A stretch of DNA of 64,000 bases from Candidatus Manganitrophaceae bacterium. GTDB lineage: Bacteria > Nitrospirota > Nitrospiria > SBBL01 > Manganitrophaceae. Position 1 is the stretch's first letter, and every line of letters starts with the position of its first letter. The translations under genes and the position numbers were made by a program. Location: NCBI GenBank assembly GCA_016200325.1, contig JACQEZ010000007.1:1-64000 (forward strand), in the 5' to 3' direction. This document shows, piece by piece, positions 1-64,000 of this stretch. The notes beneath the pieces are model-generated. The model searched no databases. It was not told the DNA's origin and saw nothing but the letters and a program-made list of their open reading frames with translations.

Positions 1-303
1 CTACAGGAAGTAAAGCGGATCTTAAAGCCCGGAGGGCGCTTCATCGTGGAGTTCAACAGCCCCTTTGCCGGAGTGCTTCTCTGGGCCATTCGACGCGATC
101 ATCTAGTGATCTGGCCCAAGCAGGTCAAAGCCTTATTTGATGGGATGACAATTGTGAAGAAAGTCGGTATCATGCTGCCGGGGCTCGCGCGTGTGGCCCG
201 AGCCAATAAAAAAATCGGCTATGCGCTGGGCCGCAAACTCGATTTCTTCCCCCTCAATCATTTCTGCAATCAAATCCTCATCGTCGCTCAAAAGGGGGGA
301 TAA
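1..303 (+). CDS. Class I SAM-dependent methyltransferase, C-terminal part (5' truncated by window)
   Basis: The reading frame is open from the first base and ends at TAA 301-303. It begins LQEVKRILKPGGRFIVEFNSP. The LKPGG turn followed by a beta strand is typical of the region after motif III in class I SAM-dependent methyltransferases (family knowledge). The SAM-binding N-terminal half lies outside the window, so substrate and exact start cannot be given. The tail (hydrophobic, then a basic stretch KKIGYALGRK) resembles small-molecule or lipid methyltransferases of the Methyltransf_11 type, but that assignment is weak. The next gene starts 41 bases downstream. Confidence 0.7.
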   Translation, partial: LQEVKRILKPGGRFIVEFNSPFAGVLLWAIRRDHLVIWPKQVKALFDGMTIVKKVGIMLPGLARVARANKKIGYALGRKLDFFPLNHFCNQILIVAQKGG

Positions 304-344
304 GAGAGAGCTTTTTCCAATATCGTAAAAACCTCCTTCGGTAA

Positions 345-1670
345 ATGATGCCGTCCCCTTCGATTCGATCCATTAAGATCATCTTCATCGTCTTTTCTCT
401 GCTCTTGGTCCGTTTCATCGCCCTGTCACAGTCGATACCTGAAACGGCGGCCACGATCAGTCGCGGCGCCTATCTTCAAGACATGACCTCTTCGAGCATC
501 ATTATCCGATGGAAGACGGCGGAGAAGTCGATCGGCAAGGTATGGCTCGGCAGGGCGCCGACCGATTTAAAACAGATGATCGAAGAGAAAAAAGGGACAA
601 CCGATCATGCGCTCTCAGTGACCGGACTGACGCCTGAGACGACGTACTACTATGCGATCGGGGCGGCGGGCGGAATTTTAGAGGGAAAAGATCCGTCGCA
701 TTTCTTCGTGACCGCCCCTCCGGCCGGCCGCTCGACACCGACCCGCATTTGGGTCGTCGGCGACTCCGGAACAGGCGATCCACGCGCAAAATCGGTACGA
801 GATGCCTACCTCTCTTATGCCGGAAGCCATCGCGCCGACCTCTGGCTGATGCTCGGAGACAATGCGTATCCACGCGGGGCGGATGAGAGTTATCAATCGG
901 CCCTCTTTGACATCTACCCGACCCTTCTTCCCAATACCACTCTCTGGCCGACCATCGGCAATCACGACACGAGCGGCGGGTTTTTCTCCAGCAAAAAAAG
1001 CGCTTACTTTGATATTTTCACCCTCCCCCAATCGGGCGAGGCGGGAGGGGTCGCTTCCGGAACCGAGGCGTATTACTCGTTCGATTACGGCAATATTCAT
1101 TTTGTCTCGCTCGATTCAAATCAGAACGATCGCTCTGTCCGCGGTCCGATGTTGACCTGGCTCAAGAAAGACCTCGCCGCCAACCGCTCCGAATGGCTCA
1201 TCGCGTATTGGCATCATCCCCCTTACAGTAAGGGGTCCCATAATTCCGATGTGGAGGATCAGCTGATTGATATGCGGAAGAACGCGCTGCCGATCTTAGA
1301 GGAAAGGGGGGTCGATCTGGTTCTCTCCGGCCACAGTCACTCTTACGAGCGCTCCTTTTTGATCAATGGTCATTATGGCCCTTCGAGCACCTTCACAAAA
1401 GAGATGATCCTCAATTCCGGAGACGGACGCGCCGATGGAACCGGGCCTTATGTCAAACCGGGGAAACGGGAGGGGCATCAAGGAACCGTCTATGTTGTGG
1501 CCGGAAGCGCCGGGCACACGGGCCGAGGTGATTTAAATTACCCCGCCATGTTTACCTCTCTGGGCGTGTTGGGTTCCCTCGTCCTCGATATCGATCATCA
1601 CCGCCTTAATGGGACGTTCATCGACAACAGCGGCAAAATTGAAGATCATTTCACGATCGAAAAAAAATAG
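345..1670 (+). CDS. Secreted purple-acid-phosphatase-like metallophosphoesterase
   Basis: The 441-residue product has an N-terminal hydrophobic signal segment (about residues 9-28). A fibronectin-III-like purple-acid-phosphatase N-domain follows (about 35-125; SGLTPETTYYYAIGA-type ending), then a calcineurin-like metallophosphoesterase domain. All dinuclear-metal motifs are visible in order: GDSGTGD (about 139), LGDNAY (about 170), GNHD (about 204), WHHPPYSKG (about 288) and SGHSHSYER (about 326). It should therefore hydrolyse phosphomonoesters outside the cytoplasm; the natural substrate is unknown. ATG ATG codons at 345 and 348 leave the exact start open, and no strong ribosome-binding site is seen. 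It appears to be a single gene rather than part of an operon with the next gene, which lies about 190-220 bases away. Confidence 0.88.
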   Translation: MMPSPSIRSIKIIFIVFSLLLVRFIALSQSIPETAATISRGAYLQDMTSSSIIIRWKTAEKSIGKVWLGRAPTDLKQMIEEKKGTTDHALSVTGLTPETTYYYAIGAAGGILEGKDPSHFFVTAPPAGRSTPTRIWVVGDSGTGDPRAKSVRDAYLSYAGSHRADLWLMLGDNAYPRGADESYQSALFDIYPTLLPNTTLWPTIGNHDTSGGFFSSKKSAYFDIFTLPQSGEAGGVASGTEAYYSFDYGNIHFVSLDSNQNDRSVRGPMLTWLKKDLAANRSEWLIAYWHHPPYSKGSHNSDVEDQLIDMRKNALPILEERGVDLVLSGHSHSYERSFLINGHYGPSSTFTKEMILNSGDGRADGTGPYVKPGKREGHQGTVYVVAGSAGHTGRGDLNYPAMFTSLGVLGSLVLDIDHHRLNGTFIDNSGKIEDHFTIEKK

Positions 1671-1888
1671 CCCCCGCCCGCCAACAACCGCTCCATTGCA
1701 CTTTTCCTCCCGACAGTCTATAACTGAAATTGTGACTTCTTTTATTTGTTCTATCTTCGTTTCGCCGTCTCATTTGTGAAGTGAGTCCCCAGGCCGGCCG
1801 AGGCCGGCCCACTCTGACGAGATGCACCTTTCCGTGATGCGCGTATCGCGCCAGCGCTTTGTTCTGTTTCTCGCACTATGACGGTTGG

Positions 1889-2914
1889 ATGGGGATGGGA
1901 GGCAACGGCAGCAGAGGCCTTTGGGTCGTCGTGGGAATCTTTTCCATTTCCCTCCTTTTCGCCCGGTTCGCTCAGGCGGGGGAAGCGCACCCTTGTTCCG
2001 AGAACGTCGGTTTCGGACCGATCGATGTCCAGGGGCAGTCATTCTATCAAATGCTCCACCTGAATCCGACGCCGGCGGCCCCCTCTACCCTCCCGGCCGG
2101 GCGGTGGGAAGCGCGGTTTTCGTCGACCTGGGTCAATGACTGGGCCCTCTCGAAGGGGCACTACCTCATCGACAGCGAGACGCTTCAGGGAACCGGCAGA
2201 CTTAACCATGCGTTCACCGAGCGGTTTCAAATCGGGGTCGAGATGTCGTTTCTTCTGAGGGGAGGGGGAACCCTCGACCGGCCGATCGAGGGGTTTCATC
2301 AACTCTTCGGACTGAGCAATATGGATCGGGAGAAGTTTCCCCGCAATCGGCAGCTGATCGAGTTCCATCGGAACGATGAATCGACGTTTGTCTTCTATCG
2401 ATCGGGGATCGACTTGGAAGATACGGTGCTTTCCTCTCAATACACGCTGACCTGCGGCGGGCGCCGTCTCCCGGCGGCGGCGCTGAATCTGTCCGTCTCT
2501 CTCCCGACCGGCCGTCGCACAAACCTCTCCGGAACGGGCGGCTCCGATGTCGGGATTGCGCTGCTTCTGGCAAAACGGTTCGGAGATTTTTATTTTTACA
2601 TCAACGGCGGCTATATCTGGTTCGGCAATCGTGATTTCGTCGGCATTCCGCTCAAGGCGACCAAGTGGACCGCTTCCTCCGGTGTAGAATACCACCCTTG
2701 GCAGAGCACCGCCCTTATCTTACAAAACATGATCAACTCGGGAATTGCCCAAGATGACGTGGAACTCTCCCAGTTCAGCGATGAGCTCAATATCGGTATA
2801 GAACACGCCCTCTCACAACGATGGTTCTTGCAGTTCGCGTTGATCGAAAACCTATTTCATTTTAAGAACAGCCCTGATTTTGGAATTCATGTGGGGACGT
2901 ATTACCGCTTCTAG
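1889..2914 (+). CDS. DUF3187-like outer-envelope protein with signal peptide
   Basis: The 341-residue product has a clear signal peptide (GLWVVVGIFSISLLFARFAQAG). The mature part is rich in alternating aromatic/polar strands and ends in GIHVGTYYRF, a C-terminal aromatic typical of outer-membrane beta-barrels. The opening FGPIDVQGQSFYQMLHL and the central motif LLRGGGTLD...GFHQLFGLSNMDRE match what I recognise as DUF3187, a family of unknown function. The ATG at 1889 gives a normal n-region; an ATG at 1859 in the same frame would add ten residues and 1895 would remove two. No catalytic motif is visible. The role (porin-like or surface protein) is inference only. Confidence 0.7.
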   Translation: MGMGGNGSRGLWVVVGIFSISLLFARFAQAGEAHPCSENVGFGPIDVQGQSFYQMLHLNPTPAAPSTLPAGRWEARFSSTWVNDWALSKGHYLIDSETLQGTGRLNHAFTERFQIGVEMSFLLRGGGTLDRPIEGFHQLFGLSNMDREKFPRNRQLIEFHRNDESTFVFYRSGIDLEDTVLSSQYTLTCGGRRLPAAALNLSVSLPTGRRTNLSGTGGSDVGIALLLAKRFGDFYFYINGGYIWFGNRDFVGIPLKATKWTASSGVEYHPWQSTALILQNMINSGIAQDDVELSQFSDELNIGIEHALSQRWFLQFALIENLFHFKNSPDFGIHVGTYYRF

Positions 2915-2950
2915 GCTTCTGATTGTGAATCACCGGAACGCTTCTCGTCT

Positions 2951-4174
2951 ATGAGGAACAAAAAAATAGGACGAAGAGAATTTCTCTCCGGCATCGCGCT
3001 GGGCGCGTCCACCTTGGCCGCCCTCTCCTCTTTCGGCCGATACTCCATCCGTTATTCGAACCGGCATCTGCAAAAACAGATCGAGATCCTTCAGCGGGAT
3101 CGAAAAGCCGTTCCTTCTTTGTCGGGCCTCCTCGATTTGAAGGGGGTGATCCACCTGCACACCCACCTCTCCCGCGACAGTCAGGGAAGCCCGGAGGAGA
3201 TCTTTCGCGCCGCCGGGGAAGCGGGCCTCCAGTTTTTGATGACGACCGATCATAATACCCGCAGAATCTTCACGGAGGGAATTTGGGGAAAGTATGACGA
3301 TCTGCTGGTGATTCGAGGGGCCGAGCTGATCAAGGGGGGACAAGCGCTGCTGGCGATCAACATCAAAGAATATATCGACGGACACCGTCTGTCGATTCAG
3401 GAGGCGGTGACGGAAATCAAAGCGCAAGGGGGATTGGCTTTTGTCGCCCATCCGTGGCTCTTTAAATCGTGGGAGGTGGAGGGGATTGATGGAATGGAAA
3501 TTTATGATATCGCCGACACCGTTTATGCGCAAGCCTGGAAAGCCCCCTGGCTCGCGATGGATGTGCTGACTTCATGGAAAGATTATCCGGAGGAGGTCTT
3601 CTTAACCCTTTTGTCTCGGCCCGATTATTATTTGTCAAAATGGGACCGATTGCTCCAGAAGAGGAAACTGGTTGGGATCGCCGGAAATGACGCCCATCAA
3701 AATGTGAGGTTTCTCGGAAGACAGCTCGATCCCTATCCGCTCGACTTCAAATACGTTCAGACCCATCTCTTGGCGACGGCCCTCGAGGAACGTCCACTAC
3801 TCGAAGCGCTCCAGGCCGGACGCAGTTATCTCTCTTTCGGGCTGCTGGCCGATGCGACCGGATTTCAGTTCCTCGCCGCAAAAACCGCGGCCGGTAGTGG
3901 GAGGATGGGCGGGACCGTTGGCGGGATTATTGGCGGAATTATTGGAATGATGGGAGAAGCGGTTCCCCAGACGCCCGGTCTGACACTCACCGTGCAAACC
4001 CCGCAAGCCGGAGAAATTCGGCTCTACCGCAATGGCGAGGTGATCGACAAAGTCGCCTCGACCCGCCTCATTCATCCGGTGTCGCAAAAAGGGATCTATC
4101 GGGTGGAGGTGTCGCTTCAAATCGAGTGGGATCAATACCCCTGGATCATCTCGAATCCGATCTACATTGTTTAA
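2951..4174 (+). CDS. Tat-exported PHP-domain phosphoesterase
   Basis: The product has 407 residues. The N-terminus KIGRREFLSGIALGAS fits a twin-arginine signal (RR-x-F-L) followed by a hydrophobic stretch, so export in folded form is likely. The PHP domain starts near residue 65 with HLHTHLSRD, continues with a TTDHN motif (about 98) and has GNDAHQNV (about 245). These are the histidines and aspartates that ligate the metal cluster in PHP phosphoesterases (family knowledge). A Gly/Met-rich segment (about 315-340, GGTVGGIIGGIIGMM) links it to a C-terminal strand-rich region of unknown role. The start is 36 bases after the DUF3187-like gene, so the two may be co-transcribed. The substrate cannot be deduced. 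Confidence 0.85.
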   Translation: MRNKKIGRREFLSGIALGASTLAALSSFGRYSIRYSNRHLQKQIEILQRDRKAVPSLSGLLDLKGVIHLHTHLSRDSQGSPEEIFRAAGEAGLQFLMTTDHNTRRIFTEGIWGKYDDLLVIRGAELIKGGQALLAINIKEYIDGHRLSIQEAVTEIKAQGGLAFVAHPWLFKSWEVEGIDGMEIYDIADTVYAQAWKAPWLAMDVLTSWKDYPEEVFLTLLSRPDYYLSKWDRLLQKRKLVGIAGNDAHQNVRFLGRQLDPYPLDFKYVQTHLLATALEERPLLEALQAGRSYLSFGLLADATGFQFLAAKTAAGSGRMGGTVGGIIGGIIGMMGEAVPQTPGLTLTVQTPQAGEIRLYRNGEVIDKVASTRLIHPVSQKGIYRVEVSLQIEWDQYPWIISNPIYIV

Positions 4175-4190
4175 AAATATGGGCGAGCTC

Positions 4191-4257
4191 GATTAGACCG
4201 GGGGGTCGGAAAACATTTGCGACTTCATGATAACACGCTTCTCAAATCGGTCTAATC
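4191..4257. promoter_or_regulatory. Inverted repeat GATTAGACCG / CGGTCTAATC, possible enhancer site
   Basis: Perfect 10-bp arms lie at 4191-4200 and 4248-4257, separated by 47 bases. The right arm ends 34 bases before the sigma-54 promoter at 4291. Position and symmetry suit an activator site for an enhancer-binding protein. A long-range hairpin at the end of the preceding PHP gene is the alternative. Confidence 0.45.
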
Positions 4258-4290
4258 CTCGAACTGCGTATCCCTCCCCTGTAGCTCTGC

Positions 4291-4306
4291 TGGCACATGA
4301 ATTGCT
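4291..4306 (+). promoter_or_regulatory. Sigma-54 promoter before DUF3309/csbD genes
   Basis: TGGCACATGAATTGCT matches the sigma-54 consensus TGGCAC-N5-TTGCW exactly, with GG at 4292-4293 and GC at 4304-4305 separated by ten bases. It lies about 120 bases before the small membrane-protein gene at 4429 and is the only obvious promoter in the gap. Confidence 0.8.
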
Positions 4307-4428
4307 AATCTTGGGGGGAGGCGTGTATCAGCGTGTCTTGCGCCGGATCGCCCTTTGTTTTTTCGGTACGAGTCGATAAAAAAGGCGATTTGTGAATCGT
4401 CCGAGACGCACATAAAGGAGAAAAAAAT

Positions 4429-4581
4429 ATGGGTACCGTTTTGTTAATTGTGTTGATTCTATTGCTCGTCGGCGCACTCCCCACCTGGCCTTACAGTGCC
4501 GGCTGGGGTTACTATCCAAGCGGCGGAGTCGGCTTGGTTGTTCTCATCCTGGTCATCCTATTGCTGACCGGACGGCTCTAA
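4429..4581 (+). CDS. DUF3309-family small hydrophobic protein
   Basis: This 50-codon gene starts at ATG 4429 after AAGGAG (4414-4419) and ends at TAA 4579-4581. The product starts MGTVLLIVLILLLVGALPTW, has a Gly/Tyr/Ser turn (YSAGWGYYPSGG), then a second hydrophobic stretch ending TGRL. The TM-WPYS.GWGYYPSGG-TM layout is typical of DUF3309, a small membrane-protein family of unknown function common in environmental bacteria. It is the first gene after the sigma-54 promoter at 4291. The csbD-like gene follows 62 bases later, so both may respond to the same stress signal (inference). Confidence 0.8.
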   Translation: MGTVLLIVLILLLVGALPTWPYSAGWGYYPSGGVGLVVLILVILLLTGRL

Positions 4582-4643
4582 AGCCGGCCCAGGGAAGGGC
4601 TGGGTGACACAACGTCCGCTTTTACCTTTTCATGGAGGATATA

Positions 4644-4850
4644 ATGAACTCGGATCAAATCGAAGGAAATTGGAAGCAGTTCAAAGGCAAAATTAAAGAG
4701 AAATGGGGAAAGTTGACCGATGACGACATCCAGGTCATCAGTGGCAAAAGGGATACGCTGATCGGCAAGTTGCAAGAGAGATATGGAATTGCCAAAGAAG
4801 AGGCGGAAGCGCAGTTGAAAGCATTCGAAGAGCAGGACCGCGCGGCTTAA
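4644..4850 (+). CDS. CsbD-family stress-response protein
   Basis: The 68-residue product starts MNSDQIEGNWKQFKGKIKEKWG, the hallmark of the CsbD family, whose members are induced in general stress. Further family features are KLTDDDIQVISGKRDTLIGKLQERYG and a charged, helical, soluble character. ATG 4644 is preferred over the in-frame ATG 4632 because GGAGG (4634-4638) precedes it at normal spacing and the family starts at MNxDxIEG. It probably shares the sigma-54 transcript that begins near 4315. A perfect hairpin lies 21 bases after the stop. The molecular function of the family is not known. Confidence 0.9.
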   Translation: MNSDQIEGNWKQFKGKIKEKWGKLTDDDIQVISGKRDTLIGKLQERYGIAKEEAEAQLKAFEEQDRAA

Positions 4851-4871
4851 CCCCGCTTATTCCAAAAGCGC

Positions 4872-4911
4872 CGATAACGGCGTAGGGGACTTCGCCCCTA
4901 CGCCGTTATCG
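4872..4911 (+). terminator. Perfect 17-bp hairpin after csbD gene, terminator or REP-like palindrome
   Basis: Arms 4872-4888 and 4895-4911 are perfect reverse complements around a 6-base loop (ACTTCG). Only TTT follows, so it is not a classical U-tract terminator. The GTAGGGG...CCCCTAC core resembles the dispersed palindromes found in many genomes. Either way it closes the csbD transcript. Confidence 0.65.
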
Positions 4912-5081
4912 TTTACCCGAGATCGATCTTACGGAAGAATTTACCGGATGTTCATCTCCTTTTGATCGATTGATAACATGAGATTTTTATAATGAAAAAA
5001 TAGAAGTCAGATCTTTATTTTTATTTAATAAATGATAGACGCTTCGATTGAAATTAAAGATAAATCAGGGATAATGGTCGA

Positions 5082-6797
5082 GTGAAAAAAAGTTTCCTCA
5101 TTCTATTATTCTTAATGGCTGGCTGGCTCGCAGCGTGTGGTGGAGGGGGGTCCGATTCAATCGGCCCGATTACGCCTACGCCCCCGGTTGCAGAACCCCC
5201 CGCGGCGTCTCCAACTGTCACGGTCGGCATCATTCCGCAGAAGGTCGCGCTTTCTGTCGGGGGGACACAGATCTTTCAGGTCGATGTCGCCGGAGATCCC
5301 CATCCCGCCGTGCTCTGGAAGGTACAAGAGGGGGAGCAAGGGGGGACGATTACCCCCGATGGTACCTACACCGCCCCCGACGTAACTGGAACCTACCATG
5401 TCGTCGCAGCCGATGAGACCGATCCGGCCGTCTTCGCCGTCAGCGAGGTGATCATTGAAGCGCCGCCTCCTCCGTCAGCGCCGCCGCCACCATCAGGGAC
5501 GCCACCACCAGCAGAGACGCCACCACCAGCAGAGACGCCACCGCCGCCACCTGCGCCGCAGCTCTCTGTGACAATTGACCCTCCGGCCTTCACGCTCCAT
5601 TCAGGGGAGCGCCACCGCTTCACGGCGCATGTGTCGGGGAGTGCCGATGTAACGGTTACTTGGACGGTCAAAGAAGGTTCCGCCGGCGGGGCGATTCAAG
5701 CCGACGGCACTTATACCGCCTCCAACACGGTCGGGACGTATCACATCGTCGCGACGAGTGAAGCGGATCCAAACCAAGTCGCTTCGGCAACGGTGAAAGT
5801 GATTCCCTGGGTCATCGTTCCGCGGTTTGCTTATGCGGTGAATTCCATTTCAAATAATATGTCGATCTATACGGTCGATGCGACCACCGGCGTGCTGCGG
5901 AAAGCCGGCTCCATCGCCGCAGGAGATCAGCCCTATACGGTCGCAGCCGATCCGTCGGGACGGTTCGTCTATGCGGGGAATTTTGGAGGGAACACGGTCT
6001 CGATGTATCGCGTCAATACTGCGACGGGACTCCTCAGCGCGACCGGGGCGGTCAATACCGGCATTGGACCCTACTCAATCGCGGTCGATCCGGCCGGAAA
6101 ATTTGCCTATGTGGTAAACGAAAACTCCTCTCCCGAAGTCTGGATCTATCGAATCGATTCGGAGACTGGAAAGCTGACCGTGTCGGGAAAGATCGAAGCC
6201 GGAACGGCCTCGATCTCGATCGCCGCCGATCCGCTCGGCCGATTCGTCTATGTCGCGAATAACATTTCCAACACGATCTCCGTTTATACTGCCGATTCCT
6301 CGACCGGGACGTTGACCCATGTCGAAAACGCGGCGGCGGGAACGAATCCGAATTCGGTGGCGATCGACCCCTCCGGTCGATTTGCGTATGTGGCCAACTA
6401 CGAGTCGCGCGATGTCTGGTGGTATCAGATCAACCCGAAGACCGGCCAGCTGACGAAGAAGGGGACCGTTGCGGCGGGCTATCATTCTTTCTCGATCGCC
6501 ATCGATCCTTCCGGAAAATTTGCTTATGTGGCGAATTCGGCCACCAATGATGTCTCGATGTATCGGATCGACACCAGCACCGGTGCCTTAAGGAGTCTCG
6601 GGTCGATCCCGGCCGGAGAGGCGCCGCGGTCGATCACCGCCGATCCTTCCGGCCGCTTCGTTTATGTCGCGAACCTGAATTCCGACAATATCTTCGAATA
6701 CGAGATTAATTCGATCAGTGGGCAATTAACCCGGATTGGGGAAATCGGTGCCGGCAGTCAAACGCGGGCCGTCAAAGTAACCGGCGGCCGCCAGTGA
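5082..6797 (+). CDS. Lipoprotein with two Ig-like domains and a seven-repeat lactonase-type beta-propeller
   Basis: The 571-residue product starts at GTG 5082. The N-terminus LMAGWLAACGGGGS is a lipobox (LAAC), so it should be lipid-anchored. Two related Ig-like domains follow (about 45-130 and 165-245; both contain a GGxI..DGTYTA..xxGTYH motif), separated by a Pro/Glu linker. The C-terminal half has seven repeats of about 45 residues built on A-x-DPSGRFVYVANxxSxxVSxY, the YVTN/6-phosphogluconolactonase-type propeller signature. A surface-exposed binding or adhesion role is likely; enzymatic activity is not supported by any visible motif. It stands alone between a hairpin and the DUF3562-like gene. 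Confidence 0.85.
   Translation: MKKSFLILLFLMAGWLAACGGGGSDSIGPITPTPPVAEPPAASPTVTVGIIPQKVALSVGGTQIFQVDVAGDPHPAVLWKVQEGEQGGTITPDGTYTAPDVTGTYHVVAADETDPAVFAVSEVIIEAPPPPSAPPPPSGTPPPAETPPPAETPPPPPAPQLSVTIDPPAFTLHSGERHRFTAHVSGSADVTVTWTVKEGSAGGAIQADGTYTASNTVGTYHIVATSEADPNQVASATVKVIPWVIVPRFAYAVNSISNNMSIYTVDATTGVLRKAGSIAAGDQPYTVAADPSGRFVYAGNFGGNTVSMYRVNTATGLLSATGAVNTGIGPYSIAVDPAGKFAYVVNENSSPEVWIYRIDSETGKLTVSGKIEAGTASISIAADPLGRFVYVANNISNTISVYTADSSTGTLTHVENAAAGTNPNSVAIDPSGRFAYVANYESRDVWWYQINPKTGQLTKKGTVAAGYHSFSIAIDPSGKFAYVANSATNDVSMYRIDTSTGALRSLGSIPAGEAPRSITADPSGRFVYVANLNSDNIFEYEINSISGQLTRIGEIGAGSQTRAVKVTGGRQ
5498..5533 (+). repeat. 18-bp tandem repeat encoding Pro/Glu linker
   Basis: The unit GACGCCACCACCAGCAGA occurs at 5498-5515 and 5516-5533, with degenerate continuation on both sides. 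The 18-base unit keeps frame and encodes the proline-rich linker between the two Ig-like domains, so its copy number could vary without breaking the gene. Confidence 0.8.
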
Positions 6798-6848
6798 TTC
6801 TCCATTCAGCGCTGGTCTGAATGGAGGAGCCGAAGAGGGATACGCGCT

Positions 6849-7070
6849 ATGGCGATGGTCAAATATTACGAGGATGACAAGGAACAGGCCCGCCATTTTT
6901 CCGCAAAACAAAGGCTGGCGAGAGAGCTGCGGATTCCGCTGGAGGAGATCGGCGCGCTCTATGAGAGGATATTAAAGGAGCTCAGGAAGCAGGCTCGGAT
7001 TAAAGAATTTTTATCCATCCTTGTAAGCCGGCGGGTGAGAGACCTCCTGCGTCCCAAGAAGGCAGCATAA
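6849..7070 (+). CDS. DUF3562-like small protein
   Basis: The 73-residue soluble protein contains RLARELRIPLEEIGALYERILKELRKQARIKEFLSILVSRRVRDLLR. The pattern (helix, LxxEE..ALYE, then ARIKEF..ILVSRRVRDLL) resembles DUF3562, small proteins of unknown function. It is mostly helical and basic at the C-terminus (RPKKAA). The gene lies 51 bases after the propeller lipoprotein. ATG 6849 is followed by a second in-frame ATG at 6855. No DNA-binding motif is certain. Confidence 0.65.
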   Translation: MAMVKYYEDDKEQARHFSAKQRLARELRIPLEEIGALYERILKELRKQARIKEFLSILVSRRVRDLLRPKKAA

Positions 7071-7389
7071 AATCGATCGACCCGCTGAATCAAAGGGGAT
7101 CTCCTCAATCAACGGATCCCTCGACCCCCCTTTTATCAAATTCAATGTCAACACGAAGCGGGGGCAACCATTCTTTCCTGTCGTTTTTAAGGTGTTCCGA
7201 TAAATTGCCTGCGCTGGTTTCCCGATCCGGGAGCGCCCTTGTTATTTGCCTGTCCCTCGGTGATCTGACTGAAACCGACTCCCGCTTCGTTTGATCCGTT
7301 GGACTGGCTCGGCGATCTTGTCAGCCTGGAGCAAGGGGTGGAAATAATTGCCCTTGACAGGCAACGCTTCAGGGTTATATAGTTCATGT
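7071..7389. other. Intergenic region before marR
   Basis: These 319 bases hold no convincing gene. A 66-codon minus-strand frame (7187-7387) has no ribosome-binding site and no recognisable product. The only assignable element is the marR promoter at the right end; the rest shows nothing I can name. Confidence 0.5.
7354..7381 (+). promoter_or_regulatory. Sigma-70-type promoter of marR
   Basis: TTGACA (7354-7359) and TATATA (7376-7381) are separated by 16 bases. Transcription would start about seven bases downstream, at or just before the ATG at 7390, inside the palindrome 7383-7394. The transcript would therefore be leaderless or nearly so. Confidence 0.7.
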
Positions 7390-7394
7390 ATGAA
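7383..7394. promoter_or_regulatory. Putative MarR operator 1 (over marR start codon)
   Basis: TTCATGTATGAA is an inverted repeat (TTCAT/ATGAA) directly after the -10 box and covering the start codon of marR. Its core, extended to TTCATRTATGAATRA, recurs at 7853-7864 before the next gene. This arrangement suits negative autoregulation. Confidence 0.65.
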
Positions 7395-7833
7395 TGAACT
7401 GTCTCCCCAGATTCAAGATCCGAGTCCGTCCCGTTGCGAGGTGATGTTCCTATTTATCCAGATCGGAAATCACATTGAGAGGAGACTTGAAGAAGCCTTG
7501 AGTCAGGTCGGACTGTCATTGCCGAAATATGGGGCGCTTACGCAACTGATGAAGGCCGGTGAGCCGCTCCCTTTGAGTGAGCTTGCCGCACAGATGACCT
7601 GCGTCCGATCCAACATCACCCAGCTGGTCGACCGGCTGGAGGCCGACGGGCTCGTCCTCCGTGTGGAGGACCCGAAAGACCGTCGGAGTATCAGGGCGGC
7701 TGTGACCAAGCTCGGTCGGGAGCGCCAGGCCGCCGGTGCGCGGCGAGTCGGAGCGATAAAAGACGAAGTTGCAAAGGCATTTTCCGAAGTCGATTCCAAG
7801 ACGCTGAAGCAGGGGCTGGACCTCTTGAAGTAA
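7390..7833 (+). CDS. MarR-family transcriptional regulator
   Basis: The 147-residue product has the winged-helix layout of MarR. A helical N-terminus (VMFLFIQIGNHIERRLEEAL) is followed by the DNA-reading segment LPLSELAAQMTCVRSNITQLVDRLEADGLV and a wing with the family signature DPKDRRSIRAAVTKLG. ATG 7390 is chosen because the upstream TTG/ATG extension has no homologous look and the promoter ends at 7381. MarR proteins repress by binding short palindromes as dimers. Matching palindromes lie at its own start and before the oxidoreductase gene, so it probably controls itself and the downstream thiol-oxidoreductase and efflux genes. A single Cys (in TCVRSN) could sense oxidants or electrophiles (inference). 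Confidence 0.9.
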   Translation: MNELSPQIQDPSPSRCEVMFLFIQIGNHIERRLEEALSQVGLSLPKYGALTQLMKAGEPLPLSELAAQMTCVRSNITQLVDRLEADGLVLRVEDPKDRRSIRAAVTKLGRERQAAGARRVGAIKDEVAKAFSEVDSKTLKQGLDLLK

Positions 7834-7840
7834 ATTTTTT

Positions 7841-7868
7841 TTGCCCAATAGGTTCATATATGAATAAT
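7841..7868 (+). promoter_or_regulatory. Sigma-70-type promoter of the DsbA-like gene
   Basis: TTGCCC (7841-7846) and AATAAT (7863-7868) are 16 bases apart. The palindrome at 7853-7864 fills the spacer, the classic position for repression by a MarR dimer. Confidence 0.55.
7853..7864. promoter_or_regulatory. Putative MarR operator 2 (perfect palindrome)
   Basis: TTCATATATGAA is a perfect 12-bp palindrome. It differs by one base from the site at the marR start (7383-7394), and the flanks are also similar (ATAG before, ATRA after). It lies between the -35 and -10 boxes of the next gene. Confidence 0.7.
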
Positions 7869-7921
7869 CTGGGAAAAAGGGAAACAAAAATTGATGAGAC
7901 ACCGAAAAGGAGCCGCTTTCC

Positions 7922-7951
7922 GCTTTGGGAGCTGCTTTGGGAGCTGCTTTG
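7922..7951 (+). repeat. 12-bp tandem repeat carrying duplicated start signals
   Basis: GCTTTGGGAGCT occurs at 7922-7933 and 7934-7945, then a half copy GCTTTG at 7946-7951. Each unit contains GGGAG and a TTG in the same frame, so the ribosome-binding site plus start of the DsbA-like gene is duplicated. Confidence 0.75.
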
Positions 7952-8605
7952 ATTGACCTGGAAATTTGGTCCGACATCGTCTGTCCGTTCTGCTATATCG
8001 GAAAGCGCCATCTCGATATCGCGTTGAGCCGGTTCGAATACCGTAATGAAGTCCGGGTGACTTGGAAGAGTTTCGAGCTCGACCCGAGCGCCGCGCGAGA
8101 TCCTCAGCAGAATGTTTACGAGATGCTCTCCAAAAAGTATGGGCAGAGTCTCGAATGGGCAAAACAGATGACCGAACAGGTGACCCAAAAGGGGGCCGCC
8201 GTCGGACTGTATTTTGATTTCGACCGGCTCATTCGGACGCCTTCATTCGATGCACACCGGTTGAGTCACCTTGCCGCAAAACATCAACTCCAAGACCTGG
8301 CGCAAGAGCGTCTCTTCGCGGCGCACTTCACCGACGGCAAAGACATCGCCGATCCGAAGGTCCTGGAGCGGATCGGCGCCGAACTTGGCCTCGATCCGCG
8401 AGAGGTGCAGCATCTGCTCGCGGAAGGCGATTACCGCTCGGAAGTCCGTCGAGAGGAACAGGAGGCCTCTTCTCTCGGCGTGACAGGGGTCCCCTTTTTT
8501 CTGTTTAATCGAAAATATGCCATCTCGGGAGCGCAACCGGTAGAGGTCTTCATCGGAGCGTTTCAGACGGTGCTGAAAGAACAAAGAGCGGAATCGAACG
8601 GCTGA
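7949..8605 (+). CDS. DsbA-family (FrnE-like) thiol oxidoreductase
   Basis: The 218-residue product begins MIDLEIWSDIVCPFCYIGKRHL, with the thioredoxin-fold CPFC active site near residues 12-15. A helical insertion follows, and a cis-proline loop GVTGVPFFLFN lies near 180. This matches cytoplasmic FrnE-like DsbA proteins linked to oxidative stress; no signal peptide is present. TTG 7949 is preferred because GGGAG (7939-7943) is 5 bases upstream and the family starts M-x-(I/L)-E-IWSD. In-frame TTG codons at 7937 and 7925 arise from a 12-bp tandem repeat and would add 4 or 8 residues. The palindrome in the promoter suggests control by the adjacent MarR. Confidence 0.85.
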   Translation: MIDLEIWSDIVCPFCYIGKRHLDIALSRFEYRNEVRVTWKSFELDPSAARDPQQNVYEMLSKKYGQSLEWAKQMTEQVTQKGAAVGLYFDFDRLIRTPSFDAHRLSHLAAKHQLQDLAQERLFAAHFTDGKDIADPKVLERIGAELGLDPREVQHLLAEGDYRSEVRREEQEASSLGVTGVPFFLFNRKYAISGAQPVEVFIGAFQTVLKEQRAESNG

Positions 8606-8716
8606 GCGGGACAAGGGACGTAATATTGCGGTCGGCCGCTTTCAATAGTACATTAGTGCCGGTTGTACACGCGTTCGTAAAAAGACGGATCACGACTTTG
8701 AAAAGGAGAAGGAACG

Positions 8717-9967
8717 ATGGGGGAGAAACGACTCGGTACAAAGAAAATGAATTTGGAGGATCCTGAGTCGTTTCAGCGTATCCGGAGGGTGAGGTCAACG
8801 ATCGCCCTGTTCCTTTTCATCGGAGTCGCCGGATTGGCCGGCTGCAAAAAGGAGGTTGCCTCTGCGCCCCCTCCGCCCGCTCCGCCGGAAGTGGCCGTCA
8901 TGACCGTGACCGCTCAGAACATCCCGGATGATCCGGAGTTCATCGGTCAAGCGGAGTCGTCGCGGCCGGTTGAGATCCGTTCCCAGGTGACCGGCATTAT
9001 CAAGCAAAGGTTTTTCCAAGAAGGCCGTGAGGTTAAGAAAGGGGACCGATTGTACCAGATCGATCCGGTTCCTTTTCAGGCCGCCTTTTCAAGCGCGAAG
9101 GCGAGGGTGGCCCAATCCGACGCCCGGTTGGCCCAGGCGAAACAGAACATCAATCGCCTCCGGCCGCTCCTCAATGATCAGGCGGTCAGCCAGAAAGAGG
9201 TCGATGACGCCGCTTCAGAGGAGCTGACCGCGGCCGCCGTGCTGGAAGGGGCTAAGGGGGATTTAGCGAAGGCGCAGTTTGATCTCGACAACACCCTCAT
9301 CCTTGCCCCGATTACCGGGATGATCGAGCGGACGCGGGTGTATGAAGGGCGCCTGGTGTCGGCCCAGAGCGATCTGCTCACCGTTGTTCATCAGGTGAAT
9401 CCGATTTATGTGACCGTCAACGCGCCCGAGAGCTACTTCTTGCAGCGGCGCAAAGAGATCGCGGAGAAAAAAGGAGAGCAGCCCGATATTTATCATCTCC
9501 GGGGGATCATCACTTTTTCGGACGGCAGCACCTATCCGCATGAAGGGGTGTTGGATTTTGCCGACGTCGTCTACCATGTCGAAACCGGGTCGAGACAGGG
9601 GCGGTTTGTCTTTCCGAATCCGGAGCGGATTCTCCTTCCGGGACAGTTCCTCAAAGTTCGGGTCAAGGGATACACCCGAACCGGCGCCATCCTGGTTCCT
9701 CAGCGGGCGGTGCAACAGGGGGCAAAGGGATCGATCGTCTATGTGATCGGAGCGGACAACAAAGTGGAGGTCCGCGACGTCCAGGCAACGGCCTGGAGGG
9801 GGGACCAGTGGCTGATGGAAAGCGGGCTGAAGCCGGGAGAGCGGGTGGTCGTGGAAGGGATCCAGCGGATCATGCCGGGGGCGACGGTGAAACCGGTTCC
9901 CGTGGCCGAGAACGTCGCCTCGCCGCCGGCCCAAAAGCTGGAAGCGAAGAAGGAGGGAACCCGATGA
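8717..9967 (+). CDS. RND efflux system periplasmic adaptor (AcrA/MexA family)
   Basis: The 416-residue product has a basic N-terminus, one hydrophobic segment and the lipobox LAGC (about residue 42), so it is probably an inner-membrane-anchored lipoprotein. It shows the split biotinyl-lipoyl motif (VEIRSQVTGIIKQRFFQEGREVKKGDRLYQIDP ... LILAPITGMIERTRVYEGRLVS), a coiled-coil hairpin (about 110-190), beta-barrel and membrane-proximal domains. It bridges the RND pump and the outer-membrane channel encoded downstream. ATG 8717 follows AAGGAGAAGGAACG. The stop overlaps the pump start by 4 bases (ATGA), indicating translational coupling. Substrate unknown. Confidence 0.95.
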   Translation: MGEKRLGTKKMNLEDPESFQRIRRVRSTIALFLFIGVAGLAGCKKEVASAPPPPAPPEVAVMTVTAQNIPDDPEFIGQAESSRPVEIRSQVTGIIKQRFFQEGREVKKGDRLYQIDPVPFQAAFSSAKARVAQSDARLAQAKQNINRLRPLLNDQAVSQKEVDDAASEELTAAAVLEGAKGDLAKAQFDLDNTLILAPITGMIERTRVYEGRLVSAQSDLLTVVHQVNPIYVTVNAPESYFLQRRKEIAEKKGEQPDIYHLRGIITFSDGSTYPHEGVLDFADVVYHVETGSRQGRFVFPNPERILLPGQFLKVRVKGYTRTGAILVPQRAVQQGAKGSIVYVIGADNKVEVRDVQATAWRGDQWLMESGLKPGERVVVEGIQRIMPGATVKPVPVAENVASPPAQKLEAKKEGTR

Positions 9968-12900
9968 ACTCGCGCTTTTTTATCGACCGGCCGATTTTCG
10001 CCTCCGTGATTTCGATCGTGATCGTGGTCATCGGCCTTTTGGCGATGAAGGCGCTCCCCATCGCCCAGTTTCCTGAAATTACCCCGCCGGTCGTGCAGAT
10101 CGACGCCGATTACCCGGGGGCCAGCGCCGAGATTGTCGCTGATTCGGTTGCCCGCCCCATCGAAGTCCAGCTCTCGGGGATCGATCGGCTGCTCTATTTC
10201 GACTCCACCAGCACCAACGACGGCCACATGTCGATCAAGCTGACCTTCGAGATCGGGACCAACGTCGACATCGCACAGGTGCAGACGCAGAACCGGGTGA
10301 AGTTGGCGGAGCCGCAGATTCCGCAGGAGGTCACCCGCCAGGGGGTGACGGTCAAGAAGGTCTCGCCCGATCTGCTGGCGGTGGTTGCCTTGAGCTCCGA
10401 CGATCCGAGATATGACACCCTCTTTCTCTCCAACTTTGCCACCCTCCAGGTGCTCGACAACATCCGGCGGGTCCCCGGCATCGGCGACGCCGCCGTCTTC
10501 GGCCAACAAAACTACAGCATGCGGCTGATTTTAGATCCGGTTCGGATGGCCCAGCTGAAGCTGACCCCGACCGACATTGCGAATGTCGTCCGGGATCAGA
10601 ACCGAGATTTCCCCGCCGGGATCGTCGGCCGGGAGCCGGCGCCGCAGGGGACGGAGCTGACCTTTCCGGTCATCACGCAGGGCCGCCTCACCGAGGTCAA
10701 GGATTTTGAGGATCTGATCATCCGGGCTTTGCCGGACGGGTCGATGGTCCGGCTCAAGGATGTCGCCCGTGTGGAGCTCGGCGCTCAATCGTATACGCTT
10801 GAGGCGCGGAAAAACGGGAAGCCATCGGTCTATATCATCACCTTCCTTTCTCCGGGGGCGAATGCACTTCAAGCGATGGATGCCGTCCGGGCCGAGATGA
10901 CGCGAATGGGAAAGAGCTTTCCGACCGGCGTGAGCTGGGAAATTCCGTTCGATACGACGCCGTTCATCCGGGTCTCGATCGATGAGGTGATCAAGACCCT
11001 CCGTGATGCGATGATCTTGGTTCTTTTGGTCGTCTTCGTCTTCCTCCAAAGCTGGCGGGCAACGTTGATTCCGGCCGTGGCGGTGCCGGTTTCTCTCATC
11101 GGCACCTTTGCCGGGATGCAAGCGCTCGGATTTTCAATCAACACATTGACCCTTTTCGGGATGATCTTGGCGGTCGGTATCGTCGTCGACGATGCGATTG
11201 TGGTGGTGGAGAATGTCGAGCGCCATATGGCGCTCGGCCTTTCACCGAAGGAGGCGGCGAGAAAAGCGATGCAGGAGGTGACCGGGCCGGTGATCGCCAT
11301 CGTCCTCGTCCTCTGCTCCGTCTTCGTCCCGGTCGCTTTCCTGGGGGGAATCACCGGTCAGCTCTACAAACAGTTCGCGATCACGATCGCCATGTCGGTG
11401 TCGATCTCGGGGCTGGTCGCCCTGACGCTGAGCCCGGCCCTTTGCGCCATCATCCTCAAGCCGGGACATGATCAGAAGGGGTTCTTCTTTCGATGGTTCA
11501 ATCAGGTCTTCGATTGGGTTCGTGACCGTTACAGCGCCGCGGTGGCGGGGATCATCCGACGATCGCTGATTTTCCTGGGGGTCTTCGGCGTGGTGGTCTT
11601 TCTAGCGATCAGCATGTTCAGGCTGATTCCGAACAGTTTTTTGCCGGAAGAGGACCAAGGCTATTTTATCGGGGTGGTCCAGCTTCCCGACGGCGCTTCC
11701 AAACAGCGGACCGATGCCGTCTTGAGAAAACTGGAGCAATACTTTCTCGCCGATCCGAAGGTGAAATTTACCAACGTCTTGTCGGGGCAGAATTTCGTCT
11801 TCGGCACCCGCGGACCAAACGCGGCGACGATCTTTTTGCCGTTAAAAGATTGGGAGGAGCGGAAAGGCCCGCAGAACCATGTGAAGGCGGTCATCGGCGC
11901 CGCATATGGGGAGTTTGCAAAAATCCCCCAGGCGATGATTCTTGCCTTTAATGCCCCGCCGATCCGAGGGCTCGGCGCCACCGGCGGTTTCACCATACAG
12001 TTGCAAGACCCGCGCGGGGGAGATTACCGACAATTCTCCGCGGTGGCCCAGGAGTTTATCGCCAAGGCGAAGCAAAACCCGGCGATCGGTGCGATTGGGA
12101 CCAATTTCCGGGTCAGCGCCCCGCGGCTCTATGTCCGCGTCGATCGGGAGCGGGCCAAGGCGCTGGGGGTGTCGATCTCCGACGTCTTCGATACGATGCA
12201 GGCCTATTTCGGGAACCTCTATATCAATGATTTTATCAAATCGGGACGGGTCTTTCGGGTTCAGACCGAAGCCGAGCCGCAATACCGCTCCAAACCGGAG
12301 GACATCGCGAATCTCTATGTCCGGGCTCAGAACGGGCAGAACACGTCGATGATTCCGCTCAGCACGGTCGTCACGACCGAATATACCAGCGGGCCCGACC
12401 CGGTGACCCATTACAACGGACTGAACTCCGCCCTTTTGCTCGGAGGCGCCGCGCCGGGATACAGCTCGGGCCAGGCGCTCGACGCGCTGGAGCGGACGGC
12501 ACGCGAGGTGCTGATTCCGAAAGGCTATACCTTCGACTGGAGCGGGATCTCGTATCAAGAGCGCAAAGTCGGGGGACAGTCGCTCCTGGCGTTCGGGTTC
12601 GGCCTCCTGATGGTCTTTCTGGTTCTCGCCGCGCAGTACGAGAGCTGGTCGATTCCGTTTGTCGTGAATCTCGCGGTTCCCTTTGGCATCTTCGGCGCCC
12701 TGTCGGCCGTTTGGATCCGGGGGCTGACCAACGACATCTACTTTCAGATCGGATTGGTCACGCTGATCGGGCTCTCCGCTAAAAATGCGATTCTGATCGT
12801 GGAATTTGCCAACCAACGATACAAAGAGGGGATGCCGGCGGCCCAAGCGGCGATCGAGGGCTCCCGCCTCCGCTTCCGGCCGATCATCATGACCTCGATG

Positions 12901-13140
12901 GCTTTCATCCTCGGGGTGACGCCGCTGGTCTTGGCGAAAGGGGCCGGGGCGGCGAGCCGTCATTCGATCGGCACCGGCGTCTTCGGCGGGATGTTCGCGG
13001 AGACGTTCCTCGCGATTTTTTTCACCCCGCTCTTTTTCGTGACGATCCGGAGGTTCACGCGGCGGAGCGTTCCTCGGCGTGCGGCAGAGCCGACCCCAGA
13101 GCCGGAGCCGACTCCGGTCCACGTCGATGGGGGGCACTGA
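9964..13140 (+). CDS. RND efflux pump, inner-membrane transporter (AcrB/MexB, HAE1 family)
   Basis: The 1058-residue product begins MNSRFFIDRPIFASVISIVIV, the HAE1-type start. Twelve membrane segments and two large periplasmic loops are evident. The proton-relay aspartates appear in TM4 (GIVVDDAIVVVENVERHM, about 405-425) and the TM10 lysine in GLSAKNAILIVEF (about 940). Hydrophobe/amphiphile specificity, rather than metal, is indicated by the HAE1-like DDAIVVVENVER motif. ATG 9964 overlaps the adaptor stop; a longer upstream frame lies inside the adaptor gene and is not used. The pump works with the adaptor and the channel immediately downstream as one tripartite operon. Confidence 0.97.
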   Translation: MNSRFFIDRPIFASVISIVIVVIGLLAMKALPIAQFPEITPPVVQIDADYPGASAEIVADSVARPIEVQLSGIDRLLYFDSTSTNDGHMSIKLTFEIGTNVDIAQVQTQNRVKLAEPQIPQEVTRQGVTVKKVSPDLLAVVALSSDDPRYDTLFLSNFATLQVLDNIRRVPGIGDAAVFGQQNYSMRLILDPVRMAQLKLTPTDIANVVRDQNRDFPAGIVGREPAPQGTELTFPVITQGRLTEVKDFEDLIIRALPDGSMVRLKDVARVELGAQSYTLEARKNGKPSVYIITFLSPGANALQAMDAVRAEMTRMGKSFPTGVSWEIPFDTTPFIRVSIDEVIKTLRDAMILVLLVVFVFLQSWRATLIPAVAVPVSLIGTFAGMQALGFSINTLTLFGMILAVGIVVDDAIVVVENVERHMALGLSPKEAARKAMQEVTGPVIAIVLVLCSVFVPVAFLGGITGQLYKQFAITIAMSVSISGLVALTLSPALCAIILKPGHDQKGFFFRWFNQVFDWVRDRYSAAVAGIIRRSLIFLGVFGVVVFLAISMFRLIPNSFLPEEDQGYFIGVVQLPDGASKQRTDAVLRKLEQYFLADPKVKFTNVLSGQNFVFGTRGPNAATIFLPLKDWEERKGPQNHVKAVIGAAYGEFAKIPQAMILAFNAPPIRGLGATGGFTIQLQDPRGGDYRQFSAVAQEFIAKAKQNPAIGAIGTNFRVSAPRLYVRVDRERAKALGVSISDVFDTMQAYFGNLYINDFIKSGRVFRVQTEAEPQYRSKPEDIANLYVRAQNGQNTSMIPLSTVVTTEYTSGPDPVTHYNGLNSALLLGGAAPGYSSGQALDALERTAREVLIPKGYTFDWSGISYQERKVGGQSLLAFGFGLLMVFLVLAAQYESWSIPFVVNLAVPFGIFGALSAVWIRGLTNDIYFQIGLVTLIGLSAKNAILIVEFANQRYKEGMPAAQAAIEGSRLRFRPIIMTSMAFILGVTPLVLAKGAGAASRHSIGTGVFGGMFAETFLAIFFTPLFFVTIRRFTRRSVPRRAAEPTPEPEPTPVHVDGGH

Positions 13141-13141
13141 G

Positions 13142-14542
13142 ATGCGTCGATCCATCCGTCTTTGGATCTCGGCCCTTCTTGCGATGGGATTGTCCGCCTG
13201 CGCGATGGGGCCCGATTACCGACGTCCCGATCTTCCCATTCCGGAATCTTACCGGATGGCCGCTTCGGCGCAAGAGACGCAGTCGATCGCCAATCTTCCC
13301 TGGTGGCAGCTCTTGCAGGATGAAGAACTCCAGAAGCTGGTCCGGATCGCATTAGAGGAGAACAAAGATCTGCAGCAAGCGGCCGCCGTGGTCGAAGAAT
13401 TCCAGGCCCGATTGGGGGCGGGAGAATTTGCATTCTCCCCGCAATTGACCGTCAGTGCGAATGCCCCCTTCGGAAAGCTGCATGCGGTGACGATCCCTCG
13501 GTCGGCCATCGCAACCAATTATTACATTCAAGGGAACCTGACGTGGGAGCTCGATATCTGGGGCCGGATTCGAAGGTCGAACGAAGCGGCGCGCGCCGAT
13601 CTGTTGGCGCAGGAAGAAAATCGGCGCGCCGTGATCTTGGAGCTGGTGAGCAGCGTCGCCCAAAGCTATTTTGACCTCCGTCAACTCGACCTGCAGTTGG
13701 AGATTGCGAAAAACGCCCTTCAGTCGTGGGAGGAGTCGGCGGGAATCGCCAAGGCGCGGCTTCGGCAAGGGGTGACCTCTCGGCTCGACGCCGACCAATT
13801 TGAAGCGGAACGGGCCAATGCCGCGGCGCGTTCGGCGGAGCTGACCCGGCAGATTGCTCAGAAGGAGAGTGAGCTCAGCGTCCTTCTCGGGAGAAATCCG
13901 AGCCAGATCCCCCGGGGCCGCCCGCTGACCGAGCAGAAGATGCCGCCGGAAGTGCCGGCCGGCCTCCCTTCCGAGCTGCTCCAACGCCGGCCCGACATCC
14001 TGCAATCGGAGGAGGCGCTTGCCGCGGCGACCGCCCGGATCGGCATTGCCAAGGCCTCCCGTTTTCCGACGATCAGCCTGACCGGCGTGCTCGGGGTGGC
14101 CAGCCCGCAGTTGGTCGATCTGGGGAAGGGAGACTTCGGGTCGATCGGCGTGGGACTGGTCGCTCCGATCCTCAATGCGCGAACCCTGGGTTATGAACAG
14201 CAGGTTGCCGAAGCACAGGCGCGGCAGGTGTTGGCGCTCTATGAGAAGACGGTCCTCTTTGCATTTAAGGAAGTCGAGGACGCGCTCGTCGCAGTCCGCA
14301 CGTCGCAAGAGCAATCCAAAGCCCAGGAGGTCCAGGTCGAGGCGCTTCAGTCGGCCCTGCATTTGGCGGAGGTCAGATACCAAGGAGGAATTTCAAATTA
14401 TCTCGACGTGCTCACGGCAAAGCGGAATCTCTTTGATGCGCAGCTCGCGCTGACGGCGACCCGCCGTCTTCATCTCGCCTCGATCGTTCAACTTTATAAA
14501 GCGCTGGGAGGGGGGTGGACGAACGAAGGGAGGCTGCGTTAA
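13142..14542 (+). CDS. RND efflux outer-membrane channel lipoprotein (OprM/NodT family)
   Basis: The 466-residue product starts MRRSIRLWISALLAMGLSACAMGPDYRRPDLP. The lipobox LSAC and the motif CxMGPDYxRP are hallmarks of OprM-type outer-membrane factors. Two internally related halves with long heptad helices (about 60-250 and 270-455) form the trans-periplasmic barrel. The second-half motifs RRPDILQSEEALAAATARIGIAKASRFPTISL and YQGGISNYLDVLTA are diagnostic. ATG 13142 follows the pump stop by one base; the upstream in-frame extension lies inside the pump gene. It completes the export path. Confidence 0.95.
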   Translation: MRRSIRLWISALLAMGLSACAMGPDYRRPDLPIPESYRMAASAQETQSIANLPWWQLLQDEELQKLVRIALEENKDLQQAAAVVEEFQARLGAGEFAFSPQLTVSANAPFGKLHAVTIPRSAIATNYYIQGNLTWELDIWGRIRRSNEAARADLLAQEENRRAVILELVSSVAQSYFDLRQLDLQLEIAKNALQSWEESAGIAKARLRQGVTSRLDADQFEAERANAAARSAELTRQIAQKESELSVLLGRNPSQIPRGRPLTEQKMPPEVPAGLPSELLQRRPDILQSEEALAAATARIGIAKASRFPTISLTGVLGVASPQLVDLGKGDFGSIGVGLVAPILNARTLGYEQQVAEAQARQVLALYEKTVLFAFKEVEDALVAVRTSQEQSKAQEVQVEALQSALHLAEVRYQGGISNYLDVLTAKRNLFDAQLALTATRRLHLASIVQLYKALGGGWTNEGRLR

Positions 14543-14562
14543 CCGGCCGGGGGTGATCGATT

Positions 14563-14991
14563 TTACCAATCAACCTTAATGGTATCGGTGAGTTCTCTTT
14601 GGGGGGTCTCAAGGTTGACGGAGAAATCTCCGGTTTGAAGCGCCGGAATGGTGATCTTGACCCCGGTCGGATTGGCCCCTTCGGCGCAATCGCCCTCCTT
14701 GGCCGGCTCCTTCTCTGAAGCTTTTACTTTGACGAAAATTTTTCTTCCCTGAATATTTACCTCCCCGGCGACTTTCTGACATTTTCCCGGAAGGGAGAGG
14801 GGCTCGGTGATGATCAGCGTATTCGCGACGGTCCATATTTTTGAAACGACCGGCCCGCCCTCACGCTGAAGGACTTCCATTTTAAATTTAGCCTCCCTTG
14901 CCTCTGATTTCTGATCCTTCGCGATCACCCAAAGGACGAAGAGCAGGGCGAAAAGAAGAGGGTTCCGTTTCGGGGTCATTCTTAAGGACAT
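14563..14991 (-). CDS. Small secreted protein of unknown function
   Basis: The 142-residue product has a hydrophobic N-terminal segment (PLLFALLFVLWVIAK), so export or anchoring is likely. The rest is beta-rich with two cysteines (GKCQKV and GDCAEG), which could form a disulfide outside the cytoplasm. I do not recognise the family. ATG 14991 has AGGAG seven bases upstream; a second ATG (14979, MTPKRN) is possible. A sigma-70-type promoter reads into it (TTGCCT / TATACT). The gene is convergent with the efflux operon (20-base gap) and divergent from the HDOD gene. Confidence 0.7.
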   Translation of the reverse strand: MSLRMTPKRNPLLFALLFVLWVIAKDQKSEAREAKFKMEVLQREGGPVVSKIWTVANTLIITEPLSLPGKCQKVAGEVNIQGRKIFVKVKASEKEPAKEGDCAEGANPTGVKITIPALQTGDFSVNLETPQRELTDTIKVDW

Positions 14992-15016
14992 TGGTCGGCT
15001 CCTTTTTATGGCGACC

Positions 15017-15044
15017 AGTATACCAACCCTTCCTTAAAAGGCAA
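15017..15044 (-). promoter_or_regulatory. Sigma-70-type promoter of the small secreted protein gene
   Basis: On the minus strand TTGCCT (15044-15039) and TATACT (15022-15017) are 16 bases apart, about 25 bases before the start codon at 14991. Confidence 0.6.
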
Positions 15045-15229
15045 GCCAAAATCAAACGGGTCCGATGACCGAGTCTACTCCCTGTTTAATATTAGGACCT
15101 GAAGCGTATTCAACGTAAGGAGGAGGTCATCCTGTCTTCATATGTTATACTTTGGCCTTAAGTCGTAAAACGGCTATCGATGCCGTTCGTGCAGCGCCGC
15201 GCGATCTCAATTACAGAAGGCCCATCGGT

Positions 15230-16309
15230 ATGGAACAGCCTCCACAGACGATTATCACCTGTCCGCACTGTCAAAAGGAGATCGCGCTTTCGGTCGCCCA
15301 AAAGACCGTTTCTCCGGAAGATGAAAGCCGCCCCGCACCGGCCGCTCCGGTCAAGCCGGCCTTTACCGTAAAGCAGGCCATGGAGGTGCTGAACAAGAAG
15401 CCGCCCGCACCGGCGACCGTTCCGCCGGCGGTGCCGATCCCAGATTCGAAGGAGGGGCAGGGCCGTCTCAGAAGTGTCATTGCGAAGAAGATGAGTGACA
15501 GCAACTTCCAGGTGCCGCCGATGCCGGGCGTCGCCGACCGGATTCTTCAGATGGGAGAGCGGGCCAACTCGGTCGATTTGGCCAAGATCATTGCCAACGA
15601 CCAAGCGATCACTTCCAACATCATCCGGATCGCCAACTCGGCTTATTATGGCGGGGTCTATAAGTTCGAGACCCTTCCGACGGCAATCACGCGGATCGGG
15701 CTTGATCAGGTCCGCATCTTGGTGCTCGGTTTCTCGATGATCTCGAAGGAGTTTGCCGGCGGGCGTTATCGGGAGGAGTGTCGGCAGCTCAATCAGCATG
15801 CGATCGGCTGTGCATACCTTGCCGCGCTGTTGTCGGAGCTCACCGGGCTGAAGGAAAAAGAAGATGCCTTTTTATCCGGATTGTTGCACGATATCGGAAA
15901 GCTGATCATCTATACGGCGCTCGATCAAGAATTCCAGGGGAAGAAAAAACAGGAGTGGGCCGACCGCGGATTGACCGATGCCGACTTGGACGCGGTCCTT
16001 TCCGAATATCATGGGAATGCGGGTTCCTTTGTCGCCGCCGCCTGGAAATTACAGCCCTGGTTGCAGGAGGTCGTCCGCTATCACCACGCATTCTCTCAAG
16101 CAAAGGAGCGCCCGCAGTTGGTTGCCGTCGTCGCGCTCGCCAATCGATTTTGCCATCGGTTTGGGCTGGGGTGTCGTCAAGAAGAGGGAGATCTCTACGC
16201 GGGGGGGTTGGCCGAAGCGGCCCGCTTTTCTAAAAAGGACGAGGAGCGGGTGGTCAGTCGGATCGGCTCTATTAAAGAGATGTTGGCCCAGATCGACCGA
16301 TCGCATTAA
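15230..16309 (+). CDS. HDOD-domain signalling protein
   Basis: The 359-residue product begins MEQPPQTIITCPHCQKEIALSV, a short CPHC element reminiscent of MJ0042-type zinc ribbons although only one Cys pair is present. A Pro/Ala-rich linker (about 25-75) follows. The HDOD domain (about 95-290) contains VPPMPGVADRILQM, ITSNIIRIANSAYYGG, LLHDIGKLIIYTAL and a C-terminal VRYHHAF. HDOD domains bind partners rather than hydrolyse cyclic nucleotides, although LLHDIGK is retained here. ATG 15230 has AGAAGG nine bases upstream; the frame is open to a TTG at 15152. A role in motility or c-di-GMP signalling is suggested only by its position next to the flagellar cluster. Confidence 0.85.
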   Translation: MEQPPQTIITCPHCQKEIALSVAQKTVSPEDESRPAPAAPVKPAFTVKQAMEVLNKKPPAPATVPPAVPIPDSKEGQGRLRSVIAKKMSDSNFQVPPMPGVADRILQMGERANSVDLAKIIANDQAITSNIIRIANSAYYGGVYKFETLPTAITRIGLDQVRILVLGFSMISKEFAGGRYREECRQLNQHAIGCAYLAALLSELTGLKEKEDAFLSGLLHDIGKLIIYTALDQEFQGKKKQEWADRGLTDADLDAVLSEYHGNAGSFVAAAWKLQPWLQEVVRYHHAFSQAKERPQLVAVVALANRFCHRFGLGCRQEEGDLYAGGLAEAARFSKKDEERVVSRIGSIKEMLAQIDRSH

Positions 16310-16346
16310 CCGTGTCTCGGCCCGGTCTATTTTATATCGGGCTGCA

Positions 16347-16895
16347 CTATCGGGAAGATCTCGCCAGTTTCTCTGTCAGCTTCGCTGCTTTGGTTGGGTT
16401 TAATCCGGCAAGGATCTGGGCGGCGTTTTTCTCTTTTATTTTCCCCAACAAGCTCAAGGCAAAAGATTCATCCATCCGGTCAATCCGAGCGGCCGCCTCT
16501 TCTGCCGGCATCGTCTCATACATCTTGACGAGTCGCCCCAACTGCTTCTCGTCCTCTTGTTTCTTCTTCGTTTCCTTCTCTTCCTGCGTTTGGCGGATCT
16601 GAGAATACTTCTTTAGCATCTGGCTGACCTCTTGCTCCATCTGCCGAATCCGCTCCTCTTTGAGATCGAGCTCGTGTGCCCGTTGATCCAATTCGCCCTT
16701 CCGCTGCTCGATCGCCCGGATCATGGCGGCTGGGGAGGAGGGATCGGGCGGGGGAGGCGCATGGGTGATCATCGCCCCTGCTTTGGGGGGGGGCTCCGTC
16801 TCGGCATGGAGGAGCGGCGCGATTAAAATGATCGTCCAGAGAGCAAGCCCGACAGCATGTTGGACCGACATTCGGATCATCATTCGGATTTTCAT
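16347..16895 (-). CDS. motE: MotE-like flagellar stator chaperone
   Basis: The 182-residue product has an N-terminal membrane or signal segment (VGLALWTIILIAPLLHA) and a Pro-rich stretch. A long charged coiled coil (about 60-130) follows, then a C-terminal MgtE-intracellular-like domain (YETMPAEEAAARIDRMDESFALSLLGKIKEKNAAQILAGLNPTKAAKLTEKLA). This architecture is that of MotE, a periplasmic partner of flagellar stators often encoded after fliJ. Its ATG overlaps the fliJ stop by 4 bases, so it is the last gene of the minus-strand flagellar operon. It is convergent with the HDOD gene, 37 bases away. Alternative: an uncharacterised FliJ-linked MgtE-N protein. Confidence 0.75.
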   Translation of the reverse strand: MKIRMMIRMSVQHAVGLALWTIILIAPLLHAETEPPPKAGAMITHAPPPPDPSSPAAMIRAIEQRKGELDQRAHELDLKEERIRQMEQEVSQMLKKYSQIRQTQEEKETKKKQEDEKQLGRLVKMYETMPAEEAAARIDRMDESFALSLLGKIKEKNAAQILAGLNPTKAAKLTEKLARSSR

Positions 16896-17335
16896 GGCGA
16901 TTCCTTTTTGGCGCGGCCGGCGAGCTCATCGAGGAGGTCGCGCTCTTTCTTCTGGAGGCCTTTGAAGTAGAACTCTTTTCGATTCGCTTCAATTTTCTCC
17001 ACTACTTTTTTCTCCCGTGTTGCCTCCAGCAGGTCCTGCCGTTTTCTCTCGCATTGATCGGCGAGACGTTGAACCGTCGCCCGCCGCTCTTCCAGCTGGC
17101 CATATTGTTGTTTGATGAATCGATAGTAGAGGTCCATCTCGTGGGGGGCCATCCCGGCCCCTTGCTGCTCGGCAAAATCCTTCAGCGCCGTTTCCAATTC
17201 CTGATGGAGCCGGTGGAGCTGCTCTTCTGCAGTATCCAGCGCGCGTTTCATCTCCAGAAATTCCCCCTGGAGCGCCTCCTCGTGATGCTTGCGTTGTTGA
17301 AGGACCGCATCCAGTTTTGAATGATATCGAGGCAT
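16892..17335 (-). CDS. fliJ: Flagellar export protein FliJ
   Basis: The 147-residue, almost entirely coiled-coil, highly charged protein begins MPRYHSKLDAVLQQRKHHEEAL. FliJ is the central stalk-like subunit that couples the FliI ATPase ring to FlhA (family knowledge). It lacks any membrane segment. ATG 17335 is chosen because TGAGGAACAGG provides a ribosome-binding site; the frame extends to a GTG at 17347. It lies 86 bases after fliI and overlaps motE. Confidence 0.85.
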   Translation of the reverse strand: MPRYHSKLDAVLQQRKHHEEALQGEFLEMKRALDTAEEQLHRLHQELETALKDFAEQQGAGMAPHEMDLYYRFIKQQYGQLEERRATVQRLADQCERKRQDLLEATREKKVVEKIEANRKEFYFKGLQKKERDLLDELAGRAKKESP

Positions 17336-17421
17336 CCTGTTCCTCACTTATCAGAGAGAGGTTATTTTGATCCGCTCCGCTTCTCATCCATTCCGACGGC
17401 GCACCTTCCCGGACGGCTGCG

Positions 17422-18735
17422 TCAAATAAAAATGTTCTTCAACGCCTGCAAGCTCTCTTGGAAAGGGACCTTCTCGTCGATCCGTTGCCGAAGAAAGCCT
17501 TGAATGCGATCCCATCGCGCGAGCGCCTGATCGACCTTCGGGTTGCTTCCCGGCTTGTACGCGCCGATATGGATGAGGTCTTCCACTTTTTTGTACGTCG
17601 CCATCAAGTCGGAGACGTTCCGTGCCAGCTGGAGATGATTGTTGTCGATCAGGTCGATCATCACCCGGCTGGTGCTGTTGAGCAGGTCGATCGCCGGGTA
17701 CTGATTCTGTGCCGCGAGGTCGCGGGAGAGGACGATATGGCCGTCCAAGATCGCCCGAACGGCATCGGGGATAGGATCGTTTAGATCGTCTCCCTCCACG
17801 AGGACCGTGAAGAGGCCGGTGACGGTCCCGTCGCCGAAAGAGGTGCCGGCCCGCTCCAGGAATTTCGGAAGGAGCGCGAAAACCGATGGGGTGTATCCCT
17901 TGGTGGTCGGCGGCTCTCCGATCGCCAAGCCGATCTCCCGTTGGGCGTGGGCGAGGCGGGTGAGCGAGTCCATCATCAGTAGGACCTGTTTATTCCGGTC
18001 TCGAAAATACTCGGCGATCGCCATCGAGAGGAAGGCCCCACGGCGCCGAACCAGGGGAGGCTGGTCGGAGGTGGCGACCACGACGACCGAGCGGCGAAGC
18101 CCCTCCTCTCCGAGGTCTTTCTCGATGAACTCCTTGACCTCCCGGCTTCGCTCTCCGATCATCGCGATGACATTCACATCGGCGGAGGTGAACCGGGCGA
18201 TCATCCCGAGGAGGACGCTCTTCCCGACGCCGCTCCCGGCAAAAATTCCCATCCGTTGTCCGCTTCCGCAGGTGAGCAGTCCATTGATCGCGCGGATGCC
18301 GAGGTCGAGCGGGCGACTGATCCTTTGCCGCTCCAACGGGCTGGGGGGGGTGACATAGAGCGGGTGCGATTGGGTCCCTTTCAGCGGGCCCTTACCGTCG
18401 ATCGGATTTCCAAGGCCGTCGATCACCCTTCCCAACAGCCCTTCCCCGACAGCGGCGGTCGCTTGGCGTCCGCGGCTGATAATGGCGCTTCCCGGTCCGA
18501 TCCCGACCAGCTCTCCCAACGGCATGAACAAGATTTTGTTTTCACGAAAGCCGACCACTTCGGCCAGAAGGGGCTCTTTCATTCCGGCCGAAGCGATCTC
18601 GCAGACCTCTCCGATGGCGGAGATCGACGCGTATCCTTCCAACACCAGCCCGATCGCCTGAGAGATCCGGCCATGGGGCGGGGAGGGATCGATCTTTTTG
18701 ATCTGGTCGAGGTATCCCGCGGTGGCTTTATTCAT
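17422..18735 (-). CDS. fliI: Flagellar export ATPase FliI
   Basis: The 437-residue product is a type III/F1-beta-like ATPase. Walker A GSGVGKS sits near residues 167-173, Walker B is VLLMMDSLTRLAHAQREIG, and the family signature TTKGYTPSVFALLPKFLERAG follows. It energises unfolding and delivery of flagellar export substrates with FliH and FliJ. The normal family length is about 440. Its start overlaps the fliH stop by 4 bases. Confidence 0.97.
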   Translation of the reverse strand: MNKATAGYLDQIKKIDPSPPHGRISQAIGLVLEGYASISAIGEVCEIASAGMKEPLLAEVVGFRENKILFMPLGELVGIGPGSAIISRGRQATAAVGEGLLGRVIDGLGNPIDGKGPLKGTQSHPLYVTPPSPLERQRISRPLDLGIRAINGLLTCGSGQRMGIFAGSGVGKSVLLGMIARFTSADVNVIAMIGERSREVKEFIEKDLGEEGLRRSVVVVATSDQPPLVRRRGAFLSMAIAEYFRDRNKQVLLMMDSLTRLAHAQREIGLAIGEPPTTKGYTPSVFALLPKFLERAGTSFGDGTVTGLFTVLVEGDDLNDPIPDAVRAILDGHIVLSRDLAAQNQYPAIDLLNSTSRVMIDLIDNNHLQLARNVSDLMATYKKVEDLIHIGAYKPGSNPKVDQALARWDRIQGFLRQRIDEKVPFQESLQALKNIFI

Positions 18736-19373
18736 TCCGGCGGGTCCATTTTGCAGAGTTCTTCTTCAATCACCGCGAGCTGGGTGTCGATTCTCAGGTC
18801 GACCACCTGATCGTTGCTCTCGATCATGCATTCTCCCGGATGGAGATTTACGTCCGGCTCCAACCGAAGCCACGCGATCTTTCCCGCCCACTCTGTAATC
18901 TGGTCCCGCTCCCGCCGCATCCGGTCGAGGTCTGCAGGGGCAAGGTGGATCACCAACGTTTCGATCTGCCCCATTTTTTGGATCGCCGTCCGGATCGATC
19001 CAAGAAGGTGTTCTGGATTCTGGCTAATTTCTGGAAGCAGAATTCGCCGGGCGACGGCGAGGGCGAGCTGTAAGACCTCTTTTTCTGCATTTTTCAGAAG
19101 GGCCGGTTTGGCCGCCTGAAGTTCCTCCAGCAGACGAGAGAGAAGCTGATGGGTCGCTTCGATCTGTTTGAGACCGAATTCCCGCCCCGCTTTCTCCCCC
19201 GATGCGAATCCGCGCTCGTAGGCGTCGCGTTCGATCGCGGAGAGCTTCCCTCCGATTTGATCGGCGGGGGACTGTCCCGGCCCGGAGGGGGAGACCTCTT
19301 TTAACAGGTAGGTCGAGACCCCTTCCTCTTCGATCTCTTTGGCCCGGACGACCTTAGACCAGAGCATCTCCAT
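18732..19373 (-). CDS. fliH: Flagellar assembly protein FliH
   Basis: The 213-residue product has a variable N-terminus, a central helical segment with small-residue spacing (DAYERGFASGEKAGREFGLKQIE, resembling GxxxG-type FliH repeats) and a V-ATPase-E-like C-terminal domain (ALAVARRILLPEISQNPEHLLGSIRTAIQKM). FliH is the negative regulator and peripheral stalk of FliI. The start lies inside the last codons of fliG (20-base overlap); an ATG at 19367 is an alternative. Confidence 0.9.
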   Translation of the reverse strand: MEMLWSKVVRAKEIEEEGVSTYLLKEVSPSGPGQSPADQIGGKLSAIERDAYERGFASGEKAGREFGLKQIEATHQLLSRLLEELQAAKPALLKNAEKEVLQLALAVARRILLPEISQNPEHLLGSIRTAIQKMGQIETLVIHLAPADLDRMRRERDQITEWAGKIAWLRLEPDVNLHPGECMIESNDQVVDLRIDTQLAVIEEELCKMDPPE

Positions 19374-20352
19374 CTTCTTTCCCTCCCAGTGCGATTTTTC
19401 CCTCTTCCGAGAGCCGTCTCACAATTTTGATGATCGCCTGCTGGGTCTTCTCGACCTCGCTGACCTTCACCGGTCCACGCGCCTCCATGTCTTCGGTCAG
19501 CAGCTGGACCGCCCGCTCCGACATGTTCTTAAAGATCTTCTGCTTGACCGCTTCTTTCGCCGCCTTGAGCGCGACGGCGAGGGCGTCTTTGCTGACTTCT
19601 TTCAACATCTCCTGCATGCCGCGATCGTCGAGCTGAATCAGGTCGTCGAAGGTAAACATCAGCTGGCTGATCTTTTCGGCCAGCTCCGGATTGTTTTGCG
19701 AGATCGACGTCAGGATCGCTTGCTCGGTCGCCTGATCGACCTGATTCAGCAGGTCGGCCACCAACTTTACCCCGGAGACCTTCTTGCCGGGCGTTCCGCC
19801 GACGAATTGCAGCTCCCCATGAAGCGCCTCGGTGATCTCTTTCATCATCCCCGGCGGGATCTCTTCAATCGTTGCCATCCGAAGGCCGATGTCGGCCCGG
19901 AGCTCCTCCGGAAATTGCATCAAGATTTGGCCTCCCTGCGCCGGATCGAGGTGGGTGAGGATCAAGGCGATCGTCTGAGGATGCTCGGCCCGGAGCAAGC
20001 CACTGAGCGCTTTCGGTTCGGTCCACTTCAATTCATCCAGCCCCGTCTCTTCCGAAGCCGGAAAATCGCTCATGACTTTGGCCGCCCGCTCGTGCCCCAA
20101 CGCCTTCGTCAAGACCCGCTGCAGATAGTCTCTTCCTCCCAGCTTTGGCGCGGCCCCGGCGCTGGCGTGGGTGGCAAAGTCGCTCCAGACTGAATCGATC
20201 TCCTCTTGCGAGATGTCGGAGAGCTTAGCGATCGTCGCGCTAATCTTCCGAACCTCCTTCGGGTCGAGGTGTTTCATCACCTCGGAGGCGACATCTTCCC
20301 CCAACGTCAGCAAGAGGATCGCCGTCTTATCGGTGCCGGTCAACTTTCTCAT
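19354..20352 (-). CDS. fliG: Flagellar motor switch protein FliG
   Basis: The 332-residue product contains the FliG middle-domain motif LLRAEHPQTIALILTHLDP, where EHPQ is the FliM contact. The C-terminal torque-generating armadillo domain includes TFDDLIQLDDRGMQEMLKEVSKDALAVALK. The N-terminal domain (LTGTDKTAILLLTLGEDVASEVMKHLDPKEV) binds the FliF C-terminus. Length is as expected. GAGGAAGA precedes the start codon at 20352. Confidence 0.97.
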   Translation of the reverse strand: MRKLTGTDKTAILLLTLGEDVASEVMKHLDPKEVRKISATIAKLSDISQEEIDSVWSDFATHASAGAAPKLGGRDYLQRVLTKALGHERAAKVMSDFPASEETGLDELKWTEPKALSGLLRAEHPQTIALILTHLDPAQGGQILMQFPEELRADIGLRMATIEEIPPGMMKEITEALHGELQFVGGTPGKKVSGVKLVADLLNQVDQATEQAILTSISQNNPELAEKISQLMFTFDDLIQLDDRGMQEMLKEVSKDALAVALKAAKEAVKQKIFKNMSERAVQLLTEDMEARGPVKVSEVEKTQQAIIKIVRRLSEEGKIALGGKEDGDALV

Positions 20353-20403
20353 TCTTCCTCAATCTCTAAACACCCGCGCTCTGTGAGAGAAGCGGACCGA
20401 CCG

Positions 20404-21957
20404 TTACTTCTCTTTGAGCCACTGCTTGACCACCATCGTCGCCGCCTGCGGGTTCTGCTTTGCAATCTGAACCATCTGCTCGGTCCTCGGGGTCGCCGTC
20501 GGCAGCTCTCCCATCCCGCCGGCCGACATCTGCGCCGGTCCGGTCTGGAAGGTCGGCGAAGGGATGAGGAGCGCTTTCAGCGCAGGGCGGATGATGAAAA
20601 AGAAGGCGATCAGCCCGACCACCAGCCCGATGCCGTATTTGGCGAAGGGGAGCCATTGGGTGAGGCGGCTCGGCGGCTCCGGAGCGGTCTCCTCTTCCGA
20701 AAGGGCGTTCGTCTCAAAGGGGATATTGACCATCTCGATCTGATCTTGCCGTTCGGCGGAGTAGCCCATCGCTTTCTTTACCAGCTCTTCCAGCTTCTTC
20801 ATCTCTTCCTCGTTCCGAGGGAGATACTTGCGCGGGGTATCTCCCTTGGCTGCTTCATAGGTCCCGTCGACCAGCGCCGCCACCGAGAGTTTTTTGATCG
20901 TCCCGATCGGCTCGATGATCCGGCTGACCGTTTTGCTGATCTCGTAGTTGATCACCTCATTCTTCTTCTGAGCGTTGTTGTTGCTGCTGGCGCCGTTCGG
21001 CGCGGCCGCTTGCGTCCCGGGAGGAACATTCGATAAGACGCCGGGAACCCCGGAGGGACCGGCGGCGCCGGAGGTACCGTTCATCTGCTCCTGGGCGCGC
21101 TGTTCGCTTCGGACCACCTGGGTGTCGGGGTCGAACTTTTCTTCGGTATGCTCCACCTGCCTTAAATCGAGGAGGCTGGTTACCCGGACCACCGCCTTCC
21201 CGGCGCCGACGACCCGTTCGAGCATGCTCTGGATTTTTCCTTCAATCTCTTTCTCCAAATGCTGCTGATAATCGAGCTGGGTCGAGGTCATCTGGGCGGT
21301 CGGGGAGCCGTCGACCGTTTTGGAGAGGATCTGGCCGTGGCTGTCGACGACGGTCACCGTCTGCGGACTCAATCCCTCCACGCTACTCGAGACGAGGTGA
21401 ATGATTCCCTGAATCTGCCCCTCCGCGAGCCGTTTTCCGGAACGGAGGGTCACGACCACCGAGGCACGGGAGGGCTCTTGCCGGTCGGAAAAGAGGGTCT
21501 TTTCCGGAACGACCAGATGGACGCGCGCTTTGCTGACCTCCGCCAGCTGGCTGATGGTTCGGCTGAGCTCTCCCTGCAACGCCCTTCGGTAGTTTAGCTT
21601 CTGGACGAATTCAGTCGTTCCGAAGGTATTCCGATCAAAGATTTCAAACCCGACCCCGCCCCCTTGAGGCAGACCCTGGCTCGCCAGCTGCAGGCGAAGC
21701 TCATGAACCCGCTCCCCTGGGACGGAGATGGCGGTGCTGTCGGCCGACAGCTCATAAGGAATGTGCGACTCCTTGAGCTTGCTGATGACGGAGGCGGCAT
21801 CGTCCGAAGAGAGGTTGGTGAAGAGGATTTGAAGCTCCGGTTTCTGCGTCCAGAGCCAGAGGACCACCCCGCCGGCGAAAGTCGCGGCCAAAACCAGCAT
21901 CAGGGCGACCTTTTTGGCGAAGGACCCCGTCGTCATCTGTTGTAGAAGCTCTGCCAT
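20404..21957 (-). CDS. fliF: Flagellar MS-ring protein FliF
   Basis: The 517-residue product has two transmembrane segments (about 15-36 and 440-462). A YscJ/FliF-type ring-building motif (LFTNLSSDDAASVISKLKESHIPYEL...) and the conserved segment NYRRALQGELSRTISQLAEVSKARVHLVVPE are present. The C-terminal cytoplasmic tail holds the FliG-binding helix. It forms the MS-ring and export-gate housing. GAGGT precedes the start. The fliE gene ends 62 bases upstream, with two small hairpins in that gap. Confidence 0.97.
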   Translation of the reverse strand: MAELLQQMTTGSFAKKVALMLVLAATFAGGVVLWLWTQKPELQILFTNLSSDDAASVISKLKESHIPYELSADSTAISVPGERVHELRLQLASQGLPQGGGVGFEIFDRNTFGTTEFVQKLNYRRALQGELSRTISQLAEVSKARVHLVVPEKTLFSDRQEPSRASVVVTLRSGKRLAEGQIQGIIHLVSSSVEGLSPQTVTVVDSHGQILSKTVDGSPTAQMTSTQLDYQQHLEKEIEGKIQSMLERVVGAGKAVVRVTSLLDLRQVEHTEEKFDPDTQVVRSEQRAQEQMNGTSGAAGPSGVPGVLSNVPPGTQAAAPNGASSNNNAQKKNEVINYEISKTVSRIIEPIGTIKKLSVAALVDGTYEAAKGDTPRKYLPRNEEEMKKLEELVKKAMGYSAERQDQIEMVNIPFETNALSEEETAPEPPSRLTQWLPFAKYGIGLVVGLIAFFFIIRPALKALLIPSPTFQTGPAQMSAGGMGELPTATPRTEQMVQIAKQNPQAATMVVKQWLKEK

Positions 21958-21973
21958 CGTTTACCTCGGTTGG

Positions 21974-22015
21974 GGGCGCGCTGAAGGGCGCGCCCAAATC
22001 AGGGGAGCATTCCCC
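21974..22015 (-). other. Two tandem hairpins between fliE and fliF
   Basis: GGGCGCGC (21974-21981) pairs with GCGCGCCC (21988-21995), and GGGGA (22002-22006) pairs with TCCCC (22011-22015). There is no U-tract, so complete termination is unlikely. They may tune expression or processing between fliE and fliF. Confidence 0.5.
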
Positions 22016-22019
22016 AAAA

Positions 22020-22310
22020 CTAAATTTGCATTCGGGAGATTTCTTCATAAGCGGAGACAATCTTGTTCCGAACCTGCATCATCAGTTCAAAAGAAAGGTT
22101 GGCTTTCTCAATCGCGATCATCGTTTGGTGGAGATCTTGTTGCTTGCCGGTTGTCAGGTCGGTGATCGCCTGGTCGGCTTGCAGTTGCGCGTCATTGACC
22201 TGGCGGATCGACTCCTTCAACGTGTCTGCAAAACCGCCGTCTGATTTCTCGACGCCGCCCGCCGCTTGCGGCGGGGGGATTTGATTCGGCCCGATCGGTT
22301 GTATCGCCAT
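22020..22310 (-). CDS. fliE: Flagellar hook-basal body complex protein FliE
   Basis: The 96-residue product has the FliE pattern GGFADTLKESIRQVNDAQLQADQAITDLTTGKQQDLHQTMIAIEKANLSFELMMQVRNKIVSAYEEISRMQI, including the closing (V/I)RNK(I/L)xxAYxEIxxMQ(I/V). It links the MS-ring to the proximal rod. AGGAG stands before the start codon. It sits between flgC and fliF in the standard flgB-flgC-fliE order. Confidence 0.96.
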   Translation of the reverse strand: MAIQPIGPNQIPPPQAAGGVEKSDGGFADTLKESIRQVNDAQLQADQAITDLTTGKQQDLHQTMIAIEKANLSFELMMQVRNKIVSAYEEISRMQI

Positions 22311-22326
22311 TGTTTATCTCCTCTCG

Positions 22327-22764
22327 TTATCTGCCGATGTCGAGCGCTTTCATCGCCATGCTCTTGGTCGCATTCAGCGCGGTGACATTCGCTTCGTAAG
22401 AGCGGAGGGCCGAGATCATATTGACCATCTCCTCCATGGCATTGATGTTCGGATAAAGAACATAGCCGTCCGAATCGGCACTCGGGTGCTGCGGCTCATA
22501 GACCCGTTTAAAGGGGCGGTCGTCTTGGATGATCTGGGTCACCGAGACCCCCGGCTGGCTTCCATCGAAATGAGATCGAAGCGTTTCGTCAAACGTCCCT
22601 CCGCCCGGTGTTGCGGAGAAGACGACATCTTTTCGTCGGTAGGGGCCTCCCTCCGCTGTCTGCGTCGATTCGACATTGGCGAGATTGCTGGAGATGACAT
22701 CCAACCGGGCCCGCTGGGCATCCAGGGCCGAGGCCGATATGGAAAATGCTTTTTCAATGTCCAT
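22327..22764 (-). CDS. flgC: Flagellar basal-body rod protein FlgC
   Basis: The 145-residue product shows the axial-protein N-motif (AFSISASALDAQRARLDVISSNLANVESTQTAEGGPYRRK) and C-motif (AMEEMVNMISALRSYEANVTALNATKSMAMKALDIGR). The FlgC-specific segment GYVLYPNINAMEEM is present. Its start overlaps the flgB stop by one base, giving tight translational coupling. Confidence 0.97.
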   Translation of the reverse strand: MDIEKAFSISASALDAQRARLDVISSNLANVESTQTAEGGPYRRKDVVFSATPGGGTFDETLRSHFDGSQPGVSVTQIIQDDRPFKRVYEPQHPSADSDGYVLYPNINAMEEMVNMISALRSYEANVTALNATKSMAMKALDIGR

Positions 22765-23168
22765 TAATTGCCTCCCTTAATAGCGCTTTGAATCGCTCTA
22801 AACTTTGAGATAATCATCTGGGTCGACGCGGTGTAGAGCAACGTATTCTCGGCCAGCTTGGCCATCTCCTTTTCCGCGTTGACCGTATTCCCATCGAGCC
22901 GATGCGAAGGTCCCGACGAGACGGTGGCATGCGAAGCCGCCGGGCCGCTTCCGGTCGGGGAGAGATGGGCCGGATCGGTCCGGTGGAGGGCGATCGGGAG
23001 AGATCCGGAGGCGGTGCTGAGCGCCTCCTTGAAGTTCACCTCCATCGCCTGATAGCCGGGGGTATCCTGATTGGCGATGTTCGCGGCGATGGCCCGATGC
23101 CGCTCGCTCCGCAGATCGAGCGCTTCCGACAACAGGCCGACTGTTTTATCAAAGATCCCTTCGATCAT
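22764..23168 (-). CDS. flgB: Flagellar basal-body rod protein FlgB
   Basis: The 134-residue product contains RSERHRAIAANIANQDTPGYQAMEVNFKEAL, the rod-protein N-motif of FlgB, and the C-terminal helix MAKLAENTLLYTASTQMIISKFRAIQSAIKGG. An AGGAGG ribosome-binding site is six bases before the ATG at 23168. The gene begins one base after the FleR-like gene ends, so structural genes appear to be read through from the regulatory operon. Confidence 0.97.
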   Translation of the reverse strand: MIEGIFDKTVGLLSEALDLRSERHRAIAANIANQDTPGYQAMEVNFKEALSTASGSLPIALHRTDPAHLSPTGSGPAASHATVSSGPSHRLDGNTVNAEKEMAKLAENTLLYTASTQMIISKFRAIQSAIKGGN

Positions 23169-23169
23169 T

Positions 23170-24606
23170 TCATTCCTCCTTTATATCTTGCATCTCTTTC
23201 ATCTCTTGCCGCTCCAAGGGAACGCCGACCATTCCGGAAGGGGACGGGTCTGCGAGCTCGGCGGTTCGGTACTCCTTCAGTTTGTTCCGGAGGGTCCGAA
23301 TGCTGATGCCGAGGAGCCGGGCGGCATGGGTTCGGTTGCCGCCGACCCGCTCGAGGGTCTCTAGGATCAGACCCCGTTCGGCCTCCCAGACGGTGGTGGC
23401 TCGCAGCGCGGGGCGCTCCGCTTTTGGCTCGAAGGCTTCCTCGAAGAGGAGGTGATCAGGGCGGATGACCCCCTGATCGCAGAGGAGGACCGCCCGTTCG
23501 ATGACATTTTCAAACTCCCGGACATTTCCCCGCCACTCCTGCCTCATCAGGTGGGAGAGCGCCTCGGGTGAGATGGAGAGGACCGCTTTCCCGTTTTTGA
23601 ACGATCCTTTCTTGATGAAATGATCGGCGAGCAGGGGAATGTCGACGATCCGCTGTCTCAGCGGGGGGAGCCGGAGCGGGAAGACATTCAGCCGGTAGTA
23701 GAGGTCTTCGCGGAACCGGCCGGCCTTGACCTCTTCCCACAGCGGGCGGTTCGTGGCGGCAATGACCCGGATGTCGAGGGAGATGGGGCCTTTTCCGCCG
23801 AGCAGGTCGACCTCGCGCTCCTGTAGGACCCGGAGCAGTTTGGCCTGAAGCGAGAGGTGCATTTCGCCGACTTCATCGAGAAGCAATGTTCCGGTGTGGG
23901 CCAGCTCAAAGCGGCCCGGCTTTCTCGCCGCCGCACCGGTGAAGGCCCCTTTTTCGAATCCAAAGAGCTCGCTCTCGAGCAGCGCCTCCGGGACTGCGGC
24001 GCAGTTGATGGCGATAAAGGGACGGTGCGCCCGCGCGCTATGGCTGTGGATGAAGCGCGCCAGGAGCTCCTTTCCCGTTCCACTCTCCCCCTCGATCAAT
24101 ATCGAGGTTTGGCCGGCGGCGACCACTTCGGCCGTTTTAAGAAGCTTCAGCAGGCCGGGGTCCTGGGTGAGCAACGCTCTTCCTGCCGACGTCTCCGTCG
24201 GTCTCGGCTGCCATGGAGCCGCCGAAGGTTCCTGCGCCCTCAACGCCTTCCGAACGACCGTCTCGAGTGCCTCTTGTGAGAACGGTTTCACCAGGTAATC
24301 GAAGGCCCCCGACTTCATCGCCTCCACCGCAACCTCGATGGTTCCGAACGCCGACATCAAAATAATCGGAAGCGACGGCTTGAGCCTTTTGACCTCCTGA
24401 AAGAGATCCATCCCATTCATCCCCGGCATCCGGATGTCGGTCATCATCAGCGCGATCGGCTCGCGGCAGAGCGCGACCGCCTCTTCCCCCCCGGAGGCGA
24501 TCAAAACAGAGTGGCCCGCCTGTCGAAGACTCTCCGCGAGGGCGAGCCGCATGGCAGGGTCATCATCCACCACCAGGATCGGTTTGGAAGGGGAGGGATC
24601 GGTCAT
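23170..24606 (-). CDS. Sigma-54-dependent response regulator, FleR/FlrC-like
   Basis: The 478-residue product has three domains. The receiver domain (1-120) carries an acidic pocket D14-D16 and phosphoacceptor D57 in MMTDIRMPG. The AAA+ activator domain (about 145-380) has GESGTGKE, ELFGFEKGAFTGA (sigma-54 contact loop) and LLLDEVGEMHL. The C-terminal Fis-type helix-turn-helix contains GGNRTHAARLLGISIRTLRNKLKEY. The helix-turn-helix and partnership with the kinase immediately upstream (4-base overlap) match FleR/FlrC/FlgR, which activate rod and hook genes. Its last codons abut flgB. Confidence 0.9.
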   Translation of the reverse strand: MTDPSPSKPILVVDDDPAMRLALAESLRQAGHSVLIASGGEEAVALCREPIALMMTDIRMPGMNGMDLFQEVKRLKPSLPIILMSAFGTIEVAVEAMKSGAFDYLVKPFSQEALETVVRKALRAQEPSAAPWQPRPTETSAGRALLTQDPGLLKLLKTAEVVAAGQTSILIEGESGTGKELLARFIHSHSARAHRPFIAINCAAVPEALLESELFGFEKGAFTGAAARKPGRFELAHTGTLLLDEVGEMHLSLQAKLLRVLQEREVDLLGGKGPISLDIRVIAATNRPLWEEVKAGRFREDLYYRLNVFPLRLPPLRQRIVDIPLLADHFIKKGSFKNGKAVLSISPEALSHLMRQEWRGNVREFENVIERAVLLCDQGVIRPDHLLFEEAFEPKAERPALRATTVWEAERGLILETLERVGGNRTHAARLLGISIRTLRNKLKEYRTAELADPSPSGMVGVPLERQEMKEMQDIKEE

Positions 24607-25526
24607 TCGCTCTTCTCCTCAGATCGGTTTATGGGCCGGAGGGAAGGCAATTCCAATATAAAGGTCGTCCCCCGGCCGACCTCGCTCTGAACCTGAATCG
24701 ATCCGCCGTGCGCCGTCACGGCATTATGGACGATCGCCAGGCCGAGACCGGTTCCGCTTTGTTTGGTGGTAAAGAAGGGATCGAAAATTCTCGGGAGGAT
24801 CTCTTGGGAAATCCCGGCCCCCGTATCGGAGATCCGCATCGTCATCCCCTCCGCCGCTGCGGAATCCGAACCCGGCGCGGCCGGATCCCGGCGGGAGAGA
24901 ACTTCCAGGCGGAGCTCTCCTCCCCGGGGCATCGCTTCGACCGCGTTCAAAATCAAATTCAGAAGAATCTGGCGGATCAGATCTTCATCGCACCAGAACC
25001 ATTCCGGCGGAGAGTCGATCGATTCAATCCATTTGATCTGATTTTGTTGAATCAACGGAAGGGCGAAAAGGTAGGCGTCTTGGATTATCTTCCTGAACTC
25101 TGCTCTTCGAAAGTGAGGGGTCGGTGTTCGTGTGAAAAGAAGGAGGTTCGAGAGGGCATAGTCCATCGCGGAGACGGCGGTCGAGATATAACCGGCATAG
25201 TGTCGCAGCGACGGATCGGTCAGCCCTTTCTTTAAAAGAGAGGCAAAGAGCTCGATGCTTCCGAGCGGGTTTCTCAGCTCATGCGCCATTCGGGCGGCCA
25301 TTTCCCCGACGGCGGCCAAGCGGTGATTCCGCTCCGCCTCTTCTCGAAGCGCTTCCCGTTGCTGGAGGCTCTCTGCCAGCGCATGGCTCTTCGCTTCGAG
25401 CTCCTGCTTCAATTGGGCCACCTGCTCTTGGAGAAGGCGATAGGCTTTCTCCAGATCGACCGACGTTTCATTGAACCGGCTGAATGCTTCTTCCAGAAGC
25501 TTAGCCTTCTTTTCTTCGATTCCCAT
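24603..25526 (-). CDS. Cytoplasmic sensor histidine kinase, FleS/FlrB-like
   Basis: The 307-residue product has no transmembrane segment and no clear PAS domain. An N-terminal coiled coil (about 20-70) leads into HisKA with [19 protein letters not shown] (H82). An HATPase domain follows with [14 protein letters not shown] (N box), DTGAGI (G1), [18 protein letters not shown] (F/G2) and [11 protein letters not shown]. It is expected to phosphorylate the FleR-like regulator encoded next. It overlaps the TPR gene by 26 bases and the regulator gene by 4, so all three are coupled. Confidence 0.9.
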
Positions 25527-27594
25527 CGACCCCGCGCTTTTGTTTTAAGGAGGCTTTTTCTTCCGCAGCCATCTGTCGCATGAGCGGATCTTTCGCGTTT
25601 TGAACGAGCTGGTCAAAGAGCGAGCTCCCGCGATCCCGCTGTCCCATCGCGTGGTAGCTCTTGGCCATCTGAAATCGGATCCAATCCTCTTTCGACGTCT
25701 CCGGATTTTCTTTCAATACGGTTTGATAAAGTTGGATCGCTTTTCCATATTCCCGGAGATGATAATAGGCCTCCCCTAAGTCGAGGGCGAGATCAGCCGA
25801 CTTTGAAGGATTGCGGCTCATCCATTTTTGATAGATTGCCGCCTCTTCTCGAAAATTTCCCTTCCGTTGGTAGGCCTTGGCGAGCAAAAGAGAGATCCGT
25901 TCCTGATGGGGATGGCTCGGGTATTTAAGGAGCCATTTGTGATAGATTTCAATCGCGCGATCGGCTTTCCCCTGGCGATCGAGGGCGCCGCCGAGATCGA
26001 CCAGAACGGAGAGGATCCGGGGACTTCTGGGATAACGTTTAATGAAGGCGCTCAATTTCTGCTCGGCACGGTCGTAGGCGTCCTCTTCCAGCAGACTCTT
26101 TCCGAGCAGGAAGAGGGCCTCCTCCGCCGATCGGTTGGACAAGCTGGCGGCGATGGGGGAAAAAAGCTCGATCGCCTGTGCATGAAGGCCGAGGCGGGCA
26201 TGGCTGACCCCCACCTGTAAGCCGGTCGGACCGGTCAGCATCGGCGGAGTAAAATCGGCGGAGCGTGCATGAAAGAGCTCGACGATCTTAAGGTCGTCCC
26301 CTTTTTTTGCAAGCCGGCCGATCTCTTCTCCGATGGTTTTTCGATAAACGGCCGTGAGGCGGAGTTTGAAATGGGAAGCGGAGGGAAAGGCCATCAGATG
26401 CTCTTCCAGATCGAGCGCCACGGTAAACGCACCGTAGGTTCGAAACTGTTCGATGGCTTCCAGAAGGGTCTCTTGTGCGAAATCATCGAGACGGGATGCT
26501 TGTAAAACGATCCTCGCCTGGGTTTCGACCAATTCCAGCGCTTGATGAAGCCCCTCTTCGTCCAAGGCCGTTTGACAGAGGAGCGGTTTCGATGAGACCG
26601 GCGCGCCGCACGCTTGCATCGTGATCTGGCCGATCGCGGCAATCAGCTTGTCGAGGCCGCCGCTTGGGTTTGTTCCGGGCGCCGCCAGCACTTGGGTGTA
26701 GACCAGCCCTGCTTTGTCGATGACCCCTTCGCGTCGCCACGTGTCTGCAGTTCGGACAAAGGCGACCGGTGCGAGGGGATCGCGCGAGGAAAGGGTCAGC
26801 AGGTTAAAGAAGAGTTGACGCGCTTGGCCGGTCCGGCCGGTCCGATAGGCGGACTCGGCATGTTGGAATAAGACGACCGGGGTCGGCCTACTCCCCGAGA
26901 GGGCCTTTCCCTGTTCATATTTTCGATAAGCAGCCTCAAATTGGTTTTGATGAAAGAGGCTGTCTGCATGTCCCACCAGAACAAGCGTCTGGTCCTCCGG
27001 AGAAAGGGAATCAAGGTGGATCCCTTCATACGCCTCGGCCGCTTCAGTCCACTTTTTCCATCCCCGGTAGGTTTGAGCGATTCCAATTTGAGCGAGCGGG
27101 GCGAACCGGCTGTTCGGATGCCGAAGAAGAATTCTCTTGAAGCTTCCGATCGCTTCATAATTGAAACCGAGCTGTTCATACGCTTGGCCGATCCTCCAAA
27201 GGCCGCGGATCGCATTTTCCGAATCGGGATATCTCTGCTGCGCTTCATGAAACGCGGAAATGGCGCGATGAAGGTGTTTGGTCCCTCCCGTTTGTGCCCA
27301 CTTCAGTTGAATGTCGCCCCGGAGAAAGGAGGCTGTTTCCGAAAGCGGGCCTTCCGATAACCGCTGTAAGAGCTGATCGGTCGCCGCGGCGGCACGCGCG
27401 AAGTTGTTGCCACGATATTCTTCCAAAATCTTTTTAAAGGGATCTTCTTCCGGCGTGGCATAGTTTTCGGGGAACAAGGGAAGTTCCCGATCCTCCGCCC
27501 GAACATTCGACTGCAAGAAAAAGACGAATGTGATCGGAATGAGGAGGTTCATTCCAAATCGTGCCGAGACCCTCGAAACCATTTTCATCGACAT
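25501..27594 (-). CDS. Exported TPR-repeat protein, first gene of the fleSR-flgB operon
   Basis: The 697-residue product starts at ATG 27594 (a longer open frame to 27762 runs across the promoter). An N-terminal signal segment (NLLIPITFVFFLQSNVRA) implies export. The rest is built of TPR/Sel1-like helical repeats, e.g. FNYEAIGSFKRILLRHPNSRFAPLAQIGIAQTY, AYDRAEQKLSAFIKRYPRSPRILSVLVDLGGALDRQGKADRAIEIYHKWLLKYP and AYYHLREYGKAIQLYQTVLKENPETS. Several repeats resemble outer-membrane-lipoprotein/YbgF-type TPRs. It is the first gene after a sigma-54 promoter and overlaps the kinase gene. An envelope assembly checkpoint for the flagellum is an inference. Confidence 0.8.
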   Translation of the reverse strand: MSMKMVSRVSARFGMNLLIPITFVFFLQSNVRAEDRELPLFPENYATPEEDPFKKILEEYRGNNFARAAAATDQLLQRLSEGPLSETASFLRGDIQLKWAQTGGTKHLHRAISAFHEAQQRYPDSENAIRGLWRIGQAYEQLGFNYEAIGSFKRILLRHPNSRFAPLAQIGIAQTYRGWKKWTEAAEAYEGIHLDSLSPEDQTLVLVGHADSLFHQNQFEAAYRKYEQGKALSGSRPTPVVLFQHAESAYRTGRTGQARQLFFNLLTLSSRDPLAPVAFVRTADTWRREGVIDKAGLVYTQVLAAPGTNPSGGLDKLIAAIGQITMQACGAPVSSKPLLCQTALDEEGLHQALELVETQARIVLQASRLDDFAQETLLEAIEQFRTYGAFTVALDLEEHLMAFPSASHFKLRLTAVYRKTIGEEIGRLAKKGDDLKIVELFHARSADFTPPMLTGPTGLQVGVSHARLGLHAQAIELFSPIAASLSNRSAEEALFLLGKSLLEEDAYDRAEQKLSAFIKRYPRSPRILSVLVDLGGALDRQGKADRAIEIYHKWLLKYPSHPHQERISLLLAKAYQRKGNFREEAAIYQKWMSRNPSKSADLALDLGEAYYHLREYGKAIQLYQTVLKENPETSKEDWIRFQMAKSYHAMGQRDRGSSLFDQLVQNAKDPLMRQMAAEEKASLKQKRGVDGNRRKEG

Positions 27595-27616
27595 ATTTCT
27601 ACCCCAACCCGGTATA

Positions 27617-27632
27617 AGCAAGAAGGGTGCCG
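27617..27632 (-). promoter_or_regulatory. Sigma-54 promoter of TPR-fleSR-flgB operon
   Basis: The minus strand reads CGGCACCCTTCTTGCT, with GG and GC ten bases apart (plus-strand CC 27630-27631 and GC 27618-27619). One base differs from TGGCAC-N5-TTGCT. The start codon at 27594 is only about 23 bases from the -12 element, so the 5' leader would be very short. Confidence 0.7.
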
Positions 27633-27736
27633 ACTCTTTCGTTGATCCGGATGAAGGGATTTCGTTTCGGCGGAGAATTTTAAACGAATTCAGTGAAGGG
27701 GGAGGCACCATGGTCGTTGCCTCAAGGGAGGGTGCC

Positions 27737-27750
27737 GTCAACGGGTTGAC
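27737..27750. promoter_or_regulatory. FleQ-like box GTCAACGGGTTGAC
   Basis: This 14-bp palindrome (GTCA-N6-TGAC; also GTCAAC/GTTGAC) lies 105 bases upstream of the sigma-54 promoter at 27617-27632, in the spacing used by enhancer-binding proteins. The same pattern occurs at 33086, 51793 and 61455. Confidence 0.65.
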
Positions 27751-27786
27751 AGCCGGAGTCAAGAATCGAGAAGAAGCATCATTGGT

Positions 27787-29232
27787 TTATATCGGGTTCC
27801 CAGCCGAGAGAGATTTTCGGGGACCCTCTGTATCGGAAGAGGGAGAATCCCAGGCAGCATCGGAGGCCCATCGCCGCTTGAGTTTTTCAACGAGCGTGGT
27901 TCTGTTCATTCTTAGCAGCTGCGCCGCCCGATTTTTGACGCCGTTCGCTTTTAGCAGCGCCTGCTGAAGGAGTTGGTTCTCAAACTCGGAGACCAGTTCG
28001 AAAAAGTTAGCGCCTTCTTCGGGGAGATCAAATTGAAACAGCAGCCGGCGTTCTTGGCCTTTCGTGAGGGTCTCGGGCAGGTCGGCCGGTTGGATGAACC
28101 CTTCCTGTTTAAGGATGACCAACCGCTCAATGAAGTTCTCGAGTTCCCGGATATTCCCCGGCCAGGGATAATCGAGCAGAAGCTTCATCGCGTCTGGAGA
28201 GACCCCTTCGATCTTGTGAGGTTTTTTATCTTTCAACCGTTGAATAAAGTGCGCAATGAGCAGGGGAATGTCCTCCTTTCTTTGTCGAAGAGAGGGCATC
28301 ACGATCGGAATCACGTTCAACCGGTAGAAAAGATCCTTTCGGAAGTGGTTTTCTTCGACGGCCCGTTCCAGATCTTGGTTTGTGGCCGCGATGATCCGAA
28401 CGTCGACATGGATCGTTTGGGTCCCGCCGACCCGCTCAAAAGAGCGCTCCTGCAATACCCGAAGTAATTTGACCTGTAAGGAAAGAGGGAGTTCACTGAT
28501 CTCATCGAGGAAAAGCGTGCCCCCCTCTGCCAACTCGAATCGTCCCATCCGGGAAGTGACTGCGCCGGTAAAGGCCCCTTTTTCGTGACCGAAGAGCTCG
28601 CTCTCCAGGAGCGATTCGGGGATCGCCCCGCAGTTCACCGAGATCAACGGCATGTCTCGCCTTGTGCTGTTGTAATGGATGGTTTTGGCGACGATCTCTT
28701 TTCCGGTGCCGCTCTCCCCCTGGATGAGGATCGTGCTGTCGCTGTTGGAGACGCGCGAGATGAGGTCATAAATTCCATGCATCGGAGGGCTCTCGCCGAT
28801 CATATTTTGAAATTGATATTTTTCGCAGATTATTTTCTTTAAGGTCAGGTTTTCCTGTTTGAGACGACCATACGCCACCCCGTTTTTGATCCCGCTTAAT
28901 ACAGATTCGTTGTCAAACGGCTTGGTGATGAAGTCAAACGCCCCTGATTTCATCGCCCGCACCGAAAGGGTCACCGTTCCATTGGCGGTCATTATTATGC
29001 AGACTGCCAAGGGGTCGATCCGCTTAATTTCTTTCATGACATCGATGCCGTTGACGCCGGGAAGATGATAATCGATCAGATAGAGCTGATAGGGGGACTG
29101 CTTTATTAAGGAGAGGGCTTTCAGGCCGTCGGGCGCTGTTTCGACCTGATATCCACCTCGGGCCAGCAGCTCAGAGACCAACGCTCTGACGGGAGGGTCA
29201 TCTTCAATGATAAGAATCCGGACATCGCTCAT
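27787..29232 (-). CDS. Sigma-54-dependent flagellar regulator with FleQ-like DNA-binding domain
   Basis: The 481-residue product starts at ATG 29232 (MSDVRILIIEDDPP). The receiver domain has E10-D12 and phosphoacceptor D54 in YLIDYHLPG. The AAA+ domain contains GESGTGKE, ELFGHEKGAFTGA and LFLDEISELPL. The C-terminal helix-turn-helix is NGVKNRAAQLLRMNRTTLVEKLKRRWA; RTTLVEK is the recognition helix I know from FleQ. FleQ itself has a degenerate receiver, whereas this one looks phosphorylatable. It sits at the head of the divergent flagellar region and is the best candidate to bind the four GTCA-N6-TGAC boxes. Confidence 0.88.
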   Translation of the reverse strand: MSDVRILIIEDDPPVRALVSELLARGGYQVETAPDGLKALSLIKQSPYQLYLIDYHLPGVNGIDVMKEIKRIDPLAVCIIMTANGTVTLSVRAMKSGAFDFITKPFDNESVLSGIKNGVAYGRLKQENLTLKKIICEKYQFQNMIGESPPMHGIYDLISRVSNSDSTILIQGESGTGKEIVAKTIHYNSTRRDMPLISVNCGAIPESLLESELFGHEKGAFTGAVTSRMGRFELAEGGTLFLDEISELPLSLQVKLLRVLQERSFERVGGTQTIHVDVRIIAATNQDLERAVEENHFRKDLFYRLNVIPIVMPSLRQRKEDIPLLIAHFIQRLKDKKPHKIEGVSPDAMKLLLDYPWPGNIRELENFIERLVILKQEGFIQPADLPETLTKGQERRLLFQFDLPEEGANFFELVSEFENQLLQQALLKANGVKNRAAQLLRMNRTTLVEKLKRRWASDAAWDSPSSDTEGPRKSLSAGNPI

Positions 29233-29339
29233 GCGCGCTCGATCGAATATACACAAGAAGGCTATACCATAGTGACAACAGAAGAGAGGATAACAGACTT
29301 TTCCCTTCTGTCAACGCATCGTGCCGGATCGATGGGGTT

Positions 29340-29358
29340 GTCGGCAGAAAATGCCGAC
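29340..29358. other. Hairpin/palindrome between fleQ-like gene and fliK
   Basis: GTCGGCA (29340-29346) and TGCCGAC (29352-29358) are perfect arms around GAAAA. A second inverted pair, ACAGAAG (29277-29283) and CTTCTGT (29305-29311), lies nearby. This divergent 271-base region may hold operators for both directions. No GTCA-N6-TGAC box is seen here. Confidence 0.4.
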
Positions 29359-29431
29359 CGGTAGGCAAAGAGATTCCAGAGAAGGGAAGCAGGTCCCGAT
29401 AAAACAGCTGATGAAACAAGGAAAATCGCAG

Positions 29432-29447
29432 TGGTATGCATCTTGCT
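29432..29447 (+). promoter_or_regulatory. Sigma-54 promoter before fliK
   Basis: TGGTATGCATCTTGCT has GG (29433-29434) and GC (29445-29446) ten bases apart, and TTGCT is perfect. It lies 57 bases before the fliK start and should drive fliK-flgD-flgE. Confidence 0.7.
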
Positions 29448-29503
29448 CTATCCGGCTCTGATCTCAAATCATCGATCAAGTGATGGACGTCTGGAAATAA
29501 AAA

Positions 29504-30982
29504 ATGAATGACCGATCCGATCTTTCGATAATGAATGACCTTGCCCCTATCAGAGCGCAGGACCCAAAGCCGGTGTCCAGGGCGGGAGAGAAGAGCGATC
29601 GGTTCCAAAAAGTCCTGGAGCAAGTCTCCAACCCGAGTGAGACCCCTTTAGTGGAGAAGGAGAAAGCGCCGCTGAACCTTACCGTCGGTGCGATGCTGTC
29701 CCTATCCGCGTCGGGATTCTACCCGGTCGACGGGAAAGAGGAGAAGAAGGACCCGCTCCCGGACGCGAAGGGTGAAGAGGCGTCTCCAGACCCTGTTGCA
29801 GCCGATCCAGCGCTCATGGCTGCCGCCGGATTTACCATTCCCCCGGCGACGATGATTCAGACGACCGCTGAACAGAATCCCTTGCCGAATGGACCTTCAC
29901 TACCTCAACCCCCCGCGATAGCGAAGGACCTTTTGGGGATGACATTGCCGTCCCTGGGAGTTCAACCGGCTCCAAAACAGGTCAATCTTAAAGCGGTTGC
30001 CGATACTCCCGAAATGGAGCCACAAGAAGAGCGATCCGGTCCGATTGGACCGACCGATCAAAAAGTGACGGAGGCGGAAGCTCCCTCAAAACAGGTCAGC
30101 CGATCGGATTCATCTGGATCGGACCGCCCGTCGAGCGCCTCTGCACTCATTAAAGAGGAGGTTCCGCCCCTGATCTCGGGAGAGGCCCACTCTCAGAAGG
30201 CGGCGGCGCATCCCGGTTCAGCCCCTTCGGCCACGCCGGAGGGAGCTTCCCCAACCGGGTTTCATTCTTTCCTCAAAGCCGAATCGGTCCCTGCGACGGG
30301 AAAAGAAAATAACTTGCTTTCGACCTCTTCCGATACAGGTCAGGAGCGATCCGAAGGGGCCGGAACGGAAAAGAGATCGAAGGGATCGGAGAGTGTTCCG
30401 CTATTTGCGAATGAGATGACAACGAACCTTACCGCGCTTTCCCCTTCCACGGTTCACGCGAATGATCGGATCGAAAACGGCGTCCGACCGTCCGATTCGG
30501 TCCAGTCAAAAGGGACGCCCGGTCTCGCGCCCCCGGAGGGGCTGCCGGATGGAAGACAGCTTCTTCACCAAATTGCCGAGAAATGGACCTTGTCTCACGG
30601 GAAAGATGAACACTCCTTCCGACTCCGGCTGGAGCCGGAAACGCTCGGGACGCTTCAGATCGATATCTCCGTTCGGCAAGAGCGGGTTGTGGCGGAGGTA
30701 GTGACGAAGCATCCCTATGTCAAGGCGATTTTGGAAGGGAATCAGGAGTTGCTCAGGGGCACGCTCGCCGATCAGGGATTGAAGGTCGATCGATTTTCGG
30801 TCAGCCTCGGGAATCCCGGCCAGGCTTCGCTCGGCTGGGAAAATCAGCTCCGACAGCGTGGAACGGACGCTCCGTTTTATGGATCGGGGGCCTCTCTTTT
30901 TTCGGCTGAGGGGGGGGAGATCTCTGCCGACCAACGGTGGATGATCCAAGAGGCGCGAGGCGCGATCAATATCTATATATGA
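29504..30982 (+). CDS. fliK: Flagellar hook-length control protein FliK
   Basis: The 492-residue product has a long low-complexity N-terminal part rich in Pro/Ser/Ala/Glu (about 1-350), acting as the molecular ruler. The conserved FliK C-terminal domain contains HSFRLRLEPETLGTLQIDISVRQERVVAEVVTKHPYVKAILEGNQELLRGTLADQGLKVDRFSVSL. FliK measures hook length and switches FlhB specificity. Position directly before flgD and flgE is standard. ATG 29504 is used; ATG 29531 is possible. No strong ribosome-binding site is seen. Confidence 0.9.
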   Translation: MNDRSDLSIMNDLAPIRAQDPKPVSRAGEKSDRFQKVLEQVSNPSETPLVEKEKAPLNLTVGAMLSLSASGFYPVDGKEEKKDPLPDAKGEEASPDPVAADPALMAAAGFTIPPATMIQTTAEQNPLPNGPSLPQPPAIAKDLLGMTLPSLGVQPAPKQVNLKAVADTPEMEPQEERSGPIGPTDQKVTEAEAPSKQVSRSDSSGSDRPSSASALIKEEVPPLISGEAHSQKAAAHPGSAPSATPEGASPTGFHSFLKAESVPATGKENNLLSTSSDTGQERSEGAGTEKRSKGSESVPLFANEMTTNLTALSPSTVHANDRIENGVRPSDSVQSKGTPGLAPPEGLPDGRQLLHQIAEKWTLSHGKDEHSFRLRLEPETLGTLQIDISVRQERVVAEVVTKHPYVKAILEGNQELLRGTLADQGLKVDRFSVSLGNPGQASLGWENQLRQRGTDAPFYGSGASLFSAEGGEISADQRWMIQEARGAINIYI

Positions 30983-31039
30983 AGAGAGGGGATTCTCGTT
31001 ATCAATCAAGGAATGAGCGACATTTTTGGGAGGAAACCG

Positions 31040-31708
31040 ATGGCAATTAATGCAACACAGGCAACACAGACCACACCGCCGACACAATCGACGGCGGTCA
31101 CACAGGCCGTCAATCAACTCGGCGCAGACACTTTCTTAAGGCTGCTGACGGCGCAATTGCAATTCCAGGATCCGCTGCAGCCGATGGACAGCACACAATT
31201 TGTCACGCAGCTCGCCCAGTTCAGCCAGGTGGAGAAGGCGGTCGACATGAACAAGAGCATTGGAACGCTCACGCAATATATGGCCTCGATCAATAATTAC
31301 AGCGCGGCCGGCCTGATTGGCAAGAATGTTCAGGTGGAGGGGAGCACGATTCCGGTCAATGGAAATACATCACCGACCTTAAGCTATCAATTGGGTGGAG
31401 ATGCAAAACAGGTCTTGATTCAGATCTCCGATAGGGAGGGAAATGTCGTCCGATCCCTCCGAGCGGGCGCGCAGCCAGCAGGATTACAAACCGTGACCTG
31501 GAACGGTCTCGATGACCAGGGAAATCGGCTGCCGAGCGGCGAATATACCCTTAACGTGGCTGCGGTGGACGGCAGCGGACAACCGGTCCAGGCGACGACC
31601 TATACCCACGGGCAGGTGACCGGCGTGACGTTCGAGAACAACATCGCTTATCTGATGGTGAACGGCGCGCGGGTGCCGGCGTCGGGCGTATTGCGGATCG
31701 ATAACTAA
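31040..31708 (+). CDS. flgD: Flagellar hook capping/assembly protein FlgD
   Basis: The 222-residue product has the FlgD N-terminal motif LGADTFLRLLTAQLQFQDPLQPMDSTQFVTQLAQFSQVEKAVDMN. The C-terminal Ig-like FLIG domain contains VVRSLRAGAQPAGLQTVTWNGLDDQGNRLPSGEYTLNVAAVDGSGQ. It caps the growing hook. ATG 31040 is preferred: GGGAGG is seven bases upstream, whereas the in-frame ATG 31013 lacks a site. Confidence 0.96.
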   Translation: MAINATQATQTTPPTQSTAVTQAVNQLGADTFLRLLTAQLQFQDPLQPMDSTQFVTQLAQFSQVEKAVDMNKSIGTLTQYMASINNYSAAGLIGKNVQVEGSTIPVNGNTSPTLSYQLGGDAKQVLIQISDREGNVVRSLRAGAQPAGLQTVTWNGLDDQGNRLPSGEYTLNVAAVDGSGQPVQATTYTHGQVTGVTFENNIAYLMVNGARVPASGVLRIDN

Positions 31709-31729
31709 GAAAAACAGGAGGTAAATGAA

Positions 31730-33043
31730 ATGGCCATTTTAACGTCTCTTTTTTCAAGCGTCAGCGGGATCAATGCCTTCGGAACCGGCCTTTCGGTCGT
31801 CAGCAATAATATCGCGAACATGGCGACCGTCGGTTTTAAAGACAGCAGCATCGCCTTCGCCGATGTGATTGGAGGAAACTTAAGCGGGGCGTCGAGCGGA
31901 TCCGAAGTAGGACATGGGGTTTCTGTGAACAGTATCCGAAGCCAGTTTACCCAGGGCTCGTTCGAGACGACCGGCAATGGCCTCGACCTGGCGCTCGATG
32001 GAGATGGATTCTTTCAATTGCAATCGCCAGCGGGTGCGGAAGCCTTCACGCGCGCCGGGCTTTTCAGTGTCAATAAAGACGGATTTATCGTAAATCCGGA
32101 CGGTCTCTTTCTCCAGGGGTATCAGGCCGACCCCACCGGCAATCTCAGCGGCCAGGTGGGGAATCTTAATGTGCCCTCCACGACGTTTCCCCCGCAAGCA
32201 ACCACCGCACTGGACCTGGTGGCTAATATTGATTCCCGTGCGACGGCCCCCGCTGCTTTCGACGTAAACAATCCGACGACCACTTCCAATTTCTCGACGA
32301 GCCTCAGCGTCTTCGATTCGTTGGGGAATGGCCATTTGGTCTCCGTTTATTTCAGGAAGGATGCGCCCGTGGTGCCGGCGCCGAGCGGGGGGAATACCTG
32401 GCAGTGGTTCGCGGTCGTTAATGCGAACGATTCGGCCAGCGGAACTGCACAGATCCAGGCACAGGGGACATTGACCTTCACGCCGAATGGTGAGCTTGAT
32501 ACGGAGGCCACCGGCGTTTCTCCCACCGGCGGTTTCGACTTTTCCGGAGGGGCGGCACAGAATCAGGCGATCAGCCTCGATTTCGGCAACAGCATCACCA
32601 CGGACGGTGGAACCGGGATGGACGGCGTCACCCAATTCGGATCGACGTCGGCGGTCCTCAACCAGATACAAGATGGGTATGGCTCCGGATCGCTTCAGCG
32701 GATCTCCGTCAACAACGACGGGTTGATCACCGGTCTATTCACCAACGGGAAGAGCCGGACTCTCGGCGGGATCACGCTCGGCCGGTTCAATAATCCGCAG
32801 GGGCTGGGCAAGCTTGGCAATAATCTCTACGCCATCTCCGCCGAATCCGGCCAGCCGATCTTAGGCGCGCCGAATTCTGCCGGCATGGGAAAGATTCTTC
32901 CAAATTCACTTGAACTGTCGAACGTCGATTTGGCTGAACAGTTTGTGAAGATGATCGAATTCCAGCGGGGATTTCAGGCCAATTCTCGCGTGATCACCGT
33001 TACGGACGGAATGCTCCAGGAACTCGTCAATCTGGTCCATTAA
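31730..33043 (+). CDS. flgE: Flagellar hook protein FlgE
   Basis: The 437-residue product shows the hook/rod N-motif SVSGINAFGTGLSVVSNNIANMATVGFKDSSIAFADVIGG and the C-motif LSNVDLAEQFVKMIEFQRGFQANSRVITVTDGMLQELVNLVH. The middle region carries the FlgE D1/D2 domains with GxDLALDGDGFFQLQ. AGGAGG is eight bases before the ATG. A strong hairpin follows the stop, ending this transcript. Confidence 0.96.
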   Translation: MAILTSLFSSVSGINAFGTGLSVVSNNIANMATVGFKDSSIAFADVIGGNLSGASSGSEVGHGVSVNSIRSQFTQGSFETTGNGLDLALDGDGFFQLQSPAGAEAFTRAGLFSVNKDGFIVNPDGLFLQGYQADPTGNLSGQVGNLNVPSTTFPPQATTALDLVANIDSRATAPAAFDVNNPTTTSNFSTSLSVFDSLGNGHLVSVYFRKDAPVVPAPSGGNTWQWFAVVNANDSASGTAQIQAQGTLTFTPNGELDTEATGVSPTGGFDFSGGAAQNQAISLDFGNSITTDGGTGMDGVTQFGSTSAVLNQIQDGYGSGSLQRISVNNDGLITGLFTNGKSRTLGGITLGRFNNPQGLGKLGNNLYAISAESGQPILGAPNSAGMGKILPNSLELSNVDLAEQFVKMIEFQRGFQANSRVITVTDGMLQELVNLVH

Positions 33044-33047
33044 TTAA

Positions 33048-33091
33048 TTTGACGGGAGCGTCGGGGTTCCCTCCCCGGCGCTCCCGTCAAA
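33048..33091 (+). terminator. Terminator hairpin after flgE
   Basis: The arms 33048-33066 and 33073-33091 pair over 19 bp (one G-T pair) around a 6-base loop (TTCCCT), starting TTTGACGGGAGCG. No long U-tract follows. The 3' arm overlaps the FleQ-like box at 33086-33099. Confidence 0.75.
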
Positions 33092-33099
33092 GAGATGAC
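33086..33099. promoter_or_regulatory. FleQ-like box GTCAAAGAGATGAC before fliL
   Basis: GTCA-N6-TGAC lies 126 bases upstream of the fliL sigma-54 promoter. Its left half is shared with the 3' arm of the flgE terminator. Confidence 0.6.
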
Positions 33100-33225
33100 G
33101 CTCTTCTCTCCTTGTTTGACACTTCTTTAAACTTTCCCTTCCCGCTCCTCGTCTGCGAATCAATTTAAACATAAATAATGGGCTGATCCTCACGTTTAGG
33201 CGCGTCTTTCTGAGGAGAGTGCCGC

Positions 33226-33241
33226 TGGCATAGACATTGCT
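33226..33241 (+). promoter_or_regulatory. Sigma-54 promoter before fliL operon
   Basis: TGGCATAGACATTGCT has GG (33227-33228) and GC (33239-33240) ten bases apart, close to consensus. It lies about 40 bases before the fliL GTG and would drive fliL through the export-gate genes. Confidence 0.8.
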
Positions 33242-33281
33242 ACTCATGCCGGATGGACTGATACCATAGGGGAGTGATTCC

Positions 33282-33818
33282 GTGGCAGAGGAAGAAAAAA
33301 AAGGTGAGCCCGAAAAAAAAGAGCCGACCCCAAAAGGAGGCTCGAAAAAGAAATTAATCCTCATCGGCGGGGCGGCCCTCGTTCTCATCTTGGCGGGGGG
33401 AGGGTTCTTTCTAATGAAGAAAGGTTCTTCTGAAACCGCGGCGGTGACGGGGGAAAAACCGGTTCCTGCGAAAGCCTCTGCCGAGCATGGCGGGGAGAAG
33501 ATGGAGGAAAAAGGGACGGGGATCATTTTGGATCTCGACCCCTTCGTCGTGAATTTGGCCGATACGCCAGAGATCCGATACCTCAAGGTGACGATCAAGC
33601 TGGAGCTGTCGAAAGCGGAGTATACCCAAGTGGTCAATGACCGCACCCCTCAAATCCGGGACTCGATGCTGATTCTCCTGAGTAGCAAAGAGTATGCGGC
33701 GATCCGAACGGTCGAAGGAAAGATGGAACTGCGGGATGAGATCCTTCAACGACTCAATACGATTTTAGGCCAGAAGGTCGTCAAGACCGCTTACTTTACC
33801 GATTTTGTGGCGCAATAG
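33282..33818 (+). CDS. fliL: Flagellar basal-body-associated protein FliL
   Basis: The 178-residue product has a charged Lys/Glu-rich N-terminus, one transmembrane segment (LILIGGAALVLILAGGGFFLM, about 25-45) and a periplasmic FliL domain (ILDLDPFVVNLADTPEIRYLKVTIKLELSKAEY...NRTPQIRDSMLILLSSKEYAAIRTVEGKMELRDEILQRLN). FliL associates with stators around the motor. GTG 33282 has GGGGAG upstream. It is the first gene after the sigma-54 promoter. Confidence 0.95.
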   Translation: MAEEEKKGEPEKKEPTPKGGSKKKLILIGGAALVLILAGGGFFLMKKGSSETAAVTGEKPVPAKASAEHGGEKMEEKGTGIILDLDPFVVNLADTPEIRYLKVTIKLELSKAEYTQVVNDRTPQIRDSMLILLSSKEYAAIRTVEGKMELRDEILQRLNTILGQKVVKTAYFTDFVAQ

Positions 33819-33866
33819 CCATTACTGCAAACGGGCCGTTCCCCGGGCCGCTCTCGTGAAACGCTT

Positions 33867-34838
33867 ATGCCGGAAAAAATCTTATCTCAGGAAGAGGTCG
33901 ATGCCCTTCTCAAAGGGGTCAGCGATGGAAAGGTCAGCACCCGTCCGACCGCGGCGCCGCTGCAGGGGGTTCAATCGTATGACTTTTCCATCCGTGACCC
34001 GATTCCTCCCGGGGGGATGTCGGGCCTGGAATTCGCCCATGAGCGTTTCGCCCGTTTTTTTCAAGCCGCGCTCTCTTCTGCGGTCCGGAAAGAGATCGGG
34101 GTTCAGCCGATGCCGATTCAGGTCCTCTCCTTTGAGGCGTTTATGAAGGATATCCCGGCCCCGATCAGCCTCAGCCTGGTGAAGGTGGAGCCGCTGAAAG
34201 GCCAGGCGGTCATCCTAATGAAGGCCGAAACCCTCTATACCCTTCTCGATCTCCTCTTTGGAGGGAGCGGTCAGGGCGAGGGGAAACCCGCTGCGACGGA
34301 GTTTACGCCGATTGAGCAGCGGGTGATCCGGAGGGTGATCGGGATGATTCTCGAGGAGTTCCAAAAGGCCTGGGCGCCGCTTTTCCCGCTTAAGGCCTCA
34401 TTGATCCGTTCCGAGAGCAATCCCCAATTTACCAAGGTGATGAGTCCGGCCGAGTCGGTGATCCGGATTTCTTTCAAAATGCAGATTGAAGAGCAAGCGA
34501 GAGAGATTCTGCTTGCCCTTCCTTATAACGCCATGGAGCCGGTTTTTGAAAAGCTCGTCGGCGGTTTACAGGGTGCTGCACGAGAGGTCGATCCGGAGTG
34601 GACCGCCCGTTTTCGGTCCGAGGTCACCGACTGTTGGGTTTCGATGACGGCGGAATTGGGCGCGGCCGTTTTGACGGTTCAGCAAATTACGCAGCTGGCG
34701 GTGGGAGATGTCATTGTTCTCGAGAAAAAAGTGGATGACGACTTGGAAATGAAGGTGGAAGGAAGACCGAAATTTCGAGGGCACCCCGGCGTTCATCGAG
34801 GGAAACCCGCTTTTCAGATCTCTTCACTGATTCGTTAG
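33867..34838 (+). CDS. fliM: Flagellar motor switch protein FliM
   Basis: The 323-residue product begins MPEKILSQEEVDALLKGV; LSQEEVDALL is the CheY-P-binding motif. The CheC-like middle domain includes ALSSAVRKEIGVQPMPIQVLSF and LFGGSGQG (FliG contact). The C-terminal SpoA-like domain ends GVHRGKPAFQISSLI. It forms the C-ring with FliG and FliN. The intact N-terminal motif implies chemotactic control although no che genes are in this window. Confidence 0.97.
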   Translation: MPEKILSQEEVDALLKGVSDGKVSTRPTAAPLQGVQSYDFSIRDPIPPGGMSGLEFAHERFARFFQAALSSAVRKEIGVQPMPIQVLSFEAFMKDIPAPISLSLVKVEPLKGQAVILMKAETLYTLLDLLFGGSGQGEGKPAATEFTPIEQRVIRRVIGMILEEFQKAWAPLFPLKASLIRSESNPQFTKVMSPAESVIRISFKMQIEEQAREILLALPYNAMEPVFEKLVGGLQGAAREVDPEWTARFRSEVTDCWVSMTAELGAAVLTVQQITQLAVGDVIVLEKKVDDDLEMKVEGRPKFRGHPGVHRGKPAFQISSLIR

Positions 34839-34849
34839 GGAGGTAGCGC

Positions 34850-35257
34850 ATGGCAAATGAGGATCCCAAAGCCGGTGTCGGCGCGCCAAAGGCGGCCGGT
34901 GCTCCGGCCGCTCCGGCCAAACGCCCGGCGGCGCCCGAACCGAAGCCGGCTGCGTTTGCCCCGCTGGAGCAGAAAAAACCGGAGGCGCCGGCTGGAAACC
35001 TCGACTTCATTCTCGACATTCCGCTCGAGATCCGGGTGGAGATGGGGAGCTCAAAAATCCTCATCCGGGATTTGCTTCAGCTGGGGCAAGGCTCGGTGGT
35101 GGAGCTTGAGAAAATGGCGGGAGAGCCGATGGATCTTTACATCGGCGACAAGCTGGTCGCCAAAGGGGAGGTGGTCGTAGTGAACGACAAGTTCGGAATC
35201 CGGCTGACCGACATCGTCAGCGCGGCCGAGCGGATCAAACAACTCAGCAAAGGATAA
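34850..35257 (+). CDS. fliN: Flagellar motor switch protein FliN
   Basis: The 135-residue product has an Ala/Pro-rich N-terminal linker (about 1-50) followed by the SpoA domain: LDFILDIPLEIRVEMGSSKILIRDLLQLGQGSVVELEKMAGEPMDLYIGDKLVAKGEVVVVNDKFGIRLTDIVSAAERIKQL. It completes the C-ring and helps recruit FliH. The gene starts 11 bases after fliM. Confidence 0.97.
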   Translation: MANEDPKAGVGAPKAAGAPAAPAKRPAAPEPKPAAFAPLEQKKPEAPAGNLDFILDIPLEIRVEMGSSKILIRDLLQLGQGSVVELEKMAGEPMDLYIGDKLVAKGEVVVVNDKFGIRLTDIVSAAERIKQLSKG

Positions 35258-35259
35258 CC

Positions 35260-35571
35260 GTGGATCCTTTTTGGAATTTGGTCAAAGTCGGCGCGTCGCT
35301 TCTCCTCGTCCTCGGCATCATCGCCTTGACGGCCTATGCCGTCAAGCGTTTTCTCGGCGGCCGATTGGGGCTCTGGCGCACCCAGCCGCTGATTCAAGTC
35401 TTATCGACCACCTATCTCGGCCCCAAAAAGGAGATCGCCGTCATTGAGGTCGGAAAAGAATACCTGGTGGTCGGCATCACCGCCACGCAGATCTCCCTTC
35501 TCACCCGATTAGAGGGTCCTCCGCTTCCGGCGAAGCCCATTGAGACCAGAGAGGACTCCAGATCGGTATGA
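35260..35571 (+). CDS. fliO: Flagellar biosynthetic protein FliO
   Basis: The 103-residue product starts at GTG 35260, two bases after the fliN stop. One transmembrane segment (LVKVGASLLLVLGIIALTAYAVKRF) is followed by a short cytoplasmic domain with IQVLSTTYLGPKKEIAVIEVGKEYLVVGITATQISLL, typical of FliO/FliZ. FliO assists assembly of the FliP ring. It overlaps fliP by 4 bases. Confidence 0.92.
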   Translation: MDPFWNLVKVGASLLLVLGIIALTAYAVKRFLGGRLGLWRTQPLIQVLSTTYLGPKKEIAVIEVGKEYLVVGITATQISLLTRLEGPPLPAKPIETREDSRSV

Positions 35572-36332
35572 AAAAGACTTGGGCTTTCAGAGGCATCCTC
35601 TTTTGCAGCCTGCTCTTGATCTGCATGATCGGGCTCGCCTCCGCTGCCGATGCCCCCAACGCGGCCCCGTCCCTGACGATTAACCTCGGAAACGGCACCC
35701 CCCAGCAAATGTCGGTCGTCGTTCAGATTCTCCTCCTCTTGACGGTTCTCTCTCTGGCGCCGGCGCTCATCATGATGGTCACCTCCTTTACCCGGATCGT
35801 GATTGTCCTCTCTTTTTTAAGGCATGCTTTGGGAACACAGCAGACCCCGCCCAACCAGGTGTTGATCAGCCTTGCCCTCTTCTTAACCCTCTTTGTGATG
35901 TCGCCGGTTTGGCAGAAGGTGAACGCGGAGGCGCTTCAGCCTTACCTCGAGCAAAAGCTCACCCAGGCGGAGGCGCTCGATCGGGCGGCCGATTCGGCGC
36001 GGGGGTTTATGCTAAAGCAGGTTCGGGAGAAAGACCTCGCCCTCTTTGTCGATATGGCGAAGCTCCCTCCCCCGAAGAGCCCCTCCGAGCTTCCGATCCA
36101 TGTGGTCATTCCGGCTTTCATGATCAGCGAACTGAGAACCGCCTTTCAGATCGGATTCTTACTTTTTCTCCCTTTTCTCGTCATTGACATCGTCGTCGCG
36201 AGCATTCTGATGTCGATGGGGATGATGATGCTCCCGCCGGTGATGATCTCCCTTCCGTTCAAGCTGATCCTCTTCGTCTTGGCCGACGGGTGGTATCTCA
36301 TCGTTGGATCGTTGATAAAGAGTTTCGCGTAG
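35568..36332 (+). CDS. fliP: Flagellar export gate protein FliP
   Basis: The 254-residue product has a cleavable signal peptide (ILFCSLLLICMIGLASAADA) and the FliP signatures SLAPALIMMVTSFTRIVIVLSFLRHALGTQQTPPNQVLISLALFLTLFVM and SELRTAFQIGFLLFLPFLVIDIVVASILMSMGMMMLPPVMISLPFKLILFVLADGW. It forms the core of the FliPQR export gate. Confidence 0.98.
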   Translation: MKKTWAFRGILFCSLLLICMIGLASAADAPNAAPSLTINLGNGTPQQMSVVVQILLLLTVLSLAPALIMMVTSFTRIVIVLSFLRHALGTQQTPPNQVLISLALFLTLFVMSPVWQKVNAEALQPYLEQKLTQAEALDRAADSARGFMLKQVREKDLALFVDMAKLPPPKSPSELPIHVVIPAFMISELRTAFQIGFLLFLPFLVIDIVVASILMSMGMMMLPPVMISLPFKLILFVLADGWYLIVGSLIKSFA

Positions 36333-36401
36333 GGCCGGTCCCGTCCTTTTTTGTCGCTCCCGATGGGGATACAGGTGATTAATAAATAAGGGGGAAGAGA
36401 G

Positions 36402-36671
36402 ATGACGCCAGAGTTTGTGATTGAAATGGGCCAGCGGACCATCGAAACCGCGCTGCTTCTGGCGGCGCCGGCGCTCCTCTTCAGTCTGGTTGCCGGATTG
36501 ATCATCAGCATTTTTCAGGCGGTGACCCAGATCAACGAGGCGACCCTCACCTTTCTCCCGAAAATCTTGGCGGTTTCGCTGGCGCTCTTGATCTTCTTCC
36601 CCTGGATGCTCTCGATCATCATCGAGTTTACGAGCCGTCTGCTGATCAATATTCCCAATTACGTCCACTGA
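36402..36671 (+). CDS. fliQ: Flagellar export gate protein FliQ
   Basis: The 89-residue protein has two transmembrane helices and the FliQ pattern ALLLAAPALLFSLVAGLIISIFQAVTQINEATLTFLPKILAVSLALLIFFPWMLSIIIEFT. A purine-rich ribosome-binding site (AAGGGGGAAGAGAG) precedes ATG 36402. The 69-base gap after fliP shows no promoter. Confidence 0.97.
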   Translation: MTPEFVIEMGQRTIETALLLAAPALLFSLVAGLIISIFQAVTQINEATLTFLPKILAVSLALLIFFPWMLSIIIEFTSRLLINIPNYVH

Positions 36672-36722
36672 CCTTCGGGGAAGGGTTGGAGGAAGAAGCA
36701 AACCATAGGAGCCAAAGTCGGT

Positions 36723-37499
36723 ATGTCGTGGGTGCAGCCGCTCTTTCAGTATGAGACCTCATTCGTGTTGATCCTCTTTCGGGTGGGGAGTTTCCTGGCG
36801 GCGATGCCGATGGTGGGGGGACAGAGCCTTCCCGGCCTGATCAAGGTCTCATTGGCGTTGGCCGTGTCGCTCGTTCTGGTTCCGATTATTTCGATGCCGC
36901 CCCCGCCGTCGACCCTCTCCGCCTGGATGGTCGGACTGGTGGGAGAGGTGCTGATTGGATGGGTCATCGGACTCGGCACCCAGCTGATTTTCGCCGCCGT
37001 CGATCTCGGGGGAGAAATTGCAGGTCTTCAGATGGGATTCGGCATTGCGAGCGTGATCGATCCGGCCTCCAACCAACCGGTTCCGTTGATCGAGCAGGTA
37101 TATACCCTTCTGGCGGTACTCATCTTCTTTGGCGCCCGCGCCGACCACCTGATCCTTCAGGCGCTCGTTCACAGCTTCGGCCTGCTCCCCCCCATGGCTT
37201 TCGCCCCGAACGGCATCCCGCTCGGTCATTTTATTCAGCTGGCCGGGCAGATGTTCGTCGTCGGAATGAAGATTGCCATTCCGGTAACGATGGTCCTGCT
37301 GCTGGCGAATGTCGCGCTGGGAATTCTCTCGCGGGTGGTTCCGCAGATGAATGTCTGGTTGATGAGCTTTCCGGTCACGATCGGCCTCGGCCTTTTGGTG
37401 ATGGGAGCGACCCTCTCGCTCTTCGTGGCCCTTCTGCAAGACCGGATGGCCGGCCTGGAGGGAACGATCGCCAGCCTGCTGATCGAGATGCGAAAGTAA
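36723..37499 (+). CDS. fliR: Flagellar export gate protein FliR
   Basis: The 258-residue product has six hydrophobic segments and FliR motifs (FVLILFRVGSFLAAMPMVGG, LGTQLIFAAVDLGGEIAGLQMGFGIASVIDP, QMNVWLMSFPVTIGLGLLVMGATL). It is the single FliR subunit of the gate. A weak GGAGCC site lies before ATG 36723. Confidence 0.97.
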   Translation: MSWVQPLFQYETSFVLILFRVGSFLAAMPMVGGQSLPGLIKVSLALAVSLVLVPIISMPPPPSTLSAWMVGLVGEVLIGWVIGLGTQLIFAAVDLGGEIAGLQMGFGIASVIDPASNQPVPLIEQVYTLLAVLIFFGARADHLILQALVHSFGLLPPMAFAPNGIPLGHFIQLAGQMFVVGMKIAIPVTMVLLLANVALGILSRVVPQMNVWLMSFPVTIGLGLLVMGATLSLFVALLQDRMAGLEGTIASLLIEMRK

Positions 37500-37526
37500 A
37501 ACCTTTCAGGAGTTAGATCGTCCCAG

Positions 37527-38597
37527 ATGGCGGCAGAAGATCAGGAACGAACAGAACAGGCGACCCCAAAACGGCGGGAGGAGGCCCGGAGCCGCGGACA
37601 GGTTCCCCGCAGCCGGGAGATCTATTCGGCCGCCTTAATCCTCGGCGGGGTCTTTGGCTTTTCCATGCTGGGGCCGATGGTCGTCTCGGAGATGCAAAAA
37701 ATGATGGTTCAAACCTTGGGCGCCCTCTCCGCCGCGCCGATGACCGAAACCTCCCTTTATCAGCTGGCGACCGCTCACTTTTCCCGGACATTGTGGGTGC
37801 TCGTCCCGGTCATGGGATTGCTTGCACTCATCAGCCTTGCCGCCGCCTTCGGGCAGCAGGGATGGGTCTGGTCGACAACCGCGTTGAGCCCCGATTGGTC
37901 CCGTCTCAATCCTTTGAAAGGATTTCAAAAGTTTCTCTCGATTCAAGCGGCGGCCGAGCTGATCAAGACGCTCATTAAGTTTTTGGCGGTCGGCGGCCTC
38001 TCTTATCTCCTCATCCGCCAGGCGCTACCGGCCCTCTCCGTCGCAATCCAATCGGAACCGGCTCAAATGCCAGGACTCGCCGGCCGGATGATTTATCGGT
38101 TTGCGCTGACGACCGGGATCTTGATCGCGTTCATCGGGGGGGCCGACTATCTCTTCCAGTGGTGGTCCATGGAGAGAAGCCTCCGGATGAGCCGACAAGA
38201 TATAAAAGATGAGATGCGACAGAGCGAAGGAGACCCGATGCTTCGGGCCCGGGTTCGGAGCATTCAGAGGGAGATGGCGCGCAAGCGGATGATGGCCGAT
38301 GTTCCCAAAGCCGATGTGGTGGTGACCAACCCGACCCATTTGGCCGTTGCCCTTCTCTACCAGCATGGAAAGATGAGCGCGCCGAAAGTGGTGGCGAAGG
38401 GGGCCGGTTTCGTCGCGGAGCGGATCAGGGAGCTGGCGCGGCAGAACGGGGTGCCGGTGATCGAAAACAAACCGCTCGCCCGCGCCCTATTCAAAACGGT
38501 GAAGATCGGAGACCCGGTGCCGTCCAAACTCTATCGGGCGGTGGCGGAGATTCTGGCATACGTGTATCGGCTCCGCGGCAAGGCGGCCCGGCCGTAA
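37527..38597 (+). CDS. flhB: Flagellar export switch protein FlhB
   Basis: The 356-residue product begins MAAEDQERTEQATPKRREEARSRGQVPRSREI, a typical FlhB N-terminus. Four transmembrane segments follow. The cytoplasmic autocleavage motif NPTH (N268, in VVVTNPTHLAVALLYQHG) is intact, so FliK-triggered substrate switching should operate. The C-terminal domain ends normally (EILAYVYRLRGKAA). Confidence 0.98.
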   Translation: MAAEDQERTEQATPKRREEARSRGQVPRSREIYSAALILGGVFGFSMLGPMVVSEMQKMMVQTLGALSAAPMTETSLYQLATAHFSRTLWVLVPVMGLLALISLAAAFGQQGWVWSTTALSPDWSRLNPLKGFQKFLSIQAAAELIKTLIKFLAVGGLSYLLIRQALPALSVAIQSEPAQMPGLAGRMIYRFALTTGILIAFIGGADYLFQWWSMERSLRMSRQDIKDEMRQSEGDPMLRARVRSIQREMARKRMMADVPKADVVVTNPTHLAVALLYQHGKMSAPKVVAKGAGFVAERIRELARQNGVPVIENKPLARALFKTVKIGDPVPSKLYRAVAEILAYVYRLRGKAARP

Positions 38598-38629
38598 TCG
38601 ATTGGTCCAAAGCAGGAGAAGAGATCTAA

Positions 38630-40726
38630 ATGGCTGAAACCGTTTCAGAACAGACCCCGGCCGGCGGGTGGCTCAAAAATGGCGACATCATTCTCAGCCT
38701 CGGAGTGGTCGGGGTGTTGATGCTGATGATCCTTCCGCTGCCGCGGATGCTCCTCGATCTCCTCCTCGCCTTTAATTTGAGCGTGGCGTTGATCATCCTC
38801 TTCGTGTCGATGTATACGCTCCGGCCGATGGAATTCTCGGCCTTTCCATCGATGCTTCTCCTCGTCACCCTCTTCCGGCTCTCCCTCAACATCGCCACGA
38901 CGCGGTTGATCCTTCTGCACGGCAATGAAGGGGCCGATGCGGCGGGAGAGGTGATCAAGACCTTCGGAAACTTCGTCGTCGGCGGCAACTACACCGTCGG
39001 ACTGGTCGTTTTTGCGATTCTCATCGTCATCAACTTTGTGGTGATCACCAAGGGCGCCGGCCGGATCGCCGAGGTGGCCGCGCGTTTTATGTTGGACGCG
39101 ATGCCCGGAAAGCAGATGAGCATCGACGCCGATCTCAATGCCGGGTTGATCGACGAAAAAGAGGCGCGCCGCCGGCGCAAAGCGGTCTCTCAAGAAGCCG
39201 ATTTCTACGGGGCGATGGACGGCGCCAGCAAGTTCGTCCGCGGCGATGCGGTCGCCGCGATCTTGATCGTCCTCGTCAACATCATCGGCGGGTTGATCAT
39301 CGGCGTTCTACAGCAGGGGATGGGGGTGATGGCGGCGGCGCAAAATTATACCTTGCTGACGGTCGGCGAGGGGCTGGTGGCGCAGATTCCGGCGCTGATC
39401 ATCTCGACCTCGGCCGGTATCGTCGTCAGCCGCGCCGCGGCCGATGCGAATTTGGGAACGGAGGTCACCCGTCAAATTCTGGTTCATCCCCGCGCGATCA
39501 TGGGGGCGGCCTCCATTATTTTCCTCTTCGGCTTGATGCCGGGATTGCCCCACATCGCGTTTCTTCTCCTCGCCTCAGCGATCGGATTTATGGGCTATAC
39601 CGCTCAGAAGTCGAAAGAGGCTGCGGCCGCCGCCGAGATCAAGGAGACGGCCCCCTCGGCGGCCCCCCCGGCGGCGGAAAAGCAGGATTGGATCGTGCCG
39701 CTCGACCTGATGGAGCTCAATGTCGGCTACGGTCTGATCCCCCTTGTTGACGAGGCGCAGGGAGGAGAACTCTTAAAGCGGATCTCCGCCATTCGAAAGC
39801 AGCTGGCGTTGGAACTCGGCTTTGTGATCCCGCCCATTCACATCCGGGATAATCTCCAGATCAAGCCGAATGAATATATCATCATGATCAAAGGCATCGA
39901 GGTCGCCCGGGGCGATCTCCTCCCCGATCACTATCTCGCGATGAATCCGACCGGGACCGATCGAGGGATCTCCGGCATCCCGACCAAGGAGCCCTGTTTC
40001 GGTCTCCCGGCCCTTTGGGTCTCGGAGAAGGAGAAAGAGCGTGCCCAAGTGGCCGGCTATACCGTGGTCGACGCTCCTTCGGTCATCGCCACCCATCTGA
40101 CCGAAATCCTGCGAAATCACGCGCACGAGCTCTTGGGACGGCAGGAGGTTCAGCAGCTGATCGATCGTTTCGGAAAAGAGGCGCCGAAGGTGGTCGAAGA
40201 GTTGATTCCCAACCTCCTTCCGCTCGGCGGGGTGGTCAAGGTGCTCTGCAACCTGCTCCGGGAGCGGGTACCGATCCGGGATCTGCGGACGATCATGGAA
40301 ACGCTGGCCGACACCGCTCCGACGACGAAAGATGCCGATCTGCTGACCGAATCGGTCCGTCAGGCGCTCGGCCGGACGATCACGCGGCAGTATCAAGCGG
40401 CCGATCGGACCCTTCCGGTCATCAGCATCGATCCGACGCTCGACCAGCGGATTGCAACCTCGATTCAGCAGAGCGGCCAGAACTATATTTTGACGCTCGA
40501 TCCGATGTTGGCGCAGAAGATCCTGCTACGGATTCGGCAGGCGGTGGAGCAGGTTTCGATGAAGGGGACCGCCCCGGTGCTCCTTTGCTCGCCGATGATC
40601 CGGCCGCATCTCCGAAAGCTGGTGGAGCGGTTTATCCCCAACCTGGTGGTTCTCTCCTCGAGCGAGGTGGTCTCGCCGGTCAAGATCCAATCGATAGAGA
40701 CGGTGAAGGTGAGCGATGCAGATTAG
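38630..40726 (+). CDS. flhA: Flagellar export gate protein FlhA
   Basis: The 698-residue product has eight N-terminal transmembrane segments. The FHIPEP-family signature includes RFMLDAMPGKQMSIDADLNAGLIDEKEARRRRK (about 145-180), and the large cytoplasmic domain (about 340-698) carries substrate-docking subdomains. It forms the nonameric ring receiving chaperone-substrate complexes. The C-terminus overlaps flhF by 11 bases. Confidence 0.98.
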   Translation: MAETVSEQTPAGGWLKNGDIILSLGVVGVLMLMILPLPRMLLDLLLAFNLSVALIILFVSMYTLRPMEFSAFPSMLLLVTLFRLSLNIATTRLILLHGNEGADAAGEVIKTFGNFVVGGNYTVGLVVFAILIVINFVVITKGAGRIAEVAARFMLDAMPGKQMSIDADLNAGLIDEKEARRRRKAVSQEADFYGAMDGASKFVRGDAVAAILIVLVNIIGGLIIGVLQQGMGVMAAAQNYTLLTVGEGLVAQIPALIISTSAGIVVSRAAADANLGTEVTRQILVHPRAIMGAASIIFLFGLMPGLPHIAFLLLASAIGFMGYTAQKSKEAAAAAEIKETAPSAAPPAAEKQDWIVPLDLMELNVGYGLIPLVDEAQGGELLKRISAIRKQLALELGFVIPPIHIRDNLQIKPNEYIIMIKGIEVARGDLLPDHYLAMNPTGTDRGISGIPTKEPCFGLPALWVSEKEKERAQVAGYTVVDAPSVIATHLTEILRNHAHELLGRQEVQQLIDRFGKEAPKVVEELIPNLLPLGGVVKVLCNLLRERVPIRDLRTIMETLADTAPTTKDADLLTESVRQALGRTITRQYQAADRTLPVISIDPTLDQRIATSIQQSGQNYILTLDPMLAQKILLRIRQAVEQVSMKGTAPVLLCSPMIRPHLRKLVERFIPNLVVLSSSEVVSPVKIQSIETVKVSDAD

Positions 40727-41951
40727 AAAATATGAAGTATTTGAGATCTCAGAGGCGCTGAAGGTGATTAAGAAAGAGCTGGGGCCCGACGCGGTGATTT
40801 TGTCGACGCGGGAGATTCGGAAAGGGGGCTTCGGTCTCTTTAACCGGCCCCTCATCGAAGTGACCGCCGCGGTCGATCCCCCGAGTCCGATGGAGAAAGC
40901 ATCCCGTGACGAAGCGGCAAAAACGTACCGACGCGACGGCTCGGAGGAAAAATCGGAGGTGTTCGACGAATTATTGGAGGAAGCGGACCAGGCGACTCCG
41001 TCCGCTCCAGAGATCGGCTCGGTATTGGAAGAGCTTCGGACGTTGAGGGAATCGGTCGAGGCGCTCCGCGCCGCCCCGCTGCAGAACGGCGGCTGGTCCC
41101 AAGTCCAAGAGGCCTGTCGAGAGATGAAGGAGATGATGAAAGGGCTGACCCTTGCCGCGCAGCCGAGGGAGGCCGATCTCCCGCCGACGCTGGCGGCCCT
41201 CCTTCAGCGTCTCATTTTGAGAGGGGTCGACCCGGCGATTGCAACCGATCTCCTTCAGATGATCAAGCGGAAACTGGGCCCCGACGATCTCTGGAAGGAA
41301 GATTTTGTCGAAAATTATCTCAAGGAAATGATTAAGTCGATGGTCCAGGCCTCGGTGGCGATGGAGCGCCCAAAGGAGGGGGGGAAGGTGGTTGCACTAA
41401 TCGGACCGACCGGAGTCGGCAAGACCACCACCCTCGCAAAGCTGGCGGCCCATCAATTCCGGAATAAGGGGAAGGTGACCCTGGCGACGCTCGACACCTA
41501 CCGGGTCGGCGCGGTCGAGCAGCTGAAGATTTATGCCAAAATCATCGGCGCCCCGGTGATCGTTTCGGAGAGCCAATTGCGTGAAGGGGTGGCCCGCCGG
41601 CAGGAGGGAGAGCTGATTCTCATCGACACCGCCGGGCGAAGCCATCTGAACCGCGCGCAGGTGGAGGAGCTCCACCTCCTCTCCCGGATCGGCGCGCCGA
41701 TTGAGACCCATCTGGTCCTCTCCTCCACGACCGGGGAGCGCGACCTGGAAGAGATGATCGATCAATTTTCCGCCGTTCCGATCAACTATTTCCTCTTTAC
41801 CAAGACAGATGAAACCCGAAATCATGGATCTCTCCTCACCGCGATGAGAAAAAAAGGGAAGCCGCTCTCGTATCTGACGACCGGCCAGCGCGTTCCGGAG
41901 GATATTGAGATCGCAACCCCCAAACGCATCGCCGACCTGGTGCTGAATTGA
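40716..41951 (+). CDS. flhF: Flagellar placement SRP-type GTPase FlhF
   Basis: The 411-residue product has an N-terminal B domain (MQIRKYEVFEISEALKVIKKELGPDAVILSTREI, characteristic of FlhF), an acidic linker and an NG GTPase domain with P-loop GPTGVGKTTTLAKLA (about 228-242), DTYRVGAVEQLKIYA, DTAGR and TKTDE. FlhF sets flagellar position and number. Its start lies within flhA, and flhG follows after 11 bases. Confidence 0.97.
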   Translation: MQIRKYEVFEISEALKVIKKELGPDAVILSTREIRKGGFGLFNRPLIEVTAAVDPPSPMEKASRDEAAKTYRRDGSEEKSEVFDELLEEADQATPSAPEIGSVLEELRTLRESVEALRAAPLQNGGWSQVQEACREMKEMMKGLTLAAQPREADLPPTLAALLQRLILRGVDPAIATDLLQMIKRKLGPDDLWKEDFVENYLKEMIKSMVQASVAMERPKEGGKVVALIGPTGVGKTTTLAKLAAHQFRNKGKVTLATLDTYRVGAVEQLKIYAKIIGAPVIVSESQLREGVARRQEGELILIDTAGRSHLNRAQVEELHLLSRIGAPIETHLVLSSTTGERDLEEMIDQFSAVPINYFLFTKTDETRNHGSLLTAMRKKGKPLSYLTTGQRVPEDIEIATPKRIADLVLN

Positions 41952-41962
41952 AAGAGGGAAAA

Positions 41963-42862
41963 ATGGATCAAGCAAAGACGTTAAGAAAATGGGCAACCCC
42001 TCCTTCCGGAGCCCGTCGGCAGCCGAGGGTTATTGCAGTGACCAGCGGCAAAGGAGGGGTCGGGAAGACGAACGTCGTCGCCAATCTGGCGGTGGCCCTC
42101 TCGCGCCTCGGCCAGCGGGTGTTGATCTTGGATGCCGATCTCGGTTTGGGGAATATCGATGTCCTCTTCGGGATTATCCCCCCCTATACGTTGGAACATG
42201 TGCTGCTTGGGCAAAAGTCGATTTCGGAGATCATGGTCCAGGGCCCGGGCGGGATTCGCATTCTCCCGACCAGCTCGGGAACGGAGGAGATGACCCGGCT
42301 GACCGAGGAGCAGAAGCTGATTTTCCTCTCAGAGCTCGACCGGTTGGAAGAGGAGGTCGATATCTTTTTGATCGATACCGCGGCCGGAATTTCATCCAAT
42401 GTAATCTATTTCAATACGGTCGCTCAGGAAATCCTCGTCGTTGCAACGCCCGAGCCGACCTCCATCACCGATGCGTATGCCATCATGAAGATACTCTCCC
42501 GGCGGTACGACGAGAAGCGGTTCAACCTGCTGGTCAACATGGTTCGAAGTGATCAAGAGGGAAAAGAGATCTTCAAAAAACTGAGCATCGTGGCCGATCA
42601 GTTCCTCGGGGTCGCGATCGATTACGTCGGCGCCGTTCCGTTTGATGATTATCTCCGGATGGCGATTTGCCAGCAAAGGACGGTGGTGGATCGCTTCCCA
42701 AGCGCCCGATCGAGTCTGCGGTTTTTCAAGCTGGCGCAGGAGATCCTCCAACGCCCCTTGAATCCCGTTCCCAAAGGAACGGTCCAATTCCTATGGAAAG
42801 CGCTTTTATCCCGCGATTCGGAATCGCCCCCCGCCGCCGCAGTGAGAGACGGGGAAGGGTAA
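41963..42862 (+). CDS. flhG: Flagellar number regulator FlhG (MinD-like ATPase)
   Basis: The 299-residue product begins MDQAKTLRKW, containing the DQAxxLR element by which FlhG activates FlhF. It then shows the deviant Walker A SGKGGVGKT (about 28-36), the switch region DADLGLGNIDVLFG and DTAAGI. The C-terminus contains a short amphipathic region. ATG 41963 after GAGGGAAAA is preferred over the in-frame TTG 41948, which overlaps the flhF stop. FlhG limits flagellar number and often restrains FleQ-type regulators (family knowledge). Confidence 0.95.
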   Translation: MDQAKTLRKWATPPSGARRQPRVIAVTSGKGGVGKTNVVANLAVALSRLGQRVLILDADLGLGNIDVLFGIIPPYTLEHVLLGQKSISEIMVQGPGGIRILPTSSGTEEMTRLTEEQKLIFLSELDRLEEEVDIFLIDTAAGISSNVIYFNTVAQEILVVATPEPTSITDAYAIMKILSRRYDEKRFNLLVNMVRSDQEGKEIFKKLSIVADQFLGVAIDYVGAVPFDDYLRMAICQQRTVVDRFPSARSSLRFFKLAQEILQRPLNPVPKGTVQFLWKALLSRDSESPPAAAVRDGEG

Positions 42863-42869
42863 GCCGGGG

Positions 42870-43607
42870 ATGGCGCGTCGCCGGAACAGTCCTGAGATCG
42901 ACACTGCAGCCGCCGAGAAGGTCATTTCGGAGTTTGCACCGATCATCCGTTATCTGGCGCATCGGCTCGCCTTTCGTCTTCCTCCTTCCCTTGATGTGGA
43001 AGATCTGGTTCATGCCGGGGTCATCGGCCTCCTCGACGCGATGGGAAAGTATGATCCTTCCAGAGAGGCACAGTTTCGAACCTATGCGGAGTTTCGGATC
43101 CGTGGCGCCATGCTCGATGAGATCCGATCGCTCGACTGGATTCCCAGATCCATCCGAGAAAAGATCGCCCTGTTCCAGAAGGCGAGCGAGCAGCTGACGA
43201 GGAACCTGGGACGGGTCCCCACCGAGGAGGAACTCGCCGGCGCGCTTCGGATGGATGCCGCTCAATATGATGCGTTCCTCTCTCAGGCGAAGGCGGTCAG
43301 CCTATTGCGCCTCGATGATTTTGGATTGGAAGAAGGAGAGGAGCGCCGGTTCATCGAATCGCTCGCCGATACCAATGCGGAAAACCCGCTGTTCTCCCTG
43401 CTCGCGCAGCGGTTCCGCGAGAAGCTCATTCAGGCGATCGATCATCTCCCGCAGAAGGAACGCCAAGTGATCTCCCTTTATTACTTTGAAGAGCTGACGA
43501 TGAAGGAGGTCGGACTGGTTTTGAAGGTGACCGAATCTCGGGTTTGCCAACTTCATGCCCAGGCGATCGCTCGGCTGAAAGGGACCTTGTCGGAGAAGAA
43601 TATCTAA
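42870..43607 (+). CDS. fliA: Flagellar sigma factor sigma-28 (FliA)
   Basis: The 245-residue product has sigma region 2 (IIRYLAHRLAFRLPPSLDVEDLVHAGVIGLLDAMGKYDPSREAQFRTYAEFRIRGAMLDEIRSLDWIPRSIREK), region 3 and region 4 (LPQKERQVISLYYFEELTMKEVGLVLKVTESRVCQLHAQAIARLKGTL). The RGAMLDE(I/L)R motif is diagnostic of FliA. It should transcribe late flagellar genes and is held by FlgM, encoded at 56.7 kb. A GCCGATAA element lies 67 bases after its stop. Confidence 0.97.
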   Translation: MARRRNSPEIDTAAAEKVISEFAPIIRYLAHRLAFRLPPSLDVEDLVHAGVIGLLDAMGKYDPSREAQFRTYAEFRIRGAMLDEIRSLDWIPRSIREKIALFQKASEQLTRNLGRVPTEEELAGALRMDAAQYDAFLSQAKAVSLLRLDDFGLEEGEERRFIESLADTNAENPLFSLLAQRFREKLIQAIDHLPQKERQVISLYYFEELTMKEVGLVLKVTESRVCQLHAQAIARLKGTLSEKNI

Positions 43608-43656
43608 CGCGGAGCGGATTGGATGAGGTTGGGTCGTCATCCATCAGCCGGACAGG

Positions 43657-43682
43657 GAAAGGATCTGCAGGCAGGCCGATAA
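43657..43682 (+). promoter_or_regulatory. Sigma-28-like promoter before the globin-PAS kinase
   Basis: GCCGATAA (43675-43682) is identical to the consensus FliA -10 element. A possible -35 (GAAA, 43657-43660) is 14 bases upstream and is weaker than TAAA-N15. It lies about 50 bases before the kinase start and directly after fliA. Confidence 0.5.
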
Positions 43683-43731
43683 GAAACGAGTATGCGTATT
43701 TGGAAACAGCAGCGACAGAGATGGAGTCAAG

Positions 43732-46700
43732 ATGAACCGGAAGCGAGAGGACGAACAGGTTGCGAAAAAACTGGGGATTGATTTGGAGGAGATTGCGCGG
43801 CGGAAGGCTTACCTAAAGCTGAAAGCGCGCGATCTGGAATTGCTGAAAGGGTTTCATCAAAAGGAAGCCGGAACCTCGATCCTCGTCGATGCCTTCTATC
43901 AACACCTCCTCTCTTTTGAGGAAACGCGTGCCCTCTTGCCTGATGCGGCCACTTTAATGCGTCTTAAGCAGGCCCTCTCCTCTTACTTCGATGGTTTGAC
44001 CGCCGGTGATTACGACGATGCCTATGTTGAAAACCGCCTTCGAATCGGCCTAAATCATCAACGAATCGGATTGGAGCCGCAATGGTATTTCGGCGCCTAT
44101 GCACAGTGCCTGGCGGAGCTTTTGCCGAAGGTCTGGGAGGCCTCCGGTAGGACGGTTGATAAATTTGTTGAGACCTATCATGCCGTATTAAAGATTGTCT
44201 TTCTGGACATCGGATTGGCGGTCGACGCCTATCGTTACGCCGATCAACAGGCGGTCTCCATTGTCAGAGATCAACTTCAAAGCGTGATCTCCAGCCTTCC
44301 GCTCGGAATGGTTGTGCTCTCAGGCGACTTGCAAATCCTCTCGACCAATATTGCTTTTAGACAGATGCTGGGAGATCCCAACGCAGAGTTCCGCGGAAAA
44401 TCGCTTTTAGAAGTGCTGCCGCCCGCCGATTTGACGGAATGGGCAACGCGGGTATTGAGCGGGGAGTCACATCAATACCAAGCGGTCGTTGATATGAACA
44501 ATTTAGAAAATGAACGGCGCCTCCAGATGGTTACGATGCGGGGGATGCGATACAACGAAGGGGACAAGGCTCGGCTTCTCCTCATCGTCGAAGACGTCAC
44601 GGAGCGGCAGCGGGCGGAGCAAGAGGTTCACGACAGCAGAGACCTCTTGCTCGATTTCCTGGAAAATGCAAACGATCTGATTCAAAGCGTCACTCCGGAC
44701 GGCTGCTTTCAATTTGTCAATCGCGCTTGGTTTGAAACGCTCGATTATGGCGAGGAAGACATCCCTTACCTCAGTTTAATGGACATCATTCATCCGGACA
44801 ATCGGGCGCATTTTAAAACCCTCTTTGACCAGGTCAAAGAAGGAAAGTCGCTCCGAGGCGTTCAAGCGGTTTTCATAACGAAGGATGGCCGGCCGATCCG
44901 GGTGGAAGGGAACCTCAATCCTCGGATCGAGAAGGGGAAAACGGTCATGACTCGGGCCATTTTTCGAGACATCACGGAGCGTCACAAGGCGGAGGAGGCG
45001 CTCCGTCAGAGCGAGGAGCGGTTTCGCAAGATCTTCGAGGAGGGTCCGCTCGGGATGGTCATTGTGGATAGAGACTACTGCCTCTTGAGGGCCAATTCGA
45101 CGACCTGCAAATTGCTCGGTTACTCGGAAGACGAGCTCACCCAACTGACCCTTCGGGACATTACCTATCCGGAGGATCTTCCTCAAGACATCGAGTCGAT
45201 GAAGCGGCTCTTCGCCGGCGCCTTGACCGAGTATAAAATGGAGAAGCGTTATGTCCGAAAGGATCAGCGGGTGCTCTGGGGAACGCTGACGTGCTCTGCC
45301 ATCCGCGACCGGGATGGAAATGTGCTTTACGCGCTGGGAATGATTGAGGACATTACAGAGCGCAAGCAAGCGGAAGAAGAGTTGCGGCGCGCCGAAGCGT
45401 TTCTGAATTCCATTGTTGAAAACGTTCCCAACATGCTCTTTGTAAAGGAAGCGAAAGATCTCCGGTTCGTTCGATTTAACAAAGCGGGGGAAAAGCTGCT
45501 CGGCTATCCCAGAGAAGAGCTCATCGGCAAAAGCGATCTCGATTTCTTTCCGAAAGACCAGGCCGACTTCTTTACGGAGAAAGATCGGCAGGTATTTAAA
45601 GAGGGGAAACTGCTCGACATTCCGGAAGAGCCGATTCAGACGCGGGATCGGGGAAAGCGGATCCTCCACACCAAGAAGATTCCACTCTACGACAACGATG
45701 GAAAACCGCTCTATCTCTTGGGCATCTCCGAGGACATTACCGAGCGCAAGCAGGGGGAGGAGCGTCTAAAGAAGAGTGAAGCGCAACTGGCGGCGGCGCA
45801 GGAGATTGCCCATTCGGGAAGTTGGGATTGGGATTTCTCGACCGGACAGATCACCTGGTCCGACGAGCTTTACCGAATTTACGGGCTCAAACCCCGAGAG
45901 ATCGGCATCACTTATGAACTCTTTCTCGAATATTCCCATCCGGACGATGTGGAGCGGATCAAACAGGTGGTCGGAAAGATACGCCAAGACCGGCAGCCTT
46001 TTTCGTACGATTATCGGATCGTCCGCCCCGATGGAATGATACGGATCATCCACAGCCGAGGGGAGGTCGTCTGCAATGCGGCCGGGACGCCGATTCAGAT
46101 GATCGGAATGGTTCAGGATGTAACGGAGCAGAGACAGGCGGAAGAGGCGCTTCAACAAAGTGAAGAGCGCTTCAGGCAGGTTGCCGAGAGTATCAGCGAG
46201 GTTTTCTGGATGACCTCTGTCGATAAGAACAAGATGATTTATATCAGTCCTGGCTATTGGGAGATCTGGGGAAACTCGCCGGATAAGATCTACGAGGAGC
46301 CGCAGGCCTGGATCGATGCGATCCATCCTGATGATCGCGAGCGGGTAATCGCCGCCCTTCCAAAGCAGGCGGTCGGCGACTACGACATGGAGTATCGGAT
46401 TCTTCGTCCCGATGGATCAATGCGCTGGATTCGAGACCGCGCTTTTCCGATCCGAAACGAAAAAAATGTCGTCTATCGGGTTGCCGGAATCGCCGAAGAT
46501 ATCACCGAGCGCAAAGAGTCGGAAGAGGCCCTTCAGAAAGCCTACGAAGAATTGAAAGAGGCCCAAGTCTATCTTCTTCAATCCGAGAAGATGGCCTCCC
46601 TCGGCCAGATGGCGGCGGGGGTGGCGCACGAGATCAATAATCCGGTCGGCTTCGTCAGCAGCAATTTAAGGACCTTGGAGGAATATATGGCCGACCTTCT

Positions 46701-47379
46701 TCAGTTGATCGGCGGCTATGAATCTCTGCTGGCCTCGGTCGAGCGGGGCGATGCAGACGCCGTCGAAGGAGAGAGAAAGCGCCTCCGTACCCTTTCCGAA
46801 CAGGTCGATGTCGGTTTTCTTTTGCAGGATCTCTCCCGATTGGTCGAGCAATCTCAAGAGGGGATGGATCGGGTCCGCCAGATTGTTCAAGATCTGAAAG
46901 AATTTTCACATGTCGATCAGGCCGAGCGGATGCGCTTCGACCTGAACCAAGGGATACGGAGCACTCTAAATATCGTCCGGAATGAACTCAAATACAAGGC
47001 GGAGGTGATTGAGGAATTGGGAGAGATTCCTGAGATTTTTTGTTATCCGCAGCAGCTCAATCAGGTCTTTATGAACCTCCTGGTAAACGCCGCACAATCG
47101 ATCGTTAAAAAAGGGAAGATCTGGGTCCGTAGCTATGTGGCGATGGAGCAGATCGTCGTGGAGGTGGAGGACACCGGCAGCGGTATTTCGGAGGAGAACT
47201 TGAAGAAAATTTTCGATCCGTTCTTCACGACGAAGCCGGTGGGACAGGGGACCGGACTTGGACTGTCGGTCTCTTATGGAATCGTCCAGAAACACAAGGG
47301 AAAAATCGAGGTGGAGAGCACCGTCGGACGCGGAACCCAATTCCGTATTCTCCTGCCGATCGCAGAAAAGGCCCCATAA
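43732..47379 (+). CDS. Globin-coupled multi-PAS sensor histidine kinase
   Basis: The 1215-residue soluble protein carries a globin-coupled sensor domain at its N-terminus (about 25-190) with [21 protein letters not shown]109 is the predicted proximal heme ligand. Six PAS domains follow, near 195-300, 305-420, 430-550, 560-680, 690-805 and 815-935. Several end in the PAC motif GxxxDITERK. Then comes a HisKA-type domain with [14 protein letters not shown] (H966) and an HATPase domain with [37 protein letters not shown] and [11 protein letters not shown]. It probably senses oxygen or another gas. The neighbouring REC regulator is the obvious partner. A sigma-28-like element precedes it. Confidence 0.9.
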
Positions 47380-47454
47380 ATTCGGATTGCTTCATCAAAA
47401 ACATTTTTGGACAGCCAAGCATTTGCCGGTTACAGAGGAGAAGGAGGAAGCAGG

Positions 47455-48783
47455 ATGGATCAACCGTTGGAAGGGATATCTGGAGGGGGATCAAAACATC
47501 TGCTTCTGTGTGTCGATGATGAGGAGAACATCCTTCATGCCCTTCGCCGGCTCTTTCGGAAAGAGCCGTATGAAATCATTACCGCTGTCAGCGCGAAGAA
47601 GGGGCTGGTCCTCCTGGAGTCCCAGCCGGTCGCCCTGGTCATCTCGGACCACCGTATGCCGGAAATGGAAGGAACCGAGTTTCTGGCAGAGGTGCGGGAG
47701 AGAAAACCCGATGTCATCCGGATCATGTTGACCGGATATGCCGATATGAAGGCGGCAATCGAGGCAATCAACGACTGCCAGGTCTATCGGTACATCTCAA
47801 AACCATGGAGCGACGATGACCTTCGCCTGACGGTTCGCGAGGCGCTTCGCCAATATGATCTGGTTCAAACGAACAGAGAGCTGAACGAGCTGGTAAAGGA
47901 GCAGAACAAAGAGCTCTACGACATGAACCGGAACCTCGAATCAAAAATTCGGGAGCGGACCAAAGAGCTGGAGCGGAAGAATCAAGAGTTGGAAGGAAGC
48001 TTCCACAACATGCTCGACCTCTTTATCGGCCTCATGGAAATGAAAAATGCAGCCCTGGTCGGCCACTCCCGGCGGACGGCGATGGTCGCAAAGGAACTTG
48101 CGATTCGACTCGCGCTTCCGGAGGATGAACGGAAGCTTTGTGAAGCCGCCGCGCTTCTGATGGACAGCGGAACGGTCGGCTATCCCGACAGCCTAACCCA
48201 AAAACGATTCGAAGAGATGGACACGGCCGAACAGATTCTTTGGAAAAAGCATCCTCTGCTCGCGCAGGCGACACTGAAGCGCATTAAGCGTTTGGAGCCG
48301 GTCGGACAGATCATCCGATCTCATCATGAACAATTCGACGGCAACGGATTCCCGGATGGGTTAAAGGGGGAGATGATCCTCCTCCCTTCTCAGATCATCG
48401 CGGTGGCCGACTCTTTTGACCTCCTGGTTAATCCCCAGGGACTGGCTGCACGGTACTCCGTTTCCGAAGCGCTGGGCCTTTTGGAAAAAGAGAGGGGGAA
48501 ACGGTTTGATCCGATGGTGATTCAGGCGCTCGGTGAAATTATTGAAAGTATCCAGGGGTTGATCATTTCGGATGAATTCGAAGTCTCGCTGGGAGAATTG
48601 AAGGAAGGAATGACCCTCGCCCGGAATCTCGTCACCTCCGGGGGAATTCTGCTCCTTCCGGCACATAGCCGGCTGCAGGCGACCCATTTGGAAAAAATTC
48701 AAAACTTCCATCGGATCGATCCGATCATCGGCCGGATCCCCGTTTTCAGGAACGTTAAAGATTTTAAATCCTCCAGCCGATAA
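47455..48783 (+). CDS. Response regulator with degenerate HD-GYP domain
   Basis: The 442-residue product has a receiver domain (about 12-135; D21, D22, phosphoacceptor D65 in VISDHRMPE, lysine in ISKPW), a coiled coil (about 150-190) and an HD-GYP domain. GHSRRTA and HHEQFDGNGFPDGLKGEMI are present. The HD pair is altered to LLMDSGTVGYPD where LLHDIGKIGIPD is usual, so the metal-binding His and Lys are missing; phosphodiesterase activity is doubtful. ATG 47455 follows GGAGAAGGAGGAAG. It is probably the target of the globin-PAS kinase, whose gene ends 75 bases earlier. Confidence 0.88.
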   Translation: MDQPLEGISGGGSKHLLLCVDDEENILHALRRLFRKEPYEIITAVSAKKGLVLLESQPVALVISDHRMPEMEGTEFLAEVRERKPDVIRIMLTGYADMKAAIEAINDCQVYRYISKPWSDDDLRLTVREALRQYDLVQTNRELNELVKEQNKELYDMNRNLESKIRERTKELERKNQELEGSFHNMLDLFIGLMEMKNAALVGHSRRTAMVAKELAIRLALPEDERKLCEAAALLMDSGTVGYPDSLTQKRFEEMDTAEQILWKKHPLLAQATLKRIKRLEPVGQIIRSHHEQFDGNGFPDGLKGEMILLPSQIIAVADSFDLLVNPQGLAARYSVSEALGLLEKERGKRFDPMVIQALGEIIESIQGLIISDEFEVSLGELKEGMTLARNLVTSGGILLLPAHSRLQATHLEKIQNFHRIDPIIGRIPVFRNVKDFKSSSR

Positions 48784-48994
48784 GGATAAGGTATTGTTCC
48801 GTCTCTGCGCCACGAAGAGAGAAAGAGGAAAGAATCTCCAGGGGTATCATTCGGAATCGGCAACATTTTTATAGACTGTCAGCAGAAGGTTGTCAAAGAA
48901 GCGTGATGCATCTCTGTAACCCTGAAAGGGCGGGTGAACCGATTTGGATCAGCCGCTCTGAGGAGCATGGCCTTTAATCCCGGCCGAGGTCGCG

Positions 48995-49765
48995 ATGGAT
49001 ATTTTGACGATATTGGGGGTGGTTATTGGGCTGGTCGCGCTCCTTGGAGGGCAGCACCTCGAGGGGGGCCACGTTCAGTCAGTGATGCAATTGACCGCCG
49101 CCATCATTGTGCTTGGGGGAACGCTCGGAGCGGTGATGGTTCAATATTCGCTTCCCAAGTTTGTGGAGGGGATCAAGCTCGGACTCGGAGCCCTTAAAGC
49201 GCCGCCCGATCATTCCGTCGGTTACATCCTGCAGTTGGTCGACTATGCCAACATCGTCCGCAAGCAGGGAATTTTGGCGCTTGAGCCAAAAATGAAAGAG
49301 GTGAAGGACCCCTTTTTTAAAAAAGGGCTGCAACTATTGATGGATGGGACCGAGCCGAGATTGCTGCGAGAGATTCTGGAAGTCGATCTCGCCTTCGGAG
49401 AGGAGCACCATACCATGGCGGCCAAAGTATTTGAGGCCGCCGGCGGATATTGTCCGACCTTTGGAATCATCGGGGCGGTGATGGGACTCATCCATGTGAT
49501 GGAGAACCTGGCCGATCCGACCAAGCTGGGAAGCGGAATCGCAACGGCGTTTGTCGCCACCGTCTATGGCGTGCTTTCGGCGAACCTGGTTTTTCTTCCG
49601 CTCGCCTCCAAGCTGAAAATGCGGGGCCAGATGGAAGCAATGACCCATCAATTGGTGATTGAAGGGCTGATGTCGATTGCCGCCGGAGAGAATCCAAGGT
49701 TAATCCAAGAGAAGCTGGAAGGTTTCCTGGCCGAAGGGCAGAAGAAAAAAATAAAAAAAGGATAA
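48995..49765 (+). CDS. motA: Flagellar motor stator protein MotA
   Basis: The 256-residue product has four transmembrane segments and the MotA signature (MAAKVFEAAGGYCPTFGIIGAVMGLIHVMENLADPTKLGSGIATAFVATVYGVLSANLVFLPLASKLK). The cytoplasmic loop carries the charged residues that contact FliG. The preceding 211-base gap shows no clear sigma-54 or sigma-28 element. It overlaps nothing and motB follows after 3 bases. Confidence 0.96.
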   Translation: MDILTILGVVIGLVALLGGQHLEGGHVQSVMQLTAAIIVLGGTLGAVMVQYSLPKFVEGIKLGLGALKAPPDHSVGYILQLVDYANIVRKQGILALEPKMKEVKDPFFKKGLQLLMDGTEPRLLREILEVDLAFGEEHHTMAAKVFEAAGGYCPTFGIIGAVMGLIHVMENLADPTKLGSGIATAFVATVYGVLSANLVFLPLASKLKMRGQMEAMTHQLVIEGLMSIAAGENPRLIQEKLEGFLAEGQKKKIKKG

Positions 49766-49768
49766 AAG

Positions 49769-50509
49769 ATGAGAAAGAAAAAACATGAAGAGCATGAAAA
49801 TATGGAGCGCTGGCTGGTCTCCTACGCCGATTTTATTACATTGCTCTTCGCCTTTTTCGTCGTGATGTATTCTACCTCCTCTGTCCATGAGGGAAAGTAC
49901 CGCGCGGTCGCCGATTCGATCAACTCGGCCTTCCATCCGATCGTGGCATTCTCCTCGTCGAACATTCGACTGACGACGAAGGCGACCGGATCGGAAATGT
50001 TCAATGTGGGACTCAATCTATATCGAAAATTCGAAGAAAAGGCCAATAAGATCGACCCTTCGGGAAGAATCAAGGTCATCCGGGAAGGCCGGGGGATTGT
50101 CATCCGGATCAGCGAAAGCCTGGCCTTTGAAACCGGCCAGGCGGAACTCCTCCCTACTTTTGCGCAGGCGCTCGATCCCATTGCGGAGTTGATCGCAGAG
50201 GCGCCGAATGCAATCCAGGTGGAAGGGCATACCGATAACATCCCGATCAGAACGCCGTATTATCCTTCCAATTGGGAGCTCTCCGCCGCTCGGGCGACAC
50301 AGATTGTTCGCTACTTTGTCGAGCACCATGCGATGGACCCCACGCGGTTCTCGGTCGCCGGTTATGCCGAGTTTCGACCGATTTCAACCAATGACACATT
50401 GGAAGGACGGGCAAAAAATCGGCGAATCGAAATTGTCCTTCTCAATGGCGATAAAGAAAAAGACGAGCCGGCGATTTCTCTCCCGGCCGCGCCGAGCCCG
50501 GCACCCTAG
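49769..50509 (+). CDS. motB: Flagellar motor stator protein MotB
   Basis: The 246-residue product starts MRKKKHEEHENMERWLVSYADFITLLFAFFVVMYS; D21 in the single transmembrane segment is the proton-carrying aspartate. A plug or linker region follows, then an OmpA-like peptidoglycan-binding domain (IQVEGHTDNIPIRTPYYPSNWELSAARATQIVRYF...RFSVAGYAEFRPISTNDTLEGRAKNRRIEIVLL). It anchors the stator to the wall. Confidence 0.96.
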   Translation: MRKKKHEEHENMERWLVSYADFITLLFAFFVVMYSTSSVHEGKYRAVADSINSAFHPIVAFSSSNIRLTTKATGSEMFNVGLNLYRKFEEKANKIDPSGRIKVIREGRGIVIRISESLAFETGQAELLPTFAQALDPIAELIAEAPNAIQVEGHTDNIPIRTPYYPSNWELSAARATQIVRYFVEHHAMDPTRFSVAGYAEFRPISTNDTLEGRAKNRRIEIVLLNGDKEKDEPAISLPAAPSPAP

Positions 50510-50529
50510 GAAAAGGGTGAAGGATCTTT

Positions 50530-51780
50530 ATGAGAGATGAAACGATTTTTTTGGTTCGGCAGCCGATCCTGAACAAGGACGAAGAGATTGTCGCATATGA
50601 ACTCCTCTTCCGATCCGGCGACAGCAATACGGCCGAGATTGCCGACGTCGGTCACGCCTCCGCGAGCGTCATTGCCAATGCGTTGAGCCAATTCGGCATG
50701 GAAGCGGTCCTCGGTCAGGGAAAAGGATTCGTCAATGTCAGCAAGGAGATGCTCCTCAACGAGGCCATTGAACTTTTACCGAAGGACAAAGTCGTTCTGG
50801 AGCTGCTGAAGACGGTGAACATCACCGATTCCGTAATCCAGAGGAGCAGGGAGCTGAAAGACAAGGGGTTCAGCCTCGCTTTGGACGATTACGATTATCC
50901 ATCCCATCGGTCGCACCTTCCGTATCTTCCCATGCTGGAGGTCGTCGATTTTATTAAGATCGATGCGTCGCAAGGCACAGGTGGAAATTTGGAAAAGACG
51001 ATTCAGCAGATAAAAAGATGGCCGATTCAGCTCTTGGCGGTGCGGGTCGAAACGCAGGAAGCCTATCAAGCCTGCCGCCAGCTGGGGTTCAACCTGTTCC
51101 AAGGATATTACTTCGCGCGTCCCTCGATCTTAAAGCGAAAAAGGATCGATCCGGCGATGGTCTCGCTGACAAAGTTGCTCGAGAAGGTAATGAAGGATGC
51201 CGACACCCAGGAAATCGAGCAGATCTTCAAAGAAAATCCGAGCCTCAGCTACAATCTTCTCCGCCTGGTCAACTCGGTATCGGTCGGCGCGCGGCAGAAA
51301 ATAAAAACGATCTCTCATGCGATCACCATGTTGGGCCGGCAGCAGCTGAAGCAGTGGGTTCAACTGCTGTTGTTCACTCAGGGGAGCAATGGGGGATTGA
51401 ACAACCCTCTTCTGCAAACGGCGGTGTTGCGCGGCCGATCGATGGAATTGCTGGTCCAATTACGACCGGACCGTTATCCGGAGAGAGATTATTCCGAGTT
51501 GGCATTTATGACAGGAATCCTCTCATTGATTGATGTGTTGCTTGGGGTGTCGATGGAGGAGGCGGTCGACCCTCTGAATTTGATCGATGATGTCCGCCAG
51601 GCATTGTTGGCGCGCGAGGGATCGCTGGGACTTCTCCTCTCCCTGATTGAGCGTCAAGAGGAAGCCGATTTCAAAGGGGTCGAGCGTTTCATGAAACAAG
51701 TTGGTTTAAAGCTCAGCGATCTATTGAGTGCGCAGCGGGAAGCGATCTCCTGGATACACCGACTCAGCTCCAGTTTTTAA
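50530..51780 (+). CDS. EAL-HDOD signalling protein (CdgJ/YuxH type)
   Basis: The 416-residue product has an N-terminal EAL-like domain (about 1-200) and a C-terminal HDOD domain (about 205-405). The EAL site is altered: ELLFR replaces EALLR, DDYDYP replaces DDFGTG, and AVRVET replaces AEGVET, while FIKID and QGYYFARP remain. Hydrolysis of c-di-GMP is therefore unlikely. HDOD motifs include IFKENPSLSYNLLRLVNSV and ISHAITMLGRQQLKQW. Related EAL-HDOD proteins influence motility. It follows motB by 20 bases, suggesting a stator- or motility-related role. Confidence 0.88.
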   Translation: MRDETIFLVRQPILNKDEEIVAYELLFRSGDSNTAEIADVGHASASVIANALSQFGMEAVLGQGKGFVNVSKEMLLNEAIELLPKDKVVLELLKTVNITDSVIQRSRELKDKGFSLALDDYDYPSHRSHLPYLPMLEVVDFIKIDASQGTGGNLEKTIQQIKRWPIQLLAVRVETQEAYQACRQLGFNLFQGYYFARPSILKRKRIDPAMVSLTKLLEKVMKDADTQEIEQIFKENPSLSYNLLRLVNSVSVGARQKIKTISHAITMLGRQQLKQWVQLLLFTQGSNGGLNNPLLQTAVLRGRSMELLVQLRPDRYPERDYSELAFMTGILSLIDVLLGVSMEEAVDPLNLIDDVRQALLAREGSLGLLLSLIERQEEADFKGVERFMKQVGLKLSDLLSAQREAISWIHRLSSSF

Positions 51781-51792
51781 CCAATCGCGCCT

Positions 51793-51806
51793 GTCATCTT
51801 TTTGAC
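51793..51806. promoter_or_regulatory. FleQ-like box GTCATCTTTTTGAC before flgF
   Basis: GTCA-N6-TGAC lies 157 bases before the flgF sigma-54 promoter. A further half site (GTCAAG) follows near 51815. The 251-base gap 51781-52031 holds this box, the promoter and no gene. Confidence 0.6.
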
Positions 51807-51963
51807 GAGGCGCTGTCAAGACTCTCGCAAGACAATCCAATTATTTTCAATGTCGTCTTTTTCCCTTCTGAGAAGCGGAAACTTCTGCCTACCCCCACCG
51901 GCAAAAAGCGCCCGATTGCCCTTTCGCTCGGCAAATTAATCCCTTTATGGTTCGACTCCCGCC

Positions 51964-51979
51964 TGGCACATCCCTTGCT
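51964..51979 (+). promoter_or_regulatory. Sigma-54 promoter before flgF operon
   Basis: TGGCACATCCCTTGCT is a perfect sigma-54 promoter, with GG 51965-51966 and GC 51977-51978 ten bases apart. It lies 52 bases before the flgF start. Confidence 0.88.
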
Positions 51980-52031
51980 TTAGATCCCGATCTAGAAGGC
52001 TCAACATTATTTTTCAGCGGGGTTGGAATCG

Positions 52032-52787
52032 ATGGATTCAGTCTATCCGGTCCTCTCGGGGGCACTGGCTCAAGAAAAGCGACTGGAAGTGATCACCAAC
52101 AATTTGGCGAACATCAATACCGCCGGATTCAAAAAAGATCAACCGCTCTTCGAAGGGATGGGGCTGCCCCCCGGGCCGAACGGGGGACCCGGAGGAGGAA
52201 TGACGCCGAGCCCGACCTTTGAGATGCTTCAGCGAATCTCGACCGATTTCAGCCCCGGCTCGATCCGCACCACCGGAGAGCCGCTCGATCTTGCGGTGGA
52301 CGGAGAGGGTTTTTTTGCCGTCCAGACGCCTCGGGGGATTCGCTATACGCGGGGAGGAAGTTTCACGATCGATGCGCAGGGACAGCTCACGACCCACGAC
52401 GGCTTTCCCCTCCTGGGATCAGGCGGACCGATTACCGTTCCGCCGGGAGTGGTTCAGGTCGATACGGAGGGACGCATTTCGGTGAAGGGGACCGAGGTCG
52501 GCGCGCAGTCGACCGATATCGATACCTTGCCGCTCTATCGGTTTTCCGATCGATCTCAACTGAAGAAGGTCGGCCAGACCCTTTTTGAAACGCCCGGAGG
52601 AAATGCCACCCCTTTTTCGGAAGGGCGAATCAGTCAGGGTGCGCTCGAAGAGTCGAATGTCAATCCGGTTGAAGAGATGGTCTCGATGATTACGGTGATG
52701 CGTCTTTATGAATCTGCGCAAAAGGCGATACAGACGGCGGATGAGGTCGCGACCAAAGCGTCGAATGAAGTCGGACGTCTTGGATAG
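52032..52787 (+). CDS. flgF: Flagellar basal-body rod protein FlgF
   Basis: The 251-residue product begins MDSVYPVLSGALAQEKRLEVITNNLANINTAGFKKD. It contains GEPLDLAVDGEGFFAVQTPRGIRYTRGGSFTID and ends with LEESNVNPVEEMVSMITVMRLYESAQKAIQTADEVATKASNEVGRLG, the FlgF/FlgG rod pattern. It precedes flgG, supporting proximal rod identity. An in-frame TTG (52023) would add three residues; ATG 52032 is preferred. Confidence 0.93.
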   Translation: MDSVYPVLSGALAQEKRLEVITNNLANINTAGFKKDQPLFEGMGLPPGPNGGPGGGMTPSPTFEMLQRISTDFSPGSIRTTGEPLDLAVDGEGFFAVQTPRGIRYTRGGSFTIDAQGQLTTHDGFPLLGSGGPITVPPGVVQVDTEGRISVKGTEVGAQSTDIDTLPLYRFSDRSQLKKVGQTLFETPGGNATPFSEGRISQGALEESNVNPVEEMVSMITVMRLYESAQKAIQTADEVATKASNEVGRLG

Positions 52788-52810
52788 AGGGTGAATAAGG
52801 AGATGAAATC

Positions 52811-53596
52811 ATGATGCGTGCATTGTCGATTGCCAGTACGGGACTGGGCGCTCAGCAGCTTTCGGTGGAGGTCATCGCCAACAATCTGGCGAACGTCTCG
52901 ACGGTCGGATTCAAGAAAAGCCGGGGTGAATTCGAGGACCTGATGTATCAGACGCTGAAATCGTCCGGCGCGACCACCGGAACCGGAACATTGCCGGTTG
53001 GAATACAGATCGGATCGGGGGTGATTCCGGTGTCGATTCATCGGACCTTCGGCCAGGGCGAATTTCAGCAGACGCAAAATCCGCTCGATTTGGCGATCGA
53101 GGGAGAGGGATTTTTTCAGGTGAGTCTTCCCGACGGCTCGACCGCCTACTCGCGCGCCGGATCGTTCAACGTGAACAGCCAGGGGAATATCGTCACGGCG
53201 GAAGGTTATCCGGTCCTCCCCAATTTGTCGATTCCGACCAACGCACAGTCGGTTTCCATCCTTCCGACCGGGGTCGTCTCGGCGGTCGTTGCGGGCAATT
53301 CGGCGCCGCAGCAGATCGGAACGCTCGAGCTGGCGCGGTTTACCAATCCGGCCGGCCTCAACAGCATGGGGAAAAACCTCTATCAGTCGACCTCCGCTTC
53401 CGGCGATCCGGTGACCGGGGCGCCGGGGCAGCAAGGATTCGGGACGGTGTTACAAGGATCGCTGGAAGGCTCGAATGTGAACATCGCCGAGGAGATGGTG
53501 AATATGATCGTCGCCCAGCGCGCTTATGAGCTGAATTCCAAGGCGATTCAGACAACCGATGAAATGCTGGCCATGGTCAATAACCTCAAACGGTAG
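52811..53596 (+). CDS. flgG: Flagellar distal rod protein FlgG
   Basis: The 261-residue product begins MMRALSIASTGLGAQQLSVEVIANNLANVSTVGFKKSRGEFEDLMYQ. The FlgG-specific elements GVIPVSIHRTFGQGEFQQTQNPLDLAIEGEGFFQVSLPDGSTAYSRAGSFNVN and a C-terminal SNVNIAEEMVNMIVAQRAYELNSKAIQTTDEMLAMVNNL are present. AAGGAG is eight bases before the start. Confidence 0.97.
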   Translation: MMRALSIASTGLGAQQLSVEVIANNLANVSTVGFKKSRGEFEDLMYQTLKSSGATTGTGTLPVGIQIGSGVIPVSIHRTFGQGEFQQTQNPLDLAIEGEGFFQVSLPDGSTAYSRAGSFNVNSQGNIVTAEGYPVLPNLSIPTNAQSVSILPTGVVSAVVAGNSAPQQIGTLELARFTNPAGLNSMGKNLYQSTSASGDPVTGAPGQQGFGTVLQGSLEGSNVNIAEEMVNMIVAQRAYELNSKAIQTTDEMLAMVNNLKR

Positions 53597-53600
53597 AAAA

Positions 53601-54323
53601 ATGAGAAACGTATTTCCGGCCGTATTGCTTCTGATCGTGACGGTCATCGGTGTCGACACCGCCGACGCGGCGGAGCGGCAGGCCAAACTCACCCCGGAGG
53701 GGAGGGTCGGTGCCGCCATTCAACGCTATGTTGCAGGGTATCTCGGTTCGAAAGAGGAGGAGATCCGCGTTCGCCTGCTCCGCGAGCCGGAAGGGGAGTG
53801 GGCTGCCGGCGAGATATTGGAGGTGAAGGAAGGCTCCCGCGGCGGGCTGCTCGGACGGGTGGTCTTTCTGGTCTCCGCGCGGACGAATGGGAAGCCGGCG
53901 GGCTATCAATGGATCACCGCAGAAGTTGAAATGATCCGATCGGCCGTCGTCTCGGTTCGATCGCTTCGTCGATCCCAGGTCATCGCGCCGGGAGATCTGG
54001 AGGTCCGGTCTGTCGGGGTGGTCCGCGCCGGAGAGCCGTATGTCGTCGATCCGGAAGTGTTGATTGGAAAACGATTGGTCCGGTCGATCGGCCCGGGCGT
54101 GCCGATCTCTCTCGAGATGGTTGAAGCAACGCCGCTCATCCATCCGGGAGATCGGGTCACGCTGTTGGTGGAAGCCGCAGGGCTCAGAATTGCGACGGTC
54201 GGACGGGCGAAAGAAGAGGGGTTTGTTGGAAGATCGATGGCGATCGTGAATCTCGATTCCCAAAAAACAATTTATGGGGAGGTGGTCGATGCCTCCACGG
54301 TAAGAGTGATCCTTCCGGAGTAG
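53601..54323 (+). CDS. flgA: P-ring assembly chaperone FlgA
   Basis: The 240-residue product has a signal peptide (FPAVLLLIVTVIGVDTADA). The SAF-type FlgA domain contains VVSVRSLRRSQVIAPGDLEVRSVGVVRAGEPYVVDPEVLIGKRLVRSIGPGVPISLEMVEATPLIHPGDRVTLLVEAAGLRIATVGRAKEEGFVGRSMAIVNLDSQKTIYGEVVDASTVRV. It aids P-ring polymerisation in the periplasm. ATG 53601 is used; the open frame extends into flgG. Confidence 0.95.
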   Translation: MRNVFPAVLLLIVTVIGVDTADAAERQAKLTPEGRVGAAIQRYVAGYLGSKEEEIRVRLLREPEGEWAAGEILEVKEGSRGGLLGRVVFLVSARTNGKPAGYQWITAEVEMIRSAVVSVRSLRRSQVIAPGDLEVRSVGVVRAGEPYVVDPEVLIGKRLVRSIGPGVPISLEMVEATPLIHPGDRVTLLVEAAGLRIATVGRAKEEGFVGRSMAIVNLDSQKTIYGEVVDASTVRVILPE

Positions 54324-54359
54324 GAACCGACCGAATCGATTTATTGAGAGGTGGCGGGA

Positions 54360-55052
54360 ATGCAGGTTGAAGCGAAAGCAATGGGAAGGCGGTCCGGGTT
54401 TATCGGCGTCGGGATGTTCCTCTCGCTGCTCGGGTGCAGCACCCCTGCCAACCAGGTGAAGCCTTCGGAGATCTCCCCCGCGTATCTTCACCCCGCAGAT
54501 CTCCATCAGTCGGACGGCTCTCTCTGGGCCGCAGATCAGTCGAGGACCTTCTTTTTTCAGGACACCAAGGCGAGCCACATCGGAGATATCGTGACAGTCC
54601 ATATTGTCGAGAATGCCAAGGGAACAAAAGATGCGGCGACCAAATCGGGCCGCACGTCGACGCTCGCCGCGAGCACCAGCGCCCTTTTAGGATTGCCGAC
54701 CAGCCGGGTGCAACGGCTTCAGGCCGATGCCAATTTCGCCGATACCTTTGATGGGTCGGGGTCGACGAGCCGGAGCGGTGCGCTGACGGCCGATCTCACC
54801 GCGGTCGTGACCGCTGTTTTTCCAAACGGGAACATGGCAATTGAGGGGAAGCGGGAGGTATTGATTAACAGTGAAAAAGAGTTGATCTCTCTATCGGGGG
54901 TGATCCGCCCCGACGATATCGGCGCCAAGAATACAATCCTTTCAACGTTCATTTCCGAGGCGAAGATCGAATATAGCGGGAGCGGTGTGTTGAACGATAA
55001 ACAGCGGCCGGGATGGCTGATGCGGATTCTCGATTGGATCTGGCCTTTCTGA
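54360..55052 (+). CDS. flgH: Flagellar L-ring lipoprotein FlgH
   Basis: The 230-residue product has a lipobox LLGC in FIGVGMFLSLLGCSTP. FlgH motifs are SLWAADQSRTFFFQDTKASHIGDIVTVHIVENAKGTKDA and MAIEGKREVLINSEKELISLSGVIRPDDIGAKNTILSTFISEAKIEYSGSGVLNDKQRPGWLMRILDWIWPF. It forms the outer-membrane ring and so supports a Gram-negative envelope. ATG 54360 follows GAGAGGTGGCGGGA; GTG 54351 is in frame. Confidence 0.96.
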   Translation: MQVEAKAMGRRSGFIGVGMFLSLLGCSTPANQVKPSEISPAYLHPADLHQSDGSLWAADQSRTFFFQDTKASHIGDIVTVHIVENAKGTKDAATKSGRTSTLAASTSALLGLPTSRVQRLQADANFADTFDGSGSTSRSGALTADLTAVVTAVFPNGNMAIEGKREVLINSEKELISLSGVIRPDDIGAKNTILSTFISEAKIEYSGSGVLNDKQRPGWLMRILDWIWPF

Positions 55053-55195
55053 TTGCGAATTGCGGATTTCGGACTGCCGATTGAAGAGCAACTCCATTGA
55101 AGGGAATTGCAATTTTAGTTTTGTGAGACGGTTTCTATGAAAAGGTGGTGGCAGATTAATTTGAATCCGCAATCCGAAATCCGCAATCCGCAATG
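55051..55195. repeat. 31-bp inverted repeat (IRNPQSE-type dispersed repeat) across flgH-flgI junction
   Basis: The left copy (about 55051-55082) is the reverse complement of the right copy (55164-55194), with 28 of 31 bases matching. The right copy reads AATCCGCAATCCGAAATCC and so on. It lies inside flgI and encodes NPQSEIRNPQ, residues 10-19 of FlgI. Such translated ...SEIRNPQ... repeats are familiar from many bacterial genomes. The arms could pair around the flgI start region. Confidence 0.8.
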
Positions 55196-56306
55196 GGTCC
55201 GCGCCGGTTGGGGATTCCTCATCATGGTCTGCCTCCTTTTCGCTGTTCCGTTTCGGGCGGAGGCGGTTCGGATTAAAGACATTGCCAACGTGGAGGGGGT
55301 TCGGGAGAATTCGATCATCGGATATGGACTCGTCATCGGGTTGAATGGAACCGGCGATAAAACGGGGACCACTTTTACCGTTCAAACCCTTTCGAGCATG
55401 TTGAACAAGATGGGGATTGTCGTCGATCCGACCGCGGTAAAGGTAAAAAATGTCGCGGCGGTGATCGTGACCGCCAAGCTCCCCCCTTTCGTCAAGTCGG
55501 GAAGCCGAATCGATGTGGTGGTCTCTTCGTTGGGAGATGCCACGAGCCTGCAGGGGGGAACCCTCCTCTTGACGCCGTTGAAGGGGCCGGATCAGCAGGT
55601 CTATGCGGTGGCCCAGGGACCGATCTCGATCGGCGGTTTTATCGGCGGCAAAGAAGGGGACAGCGTGCAAAAGAATCATCCGACGGCCGGCCGGATTGCC
55701 GAAGGGGCGCAGGTCGAAAAAGAGGTCGGGTTTGCCTTCGTGAACAAAGCGCAGCTCAACATCCTTTTGCGTCAGCAAGATTTCACAACCGCCCTTCGGG
55801 TCTCCAAAGCGATCAACATGCAATTGGGAATGGAGTCGGCCGCGACCGCCGTCGATTCGGGAACGGTGGCCCTCCAGGTGCCCGAGCTTTATAAAGGACG
55901 GCTGGTGGAACTGCTCGCGGCGATCGAAGGTGTAGAAGTAACGGTCGATCTGCCGGCGAGGGTGGTGGTCAACGAGCGGACCGGAACGATCGTCATGGGC
56001 GATCAGGTGAGAATTTCCGATGTCGCCGTCTCTCACGGCAATTTGACCATCCGTGTGAAGACCGACTTCCAGGTCTCGCAGCCCCCCCCGTTTGCTCCGG
56101 AGGGATCTAAAACGGTGGTGGTTCCGCAGCAAAAAACGGAGGTGAAGGAAGAGGATGCAAAAATTTTGGTGTTGAAGGGGGGAACGACGATCGGAGAGGT
56201 GGTCCGAGGTCTGAACGCCATTGGCGTGACGCCGCGCGACTTAATCGCCATTCTCCAAGCCATTAAGGCAGCAGGGGCCCTTCAAGCCGAATTGGAGATT
56301 TTATAA
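55137..56306 (+). CDS. flgI: Flagellar P-ring protein FlgI
   Basis: The 389-residue product contains the FlgI core VRIKDIANVEGVRENSIIGYGLVIGLNGTGDKT and ends VVRGLNAIGVTPRDLIAILQAIKAAGALQAELEIL. The signal peptide core is WGFLIMVCLLFAVPFRAEA. The 22 residues before it include NPQSEIRNPQ, encoded by a dispersed repeat, so the N-terminus is unusually long. No good ribosome-binding site precedes ATG 55137. An ATG at 55224 would leave a very short, uncharged signal. FlgI forms the periplasmic ring around the rod. Confidence 0.95.
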   Translation: MKRWWQINLNPQSEIRNPQWVRAGWGFLIMVCLLFAVPFRAEAVRIKDIANVEGVRENSIIGYGLVIGLNGTGDKTGTTFTVQTLSSMLNKMGIVVDPTAVKVKNVAAVIVTAKLPPFVKSGSRIDVVVSSLGDATSLQGGTLLLTPLKGPDQQVYAVAQGPISIGGFIGGKEGDSVQKNHPTAGRIAEGAQVEKEVGFAFVNKAQLNILLRQQDFTTALRVSKAINMQLGMESAATAVDSGTVALQVPELYKGRLVELLAAIEGVEVTVDLPARVVVNERTGTIVMGDQVRISDVAVSHGNLTIRVKTDFQVSQPPPFAPEGSKTVVVPQQKTEVKEEDAKILVLKGGTTIGEVVRGLNAIGVTPRDLIAILQAIKAAGALQAELEIL

Positions 56307-56647
56307 TGGATCGAATCCAGTTATCAGGGTTGGCGGGGCCAAAGGTTTCTCAACTCAAGGCGCTGGAGCCGGGGAAGGGGAAGAAGACAAACAGTCCTGA
56401 AGAGGTCAAGAAAGCGGCCGAAGCATTCGAGGCATATTTTATCTCTTCCCTTTTAAAAGAAATGAGGAAAACGGTCCCTCATCAAGGTTTTCTGGAATCC
56501 GGACCGGGCAAAGAAATTTATGATGCCTTGCTGGATGAAACGCTCGCCACCAAAATGTCGGAGCGGGGGGGAATCGGGTTGGCGAAAATGCTTGTCAAAA
56601 AATTGGCGGATCCGCCTCAAGTTTTAAAGGAACCGACCGATAAGTGA
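56306..56647 (+). CDS. flgJ: Rod-binding protein FlgJ (N-terminal domain only)
   Basis: The 113-residue product contains KKAAEAFEAYFISSLLKEMRKTVPHQGFLESGPGKEIYDALLDETLATKMSERGGIGLAKMLVKKL, the rod-capping Rod-binding domain. The muramidase domain found in enterobacterial FlgJ is absent, as is usual outside gamma- and betaproteobacteria. Its start overlaps the last base of flgI. Confidence 0.92.
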   Translation: MDRIQLSGLAGPKVSQLKALEPGKGKKTNSPEEVKKAAEAFEAYFISSLLKEMRKTVPHQGFLESGPGKEIYDALLDETLATKMSERGGIGLAKMLVKKLADPPQVLKEPTDK

Positions 56648-56686
56648 ATGTGACACTAACATTATCAGAGCAATAAGGAGAGAACG

Positions 56687-56998
56687 ATGAAAATACCCGG
56701 AGACGACTCCATCCATTTATTGGAGACGATTCTTTTCGGCGTAAAGAAAACGGACCAGAAAGGTCCCGTTCGCTCTTCAGAAAAAGGAAGGGATGCCGCT
56801 CCCGGCGATCGCGTTGAGATTTCTGGAAAGGCAAAGGAGTATCAGCAGCTGAATCAGCAAATTGCGTCGCTGCCGGAGACCCGGTCGGAAAAAGTCGCTG
56901 CGCTTCAGCAGAAAATCGAATCGGGAACCTACCATCCCAACGGTGAAGCGATCGCCGAAAAGCTGGTCCGGTCGACGCTGCTCGACGCCATCCTATAA
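56687..56998 (+). CDS. flgM: Anti-sigma-28 factor FlgM
   Basis: The 103-residue product has a disordered, charged N-terminus and the FlgM C-terminal pattern RVEISGKAKEYQQLNQQIASLPETRSEKVAALQQKIESGTYHPNGEAIAEKLVRSTLLDAIL. It binds FliA until it is exported after hook completion. AAGGAGAG precedes ATG 56687. The flgM-flgN-flgK-flgL order is standard. Confidence 0.92.
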   Translation: MKIPGDDSIHLLETILFGVKKTDQKGPVRSSEKGRDAAPGDRVEISGKAKEYQQLNQQIASLPETRSEKVAALQQKIESGTYHPNGEAIAEKLVRSTLLDAIL

Positions 56999-57014
56999 TT
57001 TAAAGGGGAACACA

Positions 57015-57605
57015 ATGCGGGATGTTGAAGTCGGAATGAAACATGAGGAGCAAGAGATAAATCATTCCGCATTCGGTTCGATAGACGCGTCGCTTTCCGG
57101 CTTTACGCCCGACCCATTTCTGGCGCCGCTCCTTTTCACCCTGGAAGAGATGATCCGCGTTCAACAGGGGATGCTCGCCGTTCTTCAGCGTGAGAAAAAA
57201 TTGATGATTGGAGGAGAGCTCAACGATCTCCTCCGCTGTCTTCAAGAAAAAGAGGCGCTGCTGGGTCAGCTTCAGCGATTGGAGCAACATCGTCAGGAAG
57301 AGATTCGGCCGCTGGCCAAACAGTGGGGGAGCGAGGATCAAGCGCTTACGCTTAAGCAGTTAATTCAGCGAATCCCGGACCCTTTTCGAAGCCAACTCGC
57401 CTCTTGCCATGCCCGGCTTGAGGCATTGACGGCGAGTATTCAGGAGCTCAATCAGATCAATGGGCTTTTAATCGATCGGATTCTAGAGCAGATCAACGCG
57501 CTGGTCGGCCTGCTGCGGCACCTCTCGTCGACCGTTCCGATTTATCAGCCGAATGGCGCGCTCCAGCACTTCCCCTCGAGCGGAAGGGCCATCAGCCAGG
57601 GATAG
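57015..57605 (+). CDS. flgN: Flagellar chaperone FlgN
   Basis: The 196-residue product has the FlgN helical pattern LFTLEEMIRVQQGMLAVLQREKKLMIGGELNDLLRCLQEKEALLGQLQRLEQHRQEEI...LEALTASIQELNQINGLLIDRILEQINALVGLLRHL. It escorts FlgK and FlgL to the export gate. ATG 57015 follows AAAGGGGAACACA; the open frame extends back into flgM. Confidence 0.85.
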   Translation: MRDVEVGMKHEEQEINHSAFGSIDASLSGFTPDPFLAPLLFTLEEMIRVQQGMLAVLQREKKLMIGGELNDLLRCLQEKEALLGQLQRLEQHRQEEIRPLAKQWGSEDQALTLKQLIQRIPDPFRSQLASCHARLEALTASIQELNQINGLLIDRILEQINALVGLLRHLSSTVPIYQPNGALQHFPSSGRAISQG

Positions 57606-57612
57606 GAAGAAG

Positions 57613-59262
57613 ATGTCGAATATCTTAGGGATCTTCAATATCGGGAAGCTCGCCCTTTTCGCCAACCAGCGGGCCCTTGCCGTCACCTCCCAGAATATCG
57701 CCAACCTCAATACCCCCGGATACAGCCGTCAGGAAGCGGTCCTCCAATCGACGTCACCGGCGAATGACCTTCCGGGCCAGATCGGAACGGGTGTTCAGGT
57801 CACCGAGATTCGACGTGTTTTCGACCAGTTTATTCAAACCCAGTTGACGTCAGAACAGTCGACCCTCGGCCGTCTGGATGTGGAGAAGGGGGCCCTCGCC
57901 CAGGTGGAAGCCGTATTTAATGACGCGCAGGGGACCGGTGTCAGTCAATCTCTCTCCCAGTTTTTTTCGGCGCTCCACGACCTTGCCAATAATCCGCAGG
58001 GGATCGCCGAGCGGACCGCCCTTTTGGAGCAGACAAGAAGTCTGATCTCTCAGTTTTCGACCGCGAATAATCAGTTGCAGCAGATCCGCAAAGATCTCAA
58101 TGGGGAGATCCAGGGGGTCATCGGCGAGGTCAATTCGCTGGCGACCCAAATTGCCAATTTGAACGGTCAAATTCGCCAAGCCGAAGTCTCCGGACAGAAT
58201 GCCAATGATCTCCGTGACCAGCGGGACGGTCTTCTTAAAGACCTTTCTGAAAAAATCGATATTCATACAATTGATGGAGAGTTTGGACAGGTCAACGTCA
58301 CGGTTGGGCAGGGGACGCCGCTAGTCGAATCGAAGGCTTATACGCTTCAAGGGGTGGCGAATGCCGACAACTCCGGCTTTGTCAAAGTGGCATTGGATTT
58401 GGGGACCGGTTCGACCACCGATATCACCTCTTCGATCGGAAATGGCCAGCTCAAGGGTTTGATCGATCTTCGTGACAACCTGATTCCCGGATATAGCGAT
58501 CGGTTGGACCGACTCGCGGCGACGATTGTGAATGAGGTCAATCAACAACACCAAGCCGGGTACGGATTGGATGGGTCTACCGGAAACAATTTCTTCTCTC
58601 CTCTCGCGCCGACCGTCACCGGATTGAGCCGCAATACCGGATCGGGAGCGATCGGCGCGACGGTCAACAATCCGACCCTTCTGACCTTCGATCCCTATCG
58701 GCTGAGCTTTGCCGGGGGCAATTATACGATTCAAAACCTGACCACGGGCGCCTCTTCCACCGCGGCGTATGTCAATCCGACGACGATTACCTTCGAAGGG
58801 CTTCAGATTAATATGGCCGGCGCCCCGGCCAATGGAGATACTTTCGAGATCAGCGCTCATCAGGGAGTGGCCGGTTCGATGGCGCTGGCGACCACCGATC
58901 CGAGGAAGATCGCCGCCGCCTCTTCCGCGGGCGGGGTTCCCGGGGACAACAGCAACGCCCTTCTCCTCGCTCAATTACAGGAGAAAGGGGTGACTGCATT
59001 GGGCGGCTCAACTTTTAATGATTTTTATGGCCAAACGGTCGGACAAATCGGCTCGGATTCCCAGGCGGCCCAGCATTCACTGACGGCTGAAAAAGTGATC
59101 AATGAAAACCTCACCCAGCAGCGGGGAGAGGTCTCCGGCGTATCGCTCGATGAAGAGACAACCAATTTAATCAAGTTTCAGAGGGCATTCGAAGCGTCCG
59201 CCCGTTTGATCACGGTTGCAGATCAACTGTTACAGACGATTCTCGACATGAAAACGACATGA
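57613..59262 (+). CDS. flgK: Hook-associated protein 1 FlgK
   Basis: The 549-residue product begins MSNILGIFNIGKLALFANQRALAVTSQNIANLNTPGYSRQEAVL and ends GVSLDEETTNLIKFQRAFEASARLITVADQLLQTILDMKT, both diagnostic. The central domain includes ALHDLANNPQGIAERTALLEQTRSLISQF and the D2 beta domains. AGGAAG precedes ATG 57613, 7 bases after flgN. It forms the hook-filament junction. Confidence 0.97.
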   Translation: MSNILGIFNIGKLALFANQRALAVTSQNIANLNTPGYSRQEAVLQSTSPANDLPGQIGTGVQVTEIRRVFDQFIQTQLTSEQSTLGRLDVEKGALAQVEAVFNDAQGTGVSQSLSQFFSALHDLANNPQGIAERTALLEQTRSLISQFSTANNQLQQIRKDLNGEIQGVIGEVNSLATQIANLNGQIRQAEVSGQNANDLRDQRDGLLKDLSEKIDIHTIDGEFGQVNVTVGQGTPLVESKAYTLQGVANADNSGFVKVALDLGTGSTTDITSSIGNGQLKGLIDLRDNLIPGYSDRLDRLAATIVNEVNQQHQAGYGLDGSTGNNFFSPLAPTVTGLSRNTGSGAIGATVNNPTLLTFDPYRLSFAGGNYTIQNLTTGASSTAAYVNPTTITFEGLQINMAGAPANGDTFEISAHQGVAGSMALATTDPRKIAAASSAGGVPGDNSNALLLAQLQEKGVTALGGSTFNDFYGQTVGQIGSDSQAAQHSLTAEKVINENLTQQRGEVSGVSLDEETTNLIKFQRAFEASARLITVADQLLQTILDMKTT

Positions 59263-59336
59263 GGCGTTCCGAACCGAAGAGATTTTCTATTGTCGATTCA
59301 GCGCTTCTCTCTTCACAGAAGAAATAGGATTATTTG

Positions 59337-60557
59337 ATGCGTGTATCGGATCAGATGCTTTTTCAATCGGTGATGGTCCAGCTACAGCGGCAGACCGATT
59401 CCCTCTTCAATCTTCAGGAGCAGGTCTCTTCCGGCAAAAGGATCAATCGCCCCTCGGATGACCCGACCGGCGAGCCGCTGGTGCTCAATTATGGGAAGAC
59501 GCTCGCAACGACCGACCAGTACCTGCGGAATATCGACCGGGGCGATTCGTTGATGACACAGAGCGACTCGACTTTACAAGATGTCTCTGATCAATTGCAG
59601 CGGGCCCATGAACTCGCGATTCAGATGGCGAATGCCACGAATTCCCCGGCGGATCGGGCCAATGCCGCCAAAGAGGTGAAGGAGATCTTCGGTCAGCTGG
59701 TCGCGATGGGAAACCGCTCGGTCGAGGGACGGTATCTTTTCGCCGGAGATCAGACGACGACGATCCCGTTTGTCGACCATGGCAACTACATCGGAACGGC
59801 GGCGGCGCTGCCGGTGACGATTACCGCCGGGGTGAATGATCAGCTGACCCTCTCGGTAAACGGCGTCTCTTCCACGGTGACCCTTCCTCCCGGGAATTAT
59901 GCTTCGGGTAATGCTTTGGCGAGCCAGGTTCAGACGACGATCAATGCCGATCCCACATTGTCGACGGCAGGGGCATCGGCCACGGTGACATTTGATACCG
60001 ACCATTTGGTCGTGACTTCCAATGCAACGGGGGGAACTTCTGCGGTGATTCCGACCGGTGGAACCGCTCAAAATATCTTAGGCTTGGCGACCGGAACCAA
60101 CCGGCCGTCGGGAACCTATTTGGGGGATTCGGGAGAGATTTCTCAGCTGATCGGCCCCAATACCCCGGTCATCGTCAATCTTCCCGGAGATCGGGTTTTC
60201 AAGGGGGTCGGGGTGGCGGGAGGGGTCGATGTCTTTTCCGCGGTGGCCGGGTTGCAGGGGGCGTTGGAGACAAATAACGTCGCGGGGATCCAGGCCGCGT
60301 TAACGAATATCAGCGCGGCGCAGGAGCAGGTGACCAATGAACGGGTGACTTTGGGGGCCCGCCTCAATCGGATGGATGCAACCAAAACCGTGCTGAGCGA
60401 TTTTAAGCTATCGATCACCCAATTCAAATCCAATATAGAAAATATCGATCTGACCCAGGCGATTTCAGATCTTTCCCTTCAGCAGACCGCGCTGCAGGCG
60501 ACCCGGGCCGTCGCCGCCAGATTGATTCAGACCTCCCTCCTCGACTTTCTCCACTAA
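59337..60557 (+). CDS. flgL: Hook-associated protein 3 FlgL
   Basis: The 406-residue product begins MRVSDQMLFQSVMVQLQRQTDSLFNLQEQVSSGKRINRPSDDPTG, a FlgL N-motif. It has RSVEGRYLFAGDQT and ends with a flagellin-like helix (IENIDLTQAISDLSLQQTALQATRAVAARLIQTSLLDFLH). ATG 59337 follows TAGGATTATTTG; a TTG at 59334 is in frame. It is longer than average because of a central insertion (about 150-260) rich in Thr/Ala. Confidence 0.96.
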   Translation: MRVSDQMLFQSVMVQLQRQTDSLFNLQEQVSSGKRINRPSDDPTGEPLVLNYGKTLATTDQYLRNIDRGDSLMTQSDSTLQDVSDQLQRAHELAIQMANATNSPADRANAAKEVKEIFGQLVAMGNRSVEGRYLFAGDQTTTIPFVDHGNYIGTAAALPVTITAGVNDQLTLSVNGVSSTVTLPPGNYASGNALASQVQTTINADPTLSTAGASATVTFDTDHLVVTSNATGGTSAVIPTGGTAQNILGLATGTNRPSGTYLGDSGEISQLIGPNTPVIVNLPGDRVFKGVGVAGGVDVFSAVAGLQGALETNNVAGIQAALTNISAAQEQVTNERVTLGARLNRMDATKTVLSDFKLSITQFKSNIENIDLTQAISDLSLQQTALQATRAVAARLIQTSLLDFLH

Positions 60558-60653
60558 CCGGCTTCCTCAGAAGCGGTTCGCAAATAAGCGGGAAAGGGGG
60601 GGGTATGATTTCTCTCTCTGATCGGAAGAACCTCTTTTAAGAAGGATGCTTGA

Positions 60654-60911
60654 ATGCTCGTTCTGACGCGGAAGCCGGGAGAAGAAATTTTCATCGGAGA
60701 CCAAATTAGGGTCGTCGTCATCGAAATACAGGGAGGTCAAGTTCGGTTGGGGATCGACGCTCCGGCGACGATCCCGATTTATCGAGAAGAGGTCTTAGCG
60801 AAGATTATGCTCGAGAACAAAAAGGCGGCGAGCGCGAATCCGAATCAGTTAAAAGACATTTTGATCAAGCGGATCCCTCCACCGGAACAAAGTAGAGGAT
60901 CAAAACCGTGA
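60654..60911 (+). CDS. csrA: Carbon storage regulator CsrA
   Basis: The 85-residue product begins MLVLTRKPGEEIFIGDQIRVVVIEIQGGQVRLGIDAPATIPIYREEV, an almost canonical CsrA, with an extended basic C-terminal tail (about 60-85). It binds GGA motifs in mRNA leaders. It overlaps fliW by 4 bases, the classic CsrA-FliW-flagellin feedback pair, in which FliW sequesters CsrA. Confidence 0.97.
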   Translation: MLVLTRKPGEEIFIGDQIRVVVIEIQGGQVRLGIDAPATIPIYREEVLAKIMLENKKAASANPNQLKDILIKRIPPPEQSRGSKP

Positions 60912-61390
60912 ACACCGTGATTCAAAGCGCAAAATTGGGACCGGTGGCGATTGACACCGAGCGGCTGATCACATTTCCGGAGGGGATACCCGGTTTCCCG
61001 ATGGCGAAACAGTATGCCTTGATTGAGAATGACCAGGGCCATCCATTTTTCTGGCTGCAGGCGGTTGAAGATCTGGAGCTGGCTTTCGTCGTTGTCGACC
61101 CACTGATCTTCCTGCCGGAGTACCGGCCCCTCTTTTCCCCGGAGGAGATGAAAGCGCTGGAGATCGAGAAGTTAGACACCGCGGCAGTATTGGCCATTTT
61201 AACGATACCGCAGGACGATCCTCTTAAATTAACCGCAAACCTGAGAGCGCCCTTGGTGATCAACCACAAAACGCGGAGAGGAAAGCAGGTTGTCCTTTCC
61301 GATTCGACCTACAGTTACCGTGAGCCCCTTCTTACCCTGTCCGCCTTGAGCACCACACAGCCCGACATTGCTGCCCTGAAATCGTCGTAA
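60908..61390 (+). CDS. fliW: Flagellar assembly factor FliW
   Basis: The 160-residue product starts at GTG 60908. It has FliW motifs ITFPEGIPGFPMAKQYALIENDQGHPFFWLQAVEDLELAFVVVDPLIF, ILTIPQDDPLKLTANLRAPLVINHKTRRGKQVVL and a C-terminal segment YSYREPLL. FliW antagonises CsrA and also binds flagellin. The start overlaps the csrA stop. Confidence 0.96.
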   Translation: MNTVIQSAKLGPVAIDTERLITFPEGIPGFPMAKQYALIENDQGHPFFWLQAVEDLELAFVVVDPLIFLPEYRPLFSPEEMKALEIEKLDTAAVLAILTIPQDDPLKLTANLRAPLVINHKTRRGKQVVLSDSTYSYREPLLTLSALSTTQPDIAALKSS

Positions 61391-61454
61391 GCGGACCGCT
61401 GTTCGTTATCCTTCAATAAATCTTATCCGACCCGTCATTGAAAACGCCGCCTCT

Positions 61455-61468
61455 GTCAATTCATTGAC
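61455..61468. promoter_or_regulatory. FleQ-like box GTCAATTCATTGAC before pseB
   Basis: GTCA-N6-TGAC, with extra symmetry (CTGTCAAT/ATTGACAG, 7-bp arms 61453-61459 and 61464-61470), lies 61 bases before the pseB sigma-54 promoter. It is the closest of the four boxes to the FleQ consensus. A weak terminator hairpin for fliW is the alternative reading. Confidence 0.65.
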
Positions 61469-61529
61469 AGGTTTCTTCGCTGTCCAGACAAGATCGTATG
61501 AATTCTTGAGTGCTCCCGAAAAGGGATGC

Positions 61530-61545
61530 TGGCAAGGTAATTGCA
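61530..61545 (+). promoter_or_regulatory. Sigma-54 promoter before pseB
   Basis: TGGCAAGGTAATTGCA has GG (61531-61532) and GC (61543-61544) ten bases apart and TTGC intact. It lies 40 bases before the pseB start. Confidence 0.72.
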
Positions 61546-61585
61546 CTACTGCCAATGGGCTACCATCCAACATGGGGTTTAAGCG

Positions 61586-62563
61586 ATGATCGATCTGAAC
61601 GGAAAAACAATCCTGGTCACCGGAGGCACCGGCTCATTCGGAAAGCGGTTTGTCCGGCGCGTTCTTTCCAAGTACCGGCCGGGGAAACTCATCATCTTCA
61701 GCCGGGATGAATTTAAACAGTATGAAATGCAGCAGGCGATGGACGATCCCTCTCTGCGGTTTTTTCTCGGAGACGTCAGGGATAAAGACCGCCTTCGCCG
61801 CGCCTTCGAAGGGGTCGATTACCTCATCCATGCCGCTGCGCTAAAACAGGTTCCCTCTGCAGAATATAACCCTTTTGAAGCGATTAAGACCAATATCATC
61901 GGCGCCCAAAATATCATCGACGTCGCGATTGATGTCGGAATCAAACGGATCATCGCCCTGAGCACCGACAAAGCCTGCAACCCGGTGAACCTCTATGGCG
62001 CCACCAAGCTCTGCTCGGACAAGCTCTTCATCACCGGCAACTCTTATGCCGGTCGAAAGAGCACCCGATTCAGCGTCGTCCGATACGGCAATGTCGTCGG
62101 GAGTCGGGGAAGCGTTGTGCCCCATTTTATGCAGCTGAAAGAGGGGGACTCCGTTCCGGTGACCGATGAGCGGATGACCCGCTTTTGGATTACGCTCGAC
62201 CAAGGGGTCGACTTTGTCATTAAAGCACTGGAGCGGATGCACGGCGGGGAGATCTTTATTCCGAAGATCCCGACCGCGACCATTACCGATGTCGCAAAAG
62301 CGATTGCTCCGAAGTGCAAGATCAAGGTCGTCGGTATCCGGCCCGGTGAGAAATTGCATGAGCTTCTGATCTCGGCTGAAGATGGAAGGCGTACGCTGGA
62401 ATATCCGGAGTACTTTGTGATTCAGCCCGACTTCCCTTGGTGGTCGGACGAGAAGAGGAAAAACGGCGGGGGGACGGTTCGGGAAGGGTTTGTCTATTCA
62501 AGCGACCAGAATCCCTGGCGGCTCACCGTGGCGGAGATCGAGAAAATGGTAAAGGACTGTTAG
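61586..62563 (+). CDS. pseB: UDP-GlcNAc 4,6-dehydratase (inverting), PseB
   Basis: The 325-residue product is an SDR extended-family enzyme with TGGTGSFGKRF (NAD(P) site, about 11-21), LIHAAALKQVPSAEYNPFEAIKTNIIG, ALSTDKACNPVNLYGATK (catalytic Thr-Asp-Lys and YxxxK-type Tyr) and VRYGNVVGSRGSV. These match PseB, which begins CMP-pseudaminic acid synthesis. Pseudaminate commonly decorates flagellin, consistent with position after the flagellar cluster. Confidence 0.93.
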   Translation: MIDLNGKTILVTGGTGSFGKRFVRRVLSKYRPGKLIIFSRDEFKQYEMQQAMDDPSLRFFLGDVRDKDRLRRAFEGVDYLIHAAALKQVPSAEYNPFEAIKTNIIGAQNIIDVAIDVGIKRIIALSTDKACNPVNLYGATKLCSDKLFITGNSYAGRKSTRFSVVRYGNVVGSRGSVVPHFMQLKEGDSVPVTDERMTRFWITLDQGVDFVIKALERMHGGEIFIPKIPTATITDVAKAIAPKCKIKVVGIRPGEKLHELLISAEDGRRTLEYPEYFVIQPDFPWWSDEKRKNGGGTVREGFVYSSDQNPWRLTVAEIEKMVKDC

Positions 62564-62567
62564 CCCT

Positions 62568-63728
62568 ATGCGGACGATTCCTTATGGGCGGCAAACCATC
62601 GACGAAGACGATATCCAGGCGGTCGTGGATGTGCTCCGTTCCGATTGGTTGACCCAGGGTCCGACGGTCGATTCTTTTGAAGCGGCGCTCGCGGCCTACT
62701 GCGGGGCCCGATATGCCGTCACCTGCTCATCCGGCACGGCCGCACTTCATCTCGCTTATCAGGCGGCAGGCTTGAAACCGGGCGACCTTCTGCTGACCTC
62801 TCCGAATACATTCGCGGCAACCGCAAACGCGGCGCTCTATCTTGGAGCAAAGCCGCTCTTTACCGATATTGATCCGACCACATATAACTTAAATCCATCT
62901 CGGATTGAGGAGACCCTTTCCACTTTTCAATTGAAAGGGGCCCATCTCGGAGCAATCGTCCCGGTCCACTTCGCAGGGACCCCTTGCGACATGGAGTCGA
63001 TCGCCAAAATAGCCGAGCGACACCGGCTGATCGTGATCGAGGACGCCTGCCATGCGCTGGGTGCCTCTTATGCCGGTAAAAAAATCGGCGCCCTCTCCGA
63101 CATGACGGTGTTCAGTTTTCATCCGGTGAAGACCATTACCAGCGGAGAGGGAGGGGCGGTTCTCACGAATAGCGAAGGGTATTTTCAAAGATTGAGACGG
63201 CTGCGATCCCATGGGATCGAGCGGACCCATTTTGAAGAACCCTCTCACGGTGCCTGGTACCATGAGATTCAGGAGATCGGATACAACTACCGGATGACCG
63301 ATCTCCAAGCCGCACTCGGCGTCTCTCAGCTCCGAAAAGTGGACCGGTTCGTCGCAAGAAGAAGGGAGATCGTCGCGCTCTATCAGACCGCATTCAAAGG
63401 GAATCCCTATTTTGATCTTCCCATGGAACCCTCCGGAGCGGTCTCTTCGCACCATCTCTATCCGATCCGATTGAAAGATTCTCTCAAGGCGCGAAAGCGA
63501 GAGATTTTCCATCACCTTCGGGAGCAAGGCCTGGGGGTTCAAGTTCATTATCTTCCCGTTTACCGGCATCCGGTCTATCAGAAGATGGGATATCCGAAAG
63601 GCCTCTGTCCAGCGGCGGAAGATTTCTATCAAAGGGAGATCTCCCTTCCGCTCTTCCCGACGATGTCTCCGGAAGAGGTGGCTTACGTCATTGAAACGGT
63701 CGATCGGGTCTGCCGCGTCCATGCATAA
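62568..63728 (+). CDS. pseC: UDP-4-amino-4,6-dideoxy-N-acetyl-altrosamine transaminase, PseC
   Basis: The 386-residue product belongs to the DegT/DnrJ/EryC1 PLP family. It has the PLP-lysine motif FSFHPVKTITSGEGGAVL (about 183-200) and the PseC-type N-terminus MRTIPYGRQTIDEDDIQAVVDVLRSDWLTQGPTVDSFE. It should act after PseB. The gene begins 4 bases after pseB. Confidence 0.93.
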   Translation: MRTIPYGRQTIDEDDIQAVVDVLRSDWLTQGPTVDSFEAALAAYCGARYAVTCSSGTAALHLAYQAAGLKPGDLLLTSPNTFAATANAALYLGAKPLFTDIDPTTYNLNPSRIEETLSTFQLKGAHLGAIVPVHFAGTPCDMESIAKIAERHRLIVIEDACHALGASYAGKKIGALSDMTVFSFHPVKTITSGEGGAVLTNSEGYFQRLRRLRSHGIERTHFEEPSHGAWYHEIQEIGYNYRMTDLQAALGVSQLRKVDRFVARRREIVALYQTAFKGNPYFDLPMEPSGAVSSHHLYPIRLKDSLKARKREIFHHLREQGLGVQVHYLPVYRHPVYQKMGYPKGLCPAAEDFYQREISLPLFPTMSPEEVAYVIETVDRVCRVHA

Positions 63729-63765
63729 TGCGGCGACGCTTATTTCCAGTCAGGAAGGCATGCGC

Positions 63766-64000
63766 ATGAAGTGGATTCTCGGCTCCGCCAATTTCGGTCT
63801 GTCGTATGGGATTGCAAACGGAAAAAAGCTGAGCCGGGAGGAGGTCTTCCAAATCCTCAGAGCGGCGGAATCGGAGGGGGTATGGGGAATCGATACCGCT
63901 AAGGCGTACGGGGATGCCGAAAGGGTGCTCGGAGACTATTTCAAAAGCCGGGGGCAGCGATTCCAGGTGATCACCAAACTGCCATCGAAGGAATACAAGA
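63766..64000 (+). CDS. Aldo/keto reductase family protein (3' truncated by window)
   Basis: The visible N-terminus MKWILGSANFGLSYGIANGKKLSREEVFQILRAAESEGVWGIDTAKAYGDAERVLG is typical of aldo/keto reductases (GxxxFGxxYG...IDTAxxYGxxExxLG), with the catalytic Asp and Tyr in DTAKAYG. The frame remains open to base 64000. ATG 63766 has AGGAAGG seven bases upstream; ATG 63760 is also in frame. Such reductases occur in sugar-biosynthesis clusters next to pseC, so a role in nonulosonate synthesis is possible, but it is not a canonical Pse enzyme. Confidence 0.7.
   Translation, partial: MKWILGSANFGLSYGIANGKKLSREEVFQILRAAESEGVWGIDTAKAYGDAERVLGDYFKSRGQRFQVITKLPSKEYK

Follow-up and report, generated by a model that had tools for sequence, protein, structure and literature searches.

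The closest precedent that we found is the intervening sequence (IVS) of the Coxiella burnetii 23S rRNA gene, as set out in sections of PMC4990558. This IVS contains an S23 ORF, is bounded by a 28-bp terminal stem (inverted repeat), has tandem heptamers near the S23 start, and was called a selfish element. The same sections cite earlier ideas of the IVS as mobile and describe the function of S23 proteins as not known. In the open-access PMC literature, in which MacGregor 2015 and Hicks 2016 came nearest, we found neither a general account of S23 genes flanked by heptamer arms nor a described source of dispersed heptamer repeats.

We analyzed a window of 64,000 nucleotides on contig C7 of a 4.2-Mb genome of a Candidatus Manganitrophaceae bacterium, in which a hairpin with heptamer arms lies between the flagellar genes flgH and flgI. 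This hairpin is probably a gene-less, non-autonomous copy in a dispersed family, within a wider class of heptamer-armed S23 elements.

A heptamer hairpin in the flgH-flgI gap

An earlier note on this DNA had described an inverted repeat across the flgH-flgI gap, and we recovered it as two 34-nt arms (55052-55085 and 55161-55194) with 88% complementarity at a separation of 75 nt; the features of the locus are listed in Table 1. The left arm begins at the final position of the flgH stop codon. Tandem Repeats Finder (TRF) identified both arms as period-7 arrays, each with ~4.5 copies of the degenerate heptamer ANTKCGG. The loop is the longest of 58 element loops compared. The right arm codes NPQSEIRNPQ, part of the FlgI n-region, in agreement with the residues previously assigned to it.

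Table 1. Coordinates of the features discussed, numbered from the first base of the window
Feature	Coordinates	Strand	Remarks
flhF-like gene	40716..41951	+	SRP54-type GTPase; named by context; without arm in this genome
flgH	54360..55052	+	ATG 54360, in-frame GTG 54351 too; Pfam FlgH
Hairpin left arm	55052..55083	+	~4.5 degenerate heptamers; TRF array 55051-55083
Hairpin loop	55084..55163	.	80 nt; contains flgI ATG
Hairpin right arm, inverted	55164..55194	-	AATCCGCAATCCGAAATCCGCAATCCGCAAT; codes FlgI residues 10-19; TRF period-7 array
flgI	55137..56306	+	ATG within loop; in-frame TTG 55161 alternative; Pfam FlgI

Copy number and architecture of the dispersed family

Dispersal of the repeat, also proposed in the earlier note, was confirmed by a copy count. 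A 24-nt consensus with up to three mismatches gave 31 matches in this genome, representing at least 19 separate places, and the reversed pattern gave none. A looser pattern, with which a single place may yield several matches, gave the following numbers of matches and reversed-control matches: 58/0 in this genome and, in its congeners, 18/2 (G005), 15/2 (G002), 55/2 (G004), 31/6 (G001) and 164/67 (G003). The high reversed control of G003 (67 vs. 164) indicates that this genome contains other repeats. Further dispersed repeats were seen in G003 at L185 3402-3499, 4001-4085 and 4586-4718. A strict three-unit array was present at least once in 105 of 395 Nitrospirota genomes, some of them only at control level, and 23 genomes had at least 10 matches. 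Among 45 genomes reached via FlgI loci, 15 had the strict array; one of these was G003 again, and several had 1-3 matches.

Arm pairs no more than 150 bp apart were convergent in 58 cases and divergent in none, and 38 arms were alone; these numbers refer to 149 loci chosen as a subset of the matches and are not genome totals. The order within the element is fixed: GCGG-arm, loop, CCGC-arm. Arms of 31-33 nt were found on the left in 40 and on the right in 29 of the 58 elements, the others being mostly shorter. Loops have a median length of 28 nt (range 8-80), with an A-rich beginning and a T-rich end, and family members are ~40 to 150 bases long. At 63 of the 92 element ends with sufficient flank, an open frame of at least 90 codons ended between -60 and +12 nt from the arm (38 within -8 to +2); the stop nearest the arm was chosen in each case, which favors small distances.

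The loop of one G003 hairpin (L184 4569-4645) contains GTCATCCTGAGCGGAGCGAAGGA, presumably another widely dispersed repeat. In this genome, a GCTGA-type hairpin appeared by eye to sit inside the loop of a hairpin with ATTGCGG arms (L011, C19:395334). Rfam searches gave only matches far under gathering scores, several of them linking loci of G003 and G004 to miRNA families, and we rejected these as chance. A blastn search of phage and plasmid sequences with one G003 element as the query gave no match, and neither the DNA string nor the peptide of the repeat was matched in open-access PMC literature. In the Ca. Manganitrophaceae genome paper (PMC9040806), the sections that touch on repeats, palindromes or intergenic regions contain one unrelated mention.

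Occupied and empty sites in congeners

Ten sites (A-J) that are occupied in G003 were compared, and at none of them was the element present in all congeners. G002, G004 and G005 all lacked it at sites A, B, C, F, G and H, and both this genome and G003 were occupied at sites A, E, H, I and J. At site H, the neighboring genes share the four bases ATGA in G002, G004 and G005; in the occupied genomes the hairpin separates them, with 79 nt (this genome) or 81 nt (G003) from the stop to the start. Heptamer hairpin elements insert, as these empty sites show. No consistent target-site duplication was seen by eye at the ten compared sites. Site H is compatible with a GTGA/ATGA duplication, although both codons are required by the genes.

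Several of the sites hold other sequences. A different hairpin, GCAGGCTGCTGAAAAA, was present at site D in this genome and G005, and another, GTAGGGGCGG, occupied the gap of site H in G001. GGGTGTA heptamers were found at site I in G004 and G005, and other hairpins at site J in G005. In this genome, sites F and G carry other, unrelated inserts, and the right flank of site C aligned poorly. Hairpin families GCAGGCTGCTGAAAAA and GAGACGTCCCGGCGGGACGTCTC (L265, L267, L305, L266) were also observed in gaps that contain heptamer hairpins in sister species.

S23 genes between inverted heptamer arms

In G004, the arms of one member of the hairpin family are separated by 372 bp and enclose an ORF with matches to PF05635 (73 bits; cut-off 33.8) and, at 95 bits, to TIGR02436 ("four helix bundle protein"); the solved relative is 2rld. 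This S23 element takes up 450 bp, vs. 8 bp at the orthologous place in G005. A GGGTGTA S23 copy in G005 takes up 460 bp, vs. 34 bp in G004; at the GGGGCCN S23 site of G002 and G004, G005 has an S23-less hairpin of 99 bp built from yet another repeat.

Eleven S23 copies in the genus scored over the cut-off. ATTGCGG arms flank one of them, the G004 copy just described (partly by eye); in eight more, both flanks carry arms built from a different repeat: GCTGANN, GGGGCCN (two copies), GGGGGTA/GGGTGTA, GAGTGAG, a AGGCACAG octamer and ATTTTCC (two copies). L349 has arms on one side only and L356 has none, as is the case for two below-cut-off S23 genes of the genus (L359, L360). The heptamer varies between S23 copies. 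The same heptamer also occurs with and without S23 inside one genome: ATTGCGG in G004, GGGTGTA in G005 and ATTTTCC in G002 (partly by eye).

A general link between S23 and heptamers was found in 81 S23 loci, comprising the 11 genus loci over the curated cut-off, 30 search loci and 40 loci near the top of the match list; the choice of the last 40 makes the set lean to high HMM scores. Period 7 (score ≥12) was found in 71/160 near flanks vs. 6/162 flanks at 300-500 bp (Fisher 2e-19). Period 8 (30/160) and period 9 (5/160) were also present in near flanks, and both were 0/162 at 300-500 bp. The two flanks were mutually inverted at 65/81 loci near the gene vs. 2/81 far from it, with the 95th percentile of mismatched pairs as threshold (Fisher 7e-27); both Fisher values assume independent flanks. 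At a period-7 cut-off of 10, both signals were present at 46 loci, period 7 only at 8, inversion only at 19 and neither at 8, and far flanks reached that score at 7/81 loci. Right at the edge of the S23 domain, 71/162 windows had period 7; the count was 0/162 at a distance of 200 bp and 2-6/162 farther out.

Plasmid S23 loci gave a similar picture. Twelve were taken from 15 among the matches listed (26 plasmid records have S23); 8 were from Cyanobacteriota, 2 from Chloroflexota, 1 from Bacteroidota and 1 from Spirochaetota. All 12 loci, and all 24/24 flanks, had 7 as the best period among 5-11, in a comparison of near flanks only with no far control, and the inverted score was at least 14 in 11/12 pairs. 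On the plasmids L432, L433 and L434, S23 genes are flanked by DUF1156 / Swt1-HEPN or DISARM DrmD / BREX PglX annotations.

PF05635 was found in 76/148 Nitrospirota genomes. Among 16 listed genomes of the 23 array-rich ones (at least 10 matches), S23 was present in 15 and absent in this genome; the other 7 may lack S23. The profile search gave no PF05635 match in this genome despite its many hairpins, and G003, which has the most pattern matches, has a single S23 with a different heptamer. S23 therefore may not be the mover, or may act across families, or may have been lost.

Dispersal, fixed arm order, empty sites, one S23-bearing member and the general S23-heptamer link are observations. The hairpins are most likely S23-less members of a broad S23-element class, of which 23S rRNA IVSs are a special case, and S23 may drive their movement. 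We tentatively advance a wider proposal: an unrecognized broad class of mobile elements would consist of a lone S23 (23S-rRNA-IVP four-helix-bundle) gene between inverted, copy-specific arrays of 7-9 nt repeats. Gene-less hairpins would be its non-autonomous members, 23S rRNA IVSs special cases, and dispersed heptamers (ATTGCGG, GCTGANN, GGGTGTA and others) its remains; no known transposase would be needed, and the arms would be rewritten per element. The S23-element family may be the origin of many simple 7-base repeats in bacterial genomes.

The hairpins could instead be an ordinary MITE family moved by some transposase, with S23 genes as mere passengers that at times lie between the arms. 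They are short and dispersed, with terminal inverted repeats and empty sites; this genome has no S23 match; and in-frame fusion of MITEs with genes is reported in sections of a review (PMC10969869). However, S23 is linked to many different heptamers over the 81 loci, and the 12 plasmid loci extend this link to four further phyla; a passenger of one transposon family is not expected in new heptamers every time. No clear target-site duplication was seen either, and we consider such a MITE family unlikely.

The flgI site in relatives

The repeat had been interpreted as an invasion of flgI in this species. That interpretation was not borne out: a related array directly follows the flgH stop codon in all four congeners having flgI (G002, G003, G004, G005). 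G001 gave no flgI match. The array is AATGCGAAATGCGGGGTGCGGAATGCGGAGTG in G002, G004 and G005. The left arm of this genome aligned without gaps to the G002/G004 array at the same place, with 28/36 bases identical, and an odd GCGA unit is common to the left arm and the G002/G004/G005 array. The G003 array is related, with 26/36 bases matching the left arm. In G002, MRNAGCGMRSEDRKR precedes the hydrophobic stretch of FlgI, so that the start codon and charged n-region are array-derived. The FlgI N-terminus is the same in G005 and is MRSERNNK in G003. In G002, G003 and G005, the array contains the ATGs from which the FlgI signal peptide would keep a charged n-region. The flgI frame of G004 (L037) is broken in the array stretch, close to homopolymer runs, probably by an assembly error.

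This species differs from its congeners in having a second arm and a shifted start: its left arm contains no ATG, and the flgI start lies within the loop. No second arm was recognized at the flgI site of the congeners. In the flgI tree, G002, G004 and G005 grouped together and the position of this genome relative to G003 was left unresolved; the tree therefore does not decide between gain of the second arm here and loss elsewhere. We compared flgI starts at 28 loci, and no relative combined the same N-terminal extension with absence of the repeat, a combination that the earlier note had named as contrary evidence. In G007, from another genus of the order, flgI (L042) starts in the usual way and is without an array. 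Other short-period arrays were found beside flgI in three more genomes of the phylum: an octamer downstream of flgI (L038), and a nonamer (L044) and a heptamer (L050) in the flgH-flgI gap. In a control set, period 7 was found in 4/56 FlgI flanks, three of which are the arrays at flgI discussed here.

Translation start of flgI

Fold prediction supported the suggestion that a hairpin can form around the flgI start. The RNA fold across the start had z = -2.94 vs. shuffles, and 27.7 base pairs were expected between the arms, per 32 left-arm bases. The lack of an obvious ribosome-binding site likewise held for ATG 55137, at which the best anti-SD duplex was -2.7 kcal/mol vs. -8.2 for flgG, -6.2 for flgH, -6.4 for flgJ and -8.2 for flgM; the value for flgA was also weak (-3.8 kcal/mol). 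The in-frame TTG 55161 was better than ATG 55137 (-6.0 kcal/mol, spacing 12). For candidate start 55224 the duplex was -5.5 kcal/mol, and FlgI would be left with MVCLLFAVPFRAEA, without a charged n-region. The flgI ATG lies 84 nt from the flgH stop in this genome, whereas in G002 the TAA directly adjoins the first ATG; judged by this spacing, coupling of flgI to flgH, which had been suggested, appears less likely here than in G002. The hairpin may itself affect flgI translation.

The stable predicted fold, the weak ribosome-binding site at the ATG, and the retention of the array in all four flgI-bearing congeners are points in favor of a functional RNA or translational-control hairpin of flgI. 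However, arm covariation was not seen across the family, no Rfam match came near its gathering score, no second arm was recognized in congeners, and the same hairpin lies in many unrelated gaps. Arms of the same element also matched no better than arms of different elements (47/58 elements; 4931/5000 permutations equal or better), which speaks against selection for exact pairing. We therefore regard a dedicated RNA function at flgI as improbable.

Conservation of the heptamer motif

Substitutions between orthologous arms were frequent at heptamer positions 2, 4 and 6 (54/160, 33/153 and 25/140) vs. positions 1, 3, 5 and 7 (11/170, 15/161, 11/140 and 6/142), in pairwise, non-independent counts. 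Because changes fall mainly at these three positions and arm covariation is lacking, the repeat motif, not exact arm pairing, is what is conserved.

Maintenance of motif shape would also suit protein-binding or regulatory heptamers resembling the TAACTGA repeats of Beggiatoaceae. That explanation seems quite improbable, however: the elements occur in many gene contexts, including the interior of the flhF-like gene, their arms are inverted rather than direct, and at the ten compared sites they occur in some species but not in others. Tandem-repeat slippage, in which heptamer arrays would grow in situ within gaps and inverted pairing would be secondary, fits the gain and loss of units between orthologous arms (in G004, the left arm at K lacks one unit and that at E lacks three) but is scarcely credible in view of 58 convergent vs. 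0 divergent pairs, entire hairpins missing at orthologous sites, and a single consensus across genomes.

Arms read as protein

The flhF-like gene carries an arm in G002, G004 and G005 (L176 2786-2817, L180 8142-8179 and L173 3676-3708), with no net frame change in the alignment. The arm peptide in G002, for which the full ORF was checked, is FPIPQSAIRDPQ. In this genome, a GspJ-like pseudopilin (N_methyl, T2SSJ) has a leader derived from an arm, with FRIPHSEIRNRH before GFTLLE and a putative start codon. In the flgA-flgH gap of G002 (L178 1200-1330), an ATTTTCC-type hairpin codes the FlgH n-region MENRKRQMTNGKWKMENRK.

Under the S23-element interpretation, the hairpin would have landed in the flgH-flgI gap, probably in the genus ancestor or earlier, at a place where short gaps and signal-peptide n-regions would tolerate it. 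The congeners would have taken the flgI start codon from the array; in this species the loop would have supplied it, and the right arm would be translated as part of FlgI. If the general S23-heptamer link is true, it provides a testable role for both S23 and the dispersed heptamers, the element having short tandem-repeat arms and S23 as its sole gene. Recurring N-terminal peptides such as IRNPQSA would then be element remains, and signal-peptide n-regions and start codons could come from mobile DNA.

Comparison with known systems

PF05635 reportedly resembles Avd of diversity-generating retroelements, according to parts of PMC10053308. The TAACTGA repeats of Beggiatoaceae, as described in sections of PMC4679880, share with the present elements heptamer arrays in gaps, many of them near start codons. 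They differ in sequence and in being direct rather than inverted, and those sections do not mention a link with S23; with another heptamer and inverted arms, the hairpins are not TAACTGA repeats.

REP sequences, which are palindromes of 20-40 bp with a GTAG or CGTC end, are placed mainly downstream of genes (sections of PMC3733652), as are the hairpins. The arms here are longer, and GTAG was near 5/116 and CGTC near 1/116 element ends, so identity with REP was rejected. Rickettsia palindromic elements (RPE) are read in frame inside proteins (sections of PMC10969869), and in-frame insertion was likewise found in the flhF-like gene of congeners and in the FlgI n-region; the heptamer architecture differs, a distinction from RPE made by description, not by sequence.

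The hairpin family shares with MITEs its small size, terminal inverted repeats, absence of a transposase or other gene inside, dispersal and the possibility of in-frame fusion. It differs in that the arms are 7-periodic internally, no clear target-site duplication was seen, and the gene-bearing relative, the only such family member seen (G004), carries S23.

Compared with the 23S rRNA IVS, the elements described here lie between or inside protein genes, have a heptamer that changes from copy to copy, and include hairpins without S23. The flgI hairpin has terminal inverted repeats but is not in a 23S rRNA gene and has no S23 ORF in the copy. S23-class elements and the 23S rRNA IVS, as the latter is described in the sections of PMC4990558 concerned, both have terminal inverted repeats around S23 and tandem heptamers.
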